DNA of 64,000 nucleotides from contig JACPEP010000015.1 in NCBI GenBank assembly GCA_016183425.1, positions 1 to 64,000 of the forward strand, in the 5' to 3' direction. Origin of the DNA: Chloroflexota bacterium. GTDB lineage: Bacteria; Chloroflexota; Dehalococcoidia; JACPEP01. Under the pieces are notes generated by a model. The model was not told the DNA's origin, ran no database searches, and saw nothing but the letters and a program-made list of their open reading frames with translations. Below, piece by piece: positions 1 to 64,000 of the stretch. The translations under genes and the position numbers were made by a program. The stretch's first letter is position 1; each line of letters begins with the position of its first letter.

Positions 1-244
1 GTACCGCGGTGCCACTAGTTTGAGGTACTTCCTTCGTTCATCTACGGTCATCCTGTCATCGCTCGGCATGATCCCCCTCAGTAACATTTCTAGTTGAGTG
101 AACCATACCCCATCCGGTAACATTTTACATGAGTGAATACGGAGGGCTTCAGTTCTTGACCAGGTCGTGATATACTTAAGGCCAGTTATCCCGCTTTTCC
201 CCATTGTTGGTAGGGTTGCAAGCACCTATTCGAGGAGTGGAATA
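1..244. other. Left-edge non-coding stretch
   Basis: I see no supportable gene here. The only structure is an imperfect direct repeat: GTAACATTT followed by GAGTGAA at 81-102, and again at 117-137, 36 bp apart. It may be a regulator site for the gene starting at 245, but no promoter hexamers are convincing. Confidence 0.4.
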
Positions 245-1624
245 ATGAGGATTCTTCTTATTCAACCCAATAGCAGCCACAAGATGGTGGGGTACACCTC
301 TCTGGTGCGCACGGAGCCTTTGGCTCTTGAGATTATCGCCGCCGCGGTGTCGGGGCACGAGGTGAAAATTCTTGACCTGAGGGTAGACCCCACTCCCTTA
401 GAGGCCGCCCTGGCCTCCTTCCGTCCCCAGGTGATAGGGACGACCGGCTACACCACCGATGTACCCCGCATGAAGGCAATCTGTCGTGAGGTAAAGGAAC
501 TGGATCCGGAGATCATCACCGTAGTGGGGGGAGTCCATGCCAGCCTGTGCCCACAGGACTTCCAAATCCCCTGGGTGGATGTCATCGTCATTGGCGAGGG
601 GGAAAGCACCTTCCGAGAGCTCATCCAAGCCCTGGAGAGCCACGAGGATTTGACGGCTATTCCTGGTCTTTGTTTCCGAAGAGATGGGGAGAGCATCGCT
701 ACCAGGGTGCGGATTCCCGCCCACGATTTGGACAGCCTGCCTTTGCCTGCCCGCTACTTAACAGATCAATACCGCGAGCACTATCACTTCCACTTCTGGG
801 AGAACCCCTACGTGGTGGAAACGGCTCGGGGCTGCCCCTTCCGTTGCACCTTCTGCTCGGTGTGGATGTTTCATCAGGGGAAGTGCCGCTTCCGTACACC
901 GGAAAAGGTACTGGAAGACCTGGAGAGGGTGAAGTCAGATACGGTCTGTTTCGTGGACGATAACTTTCTCCAGAACGTAAGGAGGGCGGAGCACCTGCAC
1001 CACCTAATCAAGGAGGCGGGCATCAAGGCCCGCTACTGGATGCAGGCCCGGGCCGACACCATTGCCAAACGTCCCGACGTCATCAAGAAGTGGGCTGGGA
1101 TTGGCCTCTCGGCGGTGCTGGTGGGCTTTGAGAAGTTCCGTCAGGAGGAGCTGGTCAGCGTCAACAAGCGAACTACGGTGGAGATCAATGAGCGGGCGAT
1201 GGATGTCCTTCACCGCTACGGGGTGGATATGTGGGGCTCTTTCATCGTGGATCCTCAGTGGAGCAAGCTGGACTTCGAGGCCCTCATCGACTATGTGAGG
1301 CGCATGAAAATTTGTTTTCCTACCTTCACTATCCTCACCCCCCTTCCCGGCACTATCTTCTTCCAGGAGAAGCTCCAAGAGTTGGTGACCATGAACTACG
1401 AGCTCTTCGATTTCCTGCATACGGTTCTGCCTACCGCCTTACCCATCGAGGAGTTCTATAGCAACATGGCCAGTCTTTATGCCAACACCACCATGGGCTG
1501 GGGAGAGCTGAAGAAGCGCATTAAGGCGGGGAAGATCCCTGTGTCTGCTCTCCAACGGGTGAGAGACCTCCTTAAAGATGTCACCAGTCCCGAGGCCTAT
1601 CTTAGGAGTCTGGAGTCGTCATAG
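245..1624 (+). CDS. B12-binding-domain radical SAM enzyme
   Basis: Predicted cobalamin- and SAM-dependent radical enzyme of 459 residues, substrate unknown. The N-terminal ~150 residues look like a B12-binding Rossmann domain (MRILLIQPN start, VGGVHAS loop). The radical SAM CxxxCxxC motif is at C197, C201 and C204 ([10 protein letters not shown]), followed by the TIM-barrel core. This is the architecture of the BchE/HpnR/methyltransferase group. ATG 245 is preferred over an in-frame ATG at 167 because GAGGAG lies just upstream and homologues begin with the same MRILLIQP-type strand. It is followed at 46 bp by fabF on the same strand. The role could be methylation or rearrangement of a lipid or cofactor; the sequence does not decide. 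Confidence 0.8.
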
Positions 1625-1670
1625 TAATAGGTGGTCAAGAAGACTCATCTGTGGTGACGTCAAGAAACCT

Positions 1671-2918
1671 ATGAACCGGGTGGTGGTTACCGGCCTGGGA
1701 GCCATAAGTCCCCTAGGGCTAGATGTGACTTCTCTATGGCAGGGGGTAATCTCTGGTCGTTCCGGTGTGGACTATATCACCCTTTTCGACGCTACCGGCT
1801 TTGACAGCCGCTTCGCCGCCGAGGTCAAGGGGTTCGAGCCCACCGTCTATCTGGACCGTAAGGAAGCGCGGCGTATGGATCGCTTTGTTCAGTTTGCCGT
1901 GGTGGCGAGCCGAGAGGCGGTGTCCGCCGCCTGCCTTCCCCTGAATGACCATCAGGCCGAGAACATCGGCGTCATCATCGGCAGCGGCATCGGTGGCCTG
2001 GCCACCCTTTCTGAGCAGATTCAGGTGCTGATTACCAAGGGGCCGGGGAGGGTGAGCCCCTTTCTGGTGCCCATGATGATTACCGATATGGCCTCCGGTC
2101 AGGTGTCCATCGCCCTGGGGGCCAAGGGCCCCAACTTCTGCACCACCTCTGCCTGCGCCAGCGGCTCCGATGCCATCGGGGTGGCCTACGAGCTCATCAA
2201 AAGTGGCCATGCCTTAGGAATGGTCGCTGGGGGGAGCGAGGCTCCCATAACCCCCATTGGGGTGGCCGGTTTCAGTGCCGCCCGGGCTCTTTCCACTCGT
2301 AACCACGAGCCCCAAAAGGCCTCCCGGCCCTTCGACCAGGAGCGGGACGGCTTTGTCATCGGCGAGGGGGCTGGGGTACTGGTGCTGGAGAATCTGGACT
2401 TCGCCCGAAGCCGCGGCGCTCCTATTCTGGCCGAGGTGGTGGGCTATGGGGCGGCGGGAGACGCCTATCATATCACCCAGCCTGCTCAGGGCGGTGACGG
2501 CGGAGCGCGGGCCATGTGTCTGGCGCTGCGCAAGGCAGGTCTGGAGCCAGAGGCCGTAAACTATATCAACGCCCATGCCACTGCCACTCCCCTGGGAGAC
2601 AAGGAAGAGACGGCGGCCATCAAAAGGGTTTTTGGAGAGCACGCCTACCACATCCCCATCAGCGGCACCAAGTCTATGACGGGCCACCTCCTGGGGGCGG
2701 CGGGGGCGGTGGAGGCCATCGTCTGTGTCCTTGCTATCCAGCATGGCTTCATCCCTCCTACCATAAACCTGGATACGCCAGATCCGGACTGCGACCTGGA
2801 CTACGTCCCTCATGAGGCCCGCCCAGTCTCGGTGACGGTGGCCATGTCCAATGCCCTGGGTTTTGGCGGCCACAACTCCAGCCTCATCTTCCGCCGCTAT
2901 GAGGATAGCCTGGGGTGA
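1671..2918 (+). CDS. fabF: Beta-ketoacyl-ACP synthase II
   Basis: Condenses malonyl-ACP with acyl-ACP in cytoplasmic type II fatty acid synthesis. The product is 415 residues, the usual FabF length. The thiolase-fold triad is present: nucleophile C162 in TTSACASG, H302 in NAHATATP and H339 in [13 protein letters not shown], with K334 nearby; these match E. coli FabF C163/H303/H340 within one residue. The start at 1671 ([11 protein letters not shown]) fits the family; an upstream in-frame start at 1578 would overlap the previous gene. The stop overlaps the start of recJ, so the two are translationally coupled. A lone fabF away from other fab genes could also serve a secondary lipid pathway. 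Confidence 0.93.
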
Positions 2919-4585
2919 AGGACACTCGCTGGCAGCTTCGCCTGCCCAGTCCCCTTCCCGACACTTCTTTTCATCCCCTTTTGGTTCGCCTCCTTTACAA
3001 TCGGGGCATCACCGACCCCCGTCACTTTGAGACTTTCCTGGCCGCCGATGAGCGTCTCGCCGGGGACCCCTTTGCCATTCCTGGTATGCAGAAAGCGGTG
3101 GAGAGGGTTTGCCAGGCCTTGGCGAAGGGGGAGACCATCGCCGTCTACGGCGACTTCGACGCCGATGGCGTCACGGCCACCGTCCTTTTGGTGCAGGGCC
3201 TTTCTCGTTTGGGGGGCACCGTTGTACCCTATCTGCCCCACCGCCAGCGAGAGGGCTACGGCCTCAACCAGGCGGCTCTAGAGGCCCTCCATGGCCAGGG
3301 AGTGGTTCTGGTGGTCACCGTGGACTGTGGTATGACCGCCGTGGCTGAGGTGGAATATGCCCGCCGTTTGGGGTTGGAGGTCATAATCACGGACCATCAC
3401 CGCCTCCCTCCGGTGGCTCCGGCAGCGGTGGCCGCCGTTAACCCCAGGGCCCCGGGCACGCCCCAGGCGATGGCAGAGCTGGCCGGGGTCGGGGTGGCCT
3501 ACAAGCTGCTTCAGGCCCTTCACCTTCACCTGGGGCGGGAGATGGATGATGAAGAGGTTCTTGACCTGGTGGCCCTGGGTACGGTGGCGGATGCGGCGCC
3601 ACTGCTGGGGGAAAACCGCTATCTGGTAAGAAGGGGACTGAAGGTGGTTAACCGTCTCCGTCGGTTGGGGCTGTCCGCCTTGGCGGATGCGGCGCGCCTG
3701 AAGGGAGGGGAGGTGGACACCGAGGCTATCTCCTACGTCTTGGGGCCTCGCCTGAACGCCGCCGGACGTCTGGATCACGCCCTCCTCAGCTATAACCTTT
3801 TGGCGACTCAGGATCACGATGAGGCAGAGCGCCTGGCGCGGTTGCTAGATGGCAAGAACCGGGAGCGGCAGGAGCTCACGGGAGCGCTTCTGGCTCAGGC
3901 TCGGCAACAGGTAGTGCCCCTTCTTCCTCAGGCGCCGCTTCTCTTGGTCGCCCAGGACAACTACCGTGCTGGGGTCGCTGGCATCGTGGCGGGCAAACTG
4001 GCGGAGGAGTTCTATCGCCCAACGGTGGTTATAGAGGTGGGCCCCGAGGTGAGTCGCGGTAGCGCCCGCAGTATACCAGAGTTCAATATCGGTAGTGCCA
4101 TCGATGGTTGCGGTCACCTGCTGCTTCGTTTTGGCGGCCACGCTCAGGCGGCTGGCTTTACCATCCCTACCTGCAATATCTCCGCCTTCCATCAGCATCT
4201 TCTGGAGTTGGCCGGGGAGCGCCTGGTGGGAGTAGACCTGAGGCCCCGCCTGGCTATCGATGCCCAAGTGGAGCTGAGCTACCTGGACGGCAGGTTCATT
4301 CCTCTCCTAGAGTCCCTAGCTCCCTTTGGCCCGGGGAACGACGTTCCCACCTTCCTCAGCCGACGGCTTCAGGTGCTGGAAACCCGGGCGCTGGGGGGGT
4401 TGGGGGAGCATCTGCGTCTTAAAGTGCGGGGTGGTCGTGTCACCTGGCCGGCCATGGCTTTCCACATGGGCCGGTATGTCTCTGAAGTGACCCCGTACCT
4501 GGATGTGGTTTATAGCTTTGGGCGGGAGCGTGATGGCGGTGGGATGATGCACCTTAACGTGAAGGATTTCCTTCCTAATCCGTGA
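2915..4585 (+). CDS. recJ: Single-stranded-DNA-specific exonuclease RecJ
   Basis: 5'-3' single-strand DNA exonuclease of the DHH phosphoesterase superfamily, acting in recombination and mismatch repair. It has 556 residues, standard for RecJ. Motif I is YGDFDADG with D80, D82 and D84; D137 lies in VDCGM; the DHH motif is D160-H161-H162; further motifs are [10 protein letters not shown] and the DHHA1 GGHAQAAGF segment. It starts with GTG at 2915, overlapping the fabF stop by 4 bp, so translation is probably coupled. Metal-binding positions are intact, so an active nuclease is expected. Confidence 0.92.
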
Positions 4586-4603
4586 CCCGTTGGGGGACGA
4601 AGG

Positions 4604-5080
4604 TTGAAACGAGCTGCCCTTATCCTTGCCCTGGTCTTTCTTTTGAGCGGCTGTCGGCCTGCCCAGGGCGCGATGGTGGTGAGGGTGGTGGATGGCGACA
4701 CCATCGTTGTGGAAGGTGGGGCCCGGGTGAGATACATCGGAATGGACGCCCCGGAGATGCAAGGCAAAGCGTGCTACGCCGACGATGCCACGGCGGCCAA
4801 TGAGAGACTGGTGGCAGGCAAACGGGTTGCCCTGGATAAAGACACATCCGACACCGATCGCTACGGGCGGTTGTTGCGCTATGTTTATGTGGATGGCCTC
4901 TTCGTCAACGGCGAGTTGGTACGCCATGGTTATGCGAGAGCCCGAGCTTACCCTCCCGATGTGAAGCGGCGGGGAGAGCTGTCTCGACTGGAGGAGGAGG
5001 CAAGGAAGATGGGGAGAGGGCTGTGGACCGCCTGCTCCCCGCCTCCTAAAAGCCGAGGAACTCCCTCTCGGGCGAGGTGA
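4604..5080 (+). CDS. Thermonuclease-family (SNase) lipoprotein
   Basis: Staphylococcal-nuclease-like phosphodiesterase of 158 residues, probably exported and lipid-anchored. The first 16 residues form a hydrophobic signal ending in a lipobox (LLSGC, C17). The SNase core shows VDGDT (D30, D32), RYIGMDAPE (R43, D48, E51, equivalent to nuclease R35, D40, E43) and DRYGRLL, which supplies the second catalytic arginine. The start is TTG 4604, placed 18 bp after recJ with AGG just upstream. It is the last gene before a strong terminator at 5113-5147. Likely role is extracellular nucleic-acid degradation. Confidence 0.85.
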   Translation: MKRAALILALVFLLSGCRPAQGAMVVRVVDGDTIVVEGGARVRYIGMDAPEMQGKACYADDATAANERLVAGKRVALDKDTSDTDRYGRLLRYVYVDGLFVNGELVRHGYARARAYPPDVKRRGELSRLEEEARKMGRGLWTACSPPPKSRGTPSRAR

Positions 5081-5112
5081 AAACCCAGTTTCAGCCGGGG
5101 GGAGAACATATT

Positions 5113-5147
5113 AAGAGGGCGGCCCCGAAGGGGCCGCCCTCTTTTTT
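5113..5147. terminator. Rho-independent terminator between convergent genes
   Basis: A perfect 14-bp stem (AAGAGGGCGGCCCC and its complement) closes a GAA loop and runs into TTTT on the + strand. The other strand has A-rich flank, so it may also stop transcripts arriving from the zinc-ribbon gene. It separates the recJ/nuclease genes from the convergent gene at 5165. Confidence 0.9.
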
Positions 5148-5164
5148 GTCCCCTTTACTTCTCG

Positions 5165-5491
5165 TTATCGCCTACCCATAGTAGTGGGTCTTGACCGAGA
5201 GAAGCAGTTGCTACAATACACAGGGCGACCTTGCCGCGGCTGGAAGGGAACTTCGGTTTCTTTCCCGCAGGACGCACAGACCGCCGGATACATCTCCCGT
5301 TGTGCCCGATAACTGTAGCTATCAGACCTACTGTTGAGACCGCGCTGACCTCGTCGGGCCTCTCGGCACGTGGGGCAGCGCTTGGGCTCGTTAGTATAGC
5401 CCCTGGACTCATGGAACTCTTGCTCGGCGACGGTGAAGGCGAAGGTTTGCCCACATTCCATACACCGCAGCATCTTGTCTGCCAGACTCAT
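5165..5491 (-). CDS. Double zinc-ribbon protein (CxxC-x17-CxxC type)
   Basis: Small protein of 108 residues with two zinc-ribbon units. The N-terminal unit has CMEC ... CPTC (probable zinc-ribbon, zf_Tbcl type). The C-terminal unit is CASC, exactly 17 residues, then CSNC, which is the CxxC-x17-CxxC family signature. The function of this family is not established; nucleic-acid or protein binding is likely. ATG 5491 is chosen because GGAGG stands 6-7 bp upstream and the first ribbon begins seven residues later; an ATG at 5545 lacks such a site. A consensus promoter lies at 5619-5647. Confidence 0.8.
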   Translation of the reverse strand: MSLADKMLRCMECGQTFAFTVAEQEFHESRGYTNEPKRCPTCREARRGQRGLNSRSDSYSYRAQREMYPAVCASCGKETEVPFQPRQGRPVYCSNCFSRSRPTTMGRR

Positions 5492-5618
5492 GGATGACCT
5501 CCTTTCCTCAAAGATTGTGTCTTTGGTCCCAACCTCGTCATCCATAGCCTGGAACTTTCCCCTGGCATCCGCTCAGGTCTGTGGTCTGACCGCAACTGGA
5601 AACCATAACCTCAAGCCT

Positions 5619-5647
5619 ATTATGGAGGCACAGAAGCCGTCTGTCAA
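5619..5647 (-). promoter_or_regulatory. Sigma-70-type promoter of the zinc-ribbon gene
   Basis: On the - strand TTGACA (5647-5642), a 17-bp spacer and CATAAT (5624-5619). Transcription would begin near 5612, giving a leader of about 120 nt before the ATG at 5491. Confidence 0.6.
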
Positions 5648-5749
5648 TAGGCCAAAACACCTAGTTGATTTTGGGGACAGATGGCTCCCCCAAAGTTGAT
5701 CAGATGGTGGCGGGACACAGCCATGTCCTTAAAGTAGACCATCCTTAGT

Positions 5750-6670
5750 CTACGTTTGCAAATATGAGTGAGCGTAAATCCACTTGTTTTCCAATACCTC
5801 AATGGTTTTGACTATATCTCGCAGCTCCGGATCGGAGGTGTCCACGCTGCTGATGTCTGCTGTCTGCCCCGCGGCATAGCTATCATAGATGGATAGGTAC
5901 AGCCTGCCTTTGGCGGTAGAGGCGTCCCGGGTTTCCAGGATGCGTCTCACTGCCATAAGCTCGTCATCCAGGGGGTCGCAGATGGCAGAGTCCAGCCCCG
6001 CCCCCCGCATCATAGGGAGAAAAACACGGTGCAGGAGGGGCCGCAGGTGAGGAGGGGCGCCGCTGGAGATATTGGATAGGCCACAAGTAGTCAGGGGTGG
6101 GGGGTCGCTCATTAGCTTAAAAAAGCGCATGGCCTCGATGGTGGGTTGCACCTGATCCTGGTTGCCATTGATGGTCAACACCAGGGGGTCCAGGAAGATG
6201 TCCGCCATATTTACACCGTTCTCCAGGGCAGCGGGTACGATGGCTTCCAGGGCCAGTTGCACCCGGGCGTCGGCGCTGGAGGGAAGGCCCGAGCCGGCCA
6301 GGGTTAGGGCGATGATGTTGGCGTTATACTTGGCGGCCAGGGGCATCATGGCCGCCAAACGCTCTGGTGTGGCATCGGTGCTGTTAACCAGGGGCCGGAC
6401 CTTGCATCGGGCCAGTCCCGCCTCCATGGCCTCGCGGTTTGTGGTATCCAGGCTCAGGGAGGTATCGGTCACCTCTTGTACCGTGTCCACCATCCAGGTC
6501 ATGACCTCCGGGCCGCCGCGTCGCTGCGGTCCAATGTTCAGGTCCAGGTAGTTGGCTCCCTTTTCTGCCTGTCGTAAGGCTAGCTCCTGAATGAAGCGCT
6601 TGTCCTTGTTCTCGATGGCGGTCTTCACTTGCTTTGAGACGATGTGGATACATTCTCCGATGACGATCAT
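5750..6670 (-). CDS. acsE: Methyltetrahydrofolate:corrinoid/iron-sulfur protein methyltransferase
   Basis: Transfers the methyl group of methyl-tetrahydrofolate to the cobalt of the corrinoid/Fe-S protein, linking the folate branch of the Wood-Ljungdahl pathway to acetyl-CoA synthase. It has 306 residues and the pterin-binding TIM-barrel pattern: MIVIGE start, NYLDLNIGP, SLDTTN, and NSTDATPER. GAGGAGG stands seven bases before the ATG. It is the last gene of the acsB-D-C-V-E operon, 48 bp after acsV. Its 306 residues are longer than the ~262 of Moorella AcsE. Homologous B12-dependent methyltransferases exist, but the operon makes AcsE the best call. Confidence 0.87.
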   Translation of the reverse strand: MIVIGECIHIVSKQVKTAIENKDKRFIQELALRQAEKGANYLDLNIGPQRRGGPEVMTWMVDTVQEVTDTSLSLDTTNREAMEAGLARCKVRPLVNSTDATPERLAAMMPLAAKYNANIIALTLAGSGLPSSADARVQLALEAIVPAALENGVNMADIFLDPLVLTINGNQDQVQPTIEAMRFFKLMSDPPPLTTCGLSNISSGAPPHLRPLLHRVFLPMMRGAGLDSAICDPLDDELMAVRRILETRDASTAKGRLYLSIYDSYAAGQTADISSVDTSDPELRDIVKTIEVLENKWIYAHSYLQT

Positions 6671-6718
6671 GTTTACCTCCTCACGGTTTCTACCCGCGCT
6701 TCCTACCCGATTTATATG

Positions 6719-8650
6719 CTAAGCGTTGATTCCGGTCCCCTGATGATCTCTCAGGAGGGCTTTGACGGTGGGGAAGTCCTCCAGTTGGGTATGGGGCAAG
6801 AAAAGAGCTGAGGTGAACTCGTTCATGAAGGTGTTATCGGCGATGAGCTCTTTATAGGTCATCTTGGAGGCTATCTCCTTAACTTTGCTCCGTGCTTGTC
6901 GCGAGATCAGAGCATAGTAGGCACCTCGAGCGGAGGTGTTACCCATAAACTTGAATTTCTCCCAGGGAAGGTCGGGAAGGAGGCCAATTTGAATGGCCTC
7001 TTCGATATTGATGTGTTGCCCGAAAGCGCCGCCGATGAGCACCTCTTCTACCTGGGATAGGTCGATACCGATGCTTTGAGCGAGCACTCTTATTCCGGCG
7101 TAGATGGCCCCTTTGGTGCGTACCAGGTTATCGATGTCCACCTGGTTGAGAAGGATGTCCTGGCCCGTGGCCGAGTCCTTGGCCCATACTAGCACGTACT
7201 CTGGGCCATGGTCTCCCACCCGGGCCCGGCTTCGTCCCGCCATGCGCTCCGTCACCCAGTCCACATCGATACGTCCAGCTTTAGTTACTACTCCGGTGAT
7301 TAGCATCTCCGCCAGGGCGGAGATCATCCCCGAGCCACAGATGCCCCGGGGGGCGACGTTGCCCATGACTTTAATGGTGGGCTCCAGGGTCAAAGAGTTG
7401 ACGCGTACGTCGTCAATGGCCCCGGCCGTGGCGCGCATTCCGCAAGCGACCCCGGCGCCTTCGAAGGCCGGCCCGGCGCTACAGGCGCAGGTCATGAGCC
7501 ATTCGGCGTTGCCCAGCACTATTTCGCCGTTGGTGCCCACATCCAGGAAGAGGGTCAGGTTCTCCTTCTTGTGCAGGCCGGAGCTGAGCACCCCAGCGCT
7601 GATGTCGCCTCCCACGTAGGCGGCTACCGCCGGCAGGCAGTGAACGGCGGCCAGAGGGTTGACGTTCAAGCCCACCTCTCCCGCGACCAGGGGGGGAAAG
7701 GAGGTGGCGGTGGGGACGTAAGGCTCCTCCCGAAGATTACGGGAAGGCAGACCCAGGAAGAGGTGGGTCATTATGGTGTTGCCCGCGGCCACCATCTCAT
7801 ATATCTGGGCCGTATCCAGGGAGTGCCTCTGGGCCAGTTCGGCCAGCAGGTCGTTGATGGTCTCTACTACCAGGTGCTGAAGGTGCGCCAGGCCTTGGCC
7901 CCGCTGACTGTAGACAATGCGAGATATAACGTCCTCGCCGCAGGAAATCTGTTTATTGAAGGAGGCTGCCTGGTCTACCAAGCGGCCGTTGAGAAGGTTC
8001 ACCAGGTAGACCCATATAGTGGTGGTGCCAATATCTACGGCACAGGCCCATAGAGGTCCCTCCTTCCGGCCGGGAATTAGGTCCAGGAGGCGAGCGCTGG
8101 CTCCGGTGTCTGTCTCCAGTATGGCGGTTACCCGATATTCTTCCTGGCGAAGAAGGGTTGCCATACGCTGCAAGAGAGGAAGGGGCACCCTGAGGTCTGC
8201 GATGCCCTCCTGTTGGGTCAGGACGCGACGCAATCGCTCCAGGTCCGAGGCATTGTCTTCCAGGGTGGGATGGGGAAGCTCCAGATATATCTGGCGGACG
8301 ATGGGATGGATGGGCCATTCTGGACGCAGAGCCGCCGCTTTGCGACTGGCAGCACTCTCTATAATGACCTTTTCCTGCTCCCGGCGGGAAGGTATGGTTA
8401 CCGACGCATCCCCCATCACCCGGGCAACACAGGCGAGAACCCAGCCCTCTTTTATTTGCTGGGGGGTGAGATGGAGGTTCTCTCGCCGGGATACCTTCCC
8501 CTCTACCTTGACCTGACAGCGGCCGCAGCGTCCCTGGCCGCCGCAGGGCATCTCTAGAGGCACCCCCGCCTCGGCAGCGGCGTCCACCAGCAGGGTGCCC
8601 ACCGGCACCGCGGTAGTAGCTAGGCTGGGTAGAAAGGTGACCTTAACCAT
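6719..8650 (-). CDS. acsV: Corrinoid protein reductive activator (2Fe-2S/ASKHA, AcsV/RACo-like)
   Basis: ATP-dependent activator that re-reduces inactive Co(II) corrinoid/Fe-S protein to Co(I). About 643 residues. The N-terminal ferredoxin-like domain binds a [2Fe-2S] cluster through C36, C42, C45 and C74. The C-terminal half is an ASKHA ATPase domain with CAVDIGTTTIW (phosphate-1 type) and FLDVGTNGEIV (phosphate-2 type) motifs and IGGAFG near the end. ATG 8650 is favoured because AGAGG lies eight bases upstream; a TTG two codons earlier is possible. It sits between acsC and acsE, as expected for a protein acting on the AcsCD corrinoid complex. Confidence 0.87.
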   Translation of the reverse strand: MVKVTFLPSLATTAVPVGTLLVDAAAEAGVPLEMPCGGQGRCGRCQVKVEGKVSRRENLHLTPQQIKEGWVLACVARVMGDASVTIPSRREQEKVIIESAASRKAAALRPEWPIHPIVRQIYLELPHPTLEDNASDLERLRRVLTQQEGIADLRVPLPLLQRMATLLRQEEYRVTAILETDTGASARLLDLIPGRKEGPLWACAVDIGTTTIWVYLVNLLNGRLVDQAASFNKQISCGEDVISRIVYSQRGQGLAHLQHLVVETINDLLAELAQRHSLDTAQIYEMVAAGNTIMTHLFLGLPSRNLREEPYVPTATSFPPLVAGEVGLNVNPLAAVHCLPAVAAYVGGDISAGVLSSGLHKKENLTLFLDVGTNGEIVLGNAEWLMTCACSAGPAFEGAGVACGMRATAGAIDDVRVNSLTLEPTIKVMGNVAPRGICGSGMISALAEMLITGVVTKAGRIDVDWVTERMAGRSRARVGDHGPEYVLVWAKDSATGQDILLNQVDIDNLVRTKGAIYAGIRVLAQSIGIDLSQVEEVLIGGAFGQHINIEEAIQIGLLPDLPWEKFKFMGNTSARGAYYALISRQARSKVKEIASKMTYKELIADNTFMNEFTSALFLPHTQLEDFPTVKALLRDHQGTGINA

Positions 8651-8749
8651 GGGCAAGACCTCTGGGCGCCATCTTTATTTGCGGCAAGGGATTACCTTTT
8701 CTTTCCCGGTTCCATATGTTTAGGGTGAGGCCGCCTGTGATAATGTCGC

Positions 8750-10102
8750 TCAGTTGGCCCATACCCGTTTTAGGAAGCCGCCGATGTCCACCGCCTCCCG
8801 AGGTCCCACCATGATCTCCCATCCGGATAGCTCGTCCTCCAACTCTCCGCGCAGCACGGCTACGGCGCCGGGGATGATTAGTTTGCGGTGCCGCACTGAG
8901 TCCTGGGCGTTAAAGCCCTTTACTGTTTTGGCGATCTTCTCGGCATCAAACTTTCCGGCTGCCCAACTAGTCAGAACGGAAAGGCCTTCGGTGTCGGCGA
9001 TGAGAAGCCAGGAGGGGAACCCACTGGCCTCCACCTCTCCGGCCACGGAGAAGTAGGTAAGGGAGAAGTTGGTGGTGATGAGGAGAGGGCTGTTGTCTCG
9101 CGGGCTGCCGATGGTGTACATGCCGGGGGACACCTGAATTGGCTTCTGAGGATCGGTGTAGATATTCTGCCTTAAGGTGAGGAGCGGGTAGGCGTGACCA
9201 GGGGAAAAGTGATCCAGAACGATAATGTTGGCGTACTTGGCCACATGTTCTCCGGCCAGGAGGACCTCCTCCTCCGGCGTCGCTGCCCCTTCGCCGGGGA
9301 AAGTAATTACCGGGTAGCCCAAGGGTCGGAAGTTCTTTTTTAGGGCCAGGCGACGAATCTGCGTCAAGGCCTCTAGAGAGGAGGCAAAGCCTCGGGTGCC
9401 GGGGTCGAGGACGATGTCCTCCACTCCTGCTTTGGCCGCCAGGTCTGACAGCTCGGCCAGTTGGCCCAGACCGTCTTCGGCGCGGATAGCCAGGGGGCAT
9501 TGGTACTTCTTGGCCAGCTTTATGACGCCCTCGGAGTTGTGGCTATCGGCGGCGTAGATGAGGGGTCTCTCCTGGCCTACCTTTTCTAAAGCCGTCTCCA
9601 GGGCCGAGGGGTCTTGGGATATGAGGACAAGGGGTAGCTGCGATTTGGCCCGAATGGTAGCGACGCACTGGGCGAAGGAGGAGGGATTGTGAGAGCGGTT
9701 GTCTACGGCAAAACCGTTAGGGCGCAACTCCATGCCCACTCTTTCCAGACTATAACTGGCCACCTCTGCCACCAGGGATTCTACTTCCGCGGCGGGTTGG
9801 TTGTCAGCGACGCGCACCATGATGCCGGTGGGGTTGAGGAAGGTTTTCTCGTGGCGGAAGAGAACCGTTTCGTTGCCCACTTCCAGCTTTTTGTCTCCCA
9901 CTCCTATCGTCACCAGGCGCATGGGGGGTTTGGCGGCAGCCTCCAGGGCCGCCGCGGCCTCGGGAGAGACATGGGGGCATTTGGAGAGTTCGATTCCCTT
10001 TTGGGCCAGCTTCATGGCAAAGGCGAGGCACGTGGGCTGGCCGCACTCCTTACAGTTGGTCTTCGGCAGGTGTTTGTAAATCTCGATGCCTGTTAGAGCC
10101 AT
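8750..10102 (-). CDS. acsC: Corrinoid/iron-sulfur protein large (gamma) subunit
   Basis: Carries the methyl group on cobalamin between AcsE and acetyl-CoA synthase. The product is 450 residues, close to known AcsC. The N-terminal [4Fe-4S] domain has C17, C20, C25 and C42, in the pattern used for cobalt reduction. The middle is a TIM barrel (SLEALTQIRR region) and the C-terminal ~120 residues form the cobamide-binding domain. ATG 10102 is set by GGAGG at correct spacing and by the MALTGIEIYKHLP start; upstream in-frame sequence has no family similarity. It follows acsD after 29 bp. Confidence 0.92.
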   Translation of the reverse strand: MALTGIEIYKHLPKTNCKECGQPTCLAFAMKLAQKGIELSKCPHVSPEAAAALEAAAKPPMRLVTIGVGDKKLEVGNETVLFRHEKTFLNPTGIMVRVADNQPAAEVESLVAEVASYSLERVGMELRPNGFAVDNRSHNPSSFAQCVATIRAKSQLPLVLISQDPSALETALEKVGQERPLIYAADSHNSEGVIKLAKKYQCPLAIRAEDGLGQLAELSDLAAKAGVEDIVLDPGTRGFASSLEALTQIRRLALKKNFRPLGYPVITFPGEGAATPEEEVLLAGEHVAKYANIIVLDHFSPGHAYPLLTLRQNIYTDPQKPIQVSPGMYTIGSPRDNSPLLITTNFSLTYFSVAGEVEASGFPSWLLIADTEGLSVLTSWAAGKFDAEKIAKTVKGFNAQDSVRHRKLIIPGAVAVLRGELEDELSGWEIMVGPREAVDIGGFLKRVWAN

Positions 10103-10131
10103 GGGTTTCGCCTCCTCGTTCCGTGTTCTAT

Positions 10132-11079
10132 CTATTCTTTTGTCATAAGCTTCTGGATAGTGGCTTTTATCCGCTGCACCACCTGGGGGTGACGTAACAC
10201 CACCACGTCGGCCCCGGCCAAGAGGAGTGTCATGGCCGTTAGTTCCTCCCAGCGTAGAGCCCGGGTGGCTATATCTCCCCAGGCGGCGGGTATGCCTTCC
10301 GTTGCCCTGGCCTCTTTCTGGCGCCATGCCTCCTCTCCTACCGTGCAGAACATGGGCATGGCGGCCATTTTATCGCCTTGAAGGCCAGCCAAGCGAAGAC
10401 GCTCCATCACCGAGTAGGTATACTCCAGGCCATATCCCAGGGCGCCGGTGGTGGGGTCCATGAGTATGGAATCTGGGGCAAGGCCCATATCGCAGATGAG
10501 GATGTTAAGCTGCTTGGCCAGGTTAATCTCCACCGGGGTTTTGGCTACGGCCACGTGGTTGTTGGCCATGCAGGCAGCGATGATGGTGCGGTAGTTCTTT
10601 TGTTCACAGAATCCCAGGGCCACCCTTCGGCCAGCGGCCGCTTCGGCGGCGGCCACCAGCACTTCGTTGTCTTTCTCCGCGATACCAGGCCCGAGGATGA
10701 TAAGGGGGGCGTCTACGGTGGAGAGGACGCGGGTTACTGTTTTCTTGGCCTCCTGGGGGCCGGTGTTCTGGTCATCGGGGTGAGCACTGCTTAGATAGAG
10801 GACAATAAGGTCGGCGCCGTATTCTACCGCCTTTTTGGCCCAAGAAGCGGGATCCTCCATGGCTTCTCCCCAAGAAGCCCTCAGTTCAGGAGCCCAGCTT
10901 GCGGGGGGGCGATCCTGTACCTCCACGGCCACCGCCGGGGGATGGGGGATGGCACCCTCGAAGTGGAGAAAGGGTAGGGTAGTCTCTCCCCCCACCACCA
11001 AGCGTCTGGCGTCTCCTCCCAGGTTCACCTCATGAATTTTGCCTGCCCATTTCTCAACCGGTGTTTCTACAGGTGGCAT
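10132..11079 (-). CDS. acsD: Corrinoid/iron-sulfur protein small (delta) subunit
   Basis: Partner of AcsC in the heterodimer that shuttles the methyl group; its TIM barrel helps dock the corrinoid domain and AcsE. It has 315 residues, the bacterial size. Recognisable stretches are KIHEVNLGG near the N-terminus, PLIILGPGIAEKDNEVL and SILMDPTTGALGYGLEY. GAGGGAGCGAG precedes the ATG. It lies between acsB (93-bp gap containing a strong hairpin) and acsC (29 bp). Confidence 0.92.
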   Translation of the reverse strand: MPPVETPVEKWAGKIHEVNLGGDARRLVVGGETTLPFLHFEGAIPHPPAVAVEVQDRPPASWAPELRASWGEAMEDPASWAKKAVEYGADLIVLYLSSAHPDDQNTGPQEAKKTVTRVLSTVDAPLIILGPGIAEKDNEVLVAAAEAAAGRRVALGFCEQKNYRTIIAACMANNHVAVAKTPVEINLAKQLNILICDMGLAPDSILMDPTTGALGYGLEYTYSVMERLRLAGLQGDKMAAMPMFCTVGEEAWRQKEARATEGIPAAWGDIATRALRWEELTAMTLLLAGADVVVLRHPQVVQRIKATIQKLMTKE

Positions 11080-11105
11080 ACTCGCTCCCTCTTTCCCGCA
11101 ACATG

Positions 11106-11135
11106 GAACAAGGGTCGCGAAAACGACCCTTGTTC
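11106..11135 (-). repeat. Intercistronic hairpin between acsB and acsD
   Basis: A perfect 12-bp inverted repeat (11106-11117 and 11124-11135) with a 6-nt loop fills much of the acsB-acsD gap. No T-run follows on the - strand, so it is more likely an mRNA 3'-end stabiliser or partial attenuator setting the AcsB:AcsCD ratio than a full terminator. That role is inference. Confidence 0.6.
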
Positions 11136-11172
11136 GTACCGAACCTCGGTTTTATGTTATCCTTGGTCATAG

Positions 11173-13401
11173 TTACTGAATGATGGGCTCCATAGACAAG
11201 GCGGGATGTTCTTTCGTTTCCAGGAAGGCAACCAGGTCTTCTACAGTGGTGGCCACGCGCTCATCGGCGATCTTGTCCATGAGGTCCGGCTCGCCTATCC
11301 GCTGACAAACCTCTTTGATGCCCTCGGCCAACTCCTCCTTGAGATTACTGGATATCCACACCACCCGTTTGAAGCCGCCCTCTTTAGGGATAAACTTTTT
11401 ACTTAGGATATAGAACTTACCGTGGCCCATGACGCCTGGGGTCTGGAGGCCCCCGCCGGCCATGCCGGCCAGTGTGGAGAAGGTCATCCCCACCGGACTC
11501 ATGCTGGGATCGTCCCGAGAGAGGATCATCACGCCGTTGGCCTCGGGGATAATCATCATTATGCACTCGAAGCAGCCACAGGAGGTGGTAGGGGCGTCCA
11601 TGAGAGAGTAAAGGGTCATGCGGTTTACCTGTTGCTGCGAATGCTGATAGGTAAAACGGTTTGAGCCCTCCCATTCCCCCTTAGACTCGTCGATGACAGC
11701 GCCTTTGGGCACTGGCTGGTTGGGGCCGGTGGGGTTGATCTCGTAGGAGGCCTTGCAGTCCAACCAGTTGTAGGCCCCGCAGAGTCCTACTCGCTCCGGG
11801 TTGATGATGCAGACGTGGGTGGGAGCGTAGGACTGGCACAGGGTGCAGCTATAGAAGGTATCCACCGATTCATCGGTGAGGTTGGCCGCCCGCTCGTTGC
11901 GCTCGTTGTAGACCTGGCGGGCTTGCTCTCGCAGCTCGCGAACCTTGTCTTGCTTGGTGTAGAGGGTAACCTGCACCTTATCTACGATGGCGCCGAAGTC
12001 GGCGTGGAGGCGGGCGTAAAGGATATCCCCAAAGTGACGCAGACGGAAGCCTCGGGCGACGCTGTTCTTGTGGATGCGAATCCAGGGGATGTCCCGCTGG
12101 CCGATGTGCTGCACCCCCTCCGCCATGTTGACGAAGTGGTGGATTTGACGTTCCAGCACCGGTTCAAAGTCCTTCTGCATCTTGCGTCCGGCCACTTCCA
12201 CCACGACGCCCAGCGGCTGGTTGCTGTCCACAGGCATGGCATCCAGATCTGGCCCCACTACGGTTATTTTGCCGTCCTCCACCTCGTCCAGCTTTTTAGA
12301 GAGGAGGAGTTCAAAAGTGACCCCCCCCCGGCCGCCAAACTCCACCTGGTAGTCGCCGCGGCGTATCCGCTCTCCCTCGAAGGCGGCGCTGTAAGACACG
12401 GGGATGGGAACCTTGGTTATCTGGAGCTTCAGCCCCCGAACCTCGATGCATCGCTGAATCAGCCGCTCCGCTCGCTCCATATCATCATTGCCCGGGATGT
12501 CATCGAAGGGCATACTCACCACATGCTCGTACTTGGTGATTCCCGTAGGCATGATGTTGGGAATGACGGTATCGGCGATGGTGGGGAAGCCGTAGGTGAT
12601 GGCGCCGGCGGCGGTGGCGTATTTCAGGTCGTCCACCTCCCCCAGAGCCAGAACGAAGGCATGGACTCGATTCTTGTTGTACAAAAGCACGTCTTTGGCC
12701 TGGCCCGGTTTCATGCCGCCGAAGGTGAGGGCGGAACGGGCGGCGAAGCCCAGGGCGTAGATGGCGGAGATGGTATCCGAACCGAAGGGGACGGTGAAGG
12801 TGTCGTAGCCCAACTCCACCCCTTCTTCCAAAAGTTGTTCTACGATACCCTTGCCGTTAACATTGCCACTGAGGAAAATAAGAATGTTGCGTTGCTGAAG
12901 CTCTCGCACTATCTTGACGGCGATGGCGTTGGTCTTAGCCCGTCCCACTATGGCGGCGAAACCGGGCATGCGGCCGTCTACCAGTTGGATGCCCCAGGTT
13001 CGAAGCTGGATGTCATCGATGGGACCGTTATAGGTGTATCCATTCTGCTTTTCCGGCTGAACTCCCATGACGTGGCGGACCCCAGAGATTATCTCTTCCG
13101 CGAAGAGGGTGGCCACGCCAGCGTCCAGTGTCTCCCCCAAATAAGGAAGCCACAGCTTTTCCGTGGGCATTCGGCGCGGGAGGAGGGCCTTGGCCTGCTC
13201 CATAGGCTGGATCATATCTCCTAGTTTTTCCACCTTATGGGCGGTATAGGCATAGATAACCGGTAGATAATAGGCGGTGTTGGCAAAGCCCACTTTCTGC
13301 TCCGGGCCGTATTTTTCTAGGGTCTCTTTGAGCAGCTGATCCGCCTCCTTAACAATCTCTTGGCCCCCCCGAATGGCCGCTGATGCGATAAATTTGGACA
13401 C
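11173..13401 (-). CDS. acsB: Acetyl-CoA synthase catalytic subunit (bacterial type)
   Basis: Forms acetyl-CoA from CO, CoA and the methyl group of the corrinoid protein at the Ni-Ni-[4Fe-4S] A-cluster. The product has 742 residues. The cubane ligands are C519, C522, C531 and C541, with the same spacings as Moorella C506/509/518/528. The Cys-Gly-Cys site of the distal nickel is C608-G609-C610, again 67 residues beyond the last cubane ligand as in Moorella. The ~300-residue N-terminal domain that contacts CO dehydrogenase in bacteria is present, unlike archaeal CdhC. The start is GTG 13401 with AAGGGAGG eight bases upstream. First gene of the operon, served by the promoter at 13628-13656. Confidence 0.95.
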   Translation of the reverse strand: MSKFIASAAIRGGQEIVKEADQLLKETLEKYGPEQKVGFANTAYYLPVIYAYTAHKVEKLGDMIQPMEQAKALLPRRMPTEKLWLPYLGETLDAGVATLFAEEIISGVRHVMGVQPEKQNGYTYNGPIDDIQLRTWGIQLVDGRMPGFAAIVGRAKTNAIAVKIVRELQQRNILIFLSGNVNGKGIVEQLLEEGVELGYDTFTVPFGSDTISAIYALGFAARSALTFGGMKPGQAKDVLLYNKNRVHAFVLALGEVDDLKYATAAGAITYGFPTIADTVIPNIMPTGITKYEHVVSMPFDDIPGNDDMERAERLIQRCIEVRGLKLQITKVPIPVSYSAAFEGERIRRGDYQVEFGGRGGVTFELLLSKKLDEVEDGKITVVGPDLDAMPVDSNQPLGVVVEVAGRKMQKDFEPVLERQIHHFVNMAEGVQHIGQRDIPWIRIHKNSVARGFRLRHFGDILYARLHADFGAIVDKVQVTLYTKQDKVRELREQARQVYNERNERAANLTDESVDTFYSCTLCQSYAPTHVCIINPERVGLCGAYNWLDCKASYEINPTGPNQPVPKGAVIDESKGEWEGSNRFTYQHSQQQVNRMTLYSLMDAPTTSCGCFECIMMIIPEANGVMILSRDDPSMSPVGMTFSTLAGMAGGGLQTPGVMGHGKFYILSKKFIPKEGGFKRVVWISSNLKEELAEGIKEVCQRIGEPDLMDKIADERVATTVEDLVAFLETKEHPALSMEPIIQ

Positions 13402-13627
13402 CTGGCTAACCTCCCTTTAAGAAGCTAGAAAACGGTGGCAAGACTCCGGGTGCGTTGTCTCCCGCCGCACTTTTGGGAAATGAAAATTATGCGGGGAGCT
13501 TGCAACGTCAGCGACGCTCCGCCGCTCACCCTGCCGCTCCGACACGGAGGTAGTGTTCGAACTTCTTCCCCCAACAAACACGTCTTCTTGGAGCCCAAAT
13601 CTGCGGACTGTTTTTGACAACGTTTAA

Positions 13628-13656
13628 AGTTTATCATAGCCTCCCCCTCTAGTCAA
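13628..13656 (-). promoter_or_regulatory. Promoter and long leader of the acs operon
   Basis: On the - strand TTGACT (13656-13651), exactly 17 bp, then TAAACT (13633-13628). Transcription from about 13621 leaves a ~220-nt untranslated leader down to the GTG at 13401. I could not match the leader to a known riboswitch, and short ORFs inside it have no supporting ribosome sites. The rest of 13402-13878 holds no gene. Confidence 0.65.
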
Positions 13657-13804
13657 GGAATTGAACTTGTCCAAGAAGACCGTTCAACAACTGGGGTTTC
13701 AAAGGGCCCCCTTTTAGATGGGTTTGGCGTGCTCCCGCCACGCCTCGTTCAGAGACGCAATTCCCGGGCGGGTGGGCAGAAGATAACATTCTCTTCGGCG
13801 GAGG

Positions 13805-13833
13805 TTGTTTCCCAAAAGCCTCTGTGTTATGGT
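13805..13833 (+). promoter_or_regulatory. Possible promoter of the aconitase gene
   Basis: TTGTTT (13805-13810), a 17-bp spacer and TATGGT (13828-13833), 45 bp before the aconitase ATG. Both hexamers deviate from consensus, so this is tentative. It is divergent from the acs promoter. Confidence 0.35.
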
Positions 13834-13878
13834 GAAAGCAACTAAATCGCGCTGCGACAGTGCCTGAGGAGGTTACTG

Positions 13879-15819
13879 ATGGGACAAAACATCGCACACA
13901 AGATCATCGGCCAACATCTGGTGGAGGGGGAGATGGTGCCCGAAAAAGAGGTTGCCATCTCCATCGATCAGACGCTGACCCAGGACGCCACGGGAACCAT
14001 GACCTACCTCCAGTTCGAGGCTCTTGGCTTCCAGCGGGTGAAGGCTAAGCTCTCTGTCAGCTATGTGGACCACAATATGCTCCAGACGGGCTTCGAGAAC
14101 GCCGATGACCACATTTTCCTGCAGACGATGGCGGCCAAATACGGAGTCCATTACTCTCGACCCGGAAATGGCATCTCCCATCAGGTTCATTTGGAGAGGT
14201 TTGGGGCGCCGGGCCATACCCTTCTGGGGGCGGACAGTCACACGTGCATGGCGGGCGCTCTGGGCATGATCGCCATCGGCACGGGCGGCCTGGAGGTGGC
14301 GGTGGGCATGGCAGGGGCCCCCTTCCATTTCACCATGCCCCACATTCTTCTCGTTCGGCTGCGGGGTAGACTCAAACCATGGGTCGCTGCCAAGGATATC
14401 ATCTTGGAGGTTTTGCGTCGTATCTCGGTGAAGGGCGGAGTGGGAAGGATCCTGGAGTTTGGTGGGGAGGGAGTGGCCACCCTGAGCGTTCCCCAGCGGG
14501 CCACCATCGCCAACCTGGGGGCGGAAACGGGGGCTACCACCACCGTTTTCCCCAGCGACCTAAGAACGAGAGCCTGGCTGGCCGCCCAAGGGAGGCGGGA
14601 AGCCTGGCAGCCGCTAAGGGCCGACCGGGATGCCATCTATCACGATGTGCTGGACATCGACCTTTCTTCTTTGGAGCCCCTCATCGCGTGCCCCTCCAGC
14701 CCGGACAACATCGTCCCGGTGCGGGATGTAGAGGGGACGCCGGTGGCCCAGGTTTGCGTTGGGAGCTCCAACAACTCCTCATATGAAGACTTGATGGCGG
14801 TAGCCAACATCCTTAAGGGGAGGGGGGTTCATCCCAAAACCAGCCTCACCATCAGCCCGGGCTCCCGCCAGGTTATGGCTACGGTGACTCGTAGCAGTGG
14901 CTTGTGGCACCTGGTTCAAGGGGGAGCCAGAATACTGGAGGTGGCCTGTGGCCCCTGTATCGGCATGGGGCAGGCACCCCCCAGCGGCGCCGTCTCGGTG
15001 CGAACCTTCAATCGCAACTTCCCGGGGCGGAGCGGCACTTCTGATGATAGAGTTTATCTAGCCAGCCCCGAGGTGGCGGGAGCCACCGCCCTTTATGGGG
15101 TCATCACCGACCCGCGACGCCTGGGCTCTCCCACCCTCATTCGTCCCCCTAGGCAGTACGTCATCGATGACTCTCAGGTCCTTCCTCCCTCACCGGAGCC
15201 GGAAAGGATAGAGGTAATTCGAGGCCCCAACATCAAACCGCTGCCCAGGGCTCATCCGCTGGCCGATCACATCCGGAGCCAGGTAATCCTCAAGGTGGGG
15301 CACAATGTCACCACGGACCACATTATGCCCGCCGGAAACCGGGTGTTGCCTCTGCGCTCCAACATCCCCGCCATTGCCGAGCACGTCTTCGAGCCTATCG
15401 ACCCCACCTTCCCCCGCCGCTGTCGAGAGGCGGGAGGTGGCCTCATCGTGGGCGGCCACAACTACGGCCAGGGCTCCAGTCGCGAGCACGCTGCCCTGGC
15501 CCCCATGTATCTGGGAATCAAGGCCGTCCTTGCCCTATCCTTCGCCCGCATCCACTTTGCCAACCTGATAAACTTTGGCATCGTGCCCCTCATCTTTGTC
15601 CAGGAGGAGGACTACCAATGGGTGGAGCAGGGGGATGAGATAGAGCTAGAGAATCTGCGCTCCCTCCTTCCTGCCTCCCGTCATTTGCGGGCCCGCAATC
15701 TCTCCCAGGGGCGAGAGCTGGAGCTACAGCACGCCCTCTTCCCGCGCCAGGTGAACATCATCCTGGCCGGGGGGCTCCTCAACTATGTTCGAGGGGCAGG
15801 CCACGAGTCTGGCGGGTGA
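13879..15819 (+). CDS. Aconitate hydratase, Aquifex-type single chain
   Basis: Interconverts citrate and isocitrate through a [4Fe-4S] cluster. At 646 residues it is much shorter than AcnA or AcnB and matches the short 'Aquifex-type' aconitases that resemble fused isopropylmalate isomerase subunits. Cluster ligands are C123 (GADSHTC), C357 and C360 (ACGPCIGMG). The C-terminal swivelling domain carries YGQGSSREHAA. GAGGAGG stands 7 bp before the ATG. Homoaconitase or isopropylmalate dehydratase activity cannot be excluded from motifs alone. The last ~30 codons are duplicated as a pseudogene at 58243-58365, again next to a ridA copy. Confidence 0.88.
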   Translation: MGQNIAHKIIGQHLVEGEMVPEKEVAISIDQTLTQDATGTMTYLQFEALGFQRVKAKLSVSYVDHNMLQTGFENADDHIFLQTMAAKYGVHYSRPGNGISHQVHLERFGAPGHTLLGADSHTCMAGALGMIAIGTGGLEVAVGMAGAPFHFTMPHILLVRLRGRLKPWVAAKDIILEVLRRISVKGGVGRILEFGGEGVATLSVPQRATIANLGAETGATTTVFPSDLRTRAWLAAQGRREAWQPLRADRDAIYHDVLDIDLSSLEPLIACPSSPDNIVPVRDVEGTPVAQVCVGSSNNSSYEDLMAVANILKGRGVHPKTSLTISPGSRQVMATVTRSSGLWHLVQGGARILEVACGPCIGMGQAPPSGAVSVRTFNRNFPGRSGTSDDRVYLASPEVAGATALYGVITDPRRLGSPTLIRPPRQYVIDDSQVLPPSPEPERIEVIRGPNIKPLPRAHPLADHIRSQVILKVGHNVTTDHIMPAGNRVLPLRSNIPAIAEHVFEPIDPTFPRRCREAGGGLIVGGHNYGQGSSREHAALAPMYLGIKAVLALSFARIHFANLINFGIVPLIFVQEEDYQWVEQGDEIELENLRSLLPASRHLRARNLSQGRELELQHALFPRQVNIILAGGLLNYVRGAGHESGG

Positions 15820-15840
15820 GGCCCTGATTTTTATGAGGGC

Positions 15841-16230
15841 TTAGGCATCCACCACAGCGGTGGCGTCTATCTCCACCAGAAATTCTGGATAGGCCAGGCC
15901 AGCCACGATGAAGGTGCTGGGGGGCAGGGCGTCCCCGAAGTAGCGCCGCCGCACCTCCGAGATCTTGACGCGGTCATCCCGGTTCACCACGTAGGTGGTG
16001 GTCTTAACCACGTCGGAGAGGGAGGCCCCGGCGGCCTCCAGCACCGCCTTCAGGTTTTCGAAGGCCTGTACCGCCTGAGCCGCCACGTCCCCTTTCCCCA
16101 CCGGTTTCCCCTCCTGGTCCCGGCCCACCTGTCCCGCGCAGTAGATGGTATTGCCCACCCGAATGGCTTGGTTGTAACCGCGGCTGGTGGAGTCGAACAC
16201 CTTATCCGATTTGATGATGGTTTTGGACAT
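15841..16230 (-). CDS. RidA-family protein, copy 1
   Basis: Member of the YjgF/YER057c/UK114 family, 129 residues; classic RidA hydrolyses reactive enamines and imines. Family landmarks are IYCAGQVGRD, FENLKAVLEAAGASLSDVVKTTTYV and a C-terminal VEIDATAVV. The position of E. coli RidA Arg105, which binds the substrate carboxylate, aligns with Ser in PPSTFIV, so this is probably a Rid subgroup with another activity. AAAGGAG precedes the ATG. It is convergent with aconitase (21 bp apart). A close paralogue lies at 58362-58757. Confidence 0.85.
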   Translation of the reverse strand: MSKTIIKSDKVFDSTSRGYNQAIRVGNTIYCAGQVGRDQEGKPVGKGDVAAQAVQAFENLKAVLEAAGASLSDVVKTTTYVVNRDDRVKISEVRRRYFGDALPPSTFIVAGLAYPEFLVEIDATAVVDA

Positions 16231-16259
16231 CTATGGCTCCTTTCTCTGCTAAAAACTGG

Positions 16260-16333
16260 TGGCTGCCGGGCCTGGGCTCGAACCAGGGCTAGGGGATCCA
16301 AAGTCCCCGGTGCTACCGCTACACCACCCGGCA
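16260..16333 (-). tRNA. tRNA-Gln(TTG)
   Basis: 74 nt with a 7-bp acceptor stem (TGCCGGG/CCCGGCA), anticodon loop CTTTGGA giving TTG, a GGTTCGAGCC T-arm, and CCA encoded at the 3' end. It lies between the RidA gene and the DUF5808-like gene. Confidence 0.93.
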
Positions 16334-16338
16334 AAAAG

Positions 16339-16593
16339 CTACTTGATAAGGCCCAGCATCCGGCCCAGGGCATGGAGGTTGATGGACCATCCCCAGCCCA
16401 GGACGTGGGGGGTGAGGAGGTGGGGGTCGTTGGGGTTCCAGAAGCGTTCCCGTAGCACGGCGGGGGTGGGCAGGCGCAGGTCATAAGGAACGCCCAGGAA
16501 CACCCCGGTTTCTTTGATGCGCCGGGCCCGTGCTAGGGCAACCAGCGTCCCTAGAGCGAGACCTACAATGAGACCCTTTTTCCAGCCTTTCAT
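16339..16593 (-). CDS. DUF5808-like small membrane-anchored protein
   Basis: 84-residue protein of unknown function. Residues 6-22 form one short hydrophobic helix. The rest has the DUF5808-like pattern LGVPYDLRLPT ... RFWNPNDPHLLTPHVLGWGWSINL. AGAGG lies upstream of ATG 16593. It follows the tRNA-Gln gene on the same strand by only a few bases, so it may be cotranscribed or separate; no promoter is evident. Confidence 0.65.
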   Translation of the reverse strand: MKGWKKGLIVGLALGTLVALARARRIKETGVFLGVPYDLRLPTPAVLRERFWNPNDPHLLTPHVLGWGWSINLHALGRMLGLIK

Positions 16594-16634
16594 CTTGGTA
16601 TACCTCTCTTGGGACTTTCTCTCCAGCTTCGGTA

Positions 16635-16934
16635 TTAGGTCTCGAAAGCCGCCCGGCTGGTCACCAGGCCGGGTACGCCGGAGACCATGAAGGCCAGACG
16701 TAGCGTCTCTACAATCTCGGCCTCGCTGGCGCCCAGAGAGCGGGCTCTCCCCGCCAGGCTCTTTACGCCATCGGGATGGCCCCCGGCGGTATCCAGGGCC
16801 AGGGTGATGAGGGCCTTGGTCTTGGCATCCAGAGCACCCGGCGCCCGAATCTTCTGCTGAAGGGCCATCACCATCTGACAGAACTCCGGGTCGCGCTCCT
16901 GAAAGTGCTGAAGATAGGGGGGTACTTGCTGCAT
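16635..16934 (-). CDS. Carboxymuconolactone decarboxylase (AhpD-like) family protein
   Basis: 99-residue all-helical protein of the CMD/AhpD superfamily, recognised from KTKALITLALDTAGG and GASEAEIVETLRLAFMVSG. Members are small alkylhydroperoxidase-like or decarboxylase proteins. The redox CxxC pair that defines AhpD is absent; the equivalent segment reads HPDGVKSL, so a disulfide peroxidase role is unlikely. AGGAGG precedes the ATG. It is upstream of the DUF5808-like gene on the same strand (41 bp), perhaps an operon. Confidence 0.75.
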   Translation of the reverse strand: MQQVPPYLQHFQERDPEFCQMVMALQQKIRAPGALDAKTKALITLALDTAGGHPDGVKSLAGRARSLGASEAEIVETLRLAFMVSGVPGLVTSRAAFET

Positions 16935-16989
16935 GTGTCGCCTCCTGTTAACTAACTGGTGTAATATTACATAAATCCATTAAACAATT

Positions 16990-17064
16990 CCTCTCCCTTG
17001 AGGGGAGAGGTTAGGTGAGGGTGAATTCCCCCTCCCTCTAGCTCCCTCCCCTGATGGGAGGGAG
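16990..17064. repeat. Two G/C-strand hairpins, dispersed-repeat type
   Basis: Two palindromes of related sequence: CCTCTCCC/GGGGAGAGG at 16990-17010 and a 9-bp stem CTCCCTCCC/GGGAGGGAG at 17042-17064. They look like copies of a small dispersed palindromic repeat just outside the integrated element. No gene was found in 16935-17107. Confidence 0.5.
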
Positions 17065-17107
17065 AATAATAGCGTAACCAATTCATGAGACTAGATACTC
17101 TAGTGTG

Positions 17108-17166
17108 GTGCCGAAGGTCGGATTCGAACCGACACGGGAGTCGCCCCCCAACGGTTTTTGAGACCG
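17108..17166 (-). repeat. attL: displaced 3' half of tRNA-Leu(CAA)
   Basis: This segment matches 24092-24150 over 59 bases and then diverges (C versus T at the next base). It covers the tRNA from the anticodon loop to the 3' end but lacks the 5' half, so it is not a functional tRNA. It marks the left integration junction. Confidence 0.9.
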
Positions 17167-17199
17167 CCGACAGCCGAATTATAAACCTAAAATAACCCC

Positions 17200-17220
17200 T
17201 TGACAACACTTTGACAACAC
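17200..17220 (+). repeat. Integrase arm-type sites, left end
   Basis: Two direct copies of TTGACAACAC at 17200-17209 and 17211-17220, one helical turn (11 bp) apart. The same pair with the same spacing occurs at the right end (23988-24008), so these are probably arm sites bound by the integrase N-terminal domain. They also lie just upstream of the integrase start and may autoregulate it. Confidence 0.6.
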
Positions 17221-17250
17221 CGGCCAGGGCAAAGAGGAAAGGAGAACCAC

Positions 17251-18345
17251 ATGGCAAGCCCTGGCATCACTCAGAGGGGGGACGGAAGGTGGATGGGGAG
17301 TCTACAGCTTCACGGAAAGCGAAAGCATGTCTACGGGAAGACAGCCCAAGAAGTCAAAGCCAAGTTGAAGACGCTATACCAGCAGGTGGCTATGACGGGT
17401 GTACTGCCATCACCTGGGAGCCGCACTGTCAATGATCTGCTAGACGCCTGGCTGGAGAACTGCCGTGCTTCCTTGAAGCCTCGAACTTTGGCCTGGTATG
17501 AGGACATCGCCCGTCGCTACATTCGAGGCTCCATAGGCCCAATACGCTTATCGAAGCTGGAACCAGTTCACATTCAGCGCCTATATACCCAGCTCCAAGA
17601 TAGTCGAACAAGGGTAGCGTCCCATACCCACCTAGTCCTTCACCGTGCCCTGAAGCTGGCCGTTTTATGGGGCTGGCTATCCCAGAACCCTAGTGACCGC
17701 CTTCTGAAACCCCGATACCGGCCAGAACGAAAAGAAGTATGGAGTCACCAGGAGCTAACCGCTTTCCTGGAAGGGAGCGAAGGCCACCCGCTACATCCCC
17801 TCTGGATAACCGCTATCGCCACTGGCTGTCGCCTGGGGGAACTAACGGGCCTGAAGTGGGAAGACATAGACCTGGAGGCACGAAGCCTCACCGTCCGGCG
17901 GAACCTACAGCGCATTAGGGGCCAGTGGATGGAAGGCCCTCCCAAGACCAGGGCAGGGGAGAGAACCATCACCCTACCCCCCGAAGCCGTTATCGCACTA
18001 AAGAGGCAGAAAGCGAAACAAGCCGAATTGAGGTTGAGGGCTGGCCCTGACTGGCAGGATACGGGACGGGTATTCACAGGTAGGCTAGGACAACCTCTAA
18101 ATCCCGCTATGGCGGAACATGGCTTGAGGGAGCAATGCGAAAAGCTAGGACTGCCCCACCTGACGCCTCACGGGATGCGTCACCTTCACGCCAGCTTGCT
18201 TCTGGAAGCAGGACTGCCCATCACCGCTGTTTCCCAGAGACTAGGCCATGCCCACAGTGGCATTACCCTGGCCGTCTACAGCCACGTGGTGAAGAGAGAT
18301 GATGAAGAGGCGGCTAGACTGATAAGCGCTGCCCTTAAGAGGTAG
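17251..18345 (+). CDS. Tyrosine-type site-specific integrase
   Basis: Catalyses integration and excision of the element at tRNA-Leu. 364 residues: an N-terminal arm-DNA-binding region (residues 5-45, QRGDGRWMGSLQLHGKRKHVYGKT), a SAM-like core-binding domain (about 58-150), and a catalytic domain. The catalytic set is complete: R194 (GCRLGEL), K232, H307 and R310 (HGMRH), H333 (LGHAHSG) and Y343 (AVYSHV). AAGGAG stands 6 bp before the ATG. It lies 84 bp inside attL, the usual place for such integrases. Use of the tRNA 3' half as target fits this family. Confidence 0.93.
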   Translation: MASPGITQRGDGRWMGSLQLHGKRKHVYGKTAQEVKAKLKTLYQQVAMTGVLPSPGSRTVNDLLDAWLENCRASLKPRTLAWYEDIARRYIRGSIGPIRLSKLEPVHIQRLYTQLQDSRTRVASHTHLVLHRALKLAVLWGWLSQNPSDRLLKPRYRPERKEVWSHQELTAFLEGSEGHPLHPLWITAIATGCRLGELTGLKWEDIDLEARSLTVRRNLQRIRGQWMEGPPKTRAGERTITLPPEAVIALKRQKAKQAELRLRAGPDWQDTGRVFTGRLGQPLNPAMAEHGLREQCEKLGLPHLTPHGMRHLHASLLLEAGLPITAVSQRLGHAHSGITLAVYSHVVKRDDEEAARLISAALKR

Positions 18346-18468
18346 GGACAGAAGTACAAAGGTGCTATAATTAGTTCAACGCCAGGTGGCTCGGCCAAGC
18401 CCGCAAGTTCCAATGGCCTGCACCATTGGGAGCCTGGCAATCCACTTTCACCGTGCAGGAGGTGTAAA

Positions 18469-19254
18469 TTGTCAGATAGGCCCCTACTAAAGCTGCCTGT
18501 GGTCTTCCCCGTCAACGGGACTCCTGGAGACTTCACAACTTGGATGAAACAGTACACCGGTCTTGACCTCCAAACGCCCCCTTTGAAGATTCTACCGGTG
18601 GAGGCAGCGACGGCCCAGCCGTATGTTGGGGACGCACAGAGGATACTACTTGGCCCGTGCATATGGGGGACAGGGTTCAACTCATGCCTGTTTGTCAGGA
18701 TCCACGCTACCCGTGCCATATATCGACGGGATGAGGGTAACGCCTACCAAACTCATCTCCTTGGGCCAGTCTTAAACTTTGACCTTTTGCCCCTGGGGGG
18801 AAATAGAACGATGGTGAGGGCTTGGTGTCTTAGTGGACAATCTCAAGCCGTCGAAACTTATTTCCTGGACATACTGAGGGATGTGGCAACTGTGTGGACA
18901 GAGGCCAGGGACGCAATCTTATTGCACCTTGGCACTGGGGCCCCCGCAGAAACTGAGGTACTACAGACGCAAGAAAGCACAAACCCCTGGGGGAACGAAG
19001 CCGAACAGCCAACCACCGAACAAACAGCACAGCCAATGGCGGAAAGGTCTGCCCGCTACCCCAGTCAACCAGCAGTTTTCAATCGCTGGTGCAATACATG
19101 GAGCATAGTTCGACCTCAAGTAGCAATGGGCCATCCGCTGAAGAAAATATCAAAATGGCTAAAGGACGTGAAACAAACCAAAATCAGCACCAAGACCCTG
19201 GGGGCCATAGTGCGAGCGGGTGAAGCCGGTCTACTCAATAGACCGCTACAGTAA
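18469..19254 (+). CDS. Element-encoded protein of unknown function (261 aa)
   Basis: I do not recognise this protein. It starts at TTG 18469 with AGGAGG six bases upstream, so translation is well supported. The first ~160 residues look globular (aromatic-rich, for example GTPGDFTTWMKQYTGLDLQ and CIWGTGFNSCLFVRIH). A Thr/Glu/Gln-rich linker follows (about 165-195), then a basic C-terminal segment (HPLKKISKWLKDVKQTKIS) that could be a small helix-turn-helix. The position after the integrase suggests an accessory or regulatory role, which is inference. Confidence 0.6.
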   Translation: MSDRPLLKLPVVFPVNGTPGDFTTWMKQYTGLDLQTPPLKILPVEAATAQPYVGDAQRILLGPCIWGTGFNSCLFVRIHATRAIYRRDEGNAYQTHLLGPVLNFDLLPLGGNRTMVRAWCLSGQSQAVETYFLDILRDVATVWTEARDAILLHLGTGAPAETEVLQTQESTNPWGNEAEQPTTEQTAQPMAERSARYPSQPAVFNRWCNTWSIVRPQVAMGHPLKKISKWLKDVKQTKISTKTLGAIVRAGEAGLLNRPLQ

Positions 19255-19269
19255 CAAACCCTCTCCCCA

Positions 19270-19318
19270 AACCTTCCCATAACTTCCTTTTTTCCCGTGT
19301 AACCTTCCCATAACTTCC
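19270..19318 (+). promoter_or_regulatory. Paired 18-bp direct repeats, candidate operator
   Basis: Two identical 18-bp copies (AACCTTCCCATAACTTCC) at 19270-19287 and 19301-19318, 31 bp apart centre to centre, about three helical turns. They stand 50 bp upstream of a ribbon-helix-helix gene and would suit cooperative autoregulation. An 8-bp inverted repeat (19319-19326 and 19351-19358) lies between them and the ribosome site. Confidence 0.5.
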
Positions 19319-19368
19319 CACTCGGTGCCTTACAGTTATCGTAAAGAAAAACCGAGTGGAGGTGTCCT

Positions 19369-19539
19369 GTGGGAATCCGCCGTACTATCCAATACGCCAT
19401 CGTTCTAACGCCAGCGGAGAACGAACTGCTATATGAACTTGCTGCCGCCGAGGGCGTCTCGAAGGCCGCATACCTTCGGGGCCTCCTCCGGCTAGAAGGT
19501 CTGAAACGAGGCCGCTTACCAATTGGGGTGTCCCGATGA
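19369..19539 (+). CDS. Ribbon-helix-helix DNA-binding protein
   Basis: 56-residue protein of Arc/CopG type. A basic beta-strand (RRTIQYAIVLTP) precedes helix A (AENELLYELAAAEG) and helix B (SKAAYLRGLLRLEGLKRGR), the standard RHH layout. It starts at GTG 19369 with GTGGAGG upstream, and its stop overlaps the next start (ATGA), so the two genes are coupled. Paired direct repeats upstream suggest autoregulation. It could control replication or copy number of the element. Confidence 0.65.
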   Translation: MGIRRTIQYAIVLTPAENELLYELAAAEGVSKAAYLRGLLRLEGLKRGRLPIGVSR

Positions 19540-19976
19540 AGCAGGCTGAGACACGTTTTCAGCCCAAGCTCCTAGTGGTGCACAAGAGGGGAAAAGACTG
19601 CGTTCTCGCCAAGCTGGTGGTAGCCCGCCCACTGGGCGAAATCGTCCTGGCCATGCCCTACCGGAATCGCCGAAGGGTTGACCACGTATCCCTTCCCCCC
19701 AGGGTGCTTCAACATGCTAGGCGAGAGGGAGCCACCTGGTGGATCGTTCGACTCGACTGCGAGGGTTTGTGCTATGGGCTACCCCTAGCCCAGGTCGAGG
19801 ATGTGGGGTGGCTAGCTACTTCGGAAGACGAGCCTGAGTGGTTCGTCCCTCTGACTCGGTTTCAATCTATCCCTTGGCAAGAGTGGTTCTATGTGTCTGC
19901 TGAAGATTACATCGACCTGAAGGACACCCGTCAAACTTACGGCCGCCAGCTTCCGCTTATTGGAGTGGCCTTATGA
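19536..19976 (+). CDS. Element-encoded protein of unknown function (146 aa)
   Basis: Not recognised. 146 residues, mixed alpha/beta, basic N-terminal half (RPLGEIVLAMPYRNRRRVDHVSLP) and a Trp/Phe-rich acidic C-terminal half (EWFVPLTRFQSIPWQEWFYVS). No membrane segment or cysteine cluster. It overlaps the ribbon-helix-helix gene by 4 bp and the prim-pol gene by 4 bp, so it belongs to the replication operon and may be an accessory replication protein. Confidence 0.6.
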   Translation: MKQAETRFQPKLLVVHKRGKDCVLAKLVVARPLGEIVLAMPYRNRRRVDHVSLPPRVLQHARREGATWWIVRLDCEGLCYGLPLAQVEDVGWLATSEDEPEWFVPLTRFQSIPWQEWFYVSAEDYIDLKDTRQTYGRQLPLIGVAL

Positions 19977-20755
19977 CCGATTTTTATCTAGCAGCCCTCT
20001 CATACTTCCAGTCGGGATACATGACTATGCCCTTGACTTTAGACAATCAAAGTCTCCCCAAGAAACCTATCGTAAATGACTGGACAAGCCTCCCCCGTTC
20101 CCTGGAGACTATCAAGGCTCTCCCCTGGCATGGGGCGAAGGGTATCGGCATTATCCTCGGCCCCACGTCGCATAACCTGGCAGCAATAGACATTGACGAT
20201 ACCGAGATGGCGGATAGGGCCATCCAACTTTGTCCACACACCCAAATTGTGAAGACCGTGCGCAACCACTGCCATATTTACATCCACGAGCAAGTGCCTT
20301 CTCGGTCTACAAACTTGACCGTTCTCTGGCTTGGCCGCCATGTGAAAATCGAACTAAAGGCCCAAGGGTGCCAAGTGGCAGCGCCACCAACGCCCGGTTA
20401 TTCCCTCATCAGTGAGAAGCCGCCACAGAAAGTCGAAACTATCGAAGCCGCCTGGGAGGGCCTAGCTTACGCTCTGGGGGCTGAGACTGCAAATATGGAG
20501 CGCTACCCTTCGCCCTGGCGTCCCAGGGTGCCGGTGGGAGAGCGCAACAAGAGCGCCTATATTGAGGCGCACATGCTTCGAGGTAGTCAGATGCCCTTAG
20601 ACATGGCTTTAGAATACATGAGGATTCGATGGAGTGCAGACTACGACAAGGACGGCGAACAATGGGAGGAAATCAAGCGCACTGTCGAGAGCGCCTATCG
20701 AAAAGGCATTCATTCGCCTTTACATGAGGTGTATGAGGACATCCAATGGAACTGA
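19973..20755 (+). CDS. Primase-polymerase (prim-pol) protein
   Basis: Bifunctional primase/polymerase N-terminal domain protein of 260 residues, predicted to make primers for element replication. The fold is suggested by an N-terminal helix, the GIGIILGPTSHNLAAIDIDD strand-turn with acidic metal ligands, then HCHIYIHE and IELKAQGCQVAAPP, the residues that surround the active site in prim-pols. It lacks a fused helicase; the ATPase is a separate gene that overlaps its 3' end by 10 bp. Translation is coupled to the upstream gene. Confidence 0.78.
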   Translation: MTDFYLAALSYFQSGYMTMPLTLDNQSLPKKPIVNDWTSLPRSLETIKALPWHGAKGIGIILGPTSHNLAAIDIDDTEMADRAIQLCPHTQIVKTVRNHCHIYIHEQVPSRSTNLTVLWLGRHVKIELKAQGCQVAAPPTPGYSLISEKPPQKVETIEAAWEGLAYALGAETANMERYPSPWRPRVPVGERNKSAYIEAHMLRGSQMPLDMALEYMRIRWSADYDKDGEQWEEIKRTVESAYRKGIHSPLHEVYEDIQWN

Positions 20756-22008
20756 GCTTTCGTCCAGATAAGACCGTGTACTGGCAGACTGCATTAGCAT
20801 CAGAGACCTTTTATATTCACGCCAGGGATATCCGAAGGGAACGAAGTGGTTTGTATGCTGAGATAGCCCTTTATCTTCAACAAGCCCTTCTTGCCTCCGA
20901 TGATTTTAACCTACGCCGAAACGAGGATAGAAAGCGATTGGCAAAGGATGCCCATAGCAAGTTTGGTGAAGCTATCGGAGCAAGCTATCCCCTCGATTAT
21001 CTCAAACATGACCTTGATGTATTCTGTCAGGAGCTTCCTAAATTCTGGGAAGAGGACCGTCTTACTGTAGAAAGTTACGAGCCGGGAGGAGCCATTCCAG
21101 AAGTTGCCTTCGTGCTCACACCTTACATCATGGAAGACACTATCACCATAGGCTATGCGCCGCAAGGGAGCGGCAAAAGCTATTTCGCCCAGGTTGTCGG
21201 CTTGAGCGTATGTGGAGCCACTAACGGGTTTTGGAAAGTACCCGTGCCTCGACCGGTACTCTATGTGAATTTGGAACGTCCCAGGCGAAGCGTGCAACGA
21301 CGGGCCATGATGCTTATGAAGGCTCTGGGGATAAAGCACTCCCCCAACATGGAGTATCTCCACCACCAGGGAGCAGGCTTGCTGGGGGTGGCACCCAAAT
21401 TGCGTGCTTGGCTGAGGGAACATACGGACGGCGTCTTCATCCTGGATTCTCTATCTCGAACGGGGATAGGTTCTCTAGTGGAGGACTGGACAGCGAATCG
21501 AACCATAGACCTTATGCGTTCCATCGGGGGCACCTGGCTGGTTCTCGGACATACCCCAAGGGGGGATGAGTCCCATCTCTTTGGTTCCACACTGCAGGAT
21601 GCCGGTGCCGATGTCATGTTGAGACTCACATCGGAGAAACGGGGTAATTCACTAGGCATAGCCTTGGAGGTGACCAAGGCCAATGATATTGCATTCCCCA
21701 AGAAATTCTACATGGCCTTTGACTTTACCGAACCTGACGACCTGGGAAGAAGTGACCTTAGAGGCGTTAGAAGAGCCGAGGCAAAGGAATTTCCTGATCT
21801 CTTAGTGTCTGGACAAATGACCAACGAGCAAAAGCTAATTGCGTACCTACAAGAGGTTTCCGAGGCCACGCCGTCAGAAGCAGCCACCGCCACCCTTGTT
21901 CCCTATACCAAGGTTTCCACCTTATTCAATACAAGTGACCAGTTCGTATTTCTCCGCAAGCAGGGGAAAAATCGTTACTACGGCCTGAAGTCCACCGAGA
22001 CCGAATGA
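20746..22008 (+). CDS. RecA-fold replicative helicase/ATPase (RepA-like)
   Basis: 420-residue ATPase resembling the AAA_25/RepA hexameric helicases of plasmids and phages. Walker A is APQGSGKS at about 138-145 and Walker B is VFILDSLSR. TWLVLGHTPRG fits the sensor strand after it. The first ~120 residues are a helical domain without recognised motifs; the last ~70 could be a winged helix. The start overlaps the prim-pol gene, giving a compact primase-helicase pair. An A/T-rich palindromic region directly follows. Confidence 0.77.
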   Translation: MELSFRPDKTVYWQTALASETFYIHARDIRRERSGLYAEIALYLQQALLASDDFNLRRNEDRKRLAKDAHSKFGEAIGASYPLDYLKHDLDVFCQELPKFWEEDRLTVESYEPGGAIPEVAFVLTPYIMEDTITIGYAPQGSGKSYFAQVVGLSVCGATNGFWKVPVPRPVLYVNLERPRRSVQRRAMMLMKALGIKHSPNMEYLHHQGAGLLGVAPKLRAWLREHTDGVFILDSLSRTGIGSLVEDWTANRTIDLMRSIGGTWLVLGHTPRGDESHLFGSTLQDAGADVMLRLTSEKRGNSLGIALEVTKANDIAFPKKFYMAFDFTEPDDLGRSDLRGVRRAEAKEFPDLLVSGQMTNEQKLIAYLQEVSEATPSEAATATLVPYTKVSTLFNTSDQFVFLRKQGKNRYYGLKSTETE

Positions 22009-22020
22009 GAACACTTTACC

Positions 22021-22091
22021 CGTATAATATACGGGGTATATCGAGGGACGCTATACGATATACCCTATATCGTATATATAGGGGGTATAAT
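22021..22091. repeat. A/T-rich palindromic region, candidate replication origin or operator
   Basis: A perfect inverted repeat of 11 bp arms around CCC occupies 22052-22076. A related smaller one (CGTAT-AAT-ATACG) is at 22021-22033, and TATATAGGGGGTATAAT follows to 22091. The region lies between the replication genes and the excisionase gene. It could be an origin with iteron-like half-sites or a strongly regulated promoter; the sequence alone does not choose. Confidence 0.5.
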
Positions 22092-22198
22092 GTTTTCGGT
22101 CCTTGGTAGACGTAGAAAAATTGTCCGTTAGTGGCACATGAAGACCCCCACCGTCTTTGCGTGGCAGGCTAAACCCTCGTTTTTAAGGAGTGTGTGCT

Positions 22199-22429
22199 AT
22201 GAAACGTTCGGTGTGGGACATTATGAATGATGATGTTGAACTGCAAGATGCCCTTGAAGCTGGTCACGTCCAGCAATACGTTTCCGTAAAGCAAGCCGCC
22301 TCGCTCCTCTCAGTCAGCAAGAGGACAATCTACCGGCTTATTGCTGACGGCTCACTGCCAACATACTTTATTCGTAGCTGCGTACGTCTCAAGTGGACTG
22401 ACTTACAGGCATACGTTGAGGAAGACTGA
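22199..22429 (+). CDS. Excisionase-like helix-turn-helix protein
   Basis: 76-residue protein with a MerR/excisionase-type domain (HTH_17): YVSVKQAASLLSVSKRTIYRLIADGSLPTYFI, followed by a wing and a DLQAYVEE tail typical of such proteins. ATG 22199 is preferred because TAAGGAG lies eight bases upstream; a GTG at 22190 overlaps that site. It probably directs excision or regulates the element. Confidence 0.8.
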   Translation: MKRSVWDIMNDDVELQDALEAGHVQQYVSVKQAASLLSVSKRTIYRLIADGSLPTYFIRSCVRLKWTDLQAYVEED

Positions 22430-22526
22430 ATTAGGCTCTTAGTGGCCCCAAAATCTCAAATTTTGGAACCGCCATGCGCTTTACTTTTTGTATCTTAAGA
22501 GGACTTTTAGGGGAAATTGTTTTTAT

Positions 22527-23261
22527 TCATTTAAGTCGCCTCACGTAGATTGTACTACTCACACCATCAACCTTCATCTTATAGCCACCAGTTGTCCGAT
22601 AGATGAGCACCTTTGGTCGGTAGGCATAATGATAGGTGTATGCGTATGAGGATTGTTGCCAGATCTGCCCATTGCAAAGTAAGAAGATGGTTTCACCACT
22701 CCATCCCTCAAACTCCCCCTCTATGCAGGTTTCAATGACCTCCCCACTGGCGGAACTCGAGAGCAACTCGACTATCATGCGGAAGCAAAACGCCCCCCTA
22801 GGGCCGGTGGCATTTCTCATTTCCGGCCCTAGGCACTCCTCCAACGTTGGGACTGGTTGCAAAATGCGACTGGTGAAGCGGCCATCGCTCCACTGAGTTA
22901 TTTCAGCCACTGAAACATCTGGCTGTAGCTCAGGATAAGTTCGCAGAACATAAGGCGTTGGAGTAGGGGGCGGAGGTGGCCTTGGCGTGGGGGTCGCCCT
23001 AGGTGTTGCGGTCGGCTCCGGGGTACGGGTTGGCTCAGGCGTAGGCGTTGATATGGAGGTAGCGGTCGGCTTAGGGGGTGGCGTTGCTGAGGGAGTAGGG
23101 GTTATAGGTGCCCCCGTCTGGGGTGTGCCCTCCAACTGTGCTATTCGTTGCCCCTGAGCCGCTATGGTGGCCTCCAGCCGTGCCGTGCCAGTGCCCGTGC
23201 AAGCAGTCAACGTTAGGAGAAGCCAACTCACGGCCACTAGCGTTGCTACTAACGCTTTCAT
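22527..23261 (-). CDS. Lipoprotein with Pro/Thr-rich stalk (element cargo)
   Basis: 244 residues. The signal peptide ends in a lipobox (LTLTAC), followed by a short coiled stretch (LEATIAAQGQRIAQLEG), a Pro/Thr stalk of about 50 residues and a ~130-residue C-terminal domain with four cysteines (EECLGPEM, FCFRM, IETCIEG, LLCNGQ) that may form disulfides. ATG 23261 is chosen because GGGAGGGGAG is upstream and the signal peptide begins here. It is the only element gene on this strand. Function unknown; a surface role such as superinfection exclusion is speculation. Confidence 0.7.
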   Translation of the reverse strand: MKALVATLVAVSWLLLTLTACTGTGTARLEATIAAQGQRIAQLEGTPQTGAPITPTPSATPPPKPTATSISTPTPEPTRTPEPTATPRATPTPRPPPPPTPTPYVLRTYPELQPDVSVAEITQWSDGRFTSRILQPVPTLEECLGPEMRNATGPRGAFCFRMIVELLSSSASGEVIETCIEGEFEGWSGETIFLLCNGQIWQQSSYAYTYHYAYRPKVLIYRTTGGYKMKVDGVSSTIYVRRLK

Positions 23262-23551
23262 AGTGTCTCCCCTCCCTGACTCAAAGAAAAGAATGATGCC
23301 CGCTGGAACCGTAAGAATAACGAGCCGCATTATACCTCAAACCGTGAAAAAATCCATTAGATTCTTTTATGTATTTCAAAAAGTGCAAGAGGCCCAGAAG
23401 TTTAAAATAGCCGGAGGGGTAGGGATGTTAAACGCTCACCTTTAGTTCGTCCCTGCACTCCCCCCTCACCACGTAGTGAGAAGAATGCCAATATCCTCTT
23501 GACGGCGATGTTAAACTACCAGGGTGGAAGGAGGGCGAAAGGAGAATGGCT

Positions 23552-23794
23552 ATGAACTACAAAGCAATGGCAGGTCTTATGGTCTTGGTTTTCCTTCTGG
23601 CTATCTTATACTTTGAATGGACTTCTTATCGCAACTTTCACTATGGCAACCAACGGGCTTTCTGTGAGGCTTTGGTGGGGTCAACTGGTACTGGTACTCC
23701 TAGCGGAGCCTCTCTTATGATGGTAGGGCAAGGGAGCAGCTACTACGAGGTTGGCAGAAAGTTAAGAGATGCATTTGATTCCACATGTCGATAG
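23552..23794 (+). CDS. Small single-pass membrane protein
   Basis: 80 residues with one transmembrane helix (about residues 6-24, AGLMVLVFLLAILYF) and an outward C-terminal part containing two cysteines (AFCEAL, STCR). AAAGGAG stands seven bases before ATG 23552; an ATG at 23546 is too close to it. Not recognised. The 290 bp between the lipoprotein gene and this gene hold nothing else I can name. Confidence 0.5.
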   Translation: MNYKAMAGLMVLVFLLAILYFEWTSYRNFHYGNQRAFCEALVGSTGTGTPSGASLMMVGQGSSYYEVGRKLRDAFDSTCR

Positions 23795-23828
23795 TTTGAC
23801 AGCTTACCGAGAAGCTTGACAGAGGTGG

Positions 23829-23978
23829 TATACTAAAGGCATCGGACGTTAATAAATAAAGTGCCCTGGCGAGTTGTCTTAGGACTCCCAGAGCGTGGCC
23901 AGTCAGTGGGAACCTGACTGACGAACCTAGTTTAGCACTCATGGCCCGTCAGGACAACCCCTGGCGGGCTATGTTTTT
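23829..23978 (+). ncRNA. Candidate small structured RNA of the element
   Basis: An extended -10 (TGG-TATACT, TATACT at 23829-23834) is followed by about 110 nt with complementary segments: GTGC (23861) with GCAC (23935), CAGTCAG (23900) with CTGACTG (23914), and GTTGTC (23873) with GACAAC (23953). It ends at a terminator hairpin. There is no ORF with a ribosome site. The family is unknown to me; this rests on structure and context only. Confidence 0.35.
23944..23978 (+). terminator. Rho-independent terminator
   Basis: Stem GCCCG-T-CAGG with CCTG-G-CGGGC around a 6-nt loop (23944-23969), then TATGTTTTTA. It would end the candidate small RNA or read-through from the membrane-protein gene. Confidence 0.55.
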
Positions 23979-23987
23979 AGGTGAGTT

Positions 23988-24031
23988 TTGACAACACTTT
24001 GACAACACTTTGTTCGAGAAAATGTTGTCAA
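23988..24031. repeat. Integrase arm-type sites, right end
   Basis: TTGACAACAC at 23988-23997 and 23999-24008, same spacing as the left pair, plus an inverted copy (TGTTGTCAA) at 24023-24031. This supports binding of the integrase at both ends. Confidence 0.6.
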
Positions 24032-24092
24032 AGAGAGAGCCGTTTTCAGGGGCAAAAGGCCCTCAAAAGGCCAATTTTAGGTTTGAGAACCG

Positions 24093-24177
24093 TGCCGAAG
24101 GTCGGATTCGAACCGACACGGGAGTCGCCCCCCAACGGTTTTTGAGACCGTCGCGTCTGCCATTCCGCCACTTCGGC
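24093..24177 (-). tRNA. tRNA-Leu(CAA), with attR in its 3' half
   Basis: 85 nt class II tRNA: acceptor GCCGAAG/CTTCGGC, D-arm GGCGGAATGGCAGACGC, anticodon loop CTCAAAA giving CAA, a long variable arm (GGGGGGCGACTCCC) and a GGTTCGAATCC T-arm. CCA is not encoded. The 24092-24150 part is supplied by the integrated element and restores the gene. Confidence 0.92.
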
Positions 24178-24183
24178 CCCCCG

Positions 24184-24256
<73 letters not shown>

Positions 24257-24396
24257 CTGCGGAGCCATTTTAGGCGTAAGGGCCGGAGGCTGTCAAGGAG
24301 TTTGTACTCGTCCCTTGGGCTTGCTGACTGGCTTTGTGGCCCAGGAACCGATGCCGGCGCTAGATCGGACCCGGCTACAATTTGGTCCGGACGACC

Positions 24397-25014
24397 TTAT
24401 CCGAAGAGGCCTCGGATGTTAAGCTCCAGGGTCAGGGGAGCGTCTCCGCTCCCTCCCCCTACCGGGAGCTTCACCCGGAAGTGGTGGGGCCCTCCCATGC
24501 CGGACATCATATTCAAATCCATCCGCAGGGTCAACTCCTCGCCCGGTTTGATAATGCCATTGGCGGGCACAGCTACGGGGTTTCCCTCCATGTTATTGAG
24601 GACGAAGGCATTGCCGGTGGTGGCGGGACCCGCCACCAGGAAGGGTGGTCAGCATCCCTCCAGAGTCTGGACGCCATCCTTGGGGAAGGTGACGGTCACC
24701 GGTGCCGGGCTGGCGTTGCGTAAGTGGAAGGTGTAACTAATCCAGCGATCCAGGGGCACCTTGCCCAGGTCCACGTCGGTGGCCGATACCTCCAGCGGCC
24801 CCACCCTCTGGAAGCCCGCGGCCGGAGTACCCACCTGAGGCCGCTGCTCGGCTTCGCCGCCTCCCGTAAATCGGGGAACCAGCACCAGGGCCAGGACCAC
24901 AATTGCGAGCCCTGCCAAAGCCCAAAAAAGGTATCTTACCGGACCTGGTTGCCCCTGGTTCTTCTTGCCCGCGCCGTGGGCCCCTCCTCCACCGCGTCTT
25001 TTGTCAGCGCTCAT
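24397..25014 (-). CDS. Candidate selenoprotein, membrane-anchored (in-frame TGA)
   Basis: Two reading frames, 25014-24652 and 24648-24397, are in the same phase and separated only by a TGA at 24651-24649. Read through, they give 205 residues. A basic, Gly-rich tail is followed by one transmembrane helix (about 27-46), then an extracytoplasmic domain of DUF1573-like Ig type: a strand (YTFHLRNASPAPVTV), the motif LEGC-U122-PP, and a C-terminal IKPGEELTLRMDLNMMSGMGGPHHFRVKL. TGA at 122 directly follows C121, so Sec would sit in a vicinal redox or metal pair. A hairpin of SECIS type starts 11 nt after the TGA. Sequence continuity, conserved-looking residues on both sides and reading phase argue against a random pseudogene, which remains the alternative. 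Confidence 0.65.
24619..24637 (-). promoter_or_regulatory. Candidate bacterial SECIS hairpin
   Basis: Downstream of the in-frame UGA the mRNA can fold GGUGGCGG / CCGCCACC (8 bp) with loop GUC, or 7 bp with loop GGUCC. The loop starts 19 nt after the UGA. Bacterial SECIS elements are known to place a small loop with an early G about 16-37 nt from the UGA, so position and loop both fit. The same bases are coding, as is normal for bacterial SECIS. Confidence 0.55.
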
Positions 25015-25184
25015 GATTTTCCTACTCTCCTGTTGATACGTACCGGCTTACCCTCGTATTTGTGGCTCCATGGGCTAACTTCTCTGTCTAACCGTTTCCC
25101 CCCGCACTGTCTATTGTAACTCTTTTCACAGCCTAAAGGAAAGAGTAGGTACTGCGGCAAGGCGGGCCGGATTGATACAGAACG

Positions 25185-26507
25185 CTACTCAACGTGGCTT
25201 CCTTTTATGGACGCCAGCACTAAGCTCTCTTCTCCCACCAGGCGCATCTCCCTCCAGGCGATGGGGTGCAACCTGGCGGCTATGGACAGAAGAGCCAGGG
25301 CACCGCCACCCAAGGCGATGGCCAGGGGTGCCCCCAGGGCCTGAGCCAGAAAACCGGCGGGCACCGTCCCCAGGGGTTGAAGACCCCAAACCATCATGTA
25401 GATACTCATCACACGTCCTCGTACCTCGTCCGAGGTGTTTAGTTGAAGAAGGGTATTGTTGGCCGCCATGGAGCCACTGCTGGCTACCCCAACCATGGTC
25501 AAGAAAAAGAGGGATAGGTGAAGAGAGCCATTTAGAGCAAATAAAACCAGAAAGATGCCCATAAGGGTACCGGACGCGATAAGCAAGGCATCTTTGCGAC
25601 GAAAATCCCCCAAGGCGGCAACGACCATGGAGCCAACCAGGGCGCCCACTCCAGGCATGGAAAGTAAAAGCCCTAGACCCTTGGGCCCAATATTGAATAC
25701 GTCCCCGGCGAAGATGGGCATTAAGACCTGGTAGGGCATGGCGAAAAGGGAGAATCCCAGCCCGGTAACAATGAGAATCTGGATGGCCGGGCTATGGGCG
25801 ACGTATCTCAACCCCAGGGCGATCTCCTGCCCCATATGAGACTGAGGGGAAGATGGCGTCGTCTCTCTGGGGGTTATCAACATCATAGCAACGGTGCTGA
25901 CGATGCTAATGAGCACGATAAAATAGTAGACGCCGGCCACTCCAATAAGTGCCACCAGGACGCCTGCCAGCGCCGGCCCGCCAATGCGGGTAAGGTTCAT
26001 GGCTACGGAGGACAAAGCCACGGCGTTCATCAGGTTGCTGCGATCTACCAGATGGGGTATGAAGGCCTGACGCCCCGGCATATTGAAAGCGGATACGATA
26101 CCCTGAAGGAGGGAAATCGTTAGCAAATGCCACAAGGTAACCGTCCCTGTGGTTACCAGCAATCCTAGCACGAGGGATAGCCCTCCCATTATCACCTGGG
26201 ACCAGATAAGCAGTTGTTGCTTGTTTACCCTGTCCGTCACCATGCCACCGACGAGAGACAGAAAGAGGACCGGAACGCCCCAGGCAGCGCTTACCGATGC
26301 CAAAGCGAGGGGGGAACGGGTTACGTCGTAGATCAGCCATCCGGTGGCCACCTCACGCATCTGCATGGCGGCGAAGGAGGCCATGGTGCTCACCCAATAC
26401 CAGCGGAAGTCTCGGTAGGACAAAGAGCTGAACATCGCCGGCCAGCCCACTGTCGTCGCCCCGCCCCGCCCACCTACCCGGGGCTGATCCTTGGCAAAAG
26501 GCACCAC
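25185..26507 (-). CDS. MFS transporter (EntS/MFS_3-like exporter)
   Basis: Proton-coupled exporter of the major facilitator superfamily, 440 residues, about 12 membrane helices. Family features are FRWYWVSTMASFAAMQMREVATGWLIYDVT at the first helices (typical of the enterobactin-exporter-like MFS_3 group), GGMVTDRVNKQQLLI in the 2-3 loop and MPGRQAFIPHLVDR around helix 5. It starts at GTG 26507 with AAAGGG upstream; a later start is possible. Its substrate is unknown. It stands alone between the candidate selenoprotein and the amidinotransferase cluster, on the opposite strand to the latter. Confidence 0.85.
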   Translation of the reverse strand: MVPFAKDQPRVGGRGGATTVGWPAMFSSLSYRDFRWYWVSTMASFAAMQMREVATGWLIYDVTRSPLALASVSAAWGVPVLFLSLVGGMVTDRVNKQQLLIWSQVIMGGLSLVLGLLVTTGTVTLWHLLTISLLQGIVSAFNMPGRQAFIPHLVDRSNLMNAVALSSVAMNLTRIGGPALAGVLVALIGVAGVYYFIVLISIVSTVAMMLITPRETTPSSPQSHMGQEIALGLRYVAHSPAIQILIVTGLGFSLFAMPYQVLMPIFAGDVFNIGPKGLGLLLSMPGVGALVGSMVVAALGDFRRKDALLIASGTLMGIFLVLFALNGSLHLSLFFLTMVGVASSGSMAANNTLLQLNTSDEVRGRVMSIYMMVWGLQPLGTVPAGFLAQALGAPLAIALGGGALALLSIAARLHPIAWREMRLVGEESLVLASIKGSHVE

Positions 26508-26783
26508 TATTTCCCTTTCTTGCGTCCTACCGTTTCTCCCAGTCTATAGTATCCCTTCTGGTGCGTCAACTTCGTCACGGGTGTATAACGAAATGGGTGA
26601 AAGAGCGGGAGGTGGTATGATTCTCCTGAAGCATTAGTTCACAAAGGAGGGGTGATCCGTACCGCCCATGGATAAGGGTACCCAAAATCTATTGCGTCTC
26701 TCCGCCCCAGGCTGCTACCGGGTGCCCGCCGGCTCCCGCCTTAGGCGGGGGAGGAGGAGATCGAGTGGCCTTCCGCCTTGGAT

Positions 26784-26813
26784 TTGACAAGGTGGCATAC
26801 ACCGGAATATATT
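26784..26813 (+). promoter_or_regulatory. Promoter retained in front of a deleted type-B gene
   Basis: TTGACA (26784-26789), 18 bp, TATATT (26808-26813). The block from TTGACA through TCCATATTC is nearly the same as the promoter at 29954-29982 upstream of the type-B gene at 30016. It now lies 156 bp upstream of the type-A gene at 26970 and probably drives it. Confidence 0.5.
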
Positions 26814-26828
26814 CTATCCATATTCCAT

Positions 26829-26912
26829 GGCGACGGTAAAGCGACGCTATGGCGCTGCGTAGGTGGCGGCCCCATCGTCTCCCCCTTTTCCCTCATTAGA
26901 GAGCCGGTGCGG
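26829..26912 (+). pseudogene. Remnant of a type-B amidinotransferase-fold gene
   Basis: ATGGCG, the start of type-B genes, is joined directly to a sequence matching the last ~28 codons of a type-B gene (ACGGTAAAGCG ... TCATTAGAGAGCCGGTG). One inserted base after GGCGCTGCG shifts frame and creates TAG. The reading before it matches VKR-YGAA, and after it GGGPI ... LIREPV. Some 330 codons and the ribosome site are missing. Confidence 0.7.
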
Positions 26913-26969
26913 GAAGGGTTTTTCTCTTCGCAATAACGCCACCCTCTGTATTCAGTAGAAAGGAGAACT

Positions 26970-28043
26970 ATGGACGACGCGCGATTTCCTCGGGTCTTGA
27001 AAAAGCTAGACGCCATTCCCTACTACGAGCCGGGCAAGCCCCCCAAGCCCCTTTTCGACCTGGATTACATGGATGAGCTGGAGGCCATGTGGGGGAGGCC
27101 GTGGGGAGCCCAGTCCCGCATCGGCCGACTGAAGATGGCCATGATCCAGAACCCCAAGGATTTGATTGTGCGGCAACAGGCCGATTACGCTCACGACCCC
27201 GAGTATCATGCCCGGGGCGATGGCTTTCAGGAGCTGAACCTGGAAGACCTCATGGAGGAGCATGACAACTTCGTCCGCGTCCTTGAAAAAGAAGGCGTGG
27301 AGCTGGTGGATATGAACATTCCTCCCGGAGCGCAGGGTCTGTACACCGAAGTACCCAGTGGCGTAATAGGCTTCGGGGATGTAGTGATGCTTAACGGCGG
27401 GGCGGTGATCCCTCGACTAGGCATCGCTCCGAAGCGGGGGTGCGAGTTCTACTGGGCCAAGCGTCTCCTGGAGATCGGTTGCCCCATTCTGTACACCGTC
27501 CATGGCAAGGGTTGTTTCGAGGGGGGCTGCGTTGTCTTCATGGATTGCAAACACGTCCTGGTTGGATTGGGCACCAGGACCAACGTGGAGGGCCTGAAGC
27601 AGTTGGAGCCGGTGTTCAGACAGTGTGGGGTAGAGGAAATTCACCCGGTATACCTGGCGGGCTACCTGAACAAAAGGCACGGGCGCATGGGGGGCCAGGC
27701 CGGCTTCTATCATACCACCACCGTCTTCGGCATGGTGGACATCGGCAAGGCCGTCATCTACCCTCCGGGCATGGACTATCTAACCGTGGACTACCTCATT
27801 CGCAAGGGTATCAAGCTCATCGAGGTGCCCTGGGAGGAGGCCAACAACGGGGTGTGCAATCTCCTCGCCCTTCGTCCGGGCCGGGTTATCCTGGCGGCCG
27901 GCAACCCCTACACCGCCGAGGCCCTGGACAAAGAGGGGGTGGAGGTCATCGAGGTGCCCTGGACGGCGACGCGCCGCCACAGCAGCACCGGCCCCACCTG
28001 TGCCATGGGCGCCCTGGTTCGGGAACCGATATACTTTGTCTAG
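26970..28043 (+). CDS. Amidinotransferase/arginine-deiminase-fold protein, type A1
   Basis: 357-residue member of the pentein superfamily that includes arginine deiminase, dimethylargininase and amidinotransferases; these act on guanidino groups through a Cys nucleophile. Here C344 sits in GPTC near the C-terminus, E184 in CFEGG and H248 in YHTTTVFGM, the catalytic set. D137 (GFGD) matches the substrate-binding Asp. The Asp that follows the catalytic His in arginine deiminase (HxD) is Thr250, and the residue after EGG is Cys. The substrate is therefore probably not plain arginine. AAAGGAG precedes the ATG. It is followed by a solute-binding protein gene. First of three type-A copies. Confidence 0.82.
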   Translation: MDDARFPRVLKKLDAIPYYEPGKPPKPLFDLDYMDELEAMWGRPWGAQSRIGRLKMAMIQNPKDLIVRQQADYAHDPEYHARGDGFQELNLEDLMEEHDNFVRVLEKEGVELVDMNIPPGAQGLYTEVPSGVIGFGDVVMLNGGAVIPRLGIAPKRGCEFYWAKRLLEIGCPILYTVHGKGCFEGGCVVFMDCKHVLVGLGTRTNVEGLKQLEPVFRQCGVEEIHPVYLAGYLNKRHGRMGGQAGFYHTTTVFGMVDIGKAVIYPPGMDYLTVDYLIRKGIKLIEVPWEEANNGVCNLLALRPGRVILAAGNPYTAEALDKEGVEVIEVPWTATRRHSSTGPTCAMGALVREPIYFV

Positions 28044-28186
28044 CGCCTACCACTAGAGTTGTCCTGGAGTTAGTAGAGAGGAGGACAATGGAAAAAGAAA
28101 AGAGAGGCCGCGGCATCATACGTTCGTTTCAGACAAGCTAGGCCAAAAAGCTACTTCCAGTTAAGGTCTAGAGAGAGGAGTTTCCG

Positions 28187-29842
28187 ATGTTAGGCGATAC
28201 CAACTGCTGGAGAGGTCTGTGGCGTCGGCCCATGAGCCGTCGTCAGATTTTGCGGCTAGCCAGCCGAACGGGTATCGGCCTGGTCGGGCTTTCTATTGTC
28301 GGTTGCGCCGCCGCGCCAGCCCCCTCTACCCCTAGCAAAGCTCCGACAGCACCTTCCCCGGCGACGCAGGCCACCCCTCAACCCGTCTATGGCGGGACCA
28401 TAGTCCATGCCATCAGCTCCAACATGACCCTCGACTCGGCTTTTAATGTGGGTGGCGGCTATGACCAGATAGCTCTCTACCATTTGTACAACACTCTCCT
28501 GCATGTGACCCCCAAGATCACTTTGGAGCCGGAGATGGCCCTTTCGTGGGAGATCCCAGACAAAACTACCTTTATCTACAAGCTTAGAAGAGGGGTCAAG
28601 TTTCACGACGGGGCCGATTTCAATGCCCAGGCAGTGAAGGCCAACTTTGATCGTATTTTGGACCCCGATTTTAAACCCACCGGGCCTACCGAGGTGAGAC
28701 CCAACGTAAAGGCCGTGGAGGTGGTTGACGACGCCACGATCAAGTTTACCCTGAAAGGCCCAAACTCGGAATTTCCCGGCAGCGCCCTGGCGAGCACCTA
28801 CGGCGGTATCGTTTCTCCTCTGGCTCCTGCCAGGTACAACAACGACCTGAGACGCCACGGTGTCGGCACCGGTCCCTTTCAGTCGGCAGAATGGGTCTTG
28901 GATGACCACATCACCGTGAAGAAGTTTCCTGGCTATTGGGACGCTGGCCTGCCCTACCTGAACCAGATAACCTGGAAGATAATTCCTGATCCCACAGTAA
29001 GGAGGACTTTGCTTCTGACGGGCGAGGCTCAATTCATAATGGAGATGGGGCAACAAGACATCGAGGCTTTAAAGGCAGACACCAATGTAAAGGTGGTTAC
29101 CCAGCCCGGGATCAAGCGTAACGTTGTTCACTTCAACATGAGGAAAGAGCCCTTCTCCAAGAAGGCCGCTCGCCAGGCCTTAGCCTACGCCGTGGATAGG
29201 GAGAGCATCTCTCAGGCAGTGTATGGCGGTACGTGGAAGGCGGCGGAGGGGCTCTTTCCCCCCATCTCCCCTTTTCATGACCCTACCATCAAGAACTACC
29301 CCTTTGACCTCAAAAAGGCCCAGGAAAAGCTAGCGGAGGCCGGCTATCCAAGCGGCTTCGAGTTCCTGGCAATGGTGGCCTCGGCCCGTCCCGACGAGCC
29401 GCAGGCAGCAGAGATAATGAAGAGTCAGTTGGCCAAGGTAGGCGTCAAGATGAACATCGTGGTTTACGACGTGCCTACCTATCTGCAGGTCTGGAAGACG
29501 GATGTCGACAAGGTCGACGCCATCGTTACTACTGCGGGTCACGCCATGGAGCCTATTCGCCTCATCCAAAACTATTACACCAAGGATGGGGGATATGCCA
29601 ACATCAAGGTGGACTTCCCGGAGTTAGAGGCCCTGGTGGCCAAGGCCAAAGAGACCTACGACCTGGAGGAGCAGAGGCGGTATCTTAATCAGGCGGATAA
29701 GCTTATTACCGAGAACGTGTGGGCGGAGTGGGCCTATGTCTACGATGCCACCTTCTTTGCCTACCGCAAAAATGTGATGAACTATGTCCACGGGCCCCAC
29801 CCCTATCAGGCCCGGTTTCGTAAGGTGTGGCTCTCTAAATAG
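28187..29842 (+). CDS. Tat-exported solute-binding lipoprotein SBP1
   Basis: 551-residue extracellular substrate-binding protein of the peptide/nickel/opine ABC family (SBP_bac_5). The N-terminus has a twin-arginine motif (SRRQILRLAS), a hydrophobic stretch and a lipobox ending GLSIVGC, then a Pro/Thr/Ala linker. Family motifs: FIYKLRRGVKFHDGADFNAQAVKANFDRIL and KKAARQALAYAVDR. AGAGGAG precedes ATG 28187. No permease or ATPase gene is adjacent. It follows type-A1 by 143 bp, which hold a short conserved leader shared with SBP2. It probably binds the compound processed by the neighbouring enzymes. Confidence 0.9.
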   Translation: MLGDTNCWRGLWRRPMSRRQILRLASRTGIGLVGLSIVGCAAAPAPSTPSKAPTAPSPATQATPQPVYGGTIVHAISSNMTLDSAFNVGGGYDQIALYHLYNTLLHVTPKITLEPEMALSWEIPDKTTFIYKLRRGVKFHDGADFNAQAVKANFDRILDPDFKPTGPTEVRPNVKAVEVVDDATIKFTLKGPNSEFPGSALASTYGGIVSPLAPARYNNDLRRHGVGTGPFQSAEWVLDDHITVKKFPGYWDAGLPYLNQITWKIIPDPTVRRTLLLTGEAQFIMEMGQQDIEALKADTNVKVVTQPGIKRNVVHFNMRKEPFSKKAARQALAYAVDRESISQAVYGGTWKAAEGLFPPISPFHDPTIKNYPFDLKKAQEKLAEAGYPSGFEFLAMVASARPDEPQAAEIMKSQLAKVGVKMNIVVYDVPTYLQVWKTDVDKVDAIVTTAGHAMEPIRLIQNYYTKDGGYANIKVDFPELEALVAKAKETYDLEEQRRYLNQADKLITENVWAEWAYVYDATFFAYRKNVMNYVHGPHPYQARFRKVWLSK

Positions 29843-29953
29843 CCGCTTTGCGGTGGGTCTTAGATTCGTGGGGAATTAGACCTAAAACTGATTTTTGGTG
29901 ATCGCCAAGAAAAGGAGGTTTCCCCTGTTAGCGACACCGATTTCGGGAATGGA

Positions 29954-29982
29954 TTGACAAGGTAGCGGACACTTAATATATT
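29954..29982 (+). promoter_or_regulatory. Promoter of the B1-A2-B2-A3 gene series
   Basis: TTGACA (29954-29959), 17 bp, TATATT (29977-29982), 33 bp before the ATG at 30016. The four genes that follow are separated by only 53-63 bp with no terminator, so one transcript is likely. Confidence 0.65.
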
Positions 29983-30015
29983 CTGTCCATATTCAGTTGA
30001 GAAAGGAGTGCAGCT

Positions 30016-31092
30016 ATGGCGATGGTTCAGACGAGAAGCGGTACTTATAACCTGAGAGAGCTGAAAGACATCCCTCATTACGAGCCGGGGCGGCCGCCCC
30101 GGCCCCTCTTTGACATCGGATTCATGGAAGAGCTGGAGCCCATGTGGGGGCATAAGTGGGGGGCCCAGTCGGCCCTGGGCAAGATCCGTGTCGTCATGGT
30201 CACCCCGCCCAACCGGGAGGAGCTCGCCCCCGAGTTTCGGGAGTTCCGGAGGCAGGATCCGGCCTTCTTTGGGGGGGAGCGGGGAGAGCCGGACGTGGCT
30301 CTATTGCAGTCCCAGTTTGAATACTTTTTAAGCATCCTGCGGGGGGAAGGCATTGAGGTGGTGGGGATGAACCCTCCTCCCGTGACCCAGGGGCTTTACG
30401 TCACCCCCTGTGGCGTCACCGATTCGGGGATGTGTGTCATGCTTAACGGAGGCGTCATCATCCCGCGGCTGGCCCTGGCTACCCGGCGCGGCGGGGAGGT
30501 GTACTGGACGAAGCGTTTCGCTGAGCTGGGCTGTCCCATCCTGTACACCGTCCACGGCTATGGCGTCTTCGAGGGGGGAAACGTGGCCTGGTTGGACCCC
30601 AAGCACGTCATGATCGGCGTAGGCCTGAGATGCAATGAGGAGGGTGTGCGGCAAGTGGAGCCCATCTTCCGCATGGCGGGGGTGGAAGAGATCCACCGGG
30701 TGTATCTTACCAGCTACGTGGAGCATGCCATTGGCAATCAGCACCACCTGCGCTCCTCATTCAGCATGGTTGGAGAGCGGCTGTGTGTCCTCTATCCGCC
30801 CCGTATGGATCACAGCACCATCGAGTACCTGCGGAGCAAAAAGATAAAGCTTATCGAGGCCCCGGAACGGGAGATGCTCAACGCCGCCTGTAACATCCTC
30901 TCTTTGAGGCCGGGGAAGGTGCTCATAACGGCGGGGAACCCGGTGGTGGCTGGTAGGCTCAGGGCCGAGGGGCTGGAGGTGCTGGAGATGGAGTGGTCGG
31001 AGACGGTGAAGCGAGGCTATGGCGCCGCAGGTGGGGGTGGCCCTATCTGCTCCAGCTTTCCTCTCATTCGGGAGCCAGGGCCTATGCTGTAA
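30016..31092 (+). CDS. Amidinotransferase-fold protein, type B1
   Basis: 358 residues. Catalytic E186 (VFEGGN), H244 and C345 (GGGGPIC) are kept. The HxD Asp is replaced by Arg246 (HHLRSSF) and the upstream substrate Asp by Met139 (SGMCVMLNGG); in B2 that Asp is still present. Two substitutions in the guanidinium-binding pocket make ordinary deiminase activity doubtful. AGAAAGGAG precedes the ATG. It starts the B-A-B-A series and is paired with A2 54 bp downstream. Confidence 0.82.
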   Translation: MAMVQTRSGTYNLRELKDIPHYEPGRPPRPLFDIGFMEELEPMWGHKWGAQSALGKIRVVMVTPPNREELAPEFREFRRQDPAFFGGERGEPDVALLQSQFEYFLSILRGEGIEVVGMNPPPVTQGLYVTPCGVTDSGMCVMLNGGVIIPRLALATRRGGEVYWTKRFAELGCPILYTVHGYGVFEGGNVAWLDPKHVMIGVGLRCNEEGVRQVEPIFRMAGVEEIHRVYLTSYVEHAIGNQHHLRSSFSMVGERLCVLYPPRMDHSTIEYLRSKKIKLIEAPEREMLNAACNILSLRPGKVLITAGNPVVAGRLRAEGLEVLEMEWSETVKRGYGAAGGGGPICSSFPLIREPGPML

Positions 31093-31145
31093 AGGCTAAT
31101 TGCAACGGAAATAAACAGAATTTAAGTTAGAGAGGAGAGGGAGCT

Positions 31146-32219
31146 ATGGACGACGAGAGATTTCCTAAGGTCTTGAAAAAGCTAGACACCATTCCCTACT
31201 ACGAGCCGGGCAAGCCTCCCAAGCCCCTTTTTGACCTGGATTACATGGATGAGCTGGAGGCCATGTGGGGGAGGCCGTGGGGAGCCCAGTCCCGCATCGG
31301 TCGGCTGAGGATGGCCATGATTCAGAACCCCAAGGATATCCTATTGCGCCATCAGGCCGATTACGCCCGGGACCCCGATTTTTACCACCGAAGCGAGGGC
31401 TACCAAGAGATGAACATAGAAGACATCATGGAGGAGCACGACAATTTTGTCCGCATCCTCCAGGAGGAGGGGGTGGAGTTGGTGGACATGGCTCTCCCTC
31501 CTGGGGCTCAGGGGCTTTACAACGAGGTGCCCGGCGGCATCGTGGGCTTCGGCGACGTAGTGATGCTCAATGGTGGGGCGGTGATCCCCCGACTGGCCCT
31601 CGCTACCAAGCGGGGGTGCGAGTTCTACTGGTCCAAGCGTCTCCTGGAGATCGGATGCCCTATTCTGTACACCGTCCACGGCAAGGGTTGCTTCGAGGGG
31701 GGTTGCGTCGTTTTTCTGGATTGTAAGCACGTCCTGGTGGGATTGGGGACCAGGACCAACCTGGAGGGTCTGAAACAGGTGGAGCCAGTGTTTAGGCAGT
31801 GCGGGGTAGAGGATATCCACCCGGTGAACCTGGCAGGCTACCTGAACAAAAGAGTGGGACGCATGGGTGGCCAATCTGGCTTCTTCCACACCACCACCGT
31901 TATTGGCATGGTGGACATTGGCAAAGCCGTCATTTACCCGCCGGGCATGGACTACCTGACCGTGGACTATCTCATTCGCAAGGGTATCAAGCTCATCGAG
32001 GTGCCCTGGGAGGAGGCCAAAACTGGGGTGTGCAATCTCCTTGCCCTGCGCCCGGGCCGGGTCATCATACTAGCCGGAAACCCCTATACCGCCGAGGCCC
32101 TGGATAAAGAAGGGGTGGAGGTCATCGAGATTCCCTGGACAGCCACGCATCGCTGGAGCAGCACCGGCCCTACCTGCGCCCTGGGCGCCCTGGTTCGGGA
32201 GCCGATATATTTCCTCTAG
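31146..32219 (+). CDS. Amidinotransferase-fold protein, type A2
   Basis: 357 residues, very similar to A1 throughout, including the N-terminal MDDxRFPxVLKKLD and the LREPIYF-type C-terminus. D137, E184, H248 and C344 are present; Thr250 takes the place of the HxD Asp (FFHTTTV). GAGGAGAGGGAG precedes the ATG. Its tight position behind B1, repeated by A3 behind B2, shows that the B-A pair is the unit of duplication and suggests that A and B work as partners. Confidence 0.82.
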   Translation: MDDERFPKVLKKLDTIPYYEPGKPPKPLFDLDYMDELEAMWGRPWGAQSRIGRLRMAMIQNPKDILLRHQADYARDPDFYHRSEGYQEMNIEDIMEEHDNFVRILQEEGVELVDMALPPGAQGLYNEVPGGIVGFGDVVMLNGGAVIPRLALATKRGCEFYWSKRLLEIGCPILYTVHGKGCFEGGCVVFLDCKHVLVGLGTRTNLEGLKQVEPVFRQCGVEDIHPVNLAGYLNKRVGRMGGQSGFFHTTTVIGMVDIGKAVIYPPGMDYLTVDYLIRKGIKLIEVPWEEAKTGVCNLLALRPGRVIILAGNPYTAEALDKEGVEVIEIPWTATHRWSSTGPTCALGALVREPIYFL

Positions 32220-32272
32220 TCCATAATGCAGGTGTGTGTTTCCTCCCTTTTAGTTAAGAAAGGAGTTCAGCC

Positions 32273-33352
32273 ATGGCTATGGTTCAGACGAGAAGCGGCG
32301 CTTATAACCTGAGAGAGCTGAAAGACATCCCCCACTACGAGCCCGGCCGGCCTCCCCGGCCCCTTTTCGACATCAGCTTCATGGAAGAGTTGGAGCCCAT
32401 GTGGGGACGTAAATGGGGAGCTCAGTCGGCCCTGGGCAAGATCCATGTCATCATGGTCTCCAAGCCCAGCCGGGAGGAGTTCGCCCCCGAGTTTTTGGAG
32501 TTCCGGAGTCAGGACCCGGCCTTCTTCGGGGCAGTGCGAGGAGAGCCGGACCCCATCCTGATGCAATCCCAGTACGACTACTTTTTGAGCATTTTGCGGG
32601 GGGAAGGCATTGAGGTTTTGGAGTTGAACCTCCCTCCCGTACCCCTGGGGCTATACGTGACTCCCGTTACCGGCATCCATGGGCCGGGGGACTGCGTCAT
32701 GCTCAACGGAGGCGTCATCATTCCCCGGCTGTCCATCGCCACCAAGCGGGGGTGTGAGGTGTACTGGACGAAGCGCTTCGCCGAGTTGGGCAGCCCCATC
32801 CTGTACACCGTCCATGGTTATGGTGTCTTCGAGGGGGGCAACGTGGCCTGGCTGGATCCCAGGCACGTCATGATCGGCGTGGGCCTGAGATGCAATGATG
32901 AGGGCCTGCGGCAAGTGGATCCCATCTTCCGCATGGCGGGGGTGGAGGAGATCCACCCCGTGCACCTTACTAGCTACGTGGAGCGCTCTATCGGCAACCA
33001 GCACCATTTGCGCTCCGTGTTCAGCATGGTTGCCGAGAGGCTGTGCGTCCTCTATCCGCCCCGCATGGATCACAGCACCATCGAGTACCTGCGGAGCAAG
33101 AAGATAAAGCTTATCGAGGCTCCGGAGCGGGAGATGCTCAATGCGGCCTGTAACATCCTCTCTTTGCGGCCGGGGAAGGTGCTTATGACGGCGGGGAACC
33201 CGGTGGTGGCCAGCGCGCTGCGGGCCGAGGGGTTGGAGGTGCTGGAGATGGAGTGGACGGAGAAGGTAAAGCAAGGGGGTGGGGCACAGGGTGGGGGCGG
33301 CCCCATCTGCTCCAGCATGTCTCTTGTTCGGGAGCCGGGGCCTATGCTGTAG
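32273..33352 (+). CDS. Amidinotransferase-fold protein, type B2
   Basis: 359 residues, close paralogue of B1. It keeps D140 (GPGDCVMLNGG), E187, H245 and C346, with Arg247 in place of the HxD Asp. It is thus the more complete of the two type-B proteins. AAGAAAGGAG precedes the ATG, in the same sequence context as B1, so the ribosome site was duplicated with the gene. Confidence 0.82.
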   Translation: MAMVQTRSGAYNLRELKDIPHYEPGRPPRPLFDISFMEELEPMWGRKWGAQSALGKIHVIMVSKPSREEFAPEFLEFRSQDPAFFGAVRGEPDPILMQSQYDYFLSILRGEGIEVLELNLPPVPLGLYVTPVTGIHGPGDCVMLNGGVIIPRLSIATKRGCEVYWTKRFAELGSPILYTVHGYGVFEGGNVAWLDPRHVMIGVGLRCNDEGLRQVDPIFRMAGVEEIHPVHLTSYVERSIGNQHHLRSVFSMVAERLCVLYPPRMDHSTIEYLRSKKIKLIEAPEREMLNAACNILSLRPGKVLMTAGNPVVASALRAEGLEVLEMEWTEKVKQGGGAQGGGGPICSSMSLVREPGPML

Positions 33353-33415
33353 GGCCAGGTTTCCTTTGTAATAACACCGGATTGGGTTAGATTGGATTAG
33401 GGAGGAGAAGAGACT

Positions 33416-34489
33416 GTGGACGACGATAGATTTCCTCGCACCCTGAAAAAGGTGGACACCATTCCCTACTATGAGCCGGGCAAGCCGCCCAAGCCCCTTT
33501 TCGATCTGGATTACATGGATGAGTTGGAGGCCATGTGGGGGAGGCCGTGGGGTGCCCAGTCCCGCATCGGTCGGCTGAAGATGGCCATGATCCAGAACCC
33601 CAAGGACTTGTTGGAGCGGAAGCAGGTGGACTGTGCTCGGGACCCCGAGTACTTCGGCCGCGGCGATGGCTTTCAGGAGATGAACATGGAGGACATCATG
33701 GACGAGCACTATAACCTCGTCCGCATCCTCCAGGAGGAGGGGGTGGAGCTGGTGGACATGAAGGTTCCCCTGGGAGCGCAGGGCCTGTACGCCGAGGTGC
33801 CCCACGGTGTAATAGGCTTCGGCGATACGGTGATACTCAATGGCGGGGCGGTGGTTACTCGCATGCCTAACGCTCCCATGCGGGGGTGCGAGTTCTACTG
33901 GGCCAAGCGTATCATGGAGATCGGCTGTCCCATCCTGTACACGGTTCACGGCAAAGGCGTCCTCTCAGGGGGCTGCGTTGTCTTCATGGATTGTAAGCAT
34001 GTTATGGTGGGGCTGGGGACAGCGACCAATGCGGAGGGTTTGCGGCAGGTGGAGCCGGTGTTCCGGCAGTGTGGGGTGGAGGAGATTCACCCGGTGTATT
34101 TGTCGGGTTATCTGAACAAAAGGGTGGGGCGCTTTGGTGGTCAGTCTGGCTTTTTCCACCTGACCCTAGTCTTCGGCATGGTGGATATCGGCAAGGCCCT
34201 TATTTACCCGCCGGGCTTGGACTATCTGACCGTGGACTATCTTATTCGTAAGGGCATCAAGCTTATCGAGGTGCCCTGGGAGGAGGCTAACAACGCGGTG
34301 TGCAATACCCTGGTCCTTCGTCCGGGTCGGGTCATTCTTCCCGAGGGCAACCCTTACACTGCTGAGGCCCTGGACAAGGAGGGGGTGGAGGTCATCCAGA
34401 TTCCCTGGACGGCCACCCGCCGCCACAGCAGCAGTGGTCCCACCTGCGCCCAGGGCCCCCTAATTCGAGAGCCCATATACTTTCTCTAA
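33416..34489 (+). CDS. Amidinotransferase-fold protein, type A3 (catalytic Glu lost)
   Basis: 357 residues, aligning with A1 and A2 without gaps. The catalytic Glu184 is Ser: the CFEGGC of A1/A2 reads VLSGGC here. Nearby positions have also drifted (VTRMPN for IPRLG; PMRGC for PKRGC). D137, H248 and C344 remain; the HxD Asp position is Thr250 (FFHLTLV). It starts at GTG 33416 with GGAGGAG upstream. The frame is intact and codon quality normal, so it is likely expressed, perhaps as a non-catalytic partner of B2. Confidence 0.8.
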   Translation: MDDDRFPRTLKKVDTIPYYEPGKPPKPLFDLDYMDELEAMWGRPWGAQSRIGRLKMAMIQNPKDLLERKQVDCARDPEYFGRGDGFQEMNMEDIMDEHYNLVRILQEEGVELVDMKVPLGAQGLYAEVPHGVIGFGDTVILNGGAVVTRMPNAPMRGCEFYWAKRIMEIGCPILYTVHGKGVLSGGCVVFMDCKHVMVGLGTATNAEGLRQVEPVFRQCGVEEIHPVYLSGYLNKRVGRFGGQSGFFHLTLVFGMVDIGKALIYPPGLDYLTVDYLIRKGIKLIEVPWEEANNAVCNTLVLRPGRVILPEGNPYTAEALDKEGVEVIQIPWTATRRHSSSGPTCAQGPLIREPIYFL

Positions 34490-34631
34490 TTCGTAGACTT
34501 GTGGGTCATTCTTAGGGTTGTCAGATAAGGAGGACGTGGGGGGAGAGGAAAGAGAGGTCACGGCATTACATTCTTGGGAGCTTGGACCAAAACTGGCCCC
34601 GGTTGTGGCCTGTAGAGAGAAGGAGGTTCTC

Positions 34632-36296
34632 GTGTTAGACGATACCAACTATTGGAGTAGCTTGTGGTGCCGGCCCGTGAGTCGTCGCCAGGTTTTGAGA
34701 CTGGCCAGCCGCACGGGTATGGGCCTGGCCGGGGTGGCTTTGCTGGGCTGCGCCGCCCCCTCCGCCCCTGCCACCAAAGCCCCCCCCGGCCCACCCGCGC
34801 CGGCGGCCACCCCTACCCCACCCCAACCGGTCTACGGCGGAACCTTGATCCAGGGCACCTCCAACAACATGGGCCTGGATCCCCACATCGGAATACTTAC
34901 TGGCTATGACCGGATCGCCCAATATCTCGTGTATAACAGCTTAATACACGACTCCAAAGAATCGAAGCTGGAGCCGGAGCTGGCCACCTCCTGGGAGATC
35001 CCGGATTTGACCACCTTTATTTTCAAGCTCCGCCCCGACCCCATCAAGTTCCACGACGGCGCTGACTTCAACGCTCAGGCGGTAAAGCTCACCTTCGACC
35101 GCGTCCTGGAGGAAGGCTTCAAGCCCACCGGAGCGCGGGAGCTCTCACAACTCCTCAAATCCACTCAGGTGGTGGACGACAGGACCGTAAAGGTGACCAT
35201 CAAATCCCCCAATCCGGAGTTCCTGGGCCAAGCCCTAGCTAAGGGAGAGCAGGCATTCATTATATCGCCTTTGGCTCCGGCCAAGTACAAAAATGACCTG
35301 AGGCAGTTCGGGGTAGGCACCGGCCCCTTCGTCTCCAAGGAGTGGGTCCTGGACGACCATATCACTGTGGAGAAATTCCCCGGCTACTGGCAGAAGGGCC
35401 TCCCCTATCTGGATCGGGTCAACTGGCGCATCGTCCTGGACCCCCTGGTGCACCAGACCATGCTCAAGACGGGAGATATCCACTTCGTCTTGGATATTCC
35501 GGTCAAGGATGTGGCCCCTCTGAAGGCCGACCCCAACATCGTGGTTAAGATAGAGCCTGGGGTGAAGCGCAAGACCGTCGACTTCAACATGGTGAAGGAG
35601 CCTTTTTCCAAAAAGGCGGCCCGTCAGGCCCTGGCCTACGCCGTGGATAGAAAGGCCATGGTGGATGCCATATATCAGGGCGTGGCCCCCGTTGCCGACG
35701 GCATCTATCCCCCTTCCCATTGGGCCTATGACCCTACGGTGAAGGGCTACCCTTACGACCCTCAGAAGGCCAAGGAGAAGCTGGTGGAGGCGGGCTACCC
35801 CAACGGGTTCGAGTTCAAGGCGGTGACCGCTCCGGTGCGTCCCGACGAGGTTCAGGCCTGCGAGATCCTGCAGAGCATGCTGGCCAAGGTGGGCATTAAG
35901 ATGGACTTCCAGGTGGTAGAGAACGCCCGGAAGATGGACATCTGGTACAATGATACCAAAGAGTTCGACGCCATTGTAACCGAGGCCGGCGACTCCACCC
36001 AACCTATCACCCTCATAAAGAACTACTACACCCGGTTGTCTGGTAGGTCCAAACATAGCGACGTCCCCTTTCCGGAGCTGGAGGATCTGCTGGCCAAGGC
36101 CACAAACACCTACAACATAGATGAGCAGCGTCCCTTTCTCCAGAAGGCGGACCGGCTCATCACTGAGAACGTGTGGTCAGAGTGGAGCTACGCCTATGGC
36201 GTGAATATTTTCGCTTACCGTAAAAACGTCATGAACTACGAGCACGGTGCCCATCCCTACGCCGCTCGTTTCCGCAAGGTGTGGCTCTCTAAGTAG
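34632..36296 (+). CDS. Tat-exported solute-binding lipoprotein SBP2
   Basis: 554 residues, SBP_bac_5 family, closest in the window to SBP1 (shared FHDGADFNAQAVK and KKAARQALAYAVDRK). Tat motif SRRQVLRLAS, lipobox GVALLGC, Pro/Ala linker. GTG 34632 is chosen because AAGGAGG lies seven bases upstream and the N-terminus then matches SBP1 (MLxDTNxW); an in-frame ATG at 34518 would add an implausible acidic extension. It ends the series begun at B1. No transport permease accompanies it. Confidence 0.88.
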   Translation: MLDDTNYWSSLWCRPVSRRQVLRLASRTGMGLAGVALLGCAAPSAPATKAPPGPPAPAATPTPPQPVYGGTLIQGTSNNMGLDPHIGILTGYDRIAQYLVYNSLIHDSKESKLEPELATSWEIPDLTTFIFKLRPDPIKFHDGADFNAQAVKLTFDRVLEEGFKPTGARELSQLLKSTQVVDDRTVKVTIKSPNPEFLGQALAKGEQAFIISPLAPAKYKNDLRQFGVGTGPFVSKEWVLDDHITVEKFPGYWQKGLPYLDRVNWRIVLDPLVHQTMLKTGDIHFVLDIPVKDVAPLKADPNIVVKIEPGVKRKTVDFNMVKEPFSKKAARQALAYAVDRKAMVDAIYQGVAPVADGIYPPSHWAYDPTVKGYPYDPQKAKEKLVEAGYPNGFEFKAVTAPVRPDEVQACEILQSMLAKVGIKMDFQVVENARKMDIWYNDTKEFDAIVTEAGDSTQPITLIKNYYTRLSGRSKHSDVPFPELEDLLAKATNTYNIDEQRPFLQKADRLITENVWSEWSYAYGVNIFAYRKNVMNYEHGAHPYAARFRKVWLSK

Positions 36297-36458
36297 GGGC
36301 TAATGGTAGCCATGTTGACCCTTGCTCTCGGTGTCTATAAGTCCAGGAGTGCAAGATCCGAATACTTTCTCTAATGCGTATAGGAGTGTAGAATCGACGA
36401 GTATGTCCCTTTGACATAGCAGGAAACTGATGTATGTTCCCACTGTATTGGGTTGGGA

Positions 36459-36496
36459 GGCCCCCCCTAATTCGGGAGCCGATATACTTTCTCTAA
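36459..36496 (+). pseudogene. 3' remnant of a type-A amidinotransferase-fold gene
   Basis: GGCCCCCCCTAATTCGGGAG and the following bases to 36496 match the last codons of A3 (GPLIREPIYFL-stop). The similarity continues past the stop for ~50 bp (GGACTTGTGGGT ... AGATAAGGAGG). A shorter, weaker copy is at 36356-36380. The rest of the 36297-36660 gap has no gene. Confidence 0.6.
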
Positions 36497-36660
36497 TTCG
36501 TGGACTTGTGGGTAGGGTCATTCTTAGAGTTGGTAGATAAGGAGGGTGCTGGGAAAAAGAAGATGTGCATATCAATAGGTTATCTTATCCGTGTTCGGGC
36601 TACATCTGCCAGTATTTTGGAAGATGAGCTTCCGAGGGTGAAAAGAGAAAGGAGAACCCC

Positions 36661-38364
36661 GTGAAAGGAAGAGGCAACTACTGGACTCAAGGGCTTCATC
36701 GAGCCTATACGCGGCGGCAGGTGCTCGGGGGAGCGGTCAAGGCTGGGTTAGGGTTAACTGGGCTTTCTATTCTCGGTTGTGCCGCCACGCCAGCCGCTTC
36801 CACTCCCACCAAAGCCCCGGCGGCTCCACCAAGCCCCGCCACGCCTACTGTGGCGGCTCCACGAGCCACGCCCACCCCGGCGGCTAAGGTCTTGGACCAG
36901 CTTGTGGTGGCCTTAGGCAGAGACATCCCGACCCTAGACGGCCACCCGCAGCCGACCCACGCCGATGGCGCTAACTTTTATGACCTGGTCTACGATGCCC
37001 TTACGGTTTTGGACCGAGACTTCAAACTTGCTCCTAGCCTGGCCACCAGTTGGAAACCCAGCCCCGATGGCAAGGTCTGGGAGGTCAAGCTGAGGACAGG
37101 GGTCAAGTTCCACAACGGCGAAGAGTTCGATGCCGAGACGGTGAAATTCAATATCGAACGAACCCAAAAACCGGAGTTGAAAGCCGGCCAGCTCATCTAC
37201 TGGAAAGACGTTGGGGTGGAGGTGGTGGCCAAGGATACGGTGCGTATTATCTATAAAGAGCCCTATCCCCTGCTGCCCAACCGATTAGCCCTTGTCAATG
37301 TGGTTCCCCGGCAGTACATCCAAGCGAATGGGGACAAGATCATGGCCGAGAAGCCGATAGGCACCGGGCCCTACAAATTTGTCAAATGGGTGAAAGACGA
37401 CAATTTTGAGATAGAGTGGGCGGGCACCAGCCACTTTCGGGTGGCGAACCCCCCGGCTAAGAGGATTATCCACAAGGTGATACCCGCCGAAATCGGCCGC
37501 ATCGCTGCTCTCAAGACGGGTCTCGTCGACATCATCTCAAGCGTCGCGCCTGAACTGTTAAAAGAGATAACCGATGACCCCAATCTGGGTGCGCTTGTGC
37601 AACCCGCCAGCAGCGTTCCTCACATCTCGATCAGCTTGTTTAAAGAGGGGCCCCTTCGAGACAAACGAGTGCGCCAAGCCCTAAACTACGCCATTGACCG
37701 CCAGACCATCGTCAAAGAGCTCTTCGGTGGCCTGTATTCAGTAATGAATACGCTTGCCATTCCCCTGTGTTTTGGCTACGACGCCACCGTTCCGGGTTAC
37801 CCCTATGACCCCAAGAAGGCCAAGGATCTCCTGGCCGAGGCCGGGTACCCTAAGGGCTTTGAAATGGTGTACACTCTCCCTTCAAGGGCCTATCCCAAGT
37901 ATAAGGAATACAACCAGGCCATTGCCAACTACTGGGGGGAGATCGGGGTCAAGACCACCATTAAGCCTGAGACGGCCTCGCCCTCGGAGTGGGCCCTGCC
38001 TTTGCGGCGGGATAACAAGGGGCCAGATGGGGTTTACGCTGGTGCCGGGTCTTGCGGGGGTACCTTCGACATGGAGGACGTGCTGGGGACCTCCCTTGTC
38101 AACTGGGACCCCAAGGCTGGGACGGGAAACACCCAATACATAGAAGATGCCGAACTGGACCGGCTCATTATGGCCACCAAGACCACCGTTGACCCGGAGG
38201 CGAGGCGGAAGTTGTTCGCTCAGGCCCTGCGACGCATCAACGAGGAGGCTTACGCCATATCCTTGTGGACCATGACCTACAACCAAGGCTACAACAAGAA
38301 GAAGATCAAGGTTTTCCGCCCTCGGGGTTATATCCTGGCCCCCTGGGATATCGAGGTTGCCTGA
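36661..38364 (+). CDS. Tat-exported solute-binding lipoprotein SBP3
   Basis: 567 residues, SBP_bac_5 family but of a different subgroup from SBP1/2. Tat-like motif TRRQVLGGAV, lipobox GLSILGC, long Ala/Pro/Thr linker (about 42-75). Family segments: WEVKLRTGVKFHNGEEFDAETVKFNIER, IGTGPYKFVKWVKDD and DKRVRQALNYAIDRQTI. It is nearer to SBP6 (FHNGEEF) than to SBP1. It starts at GTG with AAAGGAG upstream. The divergence implies a different ligand from SBP1/2. Confidence 0.88.
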   Translation: MKGRGNYWTQGLHRAYTRRQVLGGAVKAGLGLTGLSILGCAATPAASTPTKAPAAPPSPATPTVAAPRATPTPAAKVLDQLVVALGRDIPTLDGHPQPTHADGANFYDLVYDALTVLDRDFKLAPSLATSWKPSPDGKVWEVKLRTGVKFHNGEEFDAETVKFNIERTQKPELKAGQLIYWKDVGVEVVAKDTVRIIYKEPYPLLPNRLALVNVVPRQYIQANGDKIMAEKPIGTGPYKFVKWVKDDNFEIEWAGTSHFRVANPPAKRIIHKVIPAEIGRIAALKTGLVDIISSVAPELLKEITDDPNLGALVQPASSVPHISISLFKEGPLRDKRVRQALNYAIDRQTIVKELFGGLYSVMNTLAIPLCFGYDATVPGYPYDPKKAKDLLAEAGYPKGFEMVYTLPSRAYPKYKEYNQAIANYWGEIGVKTTIKPETASPSEWALPLRRDNKGPDGVYAGAGSCGGTFDMEDVLGTSLVNWDPKAGTGNTQYIEDAELDRLIMATKTTVDPEARRKLFAQALRRINEEAYAISLWTMTYNQGYNKKKIKVFRPRGYILAPWDIEVA

Positions 38365-38595
38365 TCCTACCGGAGATATTGCCTGGTGACGGCCATTTAG
38401 GAACCTGAGACATCGGGGTTATTGAGTCCCGACTATTCAGTGGGTATCATAGTGGAGGCGGCGTTAAGCCGGCGTTGTCTGGAGCACCGCGGCGTGGAGC
38501 GGGGAATATCTAGATAAGAAGGGGTCTTTCGTCGTGCTCGGCGGCAAGGTCGTTTGGACGCCAGGTTGTAATCTTGTAGAAGGGAGAGAGGGACT

Positions 38596-39861
38596 ATGAA
38601 GCGAGTTGTGGTGGTGGGGGGTGGCTTTGCCGGCTGCTCGGCAGCAGTGACGGCGGCCCGGGCGGGCGCCCAGACTATCCTCATCGAACGCAAGAACACC
38701 CTCTCCGGGCTGGGGCCATGGACGGGGCACATCGTAACCTGGGTAGCCCGTCAGGAGACCAAGCTCCTGGGGGGCGGAGGCAAAGACGTTCTGGAGGCTC
38801 TGGAATCGGTCACTATCCATGAGGGCAGTGCCCTGGGAGCACCCGCTCATGTCATCGCCTTTGACGCTACTCGCAGCGACGCCCTCATGGAGCAGGTAGT
38901 GAGCGAAGGTGGGGTGGAGATTATCTTCAAACGGCGGGTGGTAGATGTGGTGCGGGATGGGGAGCAGGTGACGGCCGTCACCTTGGATGATGGCACTCGC
39001 ATCCCGGGCGACGCCTTTGTGGACGCCACCGGCAAAGGCGGCGGTATAGATGTCTGTGAAAAGTACGGCCAGGGATGTGTGGTGTGCATGGTTCAGTGCC
39101 CCATGTGGGGGGATCGGGTGAGCCTCTCCGAGCGGGCGGGGGTGCCCGATGTGAGCACAGGCCGGGAGGCCTCTTACCTGGGGGCGGTGTTGGCCGCCAT
39201 GGAGAGTCTGTCTCCGGATGTACAGCGGAAGATACTGGCTGGGGAGGCGGGCTACTCCTACCATCCCCTGCCTCCGGAGATGGTGAACATGGACGTGACC
39301 GCCTATTGGCGTCGGCCGGAGCGTCCGCCTACCACCACCCTATTCAAGCCCAACATTGAGATCCTCCACATGCCTTACGCCAAGATATACCGTCCCAATA
39401 TGCCCCAAGCCCTGTATCGTCGCCTCCCCGGATTCGAAAACATCTGGTTCGTCAATCCCATGGCGGCAGGGGACGGCCAGGCCGTGCAACTGGACGGCAT
39501 GGCTCCTCACGACAACACCCTTAAGGTGAACGGGCTGGCCAATCTCTTTTGTGCCGGGGTGCGAGCAGGGCGCTACGACGCCTTTGTGGAGTGCATCTTC
39601 ACCGGAGACCTGGCGGGCTACAACGCCGCCCGGTCGGCCCACGACATGCCCCTTATGGAGCTGCCGGAGACCACCGTGATGGGACTATTCCTGTCCCGTA
39701 TCAACGAACGCCACACTTACTCCGATTGGCCTCTGGGCACTGCCACCGCGCCCGCCTCTGCCCTCTATCGGGAATACGGCCTGGACACCGCAGACATGAA
39801 CCGCATTAGGGCTCGCGTGGAGGCGGCTGGGCTGACGGGAATCTACACCCGAAAGCTATAG
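38596..39861 (+). CDS. FAD-dependent oxidoreductase with Cys-rich segment
   Basis: 421-residue flavoprotein. The dinucleotide-binding motif VVGGGFAGCSAA (residues 6-17) and the FVDATGKGGG motif near 145 define the FAD_oxidored/GidA-like fold. A cluster CVVCMVQCPMWGD just after it could bind an Fe-S cluster or metal. A second FAD motif (LFCAGVRAGRYDAF) is near the C-terminus. GGGAGAGAGGG precedes the ATG. It lies between SBP3 and SBP4, and a molybdenum hydroxylase follows, so it probably oxidises an intermediate of the same pathway. Substrate unknown. Confidence 0.8.
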   Translation: MKRVVVVGGGFAGCSAAVTAARAGAQTILIERKNTLSGLGPWTGHIVTWVARQETKLLGGGGKDVLEALESVTIHEGSALGAPAHVIAFDATRSDALMEQVVSEGGVEIIFKRRVVDVVRDGEQVTAVTLDDGTRIPGDAFVDATGKGGGIDVCEKYGQGCVVCMVQCPMWGDRVSLSERAGVPDVSTGREASYLGAVLAAMESLSPDVQRKILAGEAGYSYHPLPPEMVNMDVTAYWRRPERPPTTTLFKPNIEILHMPYAKIYRPNMPQALYRRLPGFENIWFVNPMAAGDGQAVQLDGMAPHDNTLKVNGLANLFCAGVRAGRYDAFVECIFTGDLAGYNAARSAHDMPLMELPETTVMGLFLSRINERHTYSDWPLGTATAPASALYREYGLDTADMNRIRARVEAAGLTGIYTRKL

Positions 39862-39976
39862 CCGGCCTTGTTCAGTTCCCCAGGATGGAAAGGAGAGAGA
39901 TGGGAAAATAGAGAGGGTGGTATAACATTCGTCTATACCCCGGTACTGGAGAAAGTAGAAAGTAAGGAGGAACAAA

Positions 39977-41584
39977 ATGGAAGAACAGAACTACTGGGTT
40001 GACATTTCCAGAAGGCGGCTGTCCCGCCGCCAGGTGCTGAAGGGCGCCGCCCGGGTGGGGCTGGGTGTGGTCGGGATTAGCATTCTCGGCTGCGCCGTCC
40101 CCGTTACCACCACAACTGGCGGCACCTTGCGCATGGCTCAAAAAAGTATGACTGGTCAGGATCCACCCAACCCCATGAGTGGCTACGACAAGTACCAGAC
40201 CATCAATATGTACCAGGGTCTGCTGTCCCAGGACGCGAAAGGAAATCTGGTCCCGGCGCTGGCCCTGTCGTATGAGGTCCCGGAGCCAACGGTGGTGGTG
40301 TGGAAGCTAAGAAAGGGAGTTAAGTTCCACGACGGCACCGATTTCAATGCTCAAGCGGTAAAAGTGAACGCCGACCGTCTGTTGAATCCAGAGTCTAAAA
40401 TGCGAAGGCGTTCCAGGTTGACAACCTCGGCCAAAAGCGCAGATGTGATAGATGACTATACCGTCAAATATAACCTCGTGCCGCCTGGTGCCGCTAGCAT
40501 CTTTAGCTTGGCGTCCGTTGTCGATTTAGGCATGGTATCTCCCACGGCTATGAAAGAGAACAAGAACGATTTTAGGCAGCGGGGCGTCGGTACCGGGCCT
40601 TTTGAGTTCCATGAGTGGGTTCTGGACAACCGCGTCGCCATCAAGAAGTTTGTCAACTATTGGGATAAGGGCCGACCCTATCTAGATCAAGTCATCAGTA
40701 GGGTCGTTCCTGATCAAACCGTGGCCAATACCATGTTGAAGGCTGGGGAGCTGGATCTTCTCCCTGAGCTGGAACCCAAAGATGTGGCCGTGCTGAAAAC
40801 CGACCCGAATTTGGAGGTACAACTGGCCGTTGCTACCAGTCGCATGGAGCTGATGCTGGATCACAGGGAAGGCCCCTTCAAGAACAAAGCCCTCCGCCAA
40901 GCACTGGCCTATGCCATCGACAAAGAGTCCATTGCTAAAGGGGTATTTATGGGACAGAACCCGGTGGCCCAGGGCTTCTTTGCCCCATCCCTATGGGTTC
41001 ATAACCCCAACATCCGCGGCTATCCGTATGACCTGGCTAAAGCAAAGGAGAAGCTGAAGGAAGGTGGTGCCCCGGATGGGTTCTCCTTCACCGTGATCCT
41101 TGGTACCGAGCGAGCCACGGATATGATGATGGCAGAAGCCATGAAAGAAATGTTGGCAAAGGCCGGTATCAAGTTGGAACTGATGGTGGTGGAGCAAGCT
41201 CAAGTCAGTTCTTTCTGGAGTACCAAGGGGAAGGTCCCGCCCCACGCCAGGATTTCGGAGAGCGGCAGTGGAACCATCGACCCGCATCAGATCATGGAGA
41301 GTAACATGCATCCAGCATGGGGCAGTCAACCCCAGGCTAGAATCGCCGAGGCGTCAGATAAGGCCCTGGAAGCGATGTTAGTGAAGGCTAACGCAACCTA
41401 CGACCGAGAGGAACGTAAGAAGCTCTACTGGGAAATAGAAAAGAAGGTTGTGGAGGACGTGTATAGCGCCCTAGAAATCGTGTTTAGCGTCGGCCGAGTA
41501 GCCTATCGAAAAAAACTCAAGGGTTTTGTCCCCAGCTTCGACGTTGATGTCACCTACTTTGGGGACGCATGGCTTCAGAAGTAG
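39977..41584 (+). CDS. Tat-exported solute-binding lipoprotein SBP4
   Basis: 535 residues, SBP_bac_5 family. Tat motif SRRQVLKGAA, lipobox GISILGC; the usual Pro/Thr linker is almost absent (VPVTTTTGG). Family segments are VWKLRKGVKFHDGTDFNAQAVKVNADRLL and NKALRQALAYAIDKESI. GTAAGGAGG precedes the ATG. Located between the FAD enzyme and the molybdenum hydroxylase, so these three genes may share a substrate. Confidence 0.88.
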   Translation: MEEQNYWVDISRRRLSRRQVLKGAARVGLGVVGISILGCAVPVTTTTGGTLRMAQKSMTGQDPPNPMSGYDKYQTINMYQGLLSQDAKGNLVPALALSYEVPEPTVVVWKLRKGVKFHDGTDFNAQAVKVNADRLLNPESKMRRRSRLTTSAKSADVIDDYTVKYNLVPPGAASIFSLASVVDLGMVSPTAMKENKNDFRQRGVGTGPFEFHEWVLDNRVAIKKFVNYWDKGRPYLDQVISRVVPDQTVANTMLKAGELDLLPELEPKDVAVLKTDPNLEVQLAVATSRMELMLDHREGPFKNKALRQALAYAIDKESIAKGVFMGQNPVAQGFFAPSLWVHNPNIRGYPYDLAKAKEKLKEGGAPDGFSFTVILGTERATDMMMAEAMKEMLAKAGIKLELMVVEQAQVSSFWSTKGKVPPHARISESGSGTIDPHQIMESNMHPAWGSQPQARIAEASDKALEAMLVKANATYDREERKKLYWEIEKKVVEDVYSALEIVFSVGRVAYRKKLKGFVPSFDVDVTYFGDAWLQK

Positions 41585-41682
41585 GCGACCTAAGTTGGGC
41601 TTTGCTCTTACCCGGAGCGTGAAGTTGTGACGACATAAGATATGCTTTGTTGGCGGATACCTACTAGATAGGAGAAGGTTTG

Positions 41683-44418
41683 ATGCTTGTTTCCTTTGTC
41701 CTCAACGGAGAGAAACGGAAGCTAGAGGTGGAGCCGCGGCGAAGCCTGCTTCGTGTGCTGCGGGATGACCTGCGCCTCACCGGCACCAAAGAGGGGTGCG
41801 ACGGCGGGGAGTGCGGCTCCTGCACGGTATTGATGGACGGTAAGGCGACCATGTCTTGCCGCCTCCCCATCGCCAGGGTGGAGGGAAAAGAGATCCAGAC
41901 CATTGAGAACCTGGGAACGCCGGAGGGACTGCACCCGCTGCAGGAGGCCTTTGTGGAGCTGGGGGCCATTCAATGCGGCTTCTGCACCCCAGGAATGATA
42001 ATGCAAGCTCAGGCCATTCTACAAGCCACCCCCAACCCCACCCGAGAGGACGTGGTGCGACGGCTATCCCGAAACCTGTGTCGGTGCACCGGCTACGTCC
42101 GCATAATCGACGCCATCCTTTATGCTGCCCACCTCATGAGAGGCGGAGAGCGGCGGCCTAAGGCGGAGGAAGGCAAGATAATCGGGGCCAGCGTCGAGAG
42201 GGTGGACTTTCGGGATAAGGTTACCGGTCGCTTCGTCTTCGCTGGCGACCAGTTCATAGACAGTATGCTCCATCTCAAGCTTCTCCGCAGCCCCCATAAT
42301 CACGCCATTATTCGCAGCATAGACACCGGGGAAGCGGAAAGGCTGCCCGGCGTGGTGGCCGTTCTTACCGCTAAGGACATCCCAGGGAGCAGTACGATAC
42401 AAGGTGGCCGTCCCCAGGCCCGTATCTTCGCTACCGACCGGGCTCGCTTCATGGGCGAGGGGATAGTGGCAGTAGTTGCCGAGACCGCGGAGATAGGTAC
42501 CGAGGCCCTTTCCCGAATAAAAGTGGACTACGAGCCCCTGCCCGCCGTCTTTGACCAGGTGGAAGCCCTGAAACCCGATGCCCCTGCCCTCCACCCAAAT
42601 GGCAACCTGGACCACGTCTTGCGAGTCATCAAGGGGGACGTAGAGCAGGGTTTCGCCCATGCAGACGTCATCGTGGAGAACACCTATATAACCCCCTTTC
42701 GGGAGCACGCCTATTTGGAGCCGGAGGCGGGCATCGCCTATCGGGATGGAGATGGCCGTATTGTGGTGCAGAGCGCCATCGCTCATCCCTACCGGGGGCA
42801 GGGAGCCGTGGCCGCTGCCCTGGGGATTGAGCTGGACAAGGTGAGAATCAAAGCCGTCCCCGTGGGGGGTAACTTCGGCGGCAAAGGGGGCGATTTCTAC
42901 CTTCCCTGCCTTTTGGCCCTGGCCGTACACAAAACGGGACGTCCGGTGAAGATGGTATTCAGCCGGGAGGAATCCCTTCTCGGTAGCTCCAAGGGCTTTC
43001 CCTTCCACATGACCTATCGCATGGGGGCAACCAAGGAGGGCAAGCTGGTTGCCCTCCAGGCGGACATCATCGGCAACAACGGCTCCTCTCCCGGCGGCTA
43101 CAATCCGGGGGCGGTGCCCACCTTCGCCGCCGCTCACGCCACTGGGCCCTACTTTGTGCCCAACGTTCGGGTGGAGGTCAAGGTGGTCTGTACAAATAGC
43201 CCCAAAGCGGCTTCCTTTCGGGGCTTTGAAGCTCCCCAGCTAGGCTTCGCCGTGGAGTCCCAGATGCAGCTTTTGGCGGAGAAACTGGGTATGGATCCCG
43301 TAGAGTTTCGTCACCGCAATGCCTTGGAGGTGGGACTGACTACAGGCACCGGCCACCTCTTGGACGAGAGCGTGGGCGTCAAGCAGATTCTGGACACCAT
43401 TCGTCCTCACTTCGCGGCGGCTATGCAAGCTAAGGCCAGCCCTAAAGACGGCGCTGTTAAGCGGGGGGTGGGCCTGGGGTGCGTCTGGCATGGTTACGGT
43501 GGACAGACCCTGGAGCCGGTAGGGGGAGCCGTGGAGCTTCTGGAAGATGGGAGAGTGCGGGTGTACACCGGGGCTACGGATCTGGGACAGGGTTCCCTGA
43601 CCACCATCGCCCAGATAGCCGCCGAGGAGATGGGGGTGCCTTTTGCCGCCATAGACCTTCTCTTCGCCGACACCCTGCTGGTTCCCTACCCCGCCAGTAC
43701 CGGCGGTCAGAAAACTACCTATATGTGTGGCATGGCGGTGAAGCAGGCGGCCGCCAAACTGAAGGAGGTGCTTCTGAAGGTAGGCGCCGAGGTTTTGGAA
43801 GAGAAGCTGGAGAACGTCCGGTTGGAGAAGGGCTCCCTTTTCTCCATCGCTGACCCTTCCCAGCGCCTCAGCCTGGAGCGGCTGGCGGCCTTGGGCCGGG
43901 GAAAGGGCATCCCCTTGAAGCATGAGGGGGGCTATGCCTGGCGCTTATATAAGCCCATAGATCAGTATACTGGTCAAGGGATACTATGCACCTTCTTCGG
44001 CTACGCCGTCCAGATGGCGGAGGTGGAGGTGAACACCCGCACGGGCCATGTCCAGGTGCTCCGGATAGTCCATGTGGGAGATGTGGGAAAGGTGCTGCAT
44101 CCTCAGAACCTGGCCAGCCAGGTAGAGGGTGGGGCGGTCATGGGGCTGGGCTTTGCCCTCATGGAAAATTTTGTCCCTGGCCAAAGCCGTGGCTTCGATG
44201 ATTACCGTATCCCCACCACCAGGGACGCCCCGCCGGAGATCGTATCCTTGTTCGTGGAAGACCCGGTGCCCAGCGGCCCCTTTGGGGCCAAGGGAGCGGT
44301 GGAGATGACGGGCAGCCCCACCGCCCCCGCCATCATCAATGCCATCGCCGACGCCATAGGGGTGAGAATCCGGGAGCTTCCCGCCACGCCGGACAGAATA
44401 CGGCGAACTTTGGCATAG
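41683..44418 (+). CDS. Molybdenum hydroxylase (aldehyde/xanthine oxidase family), fused
   Basis: 911 residues, the size and layout of the single-chain aldehyde oxidoreductase of Desulfovibrio. A plant-type [2Fe-2S] domain (C39, C44, C47, C59) is followed by a second [2Fe-2S] domain (C98, C101, C133, C135) and the two-part molybdopterin domain with no FAD domain. Cofactor motifs include GGNFGGKGG, SFRGFEAPQ and TDLGQG; the catalytic Glu874 lies in GAKGAVEM. It hydroxylates an aldehyde or N-heterocycle, and which one is not readable. GGAGAAGG stands eight bases before ATG 41683; TTG 41680 is the alternative. Downstream of SBP4 by 98 bp. Confidence 0.9.
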   Translation: MLVSFVLNGEKRKLEVEPRRSLLRVLRDDLRLTGTKEGCDGGECGSCTVLMDGKATMSCRLPIARVEGKEIQTIENLGTPEGLHPLQEAFVELGAIQCGFCTPGMIMQAQAILQATPNPTREDVVRRLSRNLCRCTGYVRIIDAILYAAHLMRGGERRPKAEEGKIIGASVERVDFRDKVTGRFVFAGDQFIDSMLHLKLLRSPHNHAIIRSIDTGEAERLPGVVAVLTAKDIPGSSTIQGGRPQARIFATDRARFMGEGIVAVVAETAEIGTEALSRIKVDYEPLPAVFDQVEALKPDAPALHPNGNLDHVLRVIKGDVEQGFAHADVIVENTYITPFREHAYLEPEAGIAYRDGDGRIVVQSAIAHPYRGQGAVAAALGIELDKVRIKAVPVGGNFGGKGGDFYLPCLLALAVHKTGRPVKMVFSREESLLGSSKGFPFHMTYRMGATKEGKLVALQADIIGNNGSSPGGYNPGAVPTFAAAHATGPYFVPNVRVEVKVVCTNSPKAASFRGFEAPQLGFAVESQMQLLAEKLGMDPVEFRHRNALEVGLTTGTGHLLDESVGVKQILDTIRPHFAAAMQAKASPKDGAVKRGVGLGCVWHGYGGQTLEPVGGAVELLEDGRVRVYTGATDLGQGSLTTIAQIAAEEMGVPFAAIDLLFADTLLVPYPASTGGQKTTYMCGMAVKQAAAKLKEVLLKVGAEVLEEKLENVRLEKGSLFSIADPSQRLSLERLAALGRGKGIPLKHEGGYAWRLYKPIDQYTGQGILCTFFGYAVQMAEVEVNTRTGHVQVLRIVHVGDVGKVLHPQNLASQVEGGAVMGLGFALMENFVPGQSRGFDDYRIPTTRDAPPEIVSLFVEDPVPSGPFGAKGAVEMTGSPTAPAIINAIADAIGVRIRELPATPDRIRRTLA

Positions 44419-44596
44419 CATTCCCGGGGCAGGTTAGTCCCTCTTCCCCCTGTATTATCTCTGCCTCCGGTGGCTCGGCATGACACGCTTTCGTCTGTCA
44501 CCCTGATCTCCGCCTATGGCGGGGGCGTGTCCGCCTCTGGCGGAGAAGAATCTCCCCGACGATTGCCTTTCTCGCCCGGCCCGGAAGGATTCCCCC

Positions 44597-44624
44597 GTAG
44601 GGGCGCAGCATGCTGCGCCCCTAC
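44597..44624. repeat. 28-bp perfect palindrome, dispersed-repeat type
   Basis: GTAGGGGCGCAGCA followed by its exact complement. It is a typical intergenic dispersed palindrome; the similar GTAGGGG... palindrome at 47993-48021 flanks the other end of the beta-helix gene. The 44419-44694 stretch also holds a block (TGATCTCCGCCTATGG) repeated near 48188. No gene here. Confidence 0.6.
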
Positions 44625-44694
44625 ACCCCCTTAGGCCCTGCCCTTCAGGGCGGCGACATTAATCAACACCCTTCCTGGACAACAACATGAAATA

Positions 44695-44722
44695 TTGACA
44701 AAACATTCCGCAGTATTATAAT
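44695..44722 (+). promoter_or_regulatory. Consensus promoter of the beta-helix protein gene
   Basis: TTGACA (44695-44700), 16 bp, TATAAT (44717-44722): both hexamers perfect. Transcription would start near 44730, about 57 bp before the proposed start codon. Confidence 0.68.
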
Positions 44723-44786
44723 TACAACAACTGTCTAGTTGGTTTAATTTTGCTTGCGGTGCGGTTGTGCCGCGTGGAGGTGACCT

Positions 44787-47700
44787 ATAAAATTCGTCCC
44801 CAGGTCTAAGGGCTATCTTGCCTGGTTGTTTCCCCTGTTGTTTCCGCTGGCTCTTTTGCTCACCCTGGTGGTGGCCTCCCAGGTCGCCACGATCGCCAGC
44901 CTGAGAGCAGACGCCCCCCGGGCCGAAGCCATGGCTCTGCAACCGGTAGCCCCAGGCTTTAGCCTGGGGTATCAAGAGACCTACGATACCTCTGTCCAAA
45001 ACCTGGGGTATGGAGGCAACCCCGTAGCCCCAGGCTTTAGCCTGGGGTATGAAGAAATATACGATACCCCACACTTAAGTGTGGGGTATCAGGAGGCCTC
45101 CGCCCCGCCCCAGCCCCAGCTTACTATCGGCAGCGACACCATCTGGACCCTGGTCGGCAGCCCCTACGTCATCACCGAAAACGTTACGGTGAGCGCCGGC
45201 GTCACCCTGACCGTGGAGGCGGGGGTAGTGGTAAAGTTCAACGACGGCATTTATATGCAGGTGGACGGCACCCTCATCGCCCGGGGCACCGCCTCTCAGC
45301 CCATCACCTTCACCTCCAGCCGCATCACCCCCACCGCGGGCTCCTGGGCTTACATCGAGTTTACCGACTCCAGTGTGGATGCCTCTTTTGACGGCTCCGG
45401 AAACTACGTGGGCGGCTCCATCCTGCAATACGCCGTGGTGGAGTACGCCGGCTCCAGCGGCAGCGGCGCCGTATGGCTAGTGAGCGCCGCCCCCTTCATC
45501 GACCGCTCGACCATCCGGAACAACAGCCTGAGTGGCATCTACGCCAGCAACAGCAGCGGTCTGAAAATAACCGGCAACACCATCTCCGGCAACACCGCCT
45601 CCTACAACGGCGGCGGCATCTCCGCCGGGAGCGGCACGGCCACCATCTCTGGCAACACCATCTCCGGCAACACCGCCTCCTCCTCCGGCGGCGGCATCTC
45701 CGCGGTGGCCAGCACGGTCACCATCTCCGGCAACACTATCTCTGGCAACGCCGCCGGCAACGGCGGCGGCATCTACGCCTACCACGGCAGCAAGGCCATC
45801 ATCTCCGGCAACACCATCTCCGGCAACACCGCCTCCAACGGCGGCGGCATCATCGCCACCCAAAGCACGGTCACCATCACCATCAACACCATCTCCGGCA
45901 ACACCGCAAACTACGGCGGCGGCGGCATCTACGCCACCCTAAGCACGAGCACCATCTCCGGCAATACCATCTATAGCAACACCGCCTCCAACGGCGGCGG
46001 CATCTACGCCATCGGCAGCACGTCCACCATCTCCGGCAACAGGGTGGCGGGCAACGCCGCACCAAGCTATGCCGGCATTTCCAGCAACGCCACCGTGGTC
46101 ACCAACAGCATCGTGGCCAACCGGGCAACCTCCGGCTCCGGCAGCGTCTACGTTTTTTACAGCCCAACTTTCCAGTGCAACACCGTGGTGAGCAACACGG
46201 CCGCCACCTGGGCGGGGGTGGGCACCTATGGCGACAGCACCGCCGCCTTCGACAACAACAACCTTTACGGCAACACCTCCTACGAGGCATACAACCTCAG
46301 CAGCAGCGCCATAATCGCCACCAGCAACTGGTGGGGCACCACGGATTCCTCTGTTATCTCCAGCGAGGTCTACGACTTCTTCGATGACGTCAGCAAGGGC
46401 ATCGTCAGCTACAGCCCCTACCTCACCGCCCCCGCCCCCTGCGCCCCGCCCTCCCCGCCCACCGGCCTGGGCGCTACCCCGGGCTCGGGCTCCCTCCGCC
46501 TCTCCTGGAACGCCAACCCGGAGGGGGATATGGCCGGCTACCGGATCTACTGGGATACCGATTCTGGCTTCCCCTACGCCAACGTCATCACCGCGGGCAA
46601 TACCACCGCCTACACCCTCACCAGCCTCACCGGCGGCATCACCTACTTCGTGGCGGTGACCGCCTACGACACCACCGGGGACGAGAGCTGGTACTCAGAG
46701 GAGGTCTTTGCCCAGCCCGCCGCCCTGTCGCCGCCCACCGCCGACTTCCTGGGCAGCCCCACCAGTGGCAAGATACCCCTTGCGGTGACCTTCACCGATA
46801 CCTCCAGCGGGACATCTATAACCTCCTGGTTGTGGAGCTTCGGGGATGGCGTGACCGGCACCCTCCAGAACCCCACCCATACCTACAGCAGCCCGGGCGT
46901 TTACACCGTCAGCCTCACCGCCACCAATGCCGACGGCTCAGACACGAAGACCCGGGCCAGCTACATCTCCGTCACCGCCGACGCCAACTTCATCGGCTTC
47001 CCCACCAGCGGGCGGGTGCCCCTCACCGTCCAGCTCACCGACACCACCACCGGCTCCGTGAGTAGCCGGCTGTGGGACTTCGGCGACGGGGTGACCAGCA
47101 CCGCCCAGAACCCCACCCATACCTATGCCGCTAACGGGGTGTACACTATCAGCCTCACCCTCACCGACACCTTCGGCCTCTCCGACAAAGAGACCAAGAC
47201 TAGCTATATCTCCGTCACCCCCGATGCCGAGTTTACCGCCAGTCCCACGTCCGGCCCCATACCCCTCACCGTCCAGTTCACCGATACCACCACCGGCTCC
47301 GTGAGTAGCCGGCTGTGGAGCTTCGGTCCGCCAGGGGCGGAGACCAGCACTGCCCCGAACCCCACCTTCACCTACACCAGCAACGGGGTATTCACCGTCA
47401 GCCTCACCGTTACCGACACCTTCGGCCTCTCCGACAAAGAGACCAAGACGAATCTGATCACTGCCATCAGCGCCGATCTGGTCATCCAGTTGGCCTTCCA
47501 GGGCGGCAGCTACGGCACCGACCGCTACGTCAACCCCATAAAGGTGACCCTGGCCGCCAGCCCGGCCATCAGCTACGTGGCAACCACCACCAACACCGGC
47601 GTCCTGACCCTGTCCGGAATCCAGCCAGGCACCTACACCATCACCACTGCTGGTCCCCACGCCCTGGCCAACCGGAAGAGCGGCGTTGTCGTTAGCGCCC

Positions 47701-47993
47701 CATCCACTTCAGTGGACATGGGCACCCTCAAGGAGGGCAACGCCAACATGGATAGCCAGGTGAACATCCAGGACTTTGGCGTCCTGGCGAAGCACTACCT
47801 GGCTGTGGGCAACGCTGATGCGTGCCGCTCGGAGTTCCTGGACTGGATTGCTGCAGGGGGCACCCCGTGGATGAAGACGGCGAGCACCTACAACTGCTGG
47901 ACCGACTTCGACAAGAGCGGGCAGACGAACATCTCGGACTTCGGCCTCCTGACCGGCTCCTACCTGCAAACGGGGCCAGTGCACCTGCCCTAG
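44787..47993 (+). CDS. Secreted beta-helix / FnIII / PKD / dockerin surface protein
   Basis: About 1,068 residues. A signal peptide (SKGYLAWLFPLLFPLALLLTLVVA) is followed by a repeat-derived segment (about 60-105), a right-handed parallel beta-helix with NTISGNTAS-type rungs (about 165-480), a fibronectin III domain (PPTGLGATPGSGSLRLSW, about 555-650), three PKD domains (TPTADF/PDAEF with WDFGDG, about 660-900), and a two-repeat dockerin-like end (NMDSQVNIQDFGVLAK and DFDKSGQTNISDFGLL). A polysaccharide-binding or adhesive role on the cell surface is likely. Start: GGAGG at 44776-44780 is spaced 6 bp from an ATA codon at 44787, which gives a normal signal peptide; the first standard start, TTG 44826, cuts the basic n-region. 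Confidence 0.85.
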   Translation: MKFVPRSKGYLAWLFPLLFPLALLLTLVVASQVATIASLRADAPRAEAMALQPVAPGFSLGYQETYDTSVQNLGYGGNPVAPGFSLGYEEIYDTPHLSVGYQEASAPPQPQLTIGSDTIWTLVGSPYVITENVTVSAGVTLTVEAGVVVKFNDGIYMQVDGTLIARGTASQPITFTSSRITPTAGSWAYIEFTDSSVDASFDGSGNYVGGSILQYAVVEYAGSSGSGAVWLVSAAPFIDRSTIRNNSLSGIYASNSSGLKITGNTISGNTASYNGGGISAGSGTATISGNTISGNTASSSGGGISAVASTVTISGNTISGNAAGNGGGIYAYHGSKAIISGNTISGNTASNGGGIIATQSTVTITINTISGNTANYGGGGIYATLSTSTISGNTIYSNTASNGGGIYAIGSTSTISGNRVAGNAAPSYAGISSNATVVTNSIVANRATSGSGSVYVFYSPTFQCNTVVSNTAATWAGVGTYGDSTAAFDNNNLYGNTSYEAYNLSSSAIIATSNWWGTTDSSVISSEVYDFFDDVSKGIVSYSPYLTAPAPCAPPSPPTGLGATPGSGSLRLSWNANPEGDMAGYRIYWDTDSGFPYANVITAGNTTAYTLTSLTGGITYFVAVTAYDTTGDESWYSEEVFAQPAALSPPTADFLGSPTSGKIPLAVTFTDTSSGTSITSWLWSFGDGVTGTLQNPTHTYSSPGVYTVSLTATNADGSDTKTRASYISVTADANFIGFPTSGRVPLTVQLTDTTTGSVSSRLWDFGDGVTSTAQNPTHTYAANGVYTISLTLTDTFGLSDKETKTSYISVTPDAEFTASPTSGPIPLTVQFTDTTTGSVSSRLWSFGPPGAETSTAPNPTFTYTSNGVFTVSLTVTDTFGLSDKETKTNLITAISADLVIQLAFQGGSYGTDRYVNPIKVTLAASPAISYVATTTNTGVLTLSGIQPGTYTITTAGPHALANRKSGVVVSAPSTSVDMGTLKEGNANMDSQVNIQDFGVLAKHYLAVGNADACRSEFLDWIAAGGTPWMKTASTYNCWTDFDKSGQTNISDFGLLTGSYLQTGPVHLP
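44946..45090. repeat. Palindromic repeats inside the coding sequence
   Basis: Two copies of GTAGCCCCAGGCTTTAGCCT with following GGGGTAT (44947-44973 and 45024-45050) and a perfect 28-bp palindrome (GATACCCCACACTT and complement, 45063-45090). They encode PVAPGFSLGYQE-type peptide repeats in frame, between the signal peptide and the beta-helix of the surface protein. Confidence 0.7.
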
Positions 47994-48138
47994 TAGGGGC
48001 GGGTTTGAAACCCGCCCCTACCCCGATGCATGTAGTCGGCGTCGTCGTAGGCGGCGTCGTCTCTGACGCCGACTACGCCACAGGCGCATACACTACGCCG
48101 TAGGCGTATATACTGTCGGCCTCGGGGACGAGGCCGAC
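47993..48138. repeat. Cluster of palindromic intergenic repeats
   Basis: A 29-bp palindrome (GTAGGGGCGGGTTT-G-complement, 47993-48021) begins on the last base of the surface-protein stop codon and may act as its terminator. Two longer stem-loops follow: 48032-48043 with 48065-48076 (GTAGTCGGCGTC) and 48114-48123 with 48129-48138 (GTCGGCCTCG). No gene is seen in 47994-48290. Confidence 0.65.
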
Positions 48139-48290
48139 TACAGTGAGGGACAGGACAGGCTCACCATGAGGGATACCGGTCACCCCGATCTCCGCCTATG
48201 GTGGGGGACACGCTCGCCTCAAGGGGTGAGTATAGATGGCCCTCGCCGACCCCTTTGTTTAAGGCAGCCTACAGATGGGAGACCAGGGTT

Positions 48291-49262
48291 TTATCTGGTT
48301 CTGGGGTTCAGGGCGTCGTTGAGGCCATCGCCCAGGAGGTTGAAGGCGAAGATGACCATCCCTACCACCGCCGAGGGGATGAGAATGAGATGAGGATAGA
48401 GACGGATCCATCGAAGAGACTGGTTCTCGAAGATCATGGCTCCCCAACTGGGGTTGGGGGGCTGAACGCCAACCCCCAGCCAGCTCAGGACCACCTCCGA
48501 TCCCGCCGCCGCCCCCAGTCCCATGGATACTGTAACGATGACCGGACTGAGGGCATTAGGCAGAATGTGAACAAAGATAATCCGCCAGTGGGAGGCGCCC
48601 ATGGCCTGGGCCGCGTCTACATATTGGGTCTCCTTCAAAGATAGAACCTGACCCCTAACCAGACGAGCCATCCCCACCCAGGAGAAAAGGGCGAGAGCTC
48701 CAAACACCACAAAATAGTCGGCGGCGCCCGACTGCACGAGGCCTGAAATACCGCTTAGACTCTCAAAATCTCTAACCAAGGCAACCACCCTGGGCTTGAC
48801 CGTGGCGGCAATAAGAATGACCAGGAGCAGGCCGGGAAAGGCGAGGAACATGTCTCCCACCCGCATGATAATGGTGTCCCACCAGCGCCCGAAGTAGCCT
48901 GCCATGCCTCCCAGGGCGATGCCGGCGAAGATAGCGCCCGTGAACACCGAGGCGAAGGTAACGATAACGTTGGTGCGCGCCCCCCAGATGATGCGGCTAA
49001 GCAAATCGCGCCCCAGGCGGTCGGTCCCGAAAGGGTGCTCCCAGGTGGGGCCCTTCAGGGAGGCATCTAAATCTTGTTGGCTATAGGAGTAAGGTGCTAC
49101 CCACGGCGCCAGGATACCGGCTCCGTAAATAACGATAATAGTTATGAGGGAAAGGAAGGCCACCTTCTTGCGCCGCAAGCGAGACCAGGCTTGAAACCAG
49201 GGACCGCGCGCGGGGCGCTCCCATCTCGCTGCCTCGATGACCTGGGTTGCTTCCACCCTCAA
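48291..49262 (-). CDS. Peptide/opine ABC transporter permease, DppC-type
   Basis: 323-residue inner-membrane permease with about six helices. Starting features are the N-terminal cytoplasmic arm, FGTDRLGRDLLSRIIWGAR (the OppC/DppC signature) and the EAA loop AAQAMGASHWRIIFVHILPNALSPVI that docks the ATPase. It starts at TTG 49262, 3 bp after the DppB stop. Last gene of the SBP5-DppB-DppC set. No ATPase (DppD/DppF) gene is present anywhere in the window, so the transporter must use one encoded elsewhere. Confidence 0.9.
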   Translation of the reverse strand: MRVEATQVIEAARWERPARGPWFQAWSRLRRKKVAFLSLITIIVIYGAGILAPWVAPYSYSQQDLDASLKGPTWEHPFGTDRLGRDLLSRIIWGARTNVIVTFASVFTGAIFAGIALGGMAGYFGRWWDTIIMRVGDMFLAFPGLLLVILIAATVKPRVVALVRDFESLSGISGLVQSGAADYFVVFGALALFSWVGMARLVRGQVLSLKETQYVDAAQAMGASHWRIIFVHILPNALSPVIVTVSMGLGAAAGSEVVLSWLGVGVQPPNPSWGAMIFENQSLRWIRLYPHLILIPSAVVGMVIFAFNLLGDGLNDALNPRTR

Positions 49263-49265
49263 ACC

Positions 49266-50195
49266 TCACTGATACCGAATTCTGGGGTCAAGGTAAGTGT
49301 AGCCGATGTCCACAAAAAGATTGGCCAGGATGAAGGCCACCGCCACGATGAGGGTGAGGGCCATGACCACCGGATAGTCCCGGGCAAAGAGGGAGTCTAC
49401 CGCCAGTCGCCCGATGCCCGGAATGCCGAAAAGGGTCTCCGTGATAAAGGCTCCTTCCACCAGACCGGCCAGGGACAGCCCCACCACAGTAAATACAGGG
49501 AGGAGGGCATTGCGGCCCACATGGCGAGTGAGGACGATGCGCTCGAAGAGACCTTTGGATCGAGCCGTGCGCACATAATCCTGGCCGAGGACGTCTAGAG
49601 TGCTGGCTCTCATCAGACGGGTAAGCACCGCCGCTGAGGGAACGCCCATGACTATGGCGGGCATTATGATGCGTACATCAAAAAGCCCGCCCCAACCTCC
49701 GGTGGGCAAAAGGCCCAACTGGAGGACAAGGAGTATCTGAAGCACCGGAGCGGTGACGAAAATGGGCAAAGAATAAAAGAAGAGGGTGGCACTAACCACC
49801 GCCGTGTCCAGCCAGCTTCCCTGCTTTACGGCTGCTATCAGGCCCAGGGGCAGCCCGATGGCCAGAGCCATCGCTGTGGCGGCCAGCCCCAATTGGGCGG
49901 AAACGCCTATCCGCCCGAAGATGAGGTCGCTCACCCGCTGACCCCGATAGGTATAGCTTTCGCCCAAATCCCCCCGGATTGCCTTAGCAACATAGCTGAT
50001 GTACTGCTCGTGGAGGGGCCGGTCCAGACCACGCTCGGAGCGGATGCGGTCTATCACCTCCGGGTTAACGTGGAGCCCCATGATCACCTGCACGGGGTCT
50101 CCGGGGCCGTATAAACCCAGGGTAAAAGTGAAAAGAGTGACTGCCGCCAGAATAACCGGTGCCCAGAGCAAACGGCGCAAAATATAGGGCACCAC
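49266..50195 (-). CDS. Peptide/opine ABC transporter permease, DppB-type
   Basis: 309-residue permease with six predicted helices. It begins with the DppB-typical MVPYILRRLLWAPVILAAVTLFTF and has the periplasmic RSERGLDRPLHEQY loop, GDLGESYTYRGQRV, and EAA loop YVRTARSKGLFERIVLTRHVGRNALLPV. It lies 60 bp after SBP5 and 3 bp before DppC, clearly one transport operon. Partner ligand protein is SBP5, though the orphan Tat lipoproteins nearby might also use this channel. Confidence 0.9.
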   Translation of the reverse strand: MVPYILRRLLWAPVILAAVTLFTFTLGLYGPGDPVQVIMGLHVNPEVIDRIRSERGLDRPLHEQYISYVAKAIRGDLGESYTYRGQRVSDLIFGRIGVSAQLGLAATAMALAIGLPLGLIAAVKQGSWLDTAVVSATLFFYSLPIFVTAPVLQILLVLQLGLLPTGGWGGLFDVRIIMPAIVMGVPSAAVLTRLMRASTLDVLGQDYVRTARSKGLFERIVLTRHVGRNALLPVFTVVGLSLAGLVEGAFITETLFGIPGIGRLAVDSLFARDYPVVMALTLIVAVAFILANLFVDIGYTYLDPRIRYQ

Positions 50196-50255
50196 CCGTT
50201 ATCTTCCCGTCAAACCGCCAGGGAATGGCAAGATGTAGGCCCAGAACATGAGCGA

Positions 50256-51893
50256 CTACCTACCCTCGATGTGAACGTCCTTAAGGATGGGGATGACCAT
50301 GGGAGGAACGAAGTAATCCTTGACCCACGGTTTGATGACCAGGTAGCTTTTGCCATGCCAGAGGGGAATCCAGGCCGCATCATCAACGATGATCTTCTCG
50401 GCCTGGCGGTACAAGGCGATCCTTTTCTCGGGGTCGATCTCTACTCCGGCTTGGTTAAGTAAACCATCCACCTGGGAGTTGCAATACTGGGAGTTGTTTT
50501 CCAGGCTGTTGCAGTGGAAAAGGATGTCCAAGAAGTTCTGAGGATCGGGATAGTCGGCCACCCAGCCCACTTCGAAAGCCTGGAAGCGATGCTTCTTCAG
50601 GTCGTCCAGATAGGTGGCCCACTCTACCTGCTGGATCTCCACCTTTAGCCCCAGGTTAGTCTTCCACATCTCAATGATGGCCTCGCTGGTGGGGGGCAGG
50701 GTGGCGCCGGTGCCCGGTATGGAAATGGTTATGATGGGCAGGTTGTCCTTATACTTGGAGTCAGCCAGAAGTGCCTTGGCTTTGGCGACATCGAAGCCTA
50801 ATCCTTTCAGGCTGGAGTCGTAGCCGGGCATGCCTGGGGGCAAGATGCCTCGGGCGGGCTCCACCAGGTTCCTCAGCACCACGGAGATGACTTTTTCCTT
50901 ATCGACGGCGTAGGTGAGGGCCTGACGTACCTTCACGTCGTCAAAGGGTGGCATCTTAACATTGAAGCCGATGTAGCCCACGTTCAGCTCTGGGGTCACT
51001 GTCAATTCTTTGTTCAACGCGTTGCTGGGGTCCATCGCCCGATCGATGTCCGCCAGACCCACCCCGGCGATGTCGATCTCGTTGTTTTCATACATGGTCA
51101 TAGAGGAGCCACCGGCCAGCAGGAAGTTCACCCGCTCCAGCTTAGCCACTTCTCGGTAGTAGAGGGAGTTTCGTTCCAGGGTGATCTTCTCCCCCTTTTT
51201 CCACTCCTTGAGGCGGAAAGGCCCGGTGCCATTGGGACGGTCTGTCCAGTTACGGCGGGCCTGGACGTTATCCTTATCCAGTACAAAGGCAGTGGGGTAG
51301 GTCATCTTGGCCAGGAAGTAGGCCTTGGGGGCATCGATGGTCAGTTGGAGGGTGGTATCATCGATGACCTTGATGCCGGAAGCTTCCTTGGCCCGCCCCT
51401 GGAGCATATCTCTGATGCCTATGATGTCTCCTAAATAGGTATCGGCCAGGATGGACTCTGTCCGGGGGTCGGCGGCCCGCTCCATGGCCCACTTGAAATC
51501 TCGCGCCGTGACCGGTTTACCATCCTGGAACTTCACCCCTGGACGCAGGTAGAAGGTGTATACCTTGCCATCGGGGCTCACCTGCCACCTTTCCGCGATG
51601 TCGGGCTCGATCTGAAGCTTTTTGTTCAGGGTCACCAGCCCGCTGAAAATCTCCACGATATAGCTGGCGGAGTCCACATCTCCGGCCAAGGCGGGATCCA
51701 GGGTGGGGGGGTCCGCTCCCAGTGTGGTAAGGGTACCTGCCTTGCCCGCCGCCGGCGCGCTGACGCCAGTTCCTCCCACCCCTCCCCGAAAAAGCACCGC
51801 GGCCAGAGCCACGCCCAGCCCCAGGACAAGCACGAAAAGAAGGAGCACCACTCCCACTATTATCCGTCTCGAATCCACTTTCCCTTCCTCCAA
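50256..51893 (-). CDS. Membrane-anchored solute-binding protein SBP5 (DppA-type)
   Basis: 545 residues, SBP_bac_5 family. Unlike the others it has no Tat motif or lipobox: a single long helix (about residues 10-37, IIVGVVLLLFVLVLGLGVALAAVLF) serves as signal-anchor. Family segments: LGADPPTLDPALAGD, KVYTFYLRPGVKFQDGKPV and VRQALTYAVDKEKVI. AGGAAGGG precedes the start. It heads the SBP5-DppB-DppC unit and is the only binding protein here with its permeases. Its DxxDPAL and DYPDPQNFLDILF segments resemble oligopeptide binders. Confidence 0.9.
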   Translation of the reverse strand: MEEGKVDSRRIIVGVVLLLFVLVLGLGVALAAVLFRGGVGGTGVSAPAAGKAGTLTTLGADPPTLDPALAGDVDSASYIVEIFSGLVTLNKKLQIEPDIAERWQVSPDGKVYTFYLRPGVKFQDGKPVTARDFKWAMERAADPRTESILADTYLGDIIGIRDMLQGRAKEASGIKVIDDTTLQLTIDAPKAYFLAKMTYPTAFVLDKDNVQARRNWTDRPNGTGPFRLKEWKKGEKITLERNSLYYREVAKLERVNFLLAGGSSMTMYENNEIDIAGVGLADIDRAMDPSNALNKELTVTPELNVGYIGFNVKMPPFDDVKVRQALTYAVDKEKVISVVLRNLVEPARGILPPGMPGYDSSLKGLGFDVAKAKALLADSKYKDNLPIITISIPGTGATLPPTSEAIIEMWKTNLGLKVEIQQVEWATYLDDLKKHRFQAFEVGWVADYPDPQNFLDILFHCNSLENNSQYCNSQVDGLLNQAGVEIDPEKRIALYRQAEKIIVDDAAWIPLWHGKSYLVIKPWVKDYFVPPMVIPILKDVHIEGR

Positions 51894-52052
51894 CTATAGA
51901 GTAGTCTTCTCATGTCTTTTTGCGTCTAGAGCCTACCTTCGACACTATCTAATTTACAACACAATAGGGGTTGATAACAATACCTGGGGACGTTGGGTAG
52001 TCCGACGCGAAAACGGGTCGGCATTGCGAGGCAAGATGGGAAGCGGGCGATG

Positions 52053-53120
52053 CTACTTCAGCATGGGCCCGGGGTCGCGGATGAGGGGGGCGGTGGCGCA
52101 TATGGGCCCGCCGCCGCCGCTGGCGCCGCCTCCCTGTTTGGTATATTCCGACCAGTCGACTTCGATGACCTCACAACCTTCCTTAACCAGGGCCTCGTGG
52201 GTGTAGGGGTTCCCGGCCACCATGATCACCTTGCCCGGCTCTATGGCCAGGCAGTTGCAAGCGGCGTTCCTCATCTCCTCCGGGGGCACCTCGATAAGCT
52301 TAATGCCCTTTCGGATGAGATGGTCCAGGCTGAGGTAGTCGATGCCCGGCACATAGCACACCGCCAGACCCTCGTCCACCATGTTGAAGACGCAGTCCAA
52401 ATGGTGCTGATAGCCCAGGGCCTTGTTGAGATAGCCGGCCAGGTAGACCACGTGGACATCTTCCACCCCGGCGTTGCGCATGACAAACTCCACCTGCCGG
52501 ATACCCTCCAGGTTGCCCCGCAGCCCCACCCCGATCATCACGTGCTTGGAATCCAGCCAGCACACATTGCCCCCCTCAAAGCAGCCGCTGCCATGAACGG
52601 TATAGAGGATGGGGCAACCCAGCTCTATGACACGCTGGGCCCAATAGGGCTCGCAGCCCCGCTTGGTGGCGATGGCGTTGCGGGGGATGATGGCACCACC
52701 GTTGATGACCACGATGTCCCGGGTCCCCCGAACCCCCCGGACAACGGGCACGTAGATCCCTCGGGGCTCGGGAGGCAAATTCAGGTCAACAACCTCAACA
52801 CCATGGGATCTCAGGATGGTGACGAAGTTGGCGTGCTGTTCTTGCTGCTTTTTCAGGTCGGGGATGCCCCGAACCAGGCCATAGAGGGCGGGGGCCCGCT
52901 TCATCTCCTCGATGTGTTCTGGGGTTAGCTCCCCAACTACTGGCTTAGAGACCAGCACCATGCGTAGCTTGCCCAGGTCTGTCTGAGCGCCCCACTTACG
53001 GCCCCACATGGCTTCTAGCTCCGACATGTAGTCCACATCGAAGAGGGGGCGGGGGGGCTTGCCCTCCTCGTAATCGGGAATCTGGGCTACGTTTCGGGCT
53101 ATGGTAGTCGGCTCTATCAT
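52053..53120 (-). CDS. Amidinotransferase-fold protein, type C
   Basis: 355 residues. All key pentein positions are kept: D135 (GTRD), E182 (CFEGGN), H240-L-D242 and C341 (GGGGPIC). It therefore looks like an active guanidino-modifying hydrolase or transferase. Its N-terminal half is closer to the type-B proteins (LFDVDYMSELEAMWGRKWGAQ), while the catalytic motifs are like type D, so it may be intermediate. AGAAAGGAG precedes ATG 53120. Last of four consecutive paralogues on this strand, upstream of the SBP5-DppBC unit. Confidence 0.85.
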   Translation of the reverse strand: MIEPTTIARNVAQIPDYEEGKPPRPLFDVDYMSELEAMWGRKWGAQTDLGKLRMVLVSKPVVGELTPEHIEEMKRAPALYGLVRGIPDLKKQQEQHANFVTILRSHGVEVVDLNLPPEPRGIYVPVVRGVRGTRDIVVINGGAIIPRNAIATKRGCEPYWAQRVIELGCPILYTVHGSGCFEGGNVCWLDSKHVMIGVGLRGNLEGIRQVEFVMRNAGVEDVHVVYLAGYLNKALGYQHHLDCVFNMVDEGLAVCYVPGIDYLSLDHLIRKGIKLIEVPPEEMRNAACNCLAIEPGKVIMVAGNPYTHEALVKEGCEVIEVDWSEYTKQGGGASGGGGPICATAPLIRDPGPMLK

Positions 53121-53162
53121 TTTGATTGCTCCTTTCTGGTCTCCTTCGACGGATCGAAGCTG

Positions 53163-54194
53163 TTACACTGCCTCCCGAATGAGGGGAGCCGTGGCGCACA
53201 CGAAGCCGGGGCCGCCTCCGGCGCTACCACCATTCTTAATGTGCTCATCCCACTCCAGTTCCACGACCTCCACGCCTTCTCGCCTCAGGGCGGCGGCCGT
53301 CTGGGGGTTGCCTCCGGAAAGAACCACTCGCCCTGGCTCCAGAGCCAACAGGTTGCACGCTGCCCGAAGCACCTCTTCGTAGGGCACCTCGATGAGGCGC
53401 ATCTTTCTTTGCCTTAAATACTCCAGGGTGACCCAGTCTATGCCCGGTGGGTAGACCACGGCCAGGTCTCGATCCACCATGCCGAAGACCACATCCAGGT
53501 GGTGCTGATAGCCCAAGCTCTTCTCTATATAGGAAGACAGATAGACCGGGTGCACGTCCTCCACGCCATTCATCTTGAAGATAGGCTCTACCTGGCGCAA
53601 CCCTTCCGGGTTGGTGCGAACGCTGATGCCTACCAGGACGTGCTTGGAGTCTATCCAAGAGACGTTGCCGCCCTCGAAACAGCCGGTGCCGTGGACGGTA
53701 TAGAGGATGGGACAGCCCAGCTCCAGGAGGCGGCGCGCCCAGTAGATCTCGCAGCCCCGCTTGTTGGCCACCCCCAGGCGGGGGATAATGGCGCCGCCGT
53801 TGAGGATGACCAGGTCCCGTGTGCCTCGAATGCCGGCGGGAAAGGGGACGTAGGCCCCTTTGGCATCCGGGGGCAGGTTCAGGTCCACCACCTCCATCCC
53901 CTCCTCCTGAAGGAGGGCCACAAACTGGTCGTGCTCTTTTTGAAGCTTATGCAGATTAGGGATACCCCGTTCCAGGAAGAAAAACTGGGGGTTTTGCTTT
54001 CGAAATTCCAGGTACTGGGGGCGAAACTCGGATTCATCGGGGCGTGAGACCAGAATCATCTCGATCCTACCCAGATCCGATTGGGCTCCCCACCGCCTCC
54101 CCCATACTAGTTCCAACTCGCTATTATAATCCACGTCCCACAGAGCTCGGGGGGGCCTTCCTGCCTCGTACAGAGGAATTTCCTTCACATCCAT
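53163..54194 (-). CDS. Amidinotransferase-fold protein, type D1
   Basis: 343 residues, with D127, E174, H232-L-D234 and C333. The loop before the Cys differs slightly from its relatives: GGGPGFVC rather than GGGGPVC, and the C-terminus is REAV. ATG 54194 is chosen because GGAGGAGG lies 8 bp upstream; an ATG at 54212 overlaps it. The 212 bp between D2 and D1 have no gene. Together with D2 and D3 it forms a tandem series of closely related copies. Confidence 0.84.
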   Translation of the reverse strand: MDVKEIPLYEAGRPPRALWDVDYNSELELVWGRRWGAQSDLGRIEMILVSRPDESEFRPQYLEFRKQNPQFFFLERGIPNLHKLQKEHDQFVALLQEEGMEVVDLNLPPDAKGAYVPFPAGIRGTRDLVILNGGAIIPRLGVANKRGCEIYWARRLLELGCPILYTVHGTGCFEGGNVSWIDSKHVLVGISVRTNPEGLRQVEPIFKMNGVEDVHPVYLSSYIEKSLGYQHHLDVVFGMVDRDLAVVYPPGIDWVTLEYLRQRKMRLIEVPYEEVLRAACNLLALEPGRVVLSGGNPQTAAALRREGVEVVELEWDEHIKNGGSAGGGPGFVCATAPLIREAV

Positions 54195-54406
54195 TGCTTT
54201 ATCCTCCTCCATGATGTCCGTAATTCCATGTCGCTATATCTTACGGCTTCGGTTCTGAACAAGATGTTTGTCACTAAGCTGCCTAAACCGGCGTCCCATT
54301 CTTCGCCTCCGCTACGCTTTGGTTCAGAATAACAGTCCCCGCCCGGTCGGGTCGGCTCCGATAAGTATTAGTCGTAAGCTACCGCAGAGGTAGCGGTAAG
54401 GTGGGG

Positions 54407-55456
54407 CTACACCGGCTCTCTAATGAGAGGGCAAGTGAGACACACCGGTCCCCCTCCGCCGCCGGCGCCGCCCCCATTGGTAATATGCTCGTCCCACTCC
54501 AGCTCAGTGACCTGAACCCCCCTCTTCGTCAAGGCCTCCACGGTTCGGGGATTGCCGTTGGGGATAATCACCCTTCCCGGACGTATCGCCAAGGCATTGC
54601 AGGCGGCGCGCACCACCTCCTCATAAGGCACCTCAATGAGCTCGATGTCCTTCTTGCGGAGGTACTCTAAGGTCACCGTGTCTATACCGGGCGGGTAGAC
54701 CAGCGCCAGACCTTCGTCCATCATACCAAACACCACGTCCAGATGATGATGGTAGCCCAAACTCTTTCCCATGTAAGAGGACAAGTAGACCGGGTGCACC
54801 TCTTCTACGCCATTCATCTTGAAGATAGGCTCTACCTGGCGCAACCCTTCCGGGTTGGTGCGAACACTGATGCCCGCCAGGACGTGCTTGGAGTCTATCC
54901 AAGAGACGTTGCCGCCCTCGAAGCAGCCGGTGCCGTGAACCGTGTAGAGGATGGGACATCCCAGCTCCAGCAGGCGGCGCGCCCAGTAGATCTCGCAGCC
55001 CCGCTTGTGGGATACGCCCATGCGAGGTAAGATAGCGCCCCCGTTGAGGATGACCATGTCCCGAGGGCCCCGTATGCCTATGGGAAAGGGAACGTAGGCC
55101 CCTTTGGCATCCGGGGGCAGGTTCAGGTCCACCACCTCTATCCCTTCCTTCCTCATAATGGCCACGAACTGATCCAGCTCTTTTTGCAGTTTCTGTAGAT
55201 TAGGGATACCTCGTTCCAAATAAAAGAAGGCTGGATTCTGTTTGCGGAACTCCAATTGATGAGGGAGGAACTCATTTTCATCCGGGCGCGATACAAGTAC
55301 CAGCTCTATTTTGCCCAGATCCGATTGGGCCCCCCACCGCCTCCCCCACACTCGTTCCAGCTCGCTATTATAATCCACGTCCCACAGAGCCCGAGGCGGG
55401 CGGCCCTCCTCGTAAAGGGGAATAGCCGTAACATTCACAGGGGTAGTCTTTTCCAT
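54407..55456 (-). CDS. Amidinotransferase-fold protein, type D2
   Basis: 349 residues, D133, E180, H238-L-D240 and C339 intact. Its end reads GPVCLTCPLIREPV, which is the form nearest to classical arginine deiminase (GGPxCMTxPLxR). GAGAGG precedes ATG 55456; sequence further upstream in frame is not family-like. D3 lies 26 bp upstream, so the two are cotranscribed. Confidence 0.84.
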   Translation of the reverse strand: MEKTTPVNVTAIPLYEEGRPPRALWDVDYNSELERVWGRRWGAQSDLGKIELVLVSRPDENEFLPHQLEFRKQNPAFFYLERGIPNLQKLQKELDQFVAIMRKEGIEVVDLNLPPDAKGAYVPFPIGIRGPRDMVILNGGAILPRMGVSHKRGCEIYWARRLLELGCPILYTVHGTGCFEGGNVSWIDSKHVLAGISVRTNPEGLRQVEPIFKMNGVEEVHPVYLSSYMGKSLGYHHHLDVVFGMMDEGLALVYPPGIDTVTLEYLRKKDIELIEVPYEEVVRAACNALAIRPGRVIIPNGNPRTVEALTKRGVQVTELEWDEHITNGGGAGGGGGPVCLTCPLIREPV

Positions 55457-55482
55457 GATATCCTCTCTATCTTGGTGATGGA

Positions 55483-56547
55483 TTACACTGGCTCCCGAAT
55501 GAGAGGGGCGGTGGCGCATACTGGACCGCCCCCACCACCGGCGCCGCGCCCACTCCTGATACGGGAGGAAATTCGCTGCGAGAGGTCCACCTCGATAACC
55601 GTTACGCCCTCCTTAGCCAAAGCCTCAGCAGTTCGAGGGTTGCCCGCGGGGATAATAACTCTACCCGGTTCCACGGCTAGACAGTTGCAGGCGGCGTTGA
55701 GCATCTCCTCATGGGGCACCTCGATAAGCTTGACCCCCCTTCGGCGCAGATATTCCAGCGTCACCCAATCAATGCCTGGGGGAAAGACAACGGCCAGATT
55801 CCTGTCCACCATGCCGAAGACCACATCCAGGTGGTGCTGGTAGCCCAGACTCTCTCCCAGATAGGAAGAAAGAAACACGGGGTGAACCTCTTCCACCCCC
55901 GCCATCTTGAAGATAGGCTCCACCTGGCGCAATCCTTCCGGGTTAGTGCGGACGCTGATGCCCACCAGCACATGCTTGGAGTCTATCCAGCACACGTTGC
56001 CCCCCTCGAAGCATCCGGTGCCATGCACAGTGTACAGGATAGGGCAACCCAACTCCAGAAGACGCCGCGCCCAGTAGATCTCGCAGCCCCGTTTGGGAGC
56101 CACCCCCAGGCGAGGAATAATGGCGCCACCGTTGAGAATAACCAGGTCCCTCACCCCCCGGATGCCCTGGGGAAAGGGTAGATAGGCTCCCTTTACCTGT
56201 GCGGGCAGGTTCAGGTCTACCACCTCAATCCCCTCTTCCTGAAGGATAGCCACAAAGCGGTCGAACTGTTGCTGCAATCTCTCCAGGTCGGGAATCTCCT
56301 CCCCCAGCCCAAAGAACTCCTTGTCCTTCTCCTCTATGCCAACAATATTAGGCTGAAGCTCTCGGCCGTCGGGGCGAGACACCATAATCATATGGATTTT
56401 GCCAATATCGGACATGGCCCCCCACCGCCTCCCCCAAACCCGCTCCAACTCGCTGAGATAGTCTACATCCCACAAGGCGCGCGGGGGCTTGCCCGGCTCG
56501 TAAAGAGGTATCGCTTCCATGTCTCTGGATACCGATGGTTTCTCCAC
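55483..56547 (-). CDS. Amidinotransferase-fold protein, type D3
   Basis: 354 residues with D134, E181, H239-L-D241 and C344. It differs from D1/D2 by a longer loop before the catalytic Cys (SQRISSRIRSGRGAGGGGGP), which may alter active-site access. It starts at GTG 56547 with GGAAGG upstream. It follows SBP6 by 75 bp on the same strand, linking this enzyme series to a binding protein. Confidence 0.84.
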   Translation of the reverse strand: MEKPSVSRDMEAIPLYEPGKPPRALWDVDYLSELERVWGRRWGAMSDIGKIHMIMVSRPDGRELQPNIVGIEEKDKEFFGLGEEIPDLERLQQQFDRFVAILQEEGIEVVDLNLPAQVKGAYLPFPQGIRGVRDLVILNGGAIIPRLGVAPKRGCEIYWARRLLELGCPILYTVHGTGCFEGGNVCWIDSKHVLVGISVRTNPEGLRQVEPIFKMAGVEEVHPVFLSSYLGESLGYQHHLDVVFGMVDRNLAVVFPPGIDWVTLEYLRRRGVKLIEVPHEEMLNAACNCLAVEPGRVIIPAGNPRTAEALAKEGVTVIEVDLSQRISSRIRSGRGAGGGGGPVCATAPLIREPV

Positions 56548-56622
56548 TGGTTACACCTTCCTAGAGGTTACTTCGTCCCGTTGCGATTTAATGCCTAGGT
56601 GTAGCAGAAGCATACACCGAAG

Positions 56623-58131
56623 CTAGGCTAGATCTACATCCTGGGCATGGGCCACCCAAAGCCTGGGATAGACATTCTTTAGCTTTTTCTTGTTGAAGGC
56701 GAAGATGTCCATCACCTGGACTTGAAAAATCCAGGGGTTGTCATCGTAAAGAGCTTTCATTAGGTCGCGGTACACCTTCTCCCTATCGGCGGGTTGTACG
56801 GTGGAGCGACCTTTTTCGATAAGCCGGTCCACCTCTGGGTTGGCGTAGGCACCGAAGTTTATGTCTCCCTTGCTATGAATGCTTTGGGATAGAATGGCAT
56901 CGGCATCCAGAGAGGCGTGGCCCCGGGCGGTCCGCAAGAGCCCCTCCGGCCCCTTCCCCTCTGTCTTCCACTTACCAAAGACAACGGTAGAGCCCTCGCC
57001 GTACCGCTGAATCTTGGCCCTCACCCCCACTTCGTTCAGGTACCCAGCGACAGCTTCTGTCATCTCTTTGTCCTTGGTGTAGCTGGGAAGAGGGTCGTGC
57101 AGGGTAACGTCAATGCCCTTTGAGAACCCGGCGGCGGCCAAGAGCTCCCTTGCCTTTTTGGGGTCGAAGGGGTAAGGCTTCAAGCTGGAGTCGTAGCCGA
57201 AGTAGGTGGGCTGGATAACGGTGGGCATACTCATACCATAGCCGGAAAGAATGGTTTTGATAATGGTGTCCACGTCTATGGCATAACGGATGGCCTGGCG
57301 TACCCGTTTGTCTTGAAGGGGGCTATCCTTTGCCCAAAAGCTGACCGCGATATGAGCGCAAGAGGCCGCTCCAGACACCTTAACCCCCAGACCAGGTTCG
57401 TTTTCCAAACCTTTGGCCAAATCCTCAGGGACACCGTAAATGTAGTCGACGGCGCCCGTTTTCAGGGCGCCCATTCGGGACTCGGCTTGAGGGATAGGTT
57501 TGATGGTAATCTTTTTTATGGGCGGCGGGCCTCCCCAGTAGCCGCTATTAGCCTCCAACTCTATATAGTCATCCTTGACCCACTTTATAAACTTGTAGGG
57601 ACCGGTCCCCACCGGAGCCGTGCCCATGATGGCGTTTCCCTTCTCTTTAATGTACTTCAGAGGGACGATGAGGGATTGGGCGAATCTCAGGGGCAGGATG
57701 GGGTCGGGCTGCGAGCTGGACAAGCGCACGGTGTAGGCATCTACCGCTTGAATCTTGTTTATGTTTTTGAAATCGCTCAGATAGCGGGGCTTGAAATTTA
57801 CGTCTTGCTGGCGCTCCACATTGAACCGCACCACATCGGCGTTGAACTCCTCCCCATTGTGGAACTTGACCCCCTCCCTCAGCTTGAACTCCCATGTCAA
57901 ATCATCCACCGCTTTCCAACTGAGGGCAAGGCCGGGCACTAGCTTCAGGCTTCGGTCCCGCGTGGTGAGGCCATCGTATATCATGTCCTGGACGAAATGG
58001 CCAACGATGGTGGAATCCTGGTGAGTGTCAGGGCTCACCGCCCCCAGCCCCACCCCGGCCGCTCCCCGCAGTAGCTTGCGACGGGACATAGACTCACGAA
58101 ATAGCTGTCTCCAGTAGTTCTTCTCTCCCAC
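56623..58131 (-). CDS. Tat solute-binding protein SBP6, lipobox region deleted
   Basis: 502 residues, SBP_bac_5 family, related to SBP3 (FHNGEEFNADVVRFNVER, GTGPYKFIKWVKDD). The Tat segment MSRRKLLRGAAGVGLGAV runs straight into SPDTHQDSTIVGHF, which belongs some 60-70 residues into the mature protein of relatives. The hydrophobic core end, the lipobox Cys and the first strand are missing; in the related fragment at 59026-59139 GLSLLGCA follows the same GVGLGAV. The rest of the frame is intact. It starts at GTG 58131 with an upstream GGAGAAAAA. Export and lipid anchoring are doubtful. Confidence 0.83.
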   Translation of the reverse strand: MGEKNYWRQLFRESMSRRKLLRGAAGVGLGAVSPDTHQDSTIVGHFVQDMIYDGLTTRDRSLKLVPGLALSWKAVDDLTWEFKLREGVKFHNGEEFNADVVRFNVERQQDVNFKPRYLSDFKNINKIQAVDAYTVRLSSSQPDPILPLRFAQSLIVPLKYIKEKGNAIMGTAPVGTGPYKFIKWVKDDYIELEANSGYWGGPPPIKKITIKPIPQAESRMGALKTGAVDYIYGVPEDLAKGLENEPGLGVKVSGAASCAHIAVSFWAKDSPLQDKRVRQAIRYAIDVDTIIKTILSGYGMSMPTVIQPTYFGYDSSLKPYPFDPKKARELLAAAGFSKGIDVTLHDPLPSYTKDKEMTEAVAGYLNEVGVRAKIQRYGEGSTVVFGKWKTEGKGPEGLLRTARGHASLDADAILSQSIHSKGDINFGAYANPEVDRLIEKGRSTVQPADREKVYRDLMKALYDDNPWIFQVQVMDIFAFNKKKLKNVYPRLWVAHAQDVDLA

Positions 58132-58242
58132 GTTTTTCTCCTTTCAAAAATTGGGATGCCCTAAGGGGCTCCTTTGTGGCTGAATCACAACACAACAGGG
58201 CTTGCGATTATTACAATGGTATTCCTGCCATTGTCAAGTGCT

Positions 58243-58365
58243 AGACTACAACACGCCATCTTTTCGCGTCAGGTGAGCATCACCCTGGCCGGAGGGCTCC
58301 TCAACTATACCCGTGGGGGAGGCCACGGATTGGCGGGCAAGACATGTATTGCGACGGGAATCTAG
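58243..58365 (+). pseudogene. Duplicated 3' end of the aconitase gene
   Basis: Translates as LQHAIFSRQVSITLAGGLLN followed by YTRGGGHG, matching the aconitase C-terminus encoded at 15724-15810 (LQHALFPRQVNIILAGGLLN). Only the last ~30 codons are present. It abuts a ridA copy in the same convergent arrangement as the original, so aconitase tail and ridA were copied together. Confidence 0.85.
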
Positions 58366-58757
58366 GACTCCACCACGGCGGTGGCGTCTATCTCCACCAG
58401 TATTTCCGGATAGGCCAGGCCAGCCACGATGATGAGGGTGCTGGGGGGCAGGGCATCGCCAAAGTAGCGCCGCCGCGCCTCTCTGACCTTGGCGTGGTCG
58501 TCGCGGTTCACGATGTAGGTGGTCGTCTTAACCACATCTGAGAGGGAGGCGCCGGCGGCCTCTAGCACCGCCTTTAGGTTTTCGAAGGCCTGGGCCGCCT
58601 GAGCCCCCGCATCCCCTTTCCCCACTGTCATCCCCTCCCGGTCCCGACCCACCTGTCCCGCGCAGTAGATGGTATTGCCCACCCGAATGGCGTGGCTGTA
58701 GAAGCCCCGGCTGAAGGTATCAAAAACCTTGTCGGGCTTAATGATCTCTTTGGGCAT
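58362..58757 (-). CDS. RidA-family protein, copy 2
   Basis: 131 residues, close paralogue of the protein at 15841-16230 (IRVGNTIYCAGQVGRDREG, FENLKAVLEAAGASLSDVVKTTTYI). It also lacks the Arg105 equivalent (PPSTLIIV). AAAGGAG precedes the ATG. Here it lies inside the amidinotransferase/SBP block, between D4 and SBP6 on the same strand, so it may have been recruited to deal with imine intermediates of that pathway; that is inference. Confidence 0.86.
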   Translation of the reverse strand: MPKEIIKPDKVFDTFSRGFYSHAIRVGNTIYCAGQVGRDREGMTVGKGDAGAQAAQAFENLKAVLEAAGASLSDVVKTTTYIVNRDDHAKVREARRRYFGDALPPSTLIIVAGLAYPEILVEIDATAVVES

Positions 58758-59025
58758 CTGTGGCTCCTTTCTGACTTGAAACCTGTTAACCAGGAGCGAT
58801 TGGTGGAAGCAAGAACTTTAGAACTCACATTATGACCATCTAACTCAACCATGTATAAACTTACAAAGGAGACCTTTCTTCCTAAGCCTAAAATCCAAGC
58901 GGCCTGGATGATTGAACCTGGCGAATCTTTTCGAGCATCCTATCACGGTTCGGAGGTCTTGTCAAGCCGTAGTCTCTTCCAGGTAGTGTAACCTTGTGTG
59001 TGTAAATTTCCAAGGATAGAAAAAG

Positions 59026-59139
59026 GGCGCATCCGAGAAGAGATAGCCCCACCGCCCCCAGCCCCACCCCGGCTGCTCCCCGCAGCAGCGTGCGACGGGA
59101 CATAGACCTACTAGATAGCCACTAGTCCTCCCTTACCAT
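59026..59139 (-). pseudogene. N-terminal fragment of a Tat solute-binding protein gene
   Basis: The segment MSRRTLLRGAAGVGLGAVGL and lipobox LLGCA (59103-59026) match SBP signal sequences. The native start, ATG 59139 with AAGGAGG upstream, is followed five codons later by TAG where SBP6 has TAC (KNYW versus ED-stop-W). After the lipobox the sequence is unrelated. It is a truncated remnant. The rest of 58758-59231 has no gene. Confidence 0.8.
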
Positions 59140-59231
59140 GTTTTCCTCCTTCATATTTGACAGCCTGACAACGTTTAGAAGTGTTCCGCTCATTCAAGTT
59201 TGGTCGGCCCCCCTGTCTTAGGGCCCTCAGG

Positions 59232-60275
59232 TCACACCGAGTCTCGGATAAGAGGTGCCGTGGAGCACACCGGGCCGCCGGGGCCGCCAGCGACGCCCGT
59301 CCCCCGGATATGTTCCTCCCACTCGAACTCGGTGACCTCTACCTCTTTCTTGGTCAGGGCCTCCACCGTTCGTGGGTTTCCCTTGGGAATAAGCACCCTT
59401 CCCGGCCGCACCGCCAGGGATTTGCACGCTGCCCGCATTACCTCCTCGTAGGGCACCTCGATAAGCTCTATATCCCTTTTACGGAGGTACTCCAGGGTCA
59501 CCGTATCTATGCCGGGAGGGTAAATGAGAGCCAGGCCTTCGTCCACCAGGCCGAAGCAGATATCCAGGTGGTGGTGGTAGCCCAGCCCGGTATCCAGGTA
59601 GGAGGTGAGGTAGACCGGGTGCACCTCCTCCACCCCATTCATCTTGAAGATAGGCTCCACCTGGCGCAATCCCTCCAGGTTGGTGCGGACGCTGATGCCC
59701 ACCATGACGTGCTTGGAGTCTATCCAGCACACGTTGCCCCCCTCGAAGCAGCCGTTGCCGTGAACAGTGTAAAGGATGGGGCAACCCAGCTCAAGAAGTT
59801 TTTTTGCCCAGTAGACCTCGGCGCCCCGTTTGGTGGCCACTCCCATGCGGGGGATGATGGCCCCGCCGTTCAGGACCACGATGTCGCGGGTGCCGTGAAT
59901 GCCGCCGGGGTAGGGGGTATAGGCACCCCGGGCGTCCAGCGGCACGTTGAGGTCGATGACCTCGGCCCCTTCCCGTCGCAGTAGATCGGTGAGACCGTCA
60001 TGCTCGGCCTGAAACTTTTTCAAGTCGGGTTCTGCCACCGGGCCCGAAAAGGCACGGTCCTTCTTTCGGAACTCCACCACGTCGGGGCGGACATCCAGCT
60101 CGTTGGGCCGAGAAACTAAGACCATCTCGATCTTGCCCAGGTCAGACTGAGCTCCCCACCGCCGGCCCCACACCAGCTCTAGCTCGCTCATATAATCGAT
60201 GTCCCACAGGGCGCGGGGAGGCCTGTCCGGCTCGTAAAGGGGTATATCCGTCGTGCTACGTCGTGAAGTTTCCAT
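59232..60275 (-). CDS. Amidinotransferase-fold protein, type D4
   Basis: 347 residues, D131, E178, H236-L-D238 and C337 intact; C-terminus RDSV. It is the most separate of the D group, with a short distinct insert (SGPVAEPDLKKFQ) in place of the longer D1-D3 loop. ATG 60275 is set by TAGGAGG; an ATG at 60311 overlaps the promoter region. It is first in the - strand series and has its own promoter at 60310-60340. Confidence 0.85.
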   Translation of the reverse strand: METSRRSTTDIPLYEPDRPPRALWDIDYMSELELVWGRRWGAQSDLGKIEMVLVSRPNELDVRPDVVEFRKKDRAFSGPVAEPDLKKFQAEHDGLTDLLRREGAEVIDLNVPLDARGAYTPYPGGIHGTRDIVVLNGGAIIPRMGVATKRGAEVYWAKKLLELGCPILYTVHGNGCFEGGNVCWIDSKHVMVGISVRTNLEGLRQVEPIFKMNGVEEVHPVYLTSYLDTGLGYHHHLDICFGLVDEGLALIYPPGIDTVTLEYLRKRDIELIEVPYEEVMRAACKSLAVRPGRVLIPKGNPRTVEALTKKEVEVTEFEWEEHIRGTGVAGGPGGPVCSTAPLIRDSV

Positions 60276-60309
60276 ATCGCTACCTCCTAATCTCCTATTA
60301 AAGATGTCC

Positions 60310-60340
60310 ATTATCTATCACAAAGCCAGTGGTATGTCAA
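60310..60340 (-). promoter_or_regulatory. Promoter of the D4 gene
   Basis: On the - strand TTGACA (60340-60335) followed after 17-19 bp by TAGATAAT (60317-60310). An A-rich tract just upstream resembles an UP element. The leader to ATG 60275 is about 30 nt. Confidence 0.52.
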
Positions 60341-60437
60341 GTTTTTTATATTTTTTTCGGGTAGAAGGCAGCCTTGCTCGTTCAAATAGATAGGTGACAC
60401 GGGACGAGGGATGTCGGGGTGTTATGGTGGTATGAGC

Positions 60438-60466
60438 GTGACACGAATGACGAATTGTGCTATATT
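60438..60466 (+). promoter_or_regulatory. Possible promoter of the plsY-like gene
   Basis: GTGACA (60438-60443), 17 bp, TATATT (60461-60466), 33 bp before the ATG at 60499. It is divergent from the D4 promoter. Confidence 0.45.
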
Positions 60467-60498
60467 CCCCCTCTGGAAAGGGGGACACTGGATTATCC

Positions 60499-61194
60499 AT
60501 GTGGCTTGAGGTCGTCGCCCTGCTGGTGGGCTATCTTTTTGGCTCCATCCCCTTCGTTTACCTTATCGGCCGGCTGCGGGGCATTGATCTGCGCCGTCAC
60601 GGCAGCGGGAACGTAGGGGCGGGCAATCTGTGGCAGACGGTGGGGCCGGTGGAGGGAGCCATCGGCGGCCTGCTGGACGCCTCCAAGGGGGCTCTGCCGG
60701 CGGCGGTAAGCCTCAGGCTGGGATTTGAGCTTCCCGCCGTCGCTCTGGCGGGGTTAGGGGGGGTATCGGGCCAATGCTGGCCCGCCTTTTGGGGCGTCAA
60801 GGGTGGCCGGGGGGTGGCGGCCATGCTGGGGCTGCTCCTGGTCATAGCGCCCCAGGCGTTAGTCGTCGGCCTCATCCCTATAGCGGTGGGCGCCGCCATG
60901 CGGGCCTTGCCCCTTCTCTTCAACTCGGAGGTTTCCCCTTGGCGTGAGCGTTTCAGGCTGAGAGGCCGGCCCAGCCGTAGCCTGCCCTTGAGCGTCGCCA
61001 TTGGCCTGGCCATAGCGCCCGTGGCTGCCTGGCTGTCCCACGAACCAACCACTATCGTTGTTACTGCCCTTCTCATCTTTCTCATTATGGCAGTGCGCCG
61101 GGTGACCGCCGAGCTGAAGGATGACCTGGCCACCGCTGGAGATAGGAAGGCCATTATGGCGAACCGATTCCTTTATGATCGTCCTCACCCTTGA
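60499..61194 (+). CDS. plsY: Glycerol-3-phosphate acyltransferase PlsY-like
   Basis: Inner-membrane acyltransferase of 231 residues, predicted to make lysophosphatidate from acyl-phosphate and glycerol-3-phosphate. The three PlsY motifs are recognisable: VGYLFGSIPF with RRHGSGNVGAGN (usual form GSGNPGATN), the second near LGGVSGQCWPAFWGVKGGRGVA (usual GHxxPxFxxFKGGKGVA), and a basic C-terminal tail. The changes (AGN for ATN, GGRG for GGKG, Q for H before CWP) mark it as a divergent member. The 231 residues exceed the usual ~200. The start lacks a strong ribosome site. Confidence 0.8.
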   Translation: MWLEVVALLVGYLFGSIPFVYLIGRLRGIDLRRHGSGNVGAGNLWQTVGPVEGAIGGLLDASKGALPAAVSLRLGFELPAVALAGLGGVSGQCWPAFWGVKGGRGVAAMLGLLLVIAPQALVVGLIPIAVGAAMRALPLLFNSEVSPWRERFRLRGRPSRSLPLSVAIGLAIAPVAAWLSHEPTTIVVTALLIFLIMAVRRVTAELKDDLATAGDRKAIMANRFLYDRPHP

Positions 61195-61240
61195 TTCTTT
61201 CTGTGTTTCACCAGGGCGACGCTTTATTTAGAGGCAAGAC

Positions 61241-62425
61241 ATGCTTTTGCTAAAGAACATCTTGGTTCTGGATTTCACCCGCGTCCTGGCGGGCCCTTTT
61301 TGCACCATGACCCTGAGAGACCTGGGGGCTCGGGTAATCAAGGTGGAGCAGCCCGCCGTGGGCGACGAGGCGCGGGGAATCGGTCCCTTTGTCAACGGCC
61401 AGAGCGTGTACTTTGCCAGCGTCAATGGGGGTAAGGAGAGCATTACCTTGGACCTGAAGAAGGCCGCCGGACGCCTCTTGGCCCAGGGGCTGGCGGCCAA
61501 GGCTGACGTGGTGGTGGAAAACTTCAAACCGGGAACCATGGCCCGCTTGGGCCTGGACTACTCTACCCTCAAGGGCCTCAACCCCCGCTTGGTATACCTC
61601 TCCTTGTCCGGCTTTGGACAGAGCGGCCCCTACGCCTCCCGAGGCGCCTACGACGTGGTTATCCAGGCTCTGGGCGGAATCATGAGCCTGACGGGGGAGG
61701 AAAACGGGAACCCCACTCGGGTGGGGGTATCCGTGGGGGACATCATCCCCGCCCTTTATGCCGTAGTGGGCATCCTGGCGGCCCTTCACCGCCGGGAGGT
61801 CACGGGGCGAGGGGCGTACATCGATCTGGCTATGATGGACGCCCTGGTGGCCGTGGTGGAGAACGCCCTGGCCCGCTATTCCGCCACCGGGGAGGTTCCC
61901 CGCCCGGTGGGCAACCGACATCCGGCCATAACTCCCTTCGCCCTTTTCCCCAGCGCCGATGGCTACATCGTCGTCGCCGCCGGACGGGACGACCAGTGGC
62001 AGCGGCTGTGCCAGGCCCTCGGCCTTTCCCACATGGCCCACGACCCACGCTACGCCACCAACCAGCTACGCACGCAGAATGTGGCCTCTCTCAGCGCAGC
62101 CTTGGCTGCCCGCCTTTCCCAGGAGACCACTGCCCATTGGGAAGCGGCCCTGGATGTTGCCCAAGTGCCCTATGCCCGGGTGAACAACATAGCCGACCTG
62201 GTGGCCGATCCCCACATCCGGCACCGCAATATGATTTTAGAGGTGGATCAGCCGGGCATAGGCCCTATGCTAACGCCGGGCATCCCCATCAAGATTCTGG
62301 GAGAGGAAGACAAGGCGGCCCATCCTGCCCCCACCCTGGGCGGCGACACCGATAGCGTGCTCAAGGAGGTACTGGGGCTGACGGGGGAGGAGATAGCAGC
62401 GCTGAGGGCTCAAGACGTCCTTTGA
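61241..62425 (+). CDS. Class III CoA-transferase (CaiB/BaiF family)
   Basis: Moves CoA between carboxylic acids. 394 residues, standard length. MLLLKNILVLDFTRVLAGPFCTM is the family N-terminus; KVEQPAVGDEAR and VENFKPG follow; the catalytic Asp is D200 in DLAMMDA. The C-terminal part has RNMILEVDQPGIGP. The start is 46 bp after plsY, so cotranscription is possible. Substrates cannot be told from sequence; formyl-CoA transferase-specific residues are not evident. Confidence 0.88.
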   Translation: MLLLKNILVLDFTRVLAGPFCTMTLRDLGARVIKVEQPAVGDEARGIGPFVNGQSVYFASVNGGKESITLDLKKAAGRLLAQGLAAKADVVVENFKPGTMARLGLDYSTLKGLNPRLVYLSLSGFGQSGPYASRGAYDVVIQALGGIMSLTGEENGNPTRVGVSVGDIIPALYAVVGILAALHRREVTGRGAYIDLAMMDALVAVVENALARYSATGEVPRPVGNRHPAITPFALFPSADGYIVVAAGRDDQWQRLCQALGLSHMAHDPRYATNQLRTQNVASLSAALAARLSQETTAHWEAALDVAQVPYARVNNIADLVADPHIRHRNMILEVDQPGIGPMLTPGIPIKILGEEDKAAHPAPTLGGDTDSVLKEVLGLTGEEIAALRAQDVL

Positions 62426-62534
62426 GAAGTTCCCTCAGGCGATGTATAATCCTAATAGAACATGGTGTCAGAGTCTACATTGGCCAGGGACGTGGCCACT
62501 CTTCGCCAGGGGCTCGTGGGACTTGCCGGAGCCA

Positions 62535-63053
62535 GTGTCCCGACCGATACTGGTGATGGTCAGTGGGCTTCCGGGCACAGGTAAATCCTATTTTTGCCGC
62601 GCCTTGGCCCAGCGGTTGCCCAGCGTTATCGTGGAGACGGATGTCCTCAGGAAGCTTCTTTTCTCCTCACCTTGCCACACCCAGGCCGAGAACCGTCGTC
62701 TTTTCAATGCCTGCCACCGCCTGGTGGAGGAGCTGCTTCAGAAGGGAATCCGCGTCATCCTGGATGCCACCAATCTCTCAGAAGGGCACCGAGAGCAACT
62801 GTACCACATTGCGGAAAAGATGGAAGCCAAATTGATCATCGTTCGGGTGGAGGCCACCCCCGAAGCGGTTCGGCAACGCCTGGAAGAGCGGCGACAGAAG
62901 GCGAATGGGGGCGACCACTCTGATGCCGACTGGTCAGTATATCAGCGGATGAAGGGCAGCGTAGAGGCTATATCTCGCCCCCACTTCGCTGTGGATACCA
63001 CTCGGGATATCGGCCCGGTGCTGGACAAGGTGGTTCGGGAGGCCCGCCGTTAG
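62535..63053 (+). CDS. P-loop kinase (AAA_33 type)
   Basis: Small ATP-dependent kinase, 172 residues from GTG 62535. P-loop SGLPGTGKS near the N-terminus, ETD at strand 2, VILDATNLSEGHRE as Walker B region, and the lid R-x6-R (RQRLEERR). This is the zeta-toxin/chloramphenicol-phosphotransferase-like group of kinases for small molecules. GTG is favoured because the P-loop then follows directly; an in-frame ATG at 62442 would give a 31-residue extension and overlaps a TATAAT that may be a promoter. Confidence 0.72.
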   Translation: MSRPILVMVSGLPGTGKSYFCRALAQRLPSVIVETDVLRKLLFSSPCHTQAENRRLFNACHRLVEELLQKGIRVILDATNLSEGHREQLYHIAEKMEAKLIIVRVEATPEAVRQRLEERRQKANGGDHSDADWSVYQRMKGSVEAISRPHFAVDTTRDIGPVLDKVVREARR

Positions 63054-63123
63054 AGCTGCACCGGTTCCCACCTTCAAGAGACTTGACGATCTTGGTGATG
63101 TGCCCGATGGTGGACGACGGCAG

Positions 63124-63672
63124 CTAGACGAAGACAGAGACATGGCCATCGGCAGCGTAGTCCAAAAAGGCGGCGGCGCCTTCCAACTCCACGCCGGGCA
63201 ACAGGTCTTCCTCTCTAACGCCCATAACACCCATGGTGGTGGTGCAAGCCACCAGGCGGACGCCGCTCTGGCGAGCGATGTCCAGGAGTTGGGCAATGGT
63301 GGGCATGTTCTGCTTGGCCATCATCCCTTTGAGCATGGCGGTGGCCATGGCCGTCATCCCTGGCAGAGCGCCCAAAATATTGGGCACCGGTATCGGCATG
63401 GCCGGGTTGGCCAGGGAAGGCACCTGAAGGGAGGCCAATTTCTTTTTGTTGATGATGTCCAGGCCGTAGAAGGTGAAGAAGATGGTCACCTCCATATCCA
63501 TGGCCGCGGCCGTGGTGGCCAGAATAAGGGGCGGATAGGCCATGTCCAGGGTGCCCTTGGAGGCAATTATGGCTAAGCGCTTCTTCTCCCGCTGGTGGGC
63601 CGCTCGATGCAGCTTCTCAAAAGTCTCCTCGTCTATAGAGGCCATGTCGGGGGGGGAGACGGTGGTTTCCAT
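63124..63672 (-). CDS. DsrE/DsrF/DrsH-like sulfur-carrier family protein
   Basis: 182-residue cytoplasmic protein of the DsrE_2 family, which handles persulfide sulfur with TusA. Typical segments are KRLAIIASKGTLDMAYPPLILATTAAAMDMEV near the N-terminus, FFTFYGL, and RLVACTTTMGVMGV with the single conserved Cys. AAGGAGG stands seven bases before ATG 63672. It begins 1 bp after the tusA stop. Actual sulfur transfer is inferred from the pairing. Confidence 0.86.
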   Translation of the reverse strand: METTVSPPDMASIDEETFEKLHRAAHQREKKRLAIIASKGTLDMAYPPLILATTAAAMDMEVTIFFTFYGLDIINKKKLASLQVPSLANPAMPIPVPNILGALPGMTAMATAMLKGMMAKQNMPTIAQLLDIARQSGVRLVACTTTMGVMGVREEDLLPGVELEGAAAFLDYAADGHVSVFV

Positions 63673-63673
63673 G

Positions 63674-63922
63674 TTAGCTGCCTCCTTTTTTAACGTAAAA
63701 AGCAAAAACACCCGGCTCCGAAGTAACCGTGTGGAGCAGTTGGTGCCCTGTCCTCTTGGCCCAGGCCGGAATGTCCTTTTGGGAGCCCGGATCTGTGGCC
63801 AGTACCTGGAGAATCTGCCCGCTATCCATGGCGTCTATGGCCAGCTTGGCCTGAATGACGGGTACGGGGCACAGCGTTCCCTTAACATCCAAAGTACGAT
63901 GAGCAACTATGGCTGAAGCCAA
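63674..63922 (-). CDS. tusA: TusA-family sulfurtransferase
   Basis: 82-residue protein with the TusA signature: LDVKGTLCPVPVIQAKLAID, the active Cys at C18 in CPVP, and a C-terminal GVFAFYVKKGG strand. It accepts persulfide sulfur for tRNA thiolation, cofactor synthesis or sulfur trafficking. It starts at TTG 63922 with AGAGGAGG seven bases upstream; longer readings to the window edge run through the promoter. Coupled to the dsrE gene. Confidence 0.88.
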   Translation of the reverse strand: MASAIVAHRTLDVKGTLCPVPVIQAKLAIDAMDSGQILQVLATDPGSQKDIPAWAKRTGHQLLHTVTSEPGVFAFYVKKGGS

Positions 63923-63970
63923 AAGGACACCTCCTCTTCCCACGACAGAATCGAACGAGATTATCTCCAT

Positions 63971-64000
63971 TATTGTACTCCACAATATAGACTTATTCAA
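63971..64000 (-). promoter_or_regulatory. Promoter and overlapping palindrome of tusA-dsrE
   Basis: On the - strand TTGAAT (64000-63995), 17 bp, TACAAT (63977-63972). A perfect inverted repeat TATTGT-GGAGT-ACAATA (63987-63971) overlaps the -10, so it may be a repressor site. Confidence 0.5.

Follow-up and report, generated by a model that had tools for sequence, protein, structure and literature searches.

A putative Cys-Sec pair and a covarying bacterial SECIS in a DUF1573-related protein of Chloroflexota: a well-supported new selenoprotein subfamily

The window (i.e. the whole stretch of DNA that was analysed: 64,000 nt, positions 1 to 64,000 of contig JACPEP010000015.1) belongs to a Chloroflexota genome (2.70 Mb, 95.3% complete), and harbors on its minus strand a gene whose reading frame runs from ATG to TAA with a TGA (24651-24649) as its sole interruption (Table 1). 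The first-pass annotation had described this arrangement as two same-phase open reading frames split only by TGA in a Cys-TGA-Pro-Pro context, which agrees with our reading of the frame (Gly-Cys-TGA-Pro-Pro; protein context ...VQTLEGC-U-PPFLVAG...). The proposal that both sides belong to one membrane-anchored Ig-type domain was likewise borne out by the structure model, in which a single helix (residues 25-49, with a stretch rich in Lys/Arg ahead of it) is followed by an Ig-type beta domain. This AlphaFold model is of moderate quality (pLDDT 69.5) and was built on a shallow alignment of 3 sequences (the window protein and its relatives L009 and L010); the Foldseek neighbours of its beta domain include CEP192, HYDIN, OCRL ASH and other PapD/MSP-like domains. 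The protein is thereby predicted to be anchored by one N-terminal helix (in place of which several relatives carry a lipobox-like, i.e. lipoprotein-like, signal), with a probable N-in topology that would leave the DUF1573-type Ig domain exposed outside the membrane.

Table 1. Features of the candidate selenoprotein locus (window coordinates).
Feature	Position	Strand	Details and basis
Selenoprotein gene (very probable), 205 residues, Sec as residue 122	24397-25014	-	ATG 25014-25012, stop TAA 24399-24397
Likely ribosome binding site, AGGAGAGTAGG	25021-25031	-	Read from sequence; inferred
Predicted transmembrane helix, residues 25-49	24868-24942	-	Structure model
DUF1573-related PapD/ASH-like (Ig-type) domain, approx. 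residues 71-205	24400-24804	-	Profile comparison, structure model
Cys121, codon directly before UGA	24654-24652	-	
UGA codon, putative selenocysteine U122	24649-24651	-	TGA here in 40 genomes, Cys in two relatives
bSECIS hairpin, 19 nt past UGA: 8-bp stem with arms GGUGGCGG (24637-24630) and CCGCCACC (24626-24619), loop GUC (24629-24627)	24619-24637	-	Folding, bSECIS model
Motif M169-x2-G172-M173-x-G175-x-H177	24484-24510	-	Invariant columns of alignment A1; candidate second half of active or metal site

Relatives of the window protein were recovered from 20 of the 393 genomes in a class-level sample (protein search) and from 23 of the 400 genomes in a phylum-level sample (profile search), and nearly all of them carried one internal TGA. 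With the window's own genome counted, the GC-U-P form (TGA at the equal codon) is found in 40 genomes (18 of the class sample, the window's included, 20 more of the phylum sample, plus L009 and L010), and the carriers include three genomes assembled as single contigs (G397, G492 and G688). Outside the window's own phylum, sampling was by one scan of genome contigs, which yielded only two TGA relatives (L009, from a Nitrospinota MAG, and L010, from a Symbiobacteriaceae MAG of the Bacillota), both with the codon context found in the window (TGC-TGA-CCG-CCC); the family spans at least three phyla, and searches of IMG/VR and of plasmids produced no relatives. Protein conservation extends to both sides of the codon: the window protein shares 47% identity with L014 across residues 55-205 in an alignment that passes through the TGA, and in a 21-row alignment the invariant positions are G84, N100, G120-C121-U/C122-P123, M169, G172, M173, G175, H177 and F179 (some of the C-terminal ones are changed in L077, L032 and other later, more divergent finds).

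The search for homologues with cysteine at the TGA position was successful in two cases, i.e. L021 (genome G036, GCCPP) and L027:888-1328 (genome G322, GCCPS), with a Sec paralogue some 600 nt away from the latter. In the family tree, the family stands apart from DUF1573 (support 100/99) and the G322 Cys copy is nested inside a Sec clade (support 100/99), so that Sec was most simply replaced by Cys there, rather than gained. We additionally observed a second, frameshifted copy of the gene close to a contig end (L095, G492:C1:4125200-4125528); measured over the junction, some 12 kb separate it from the intact G492 copy at 9844, and it may reflect an assembly overlap.

After the UGA and a spacer of 11 nt, the mRNA can form the 8-bp stem with loop GUC that the first-pass annotation had reported, with the loop starting 19 nt from the UGA. 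This hairpin (-14.6 kcal/mol on its own) fits all constraints of the published bSECIS model (3-9 nt apical loop with G in the first two loop positions, 4-16 bp stem, 16-37 nt from the UGA, MFE <= -7.5 kcal/mol; PMC13188914), while no credible Rfam match was obtained at the site. On a single sequence the test was unconvincing, since shuffling the 61-nt stretch 200 times gave 12 sequences that fold equally well (z -1.81), and the hairpin therefore had to be tested across relatives. In 41 aligned Sec genes the stem lies at the same place (8 bp, loop mostly GUN, spacing of 19 nt); 306 of its 328 possible pairs are formed, as opposed to 243.4 +/- 5.9 (maximum 262) when synonymous codons were shuffled 500 times inside each gene, which leaves protein and codon usage unchanged; the significance is inflated by the kinship of the sequences. 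Changes on both sides were found in 7 of the 8 stem pairs, and the covariation score (0.612 vs 0.256 +/- 0.022 in the shuffles) drops strongly when the partner is slid by one to three columns. Two genes with one extra codon (L029 and L032) keep the shape of the stem at a spacing of 22 nt, and the Cys forms L021 and L027:888-1328 retain only 2 of the 8 pairs, i.e. the hairpin is lost. A free search for the best-energy hairpin anywhere in the range gave a weak signal against synonymous shuffles (mean z -0.42, 42 genes), because GC-rich sequence yields some hairpin anyway; the fixed-register pairing test is thus the meaningful one. Synonymous shuffles, slid controls and the loss in the Cys copies all point in the same direction, and the case for the hairpin, which is a bacterial SECIS, is decisive only across relatives and not on the single sequence.

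A sceptical reader might take the TGA for a genuine stop, an assembly error or a fresh nonsense mutation, with the downstream part being a pseudogene remnant or a separate small ORF, considering that chance alone often yields neighbouring same-phase ORFs with a stop between them, that the hairpin is not exceptional on the window sequence alone and that SelA is missing from the assembly. Against such an account stand 40 genomes that share the TGA codon and conserve the protein on either side of it, the covariation of the hairpin and the Cys replacement in two relatives, and we consider the probability of this account vanishingly small; a chance stop, a read error (at 24649-24651) and a pseudogene are ruled out by the conservation of the TGA.

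The machinery for selenocysteine insertion was largely recovered from the window's genome. Out of the genes whose look-up had been proposed (selA, selB, selC and selD), the last three were found: SelB on contig C5 (354.8 bits in all, cut-off 242), tRNA-Sec with anticodon UCA on C12 (76.6 bits) and SelD at G000:C34:35317-36237 (L061), which has an in-frame TGA in its catalytic motif (CAGUAAKFG) and is a selenoprotein gene too. Neither the Pfam model nor the SelA of a relative, used as query, detected SelA in the 95.3%-complete assembly, a gap that we tentatively read as sequence missing from the assembly. We also looked through 20 genomes, almost all of which carry the family (for G091 this is unconfirmed), and detected SelA in 18 of them and tRNA-Sec in 19. 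As the frame stays open whichever residue goes in, the UGA might alternatively be read as Trp (by a changed genetic code) or by general read-through. This we regard as hardly credible, given that the genome also encodes tRNA-Sec (UCA), SelB and a SelD with its own TGA, that the SECIS hairpin is maintained, and that this position holds Cys in two relatives and Trp in none of the aligned set; a change of the genetic code is ruled out by the tRNA-Sec/SelB/SelD complement together with the Cys replacements.

Taken together, the TGA shared by 40 genomes, the covarying hairpin and the Cys replacements argue that the gene encodes, almost certainly, a selenoprotein, as the first-pass annotation had suggested when it postulated a vicinal Cys-Sec pair. 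In the proposed mechanism, SelB with Sec-tRNA(UCA) would bind the hairpin after the UGA, and selenocysteine would be inserted at residue 122, creating a Cys121-Sec122 pair.

The annotation's further remark that selenoproteins of this fold were not known has to be corrected, as a DUF1573 selenoprotein (motif UGC) is contained in a 2026 review that inventories 119 prokaryotic selenoprotein families and subfamilies (PMC13188914 Table 1), and OS_HP2 (pfam07610, motif UxC) was reported in a 2008 survey (PMC2398784); the two entries probably denote the same family, in which Sec is located elsewhere. The window protein shows weak matches to DUF1573 and to HYDIN/ASH-type Ig domains (13.1 bits against Pfam PF07610, below the gathering cut-off of 26.1). 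Several family members exceed this cut-off (e.g. 44.5 bits at G419:C31, L067/L101), DUF1573 is matched by 19 of 21 members (best 9.8e-11), and hhalign relates the family to DUF1573 proteins of the same phylum with a probability of 99.4% (E 5.8e-21): the domain is a distant branch of DUF1573 with a PapD/ASH-like fold. In the hhalign comparison the C-G-C-T of DUF1573 appears to be set against E-G-C-U (the loop register being uncertain), as if the first Cys were gone, the second kept and Sec placed at the next (T) position.

The family differs from its closest counterparts in several respects. With OS_HP2 (NCBIfam NF041425) it shares the DUF1573 superfamily, a bacterial selenoprotein nature and Sec near a CGC motif; however, that model gave only weak matches in 10 of 21 tested members (best 36.1 bits, curated cut-off 100) and none to the window protein, Sec occupies the first position of UGC/UxC there and follows a single Cys here (GC-U-P), and the family adds a conserved M..GM.G.H motif. 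The cysteine form of DUF1573 (e.g. L097, L098 and L099) has a homologous domain with an Ig/PapD-like fold, but carries CGCT instead of EGCU/EGCC (EGC(U/C)P) and forms a separate clade (100/99). Other selenoproteins with vicinal Cys-Sec (SaoL, SaoC, HgcA, KCU-star/DUF466, MbdU and CopZ-like 2Fe-2S form 2; PMC13188914) are members of different families and have the dipeptide alone in common with it. By name and motif, the family is absent from the 119-entry 2026 inventory (PMC13188914), and no mention of the GC-U-P motif was found in the literature searched. None of the scanned members attains the cut-off of any NCBIfam model, and existing annotations therefore probably end these proteins at the UGA. 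As the scores lie far below the OS_HP2 model and Sec is found at another position (the review, PMC13188914, assigns proteins to separate subfamilies when their shared domain carries Sec at different positions), a new selenoprotein subfamily, within a superfamily where selenoproteins are already known, is well supported; selenoprotein identity and subfamily placement are, jointly, highly probable. Two divergent relatives were seen with other Sec contexts, namely L094 (G406:C277, SCUP) and L096 (G507:C226, GGCTU), with hairpins of 8 and 6 bp, respectively, 19 nt past the TGA; it seems that Sec has come to occupy several different positions within the superfamily.

To approach the function we surveyed 42 neighbourhoods (the window's included, within about 5 kb) and counted motifs, without a background rate: the number of neighbourhoods with a hit was 15 for PCYCGC proteins, 13 for GRxWCxxCP/Fer4_5-like membrane proteins, 10 for cupredoxin-like proteins, 8 for CxxCH proteins and 4 for P-type ATPases. 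On example neighbours Pfam confirmed PCYCGC, Cupredoxin_1, COX2, Cytochrom_C, Fer4_5, CcmE, CcmF_C, DsbD_2, DSBA and rhodanese, and a Fer4_5 neighbour also adjoins the gene in the Nitrospinota relative L009. The window copy itself is flanked by an MFS-type transporter upstream and tRNAs downstream, with no PCYCGC, Fer4_5, cupredoxin or cytochrome-type genes alongside, and PCYCGC was not found in the window's genome (in a search without positive control). PCYCGC proteins (PF13798), themselves a selenoprotein family of the inventory (PMC13188914), recur beside the family (neighbourhoods of L042-L060 and L127-L146), and the two may possibly form a functional pair. The Symbiobacteriaceae copy is immediately followed (L010:2100-2400) by a peroxiredoxin-like gene that also contains an in-frame TGA (FTPV-U-TQQ) and appears to be another selenoprotein gene, arranged in tandem with the first.

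These neighbourhoods suggest, as the most likely mechanism (one that we advance tentatively), that the Cys-Sec pair, perhaps with the Met/Met/His motif, would act as an extracytoplasmic selenothiol which reduces disulfides and/or holds Cu(I) while copper and cytochrome c proteins are assembled or maintained; its re-reduction may proceed through membrane electron carriers (4Fe-4S Fer4_5 or DsbD/CcdA-like proteins), genes for which adjoin the family gene in many relatives. As this role is drawn from the neighbours of other copies, and not from those of the window copy, we infer it with caution, and the more definite statement that Cys-Sec on a PapD/DUF1573-type domain has, with the Met-Met-His motif, a part in copper or cytochrome c assembly on the outer side of the membrane is, in our judgement, rather doubtful. 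There is a nearly even chance that the pair instead handles peroxide, arsenic or mercury, or acts as a redox switch within a structural domain of the cell surface (choice-of-anchor D/ASH-like), with no link to copper or cytochromes: several known CU selenoproteins handle metals or organometals (MerB-like SaoL, MbdU and HgcA; PMC13188914), weak choice_anch_D matches were obtained, and the window's own neighbours are uninformative. Speaking against these possibilities are the recurrent cupredoxin, cytochrome c, Fer4_5, CcmE/F and DsbD genes and, with regard to mercury and arsenic, the lack of any recognisable Hg or As gene recurring in the neighbour clusters.

The subfamily adds another Sec position to the DUF1573 superfamily and would be a case of adjacent Cys and Sec residues on a fold other than thioredoxin. 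Its unusually rigid SECIS (fixed spacing, loop mostly GUN and rich covariation) offers a training or test case for SECIS finders, and the Sec and Cys paralogues found side by side in G322 make selenium and sulfur directly comparable. If the role in copper or cytochrome c assembly holds true, selenium would take an active part in respiratory copper/heme maturation in these organisms.
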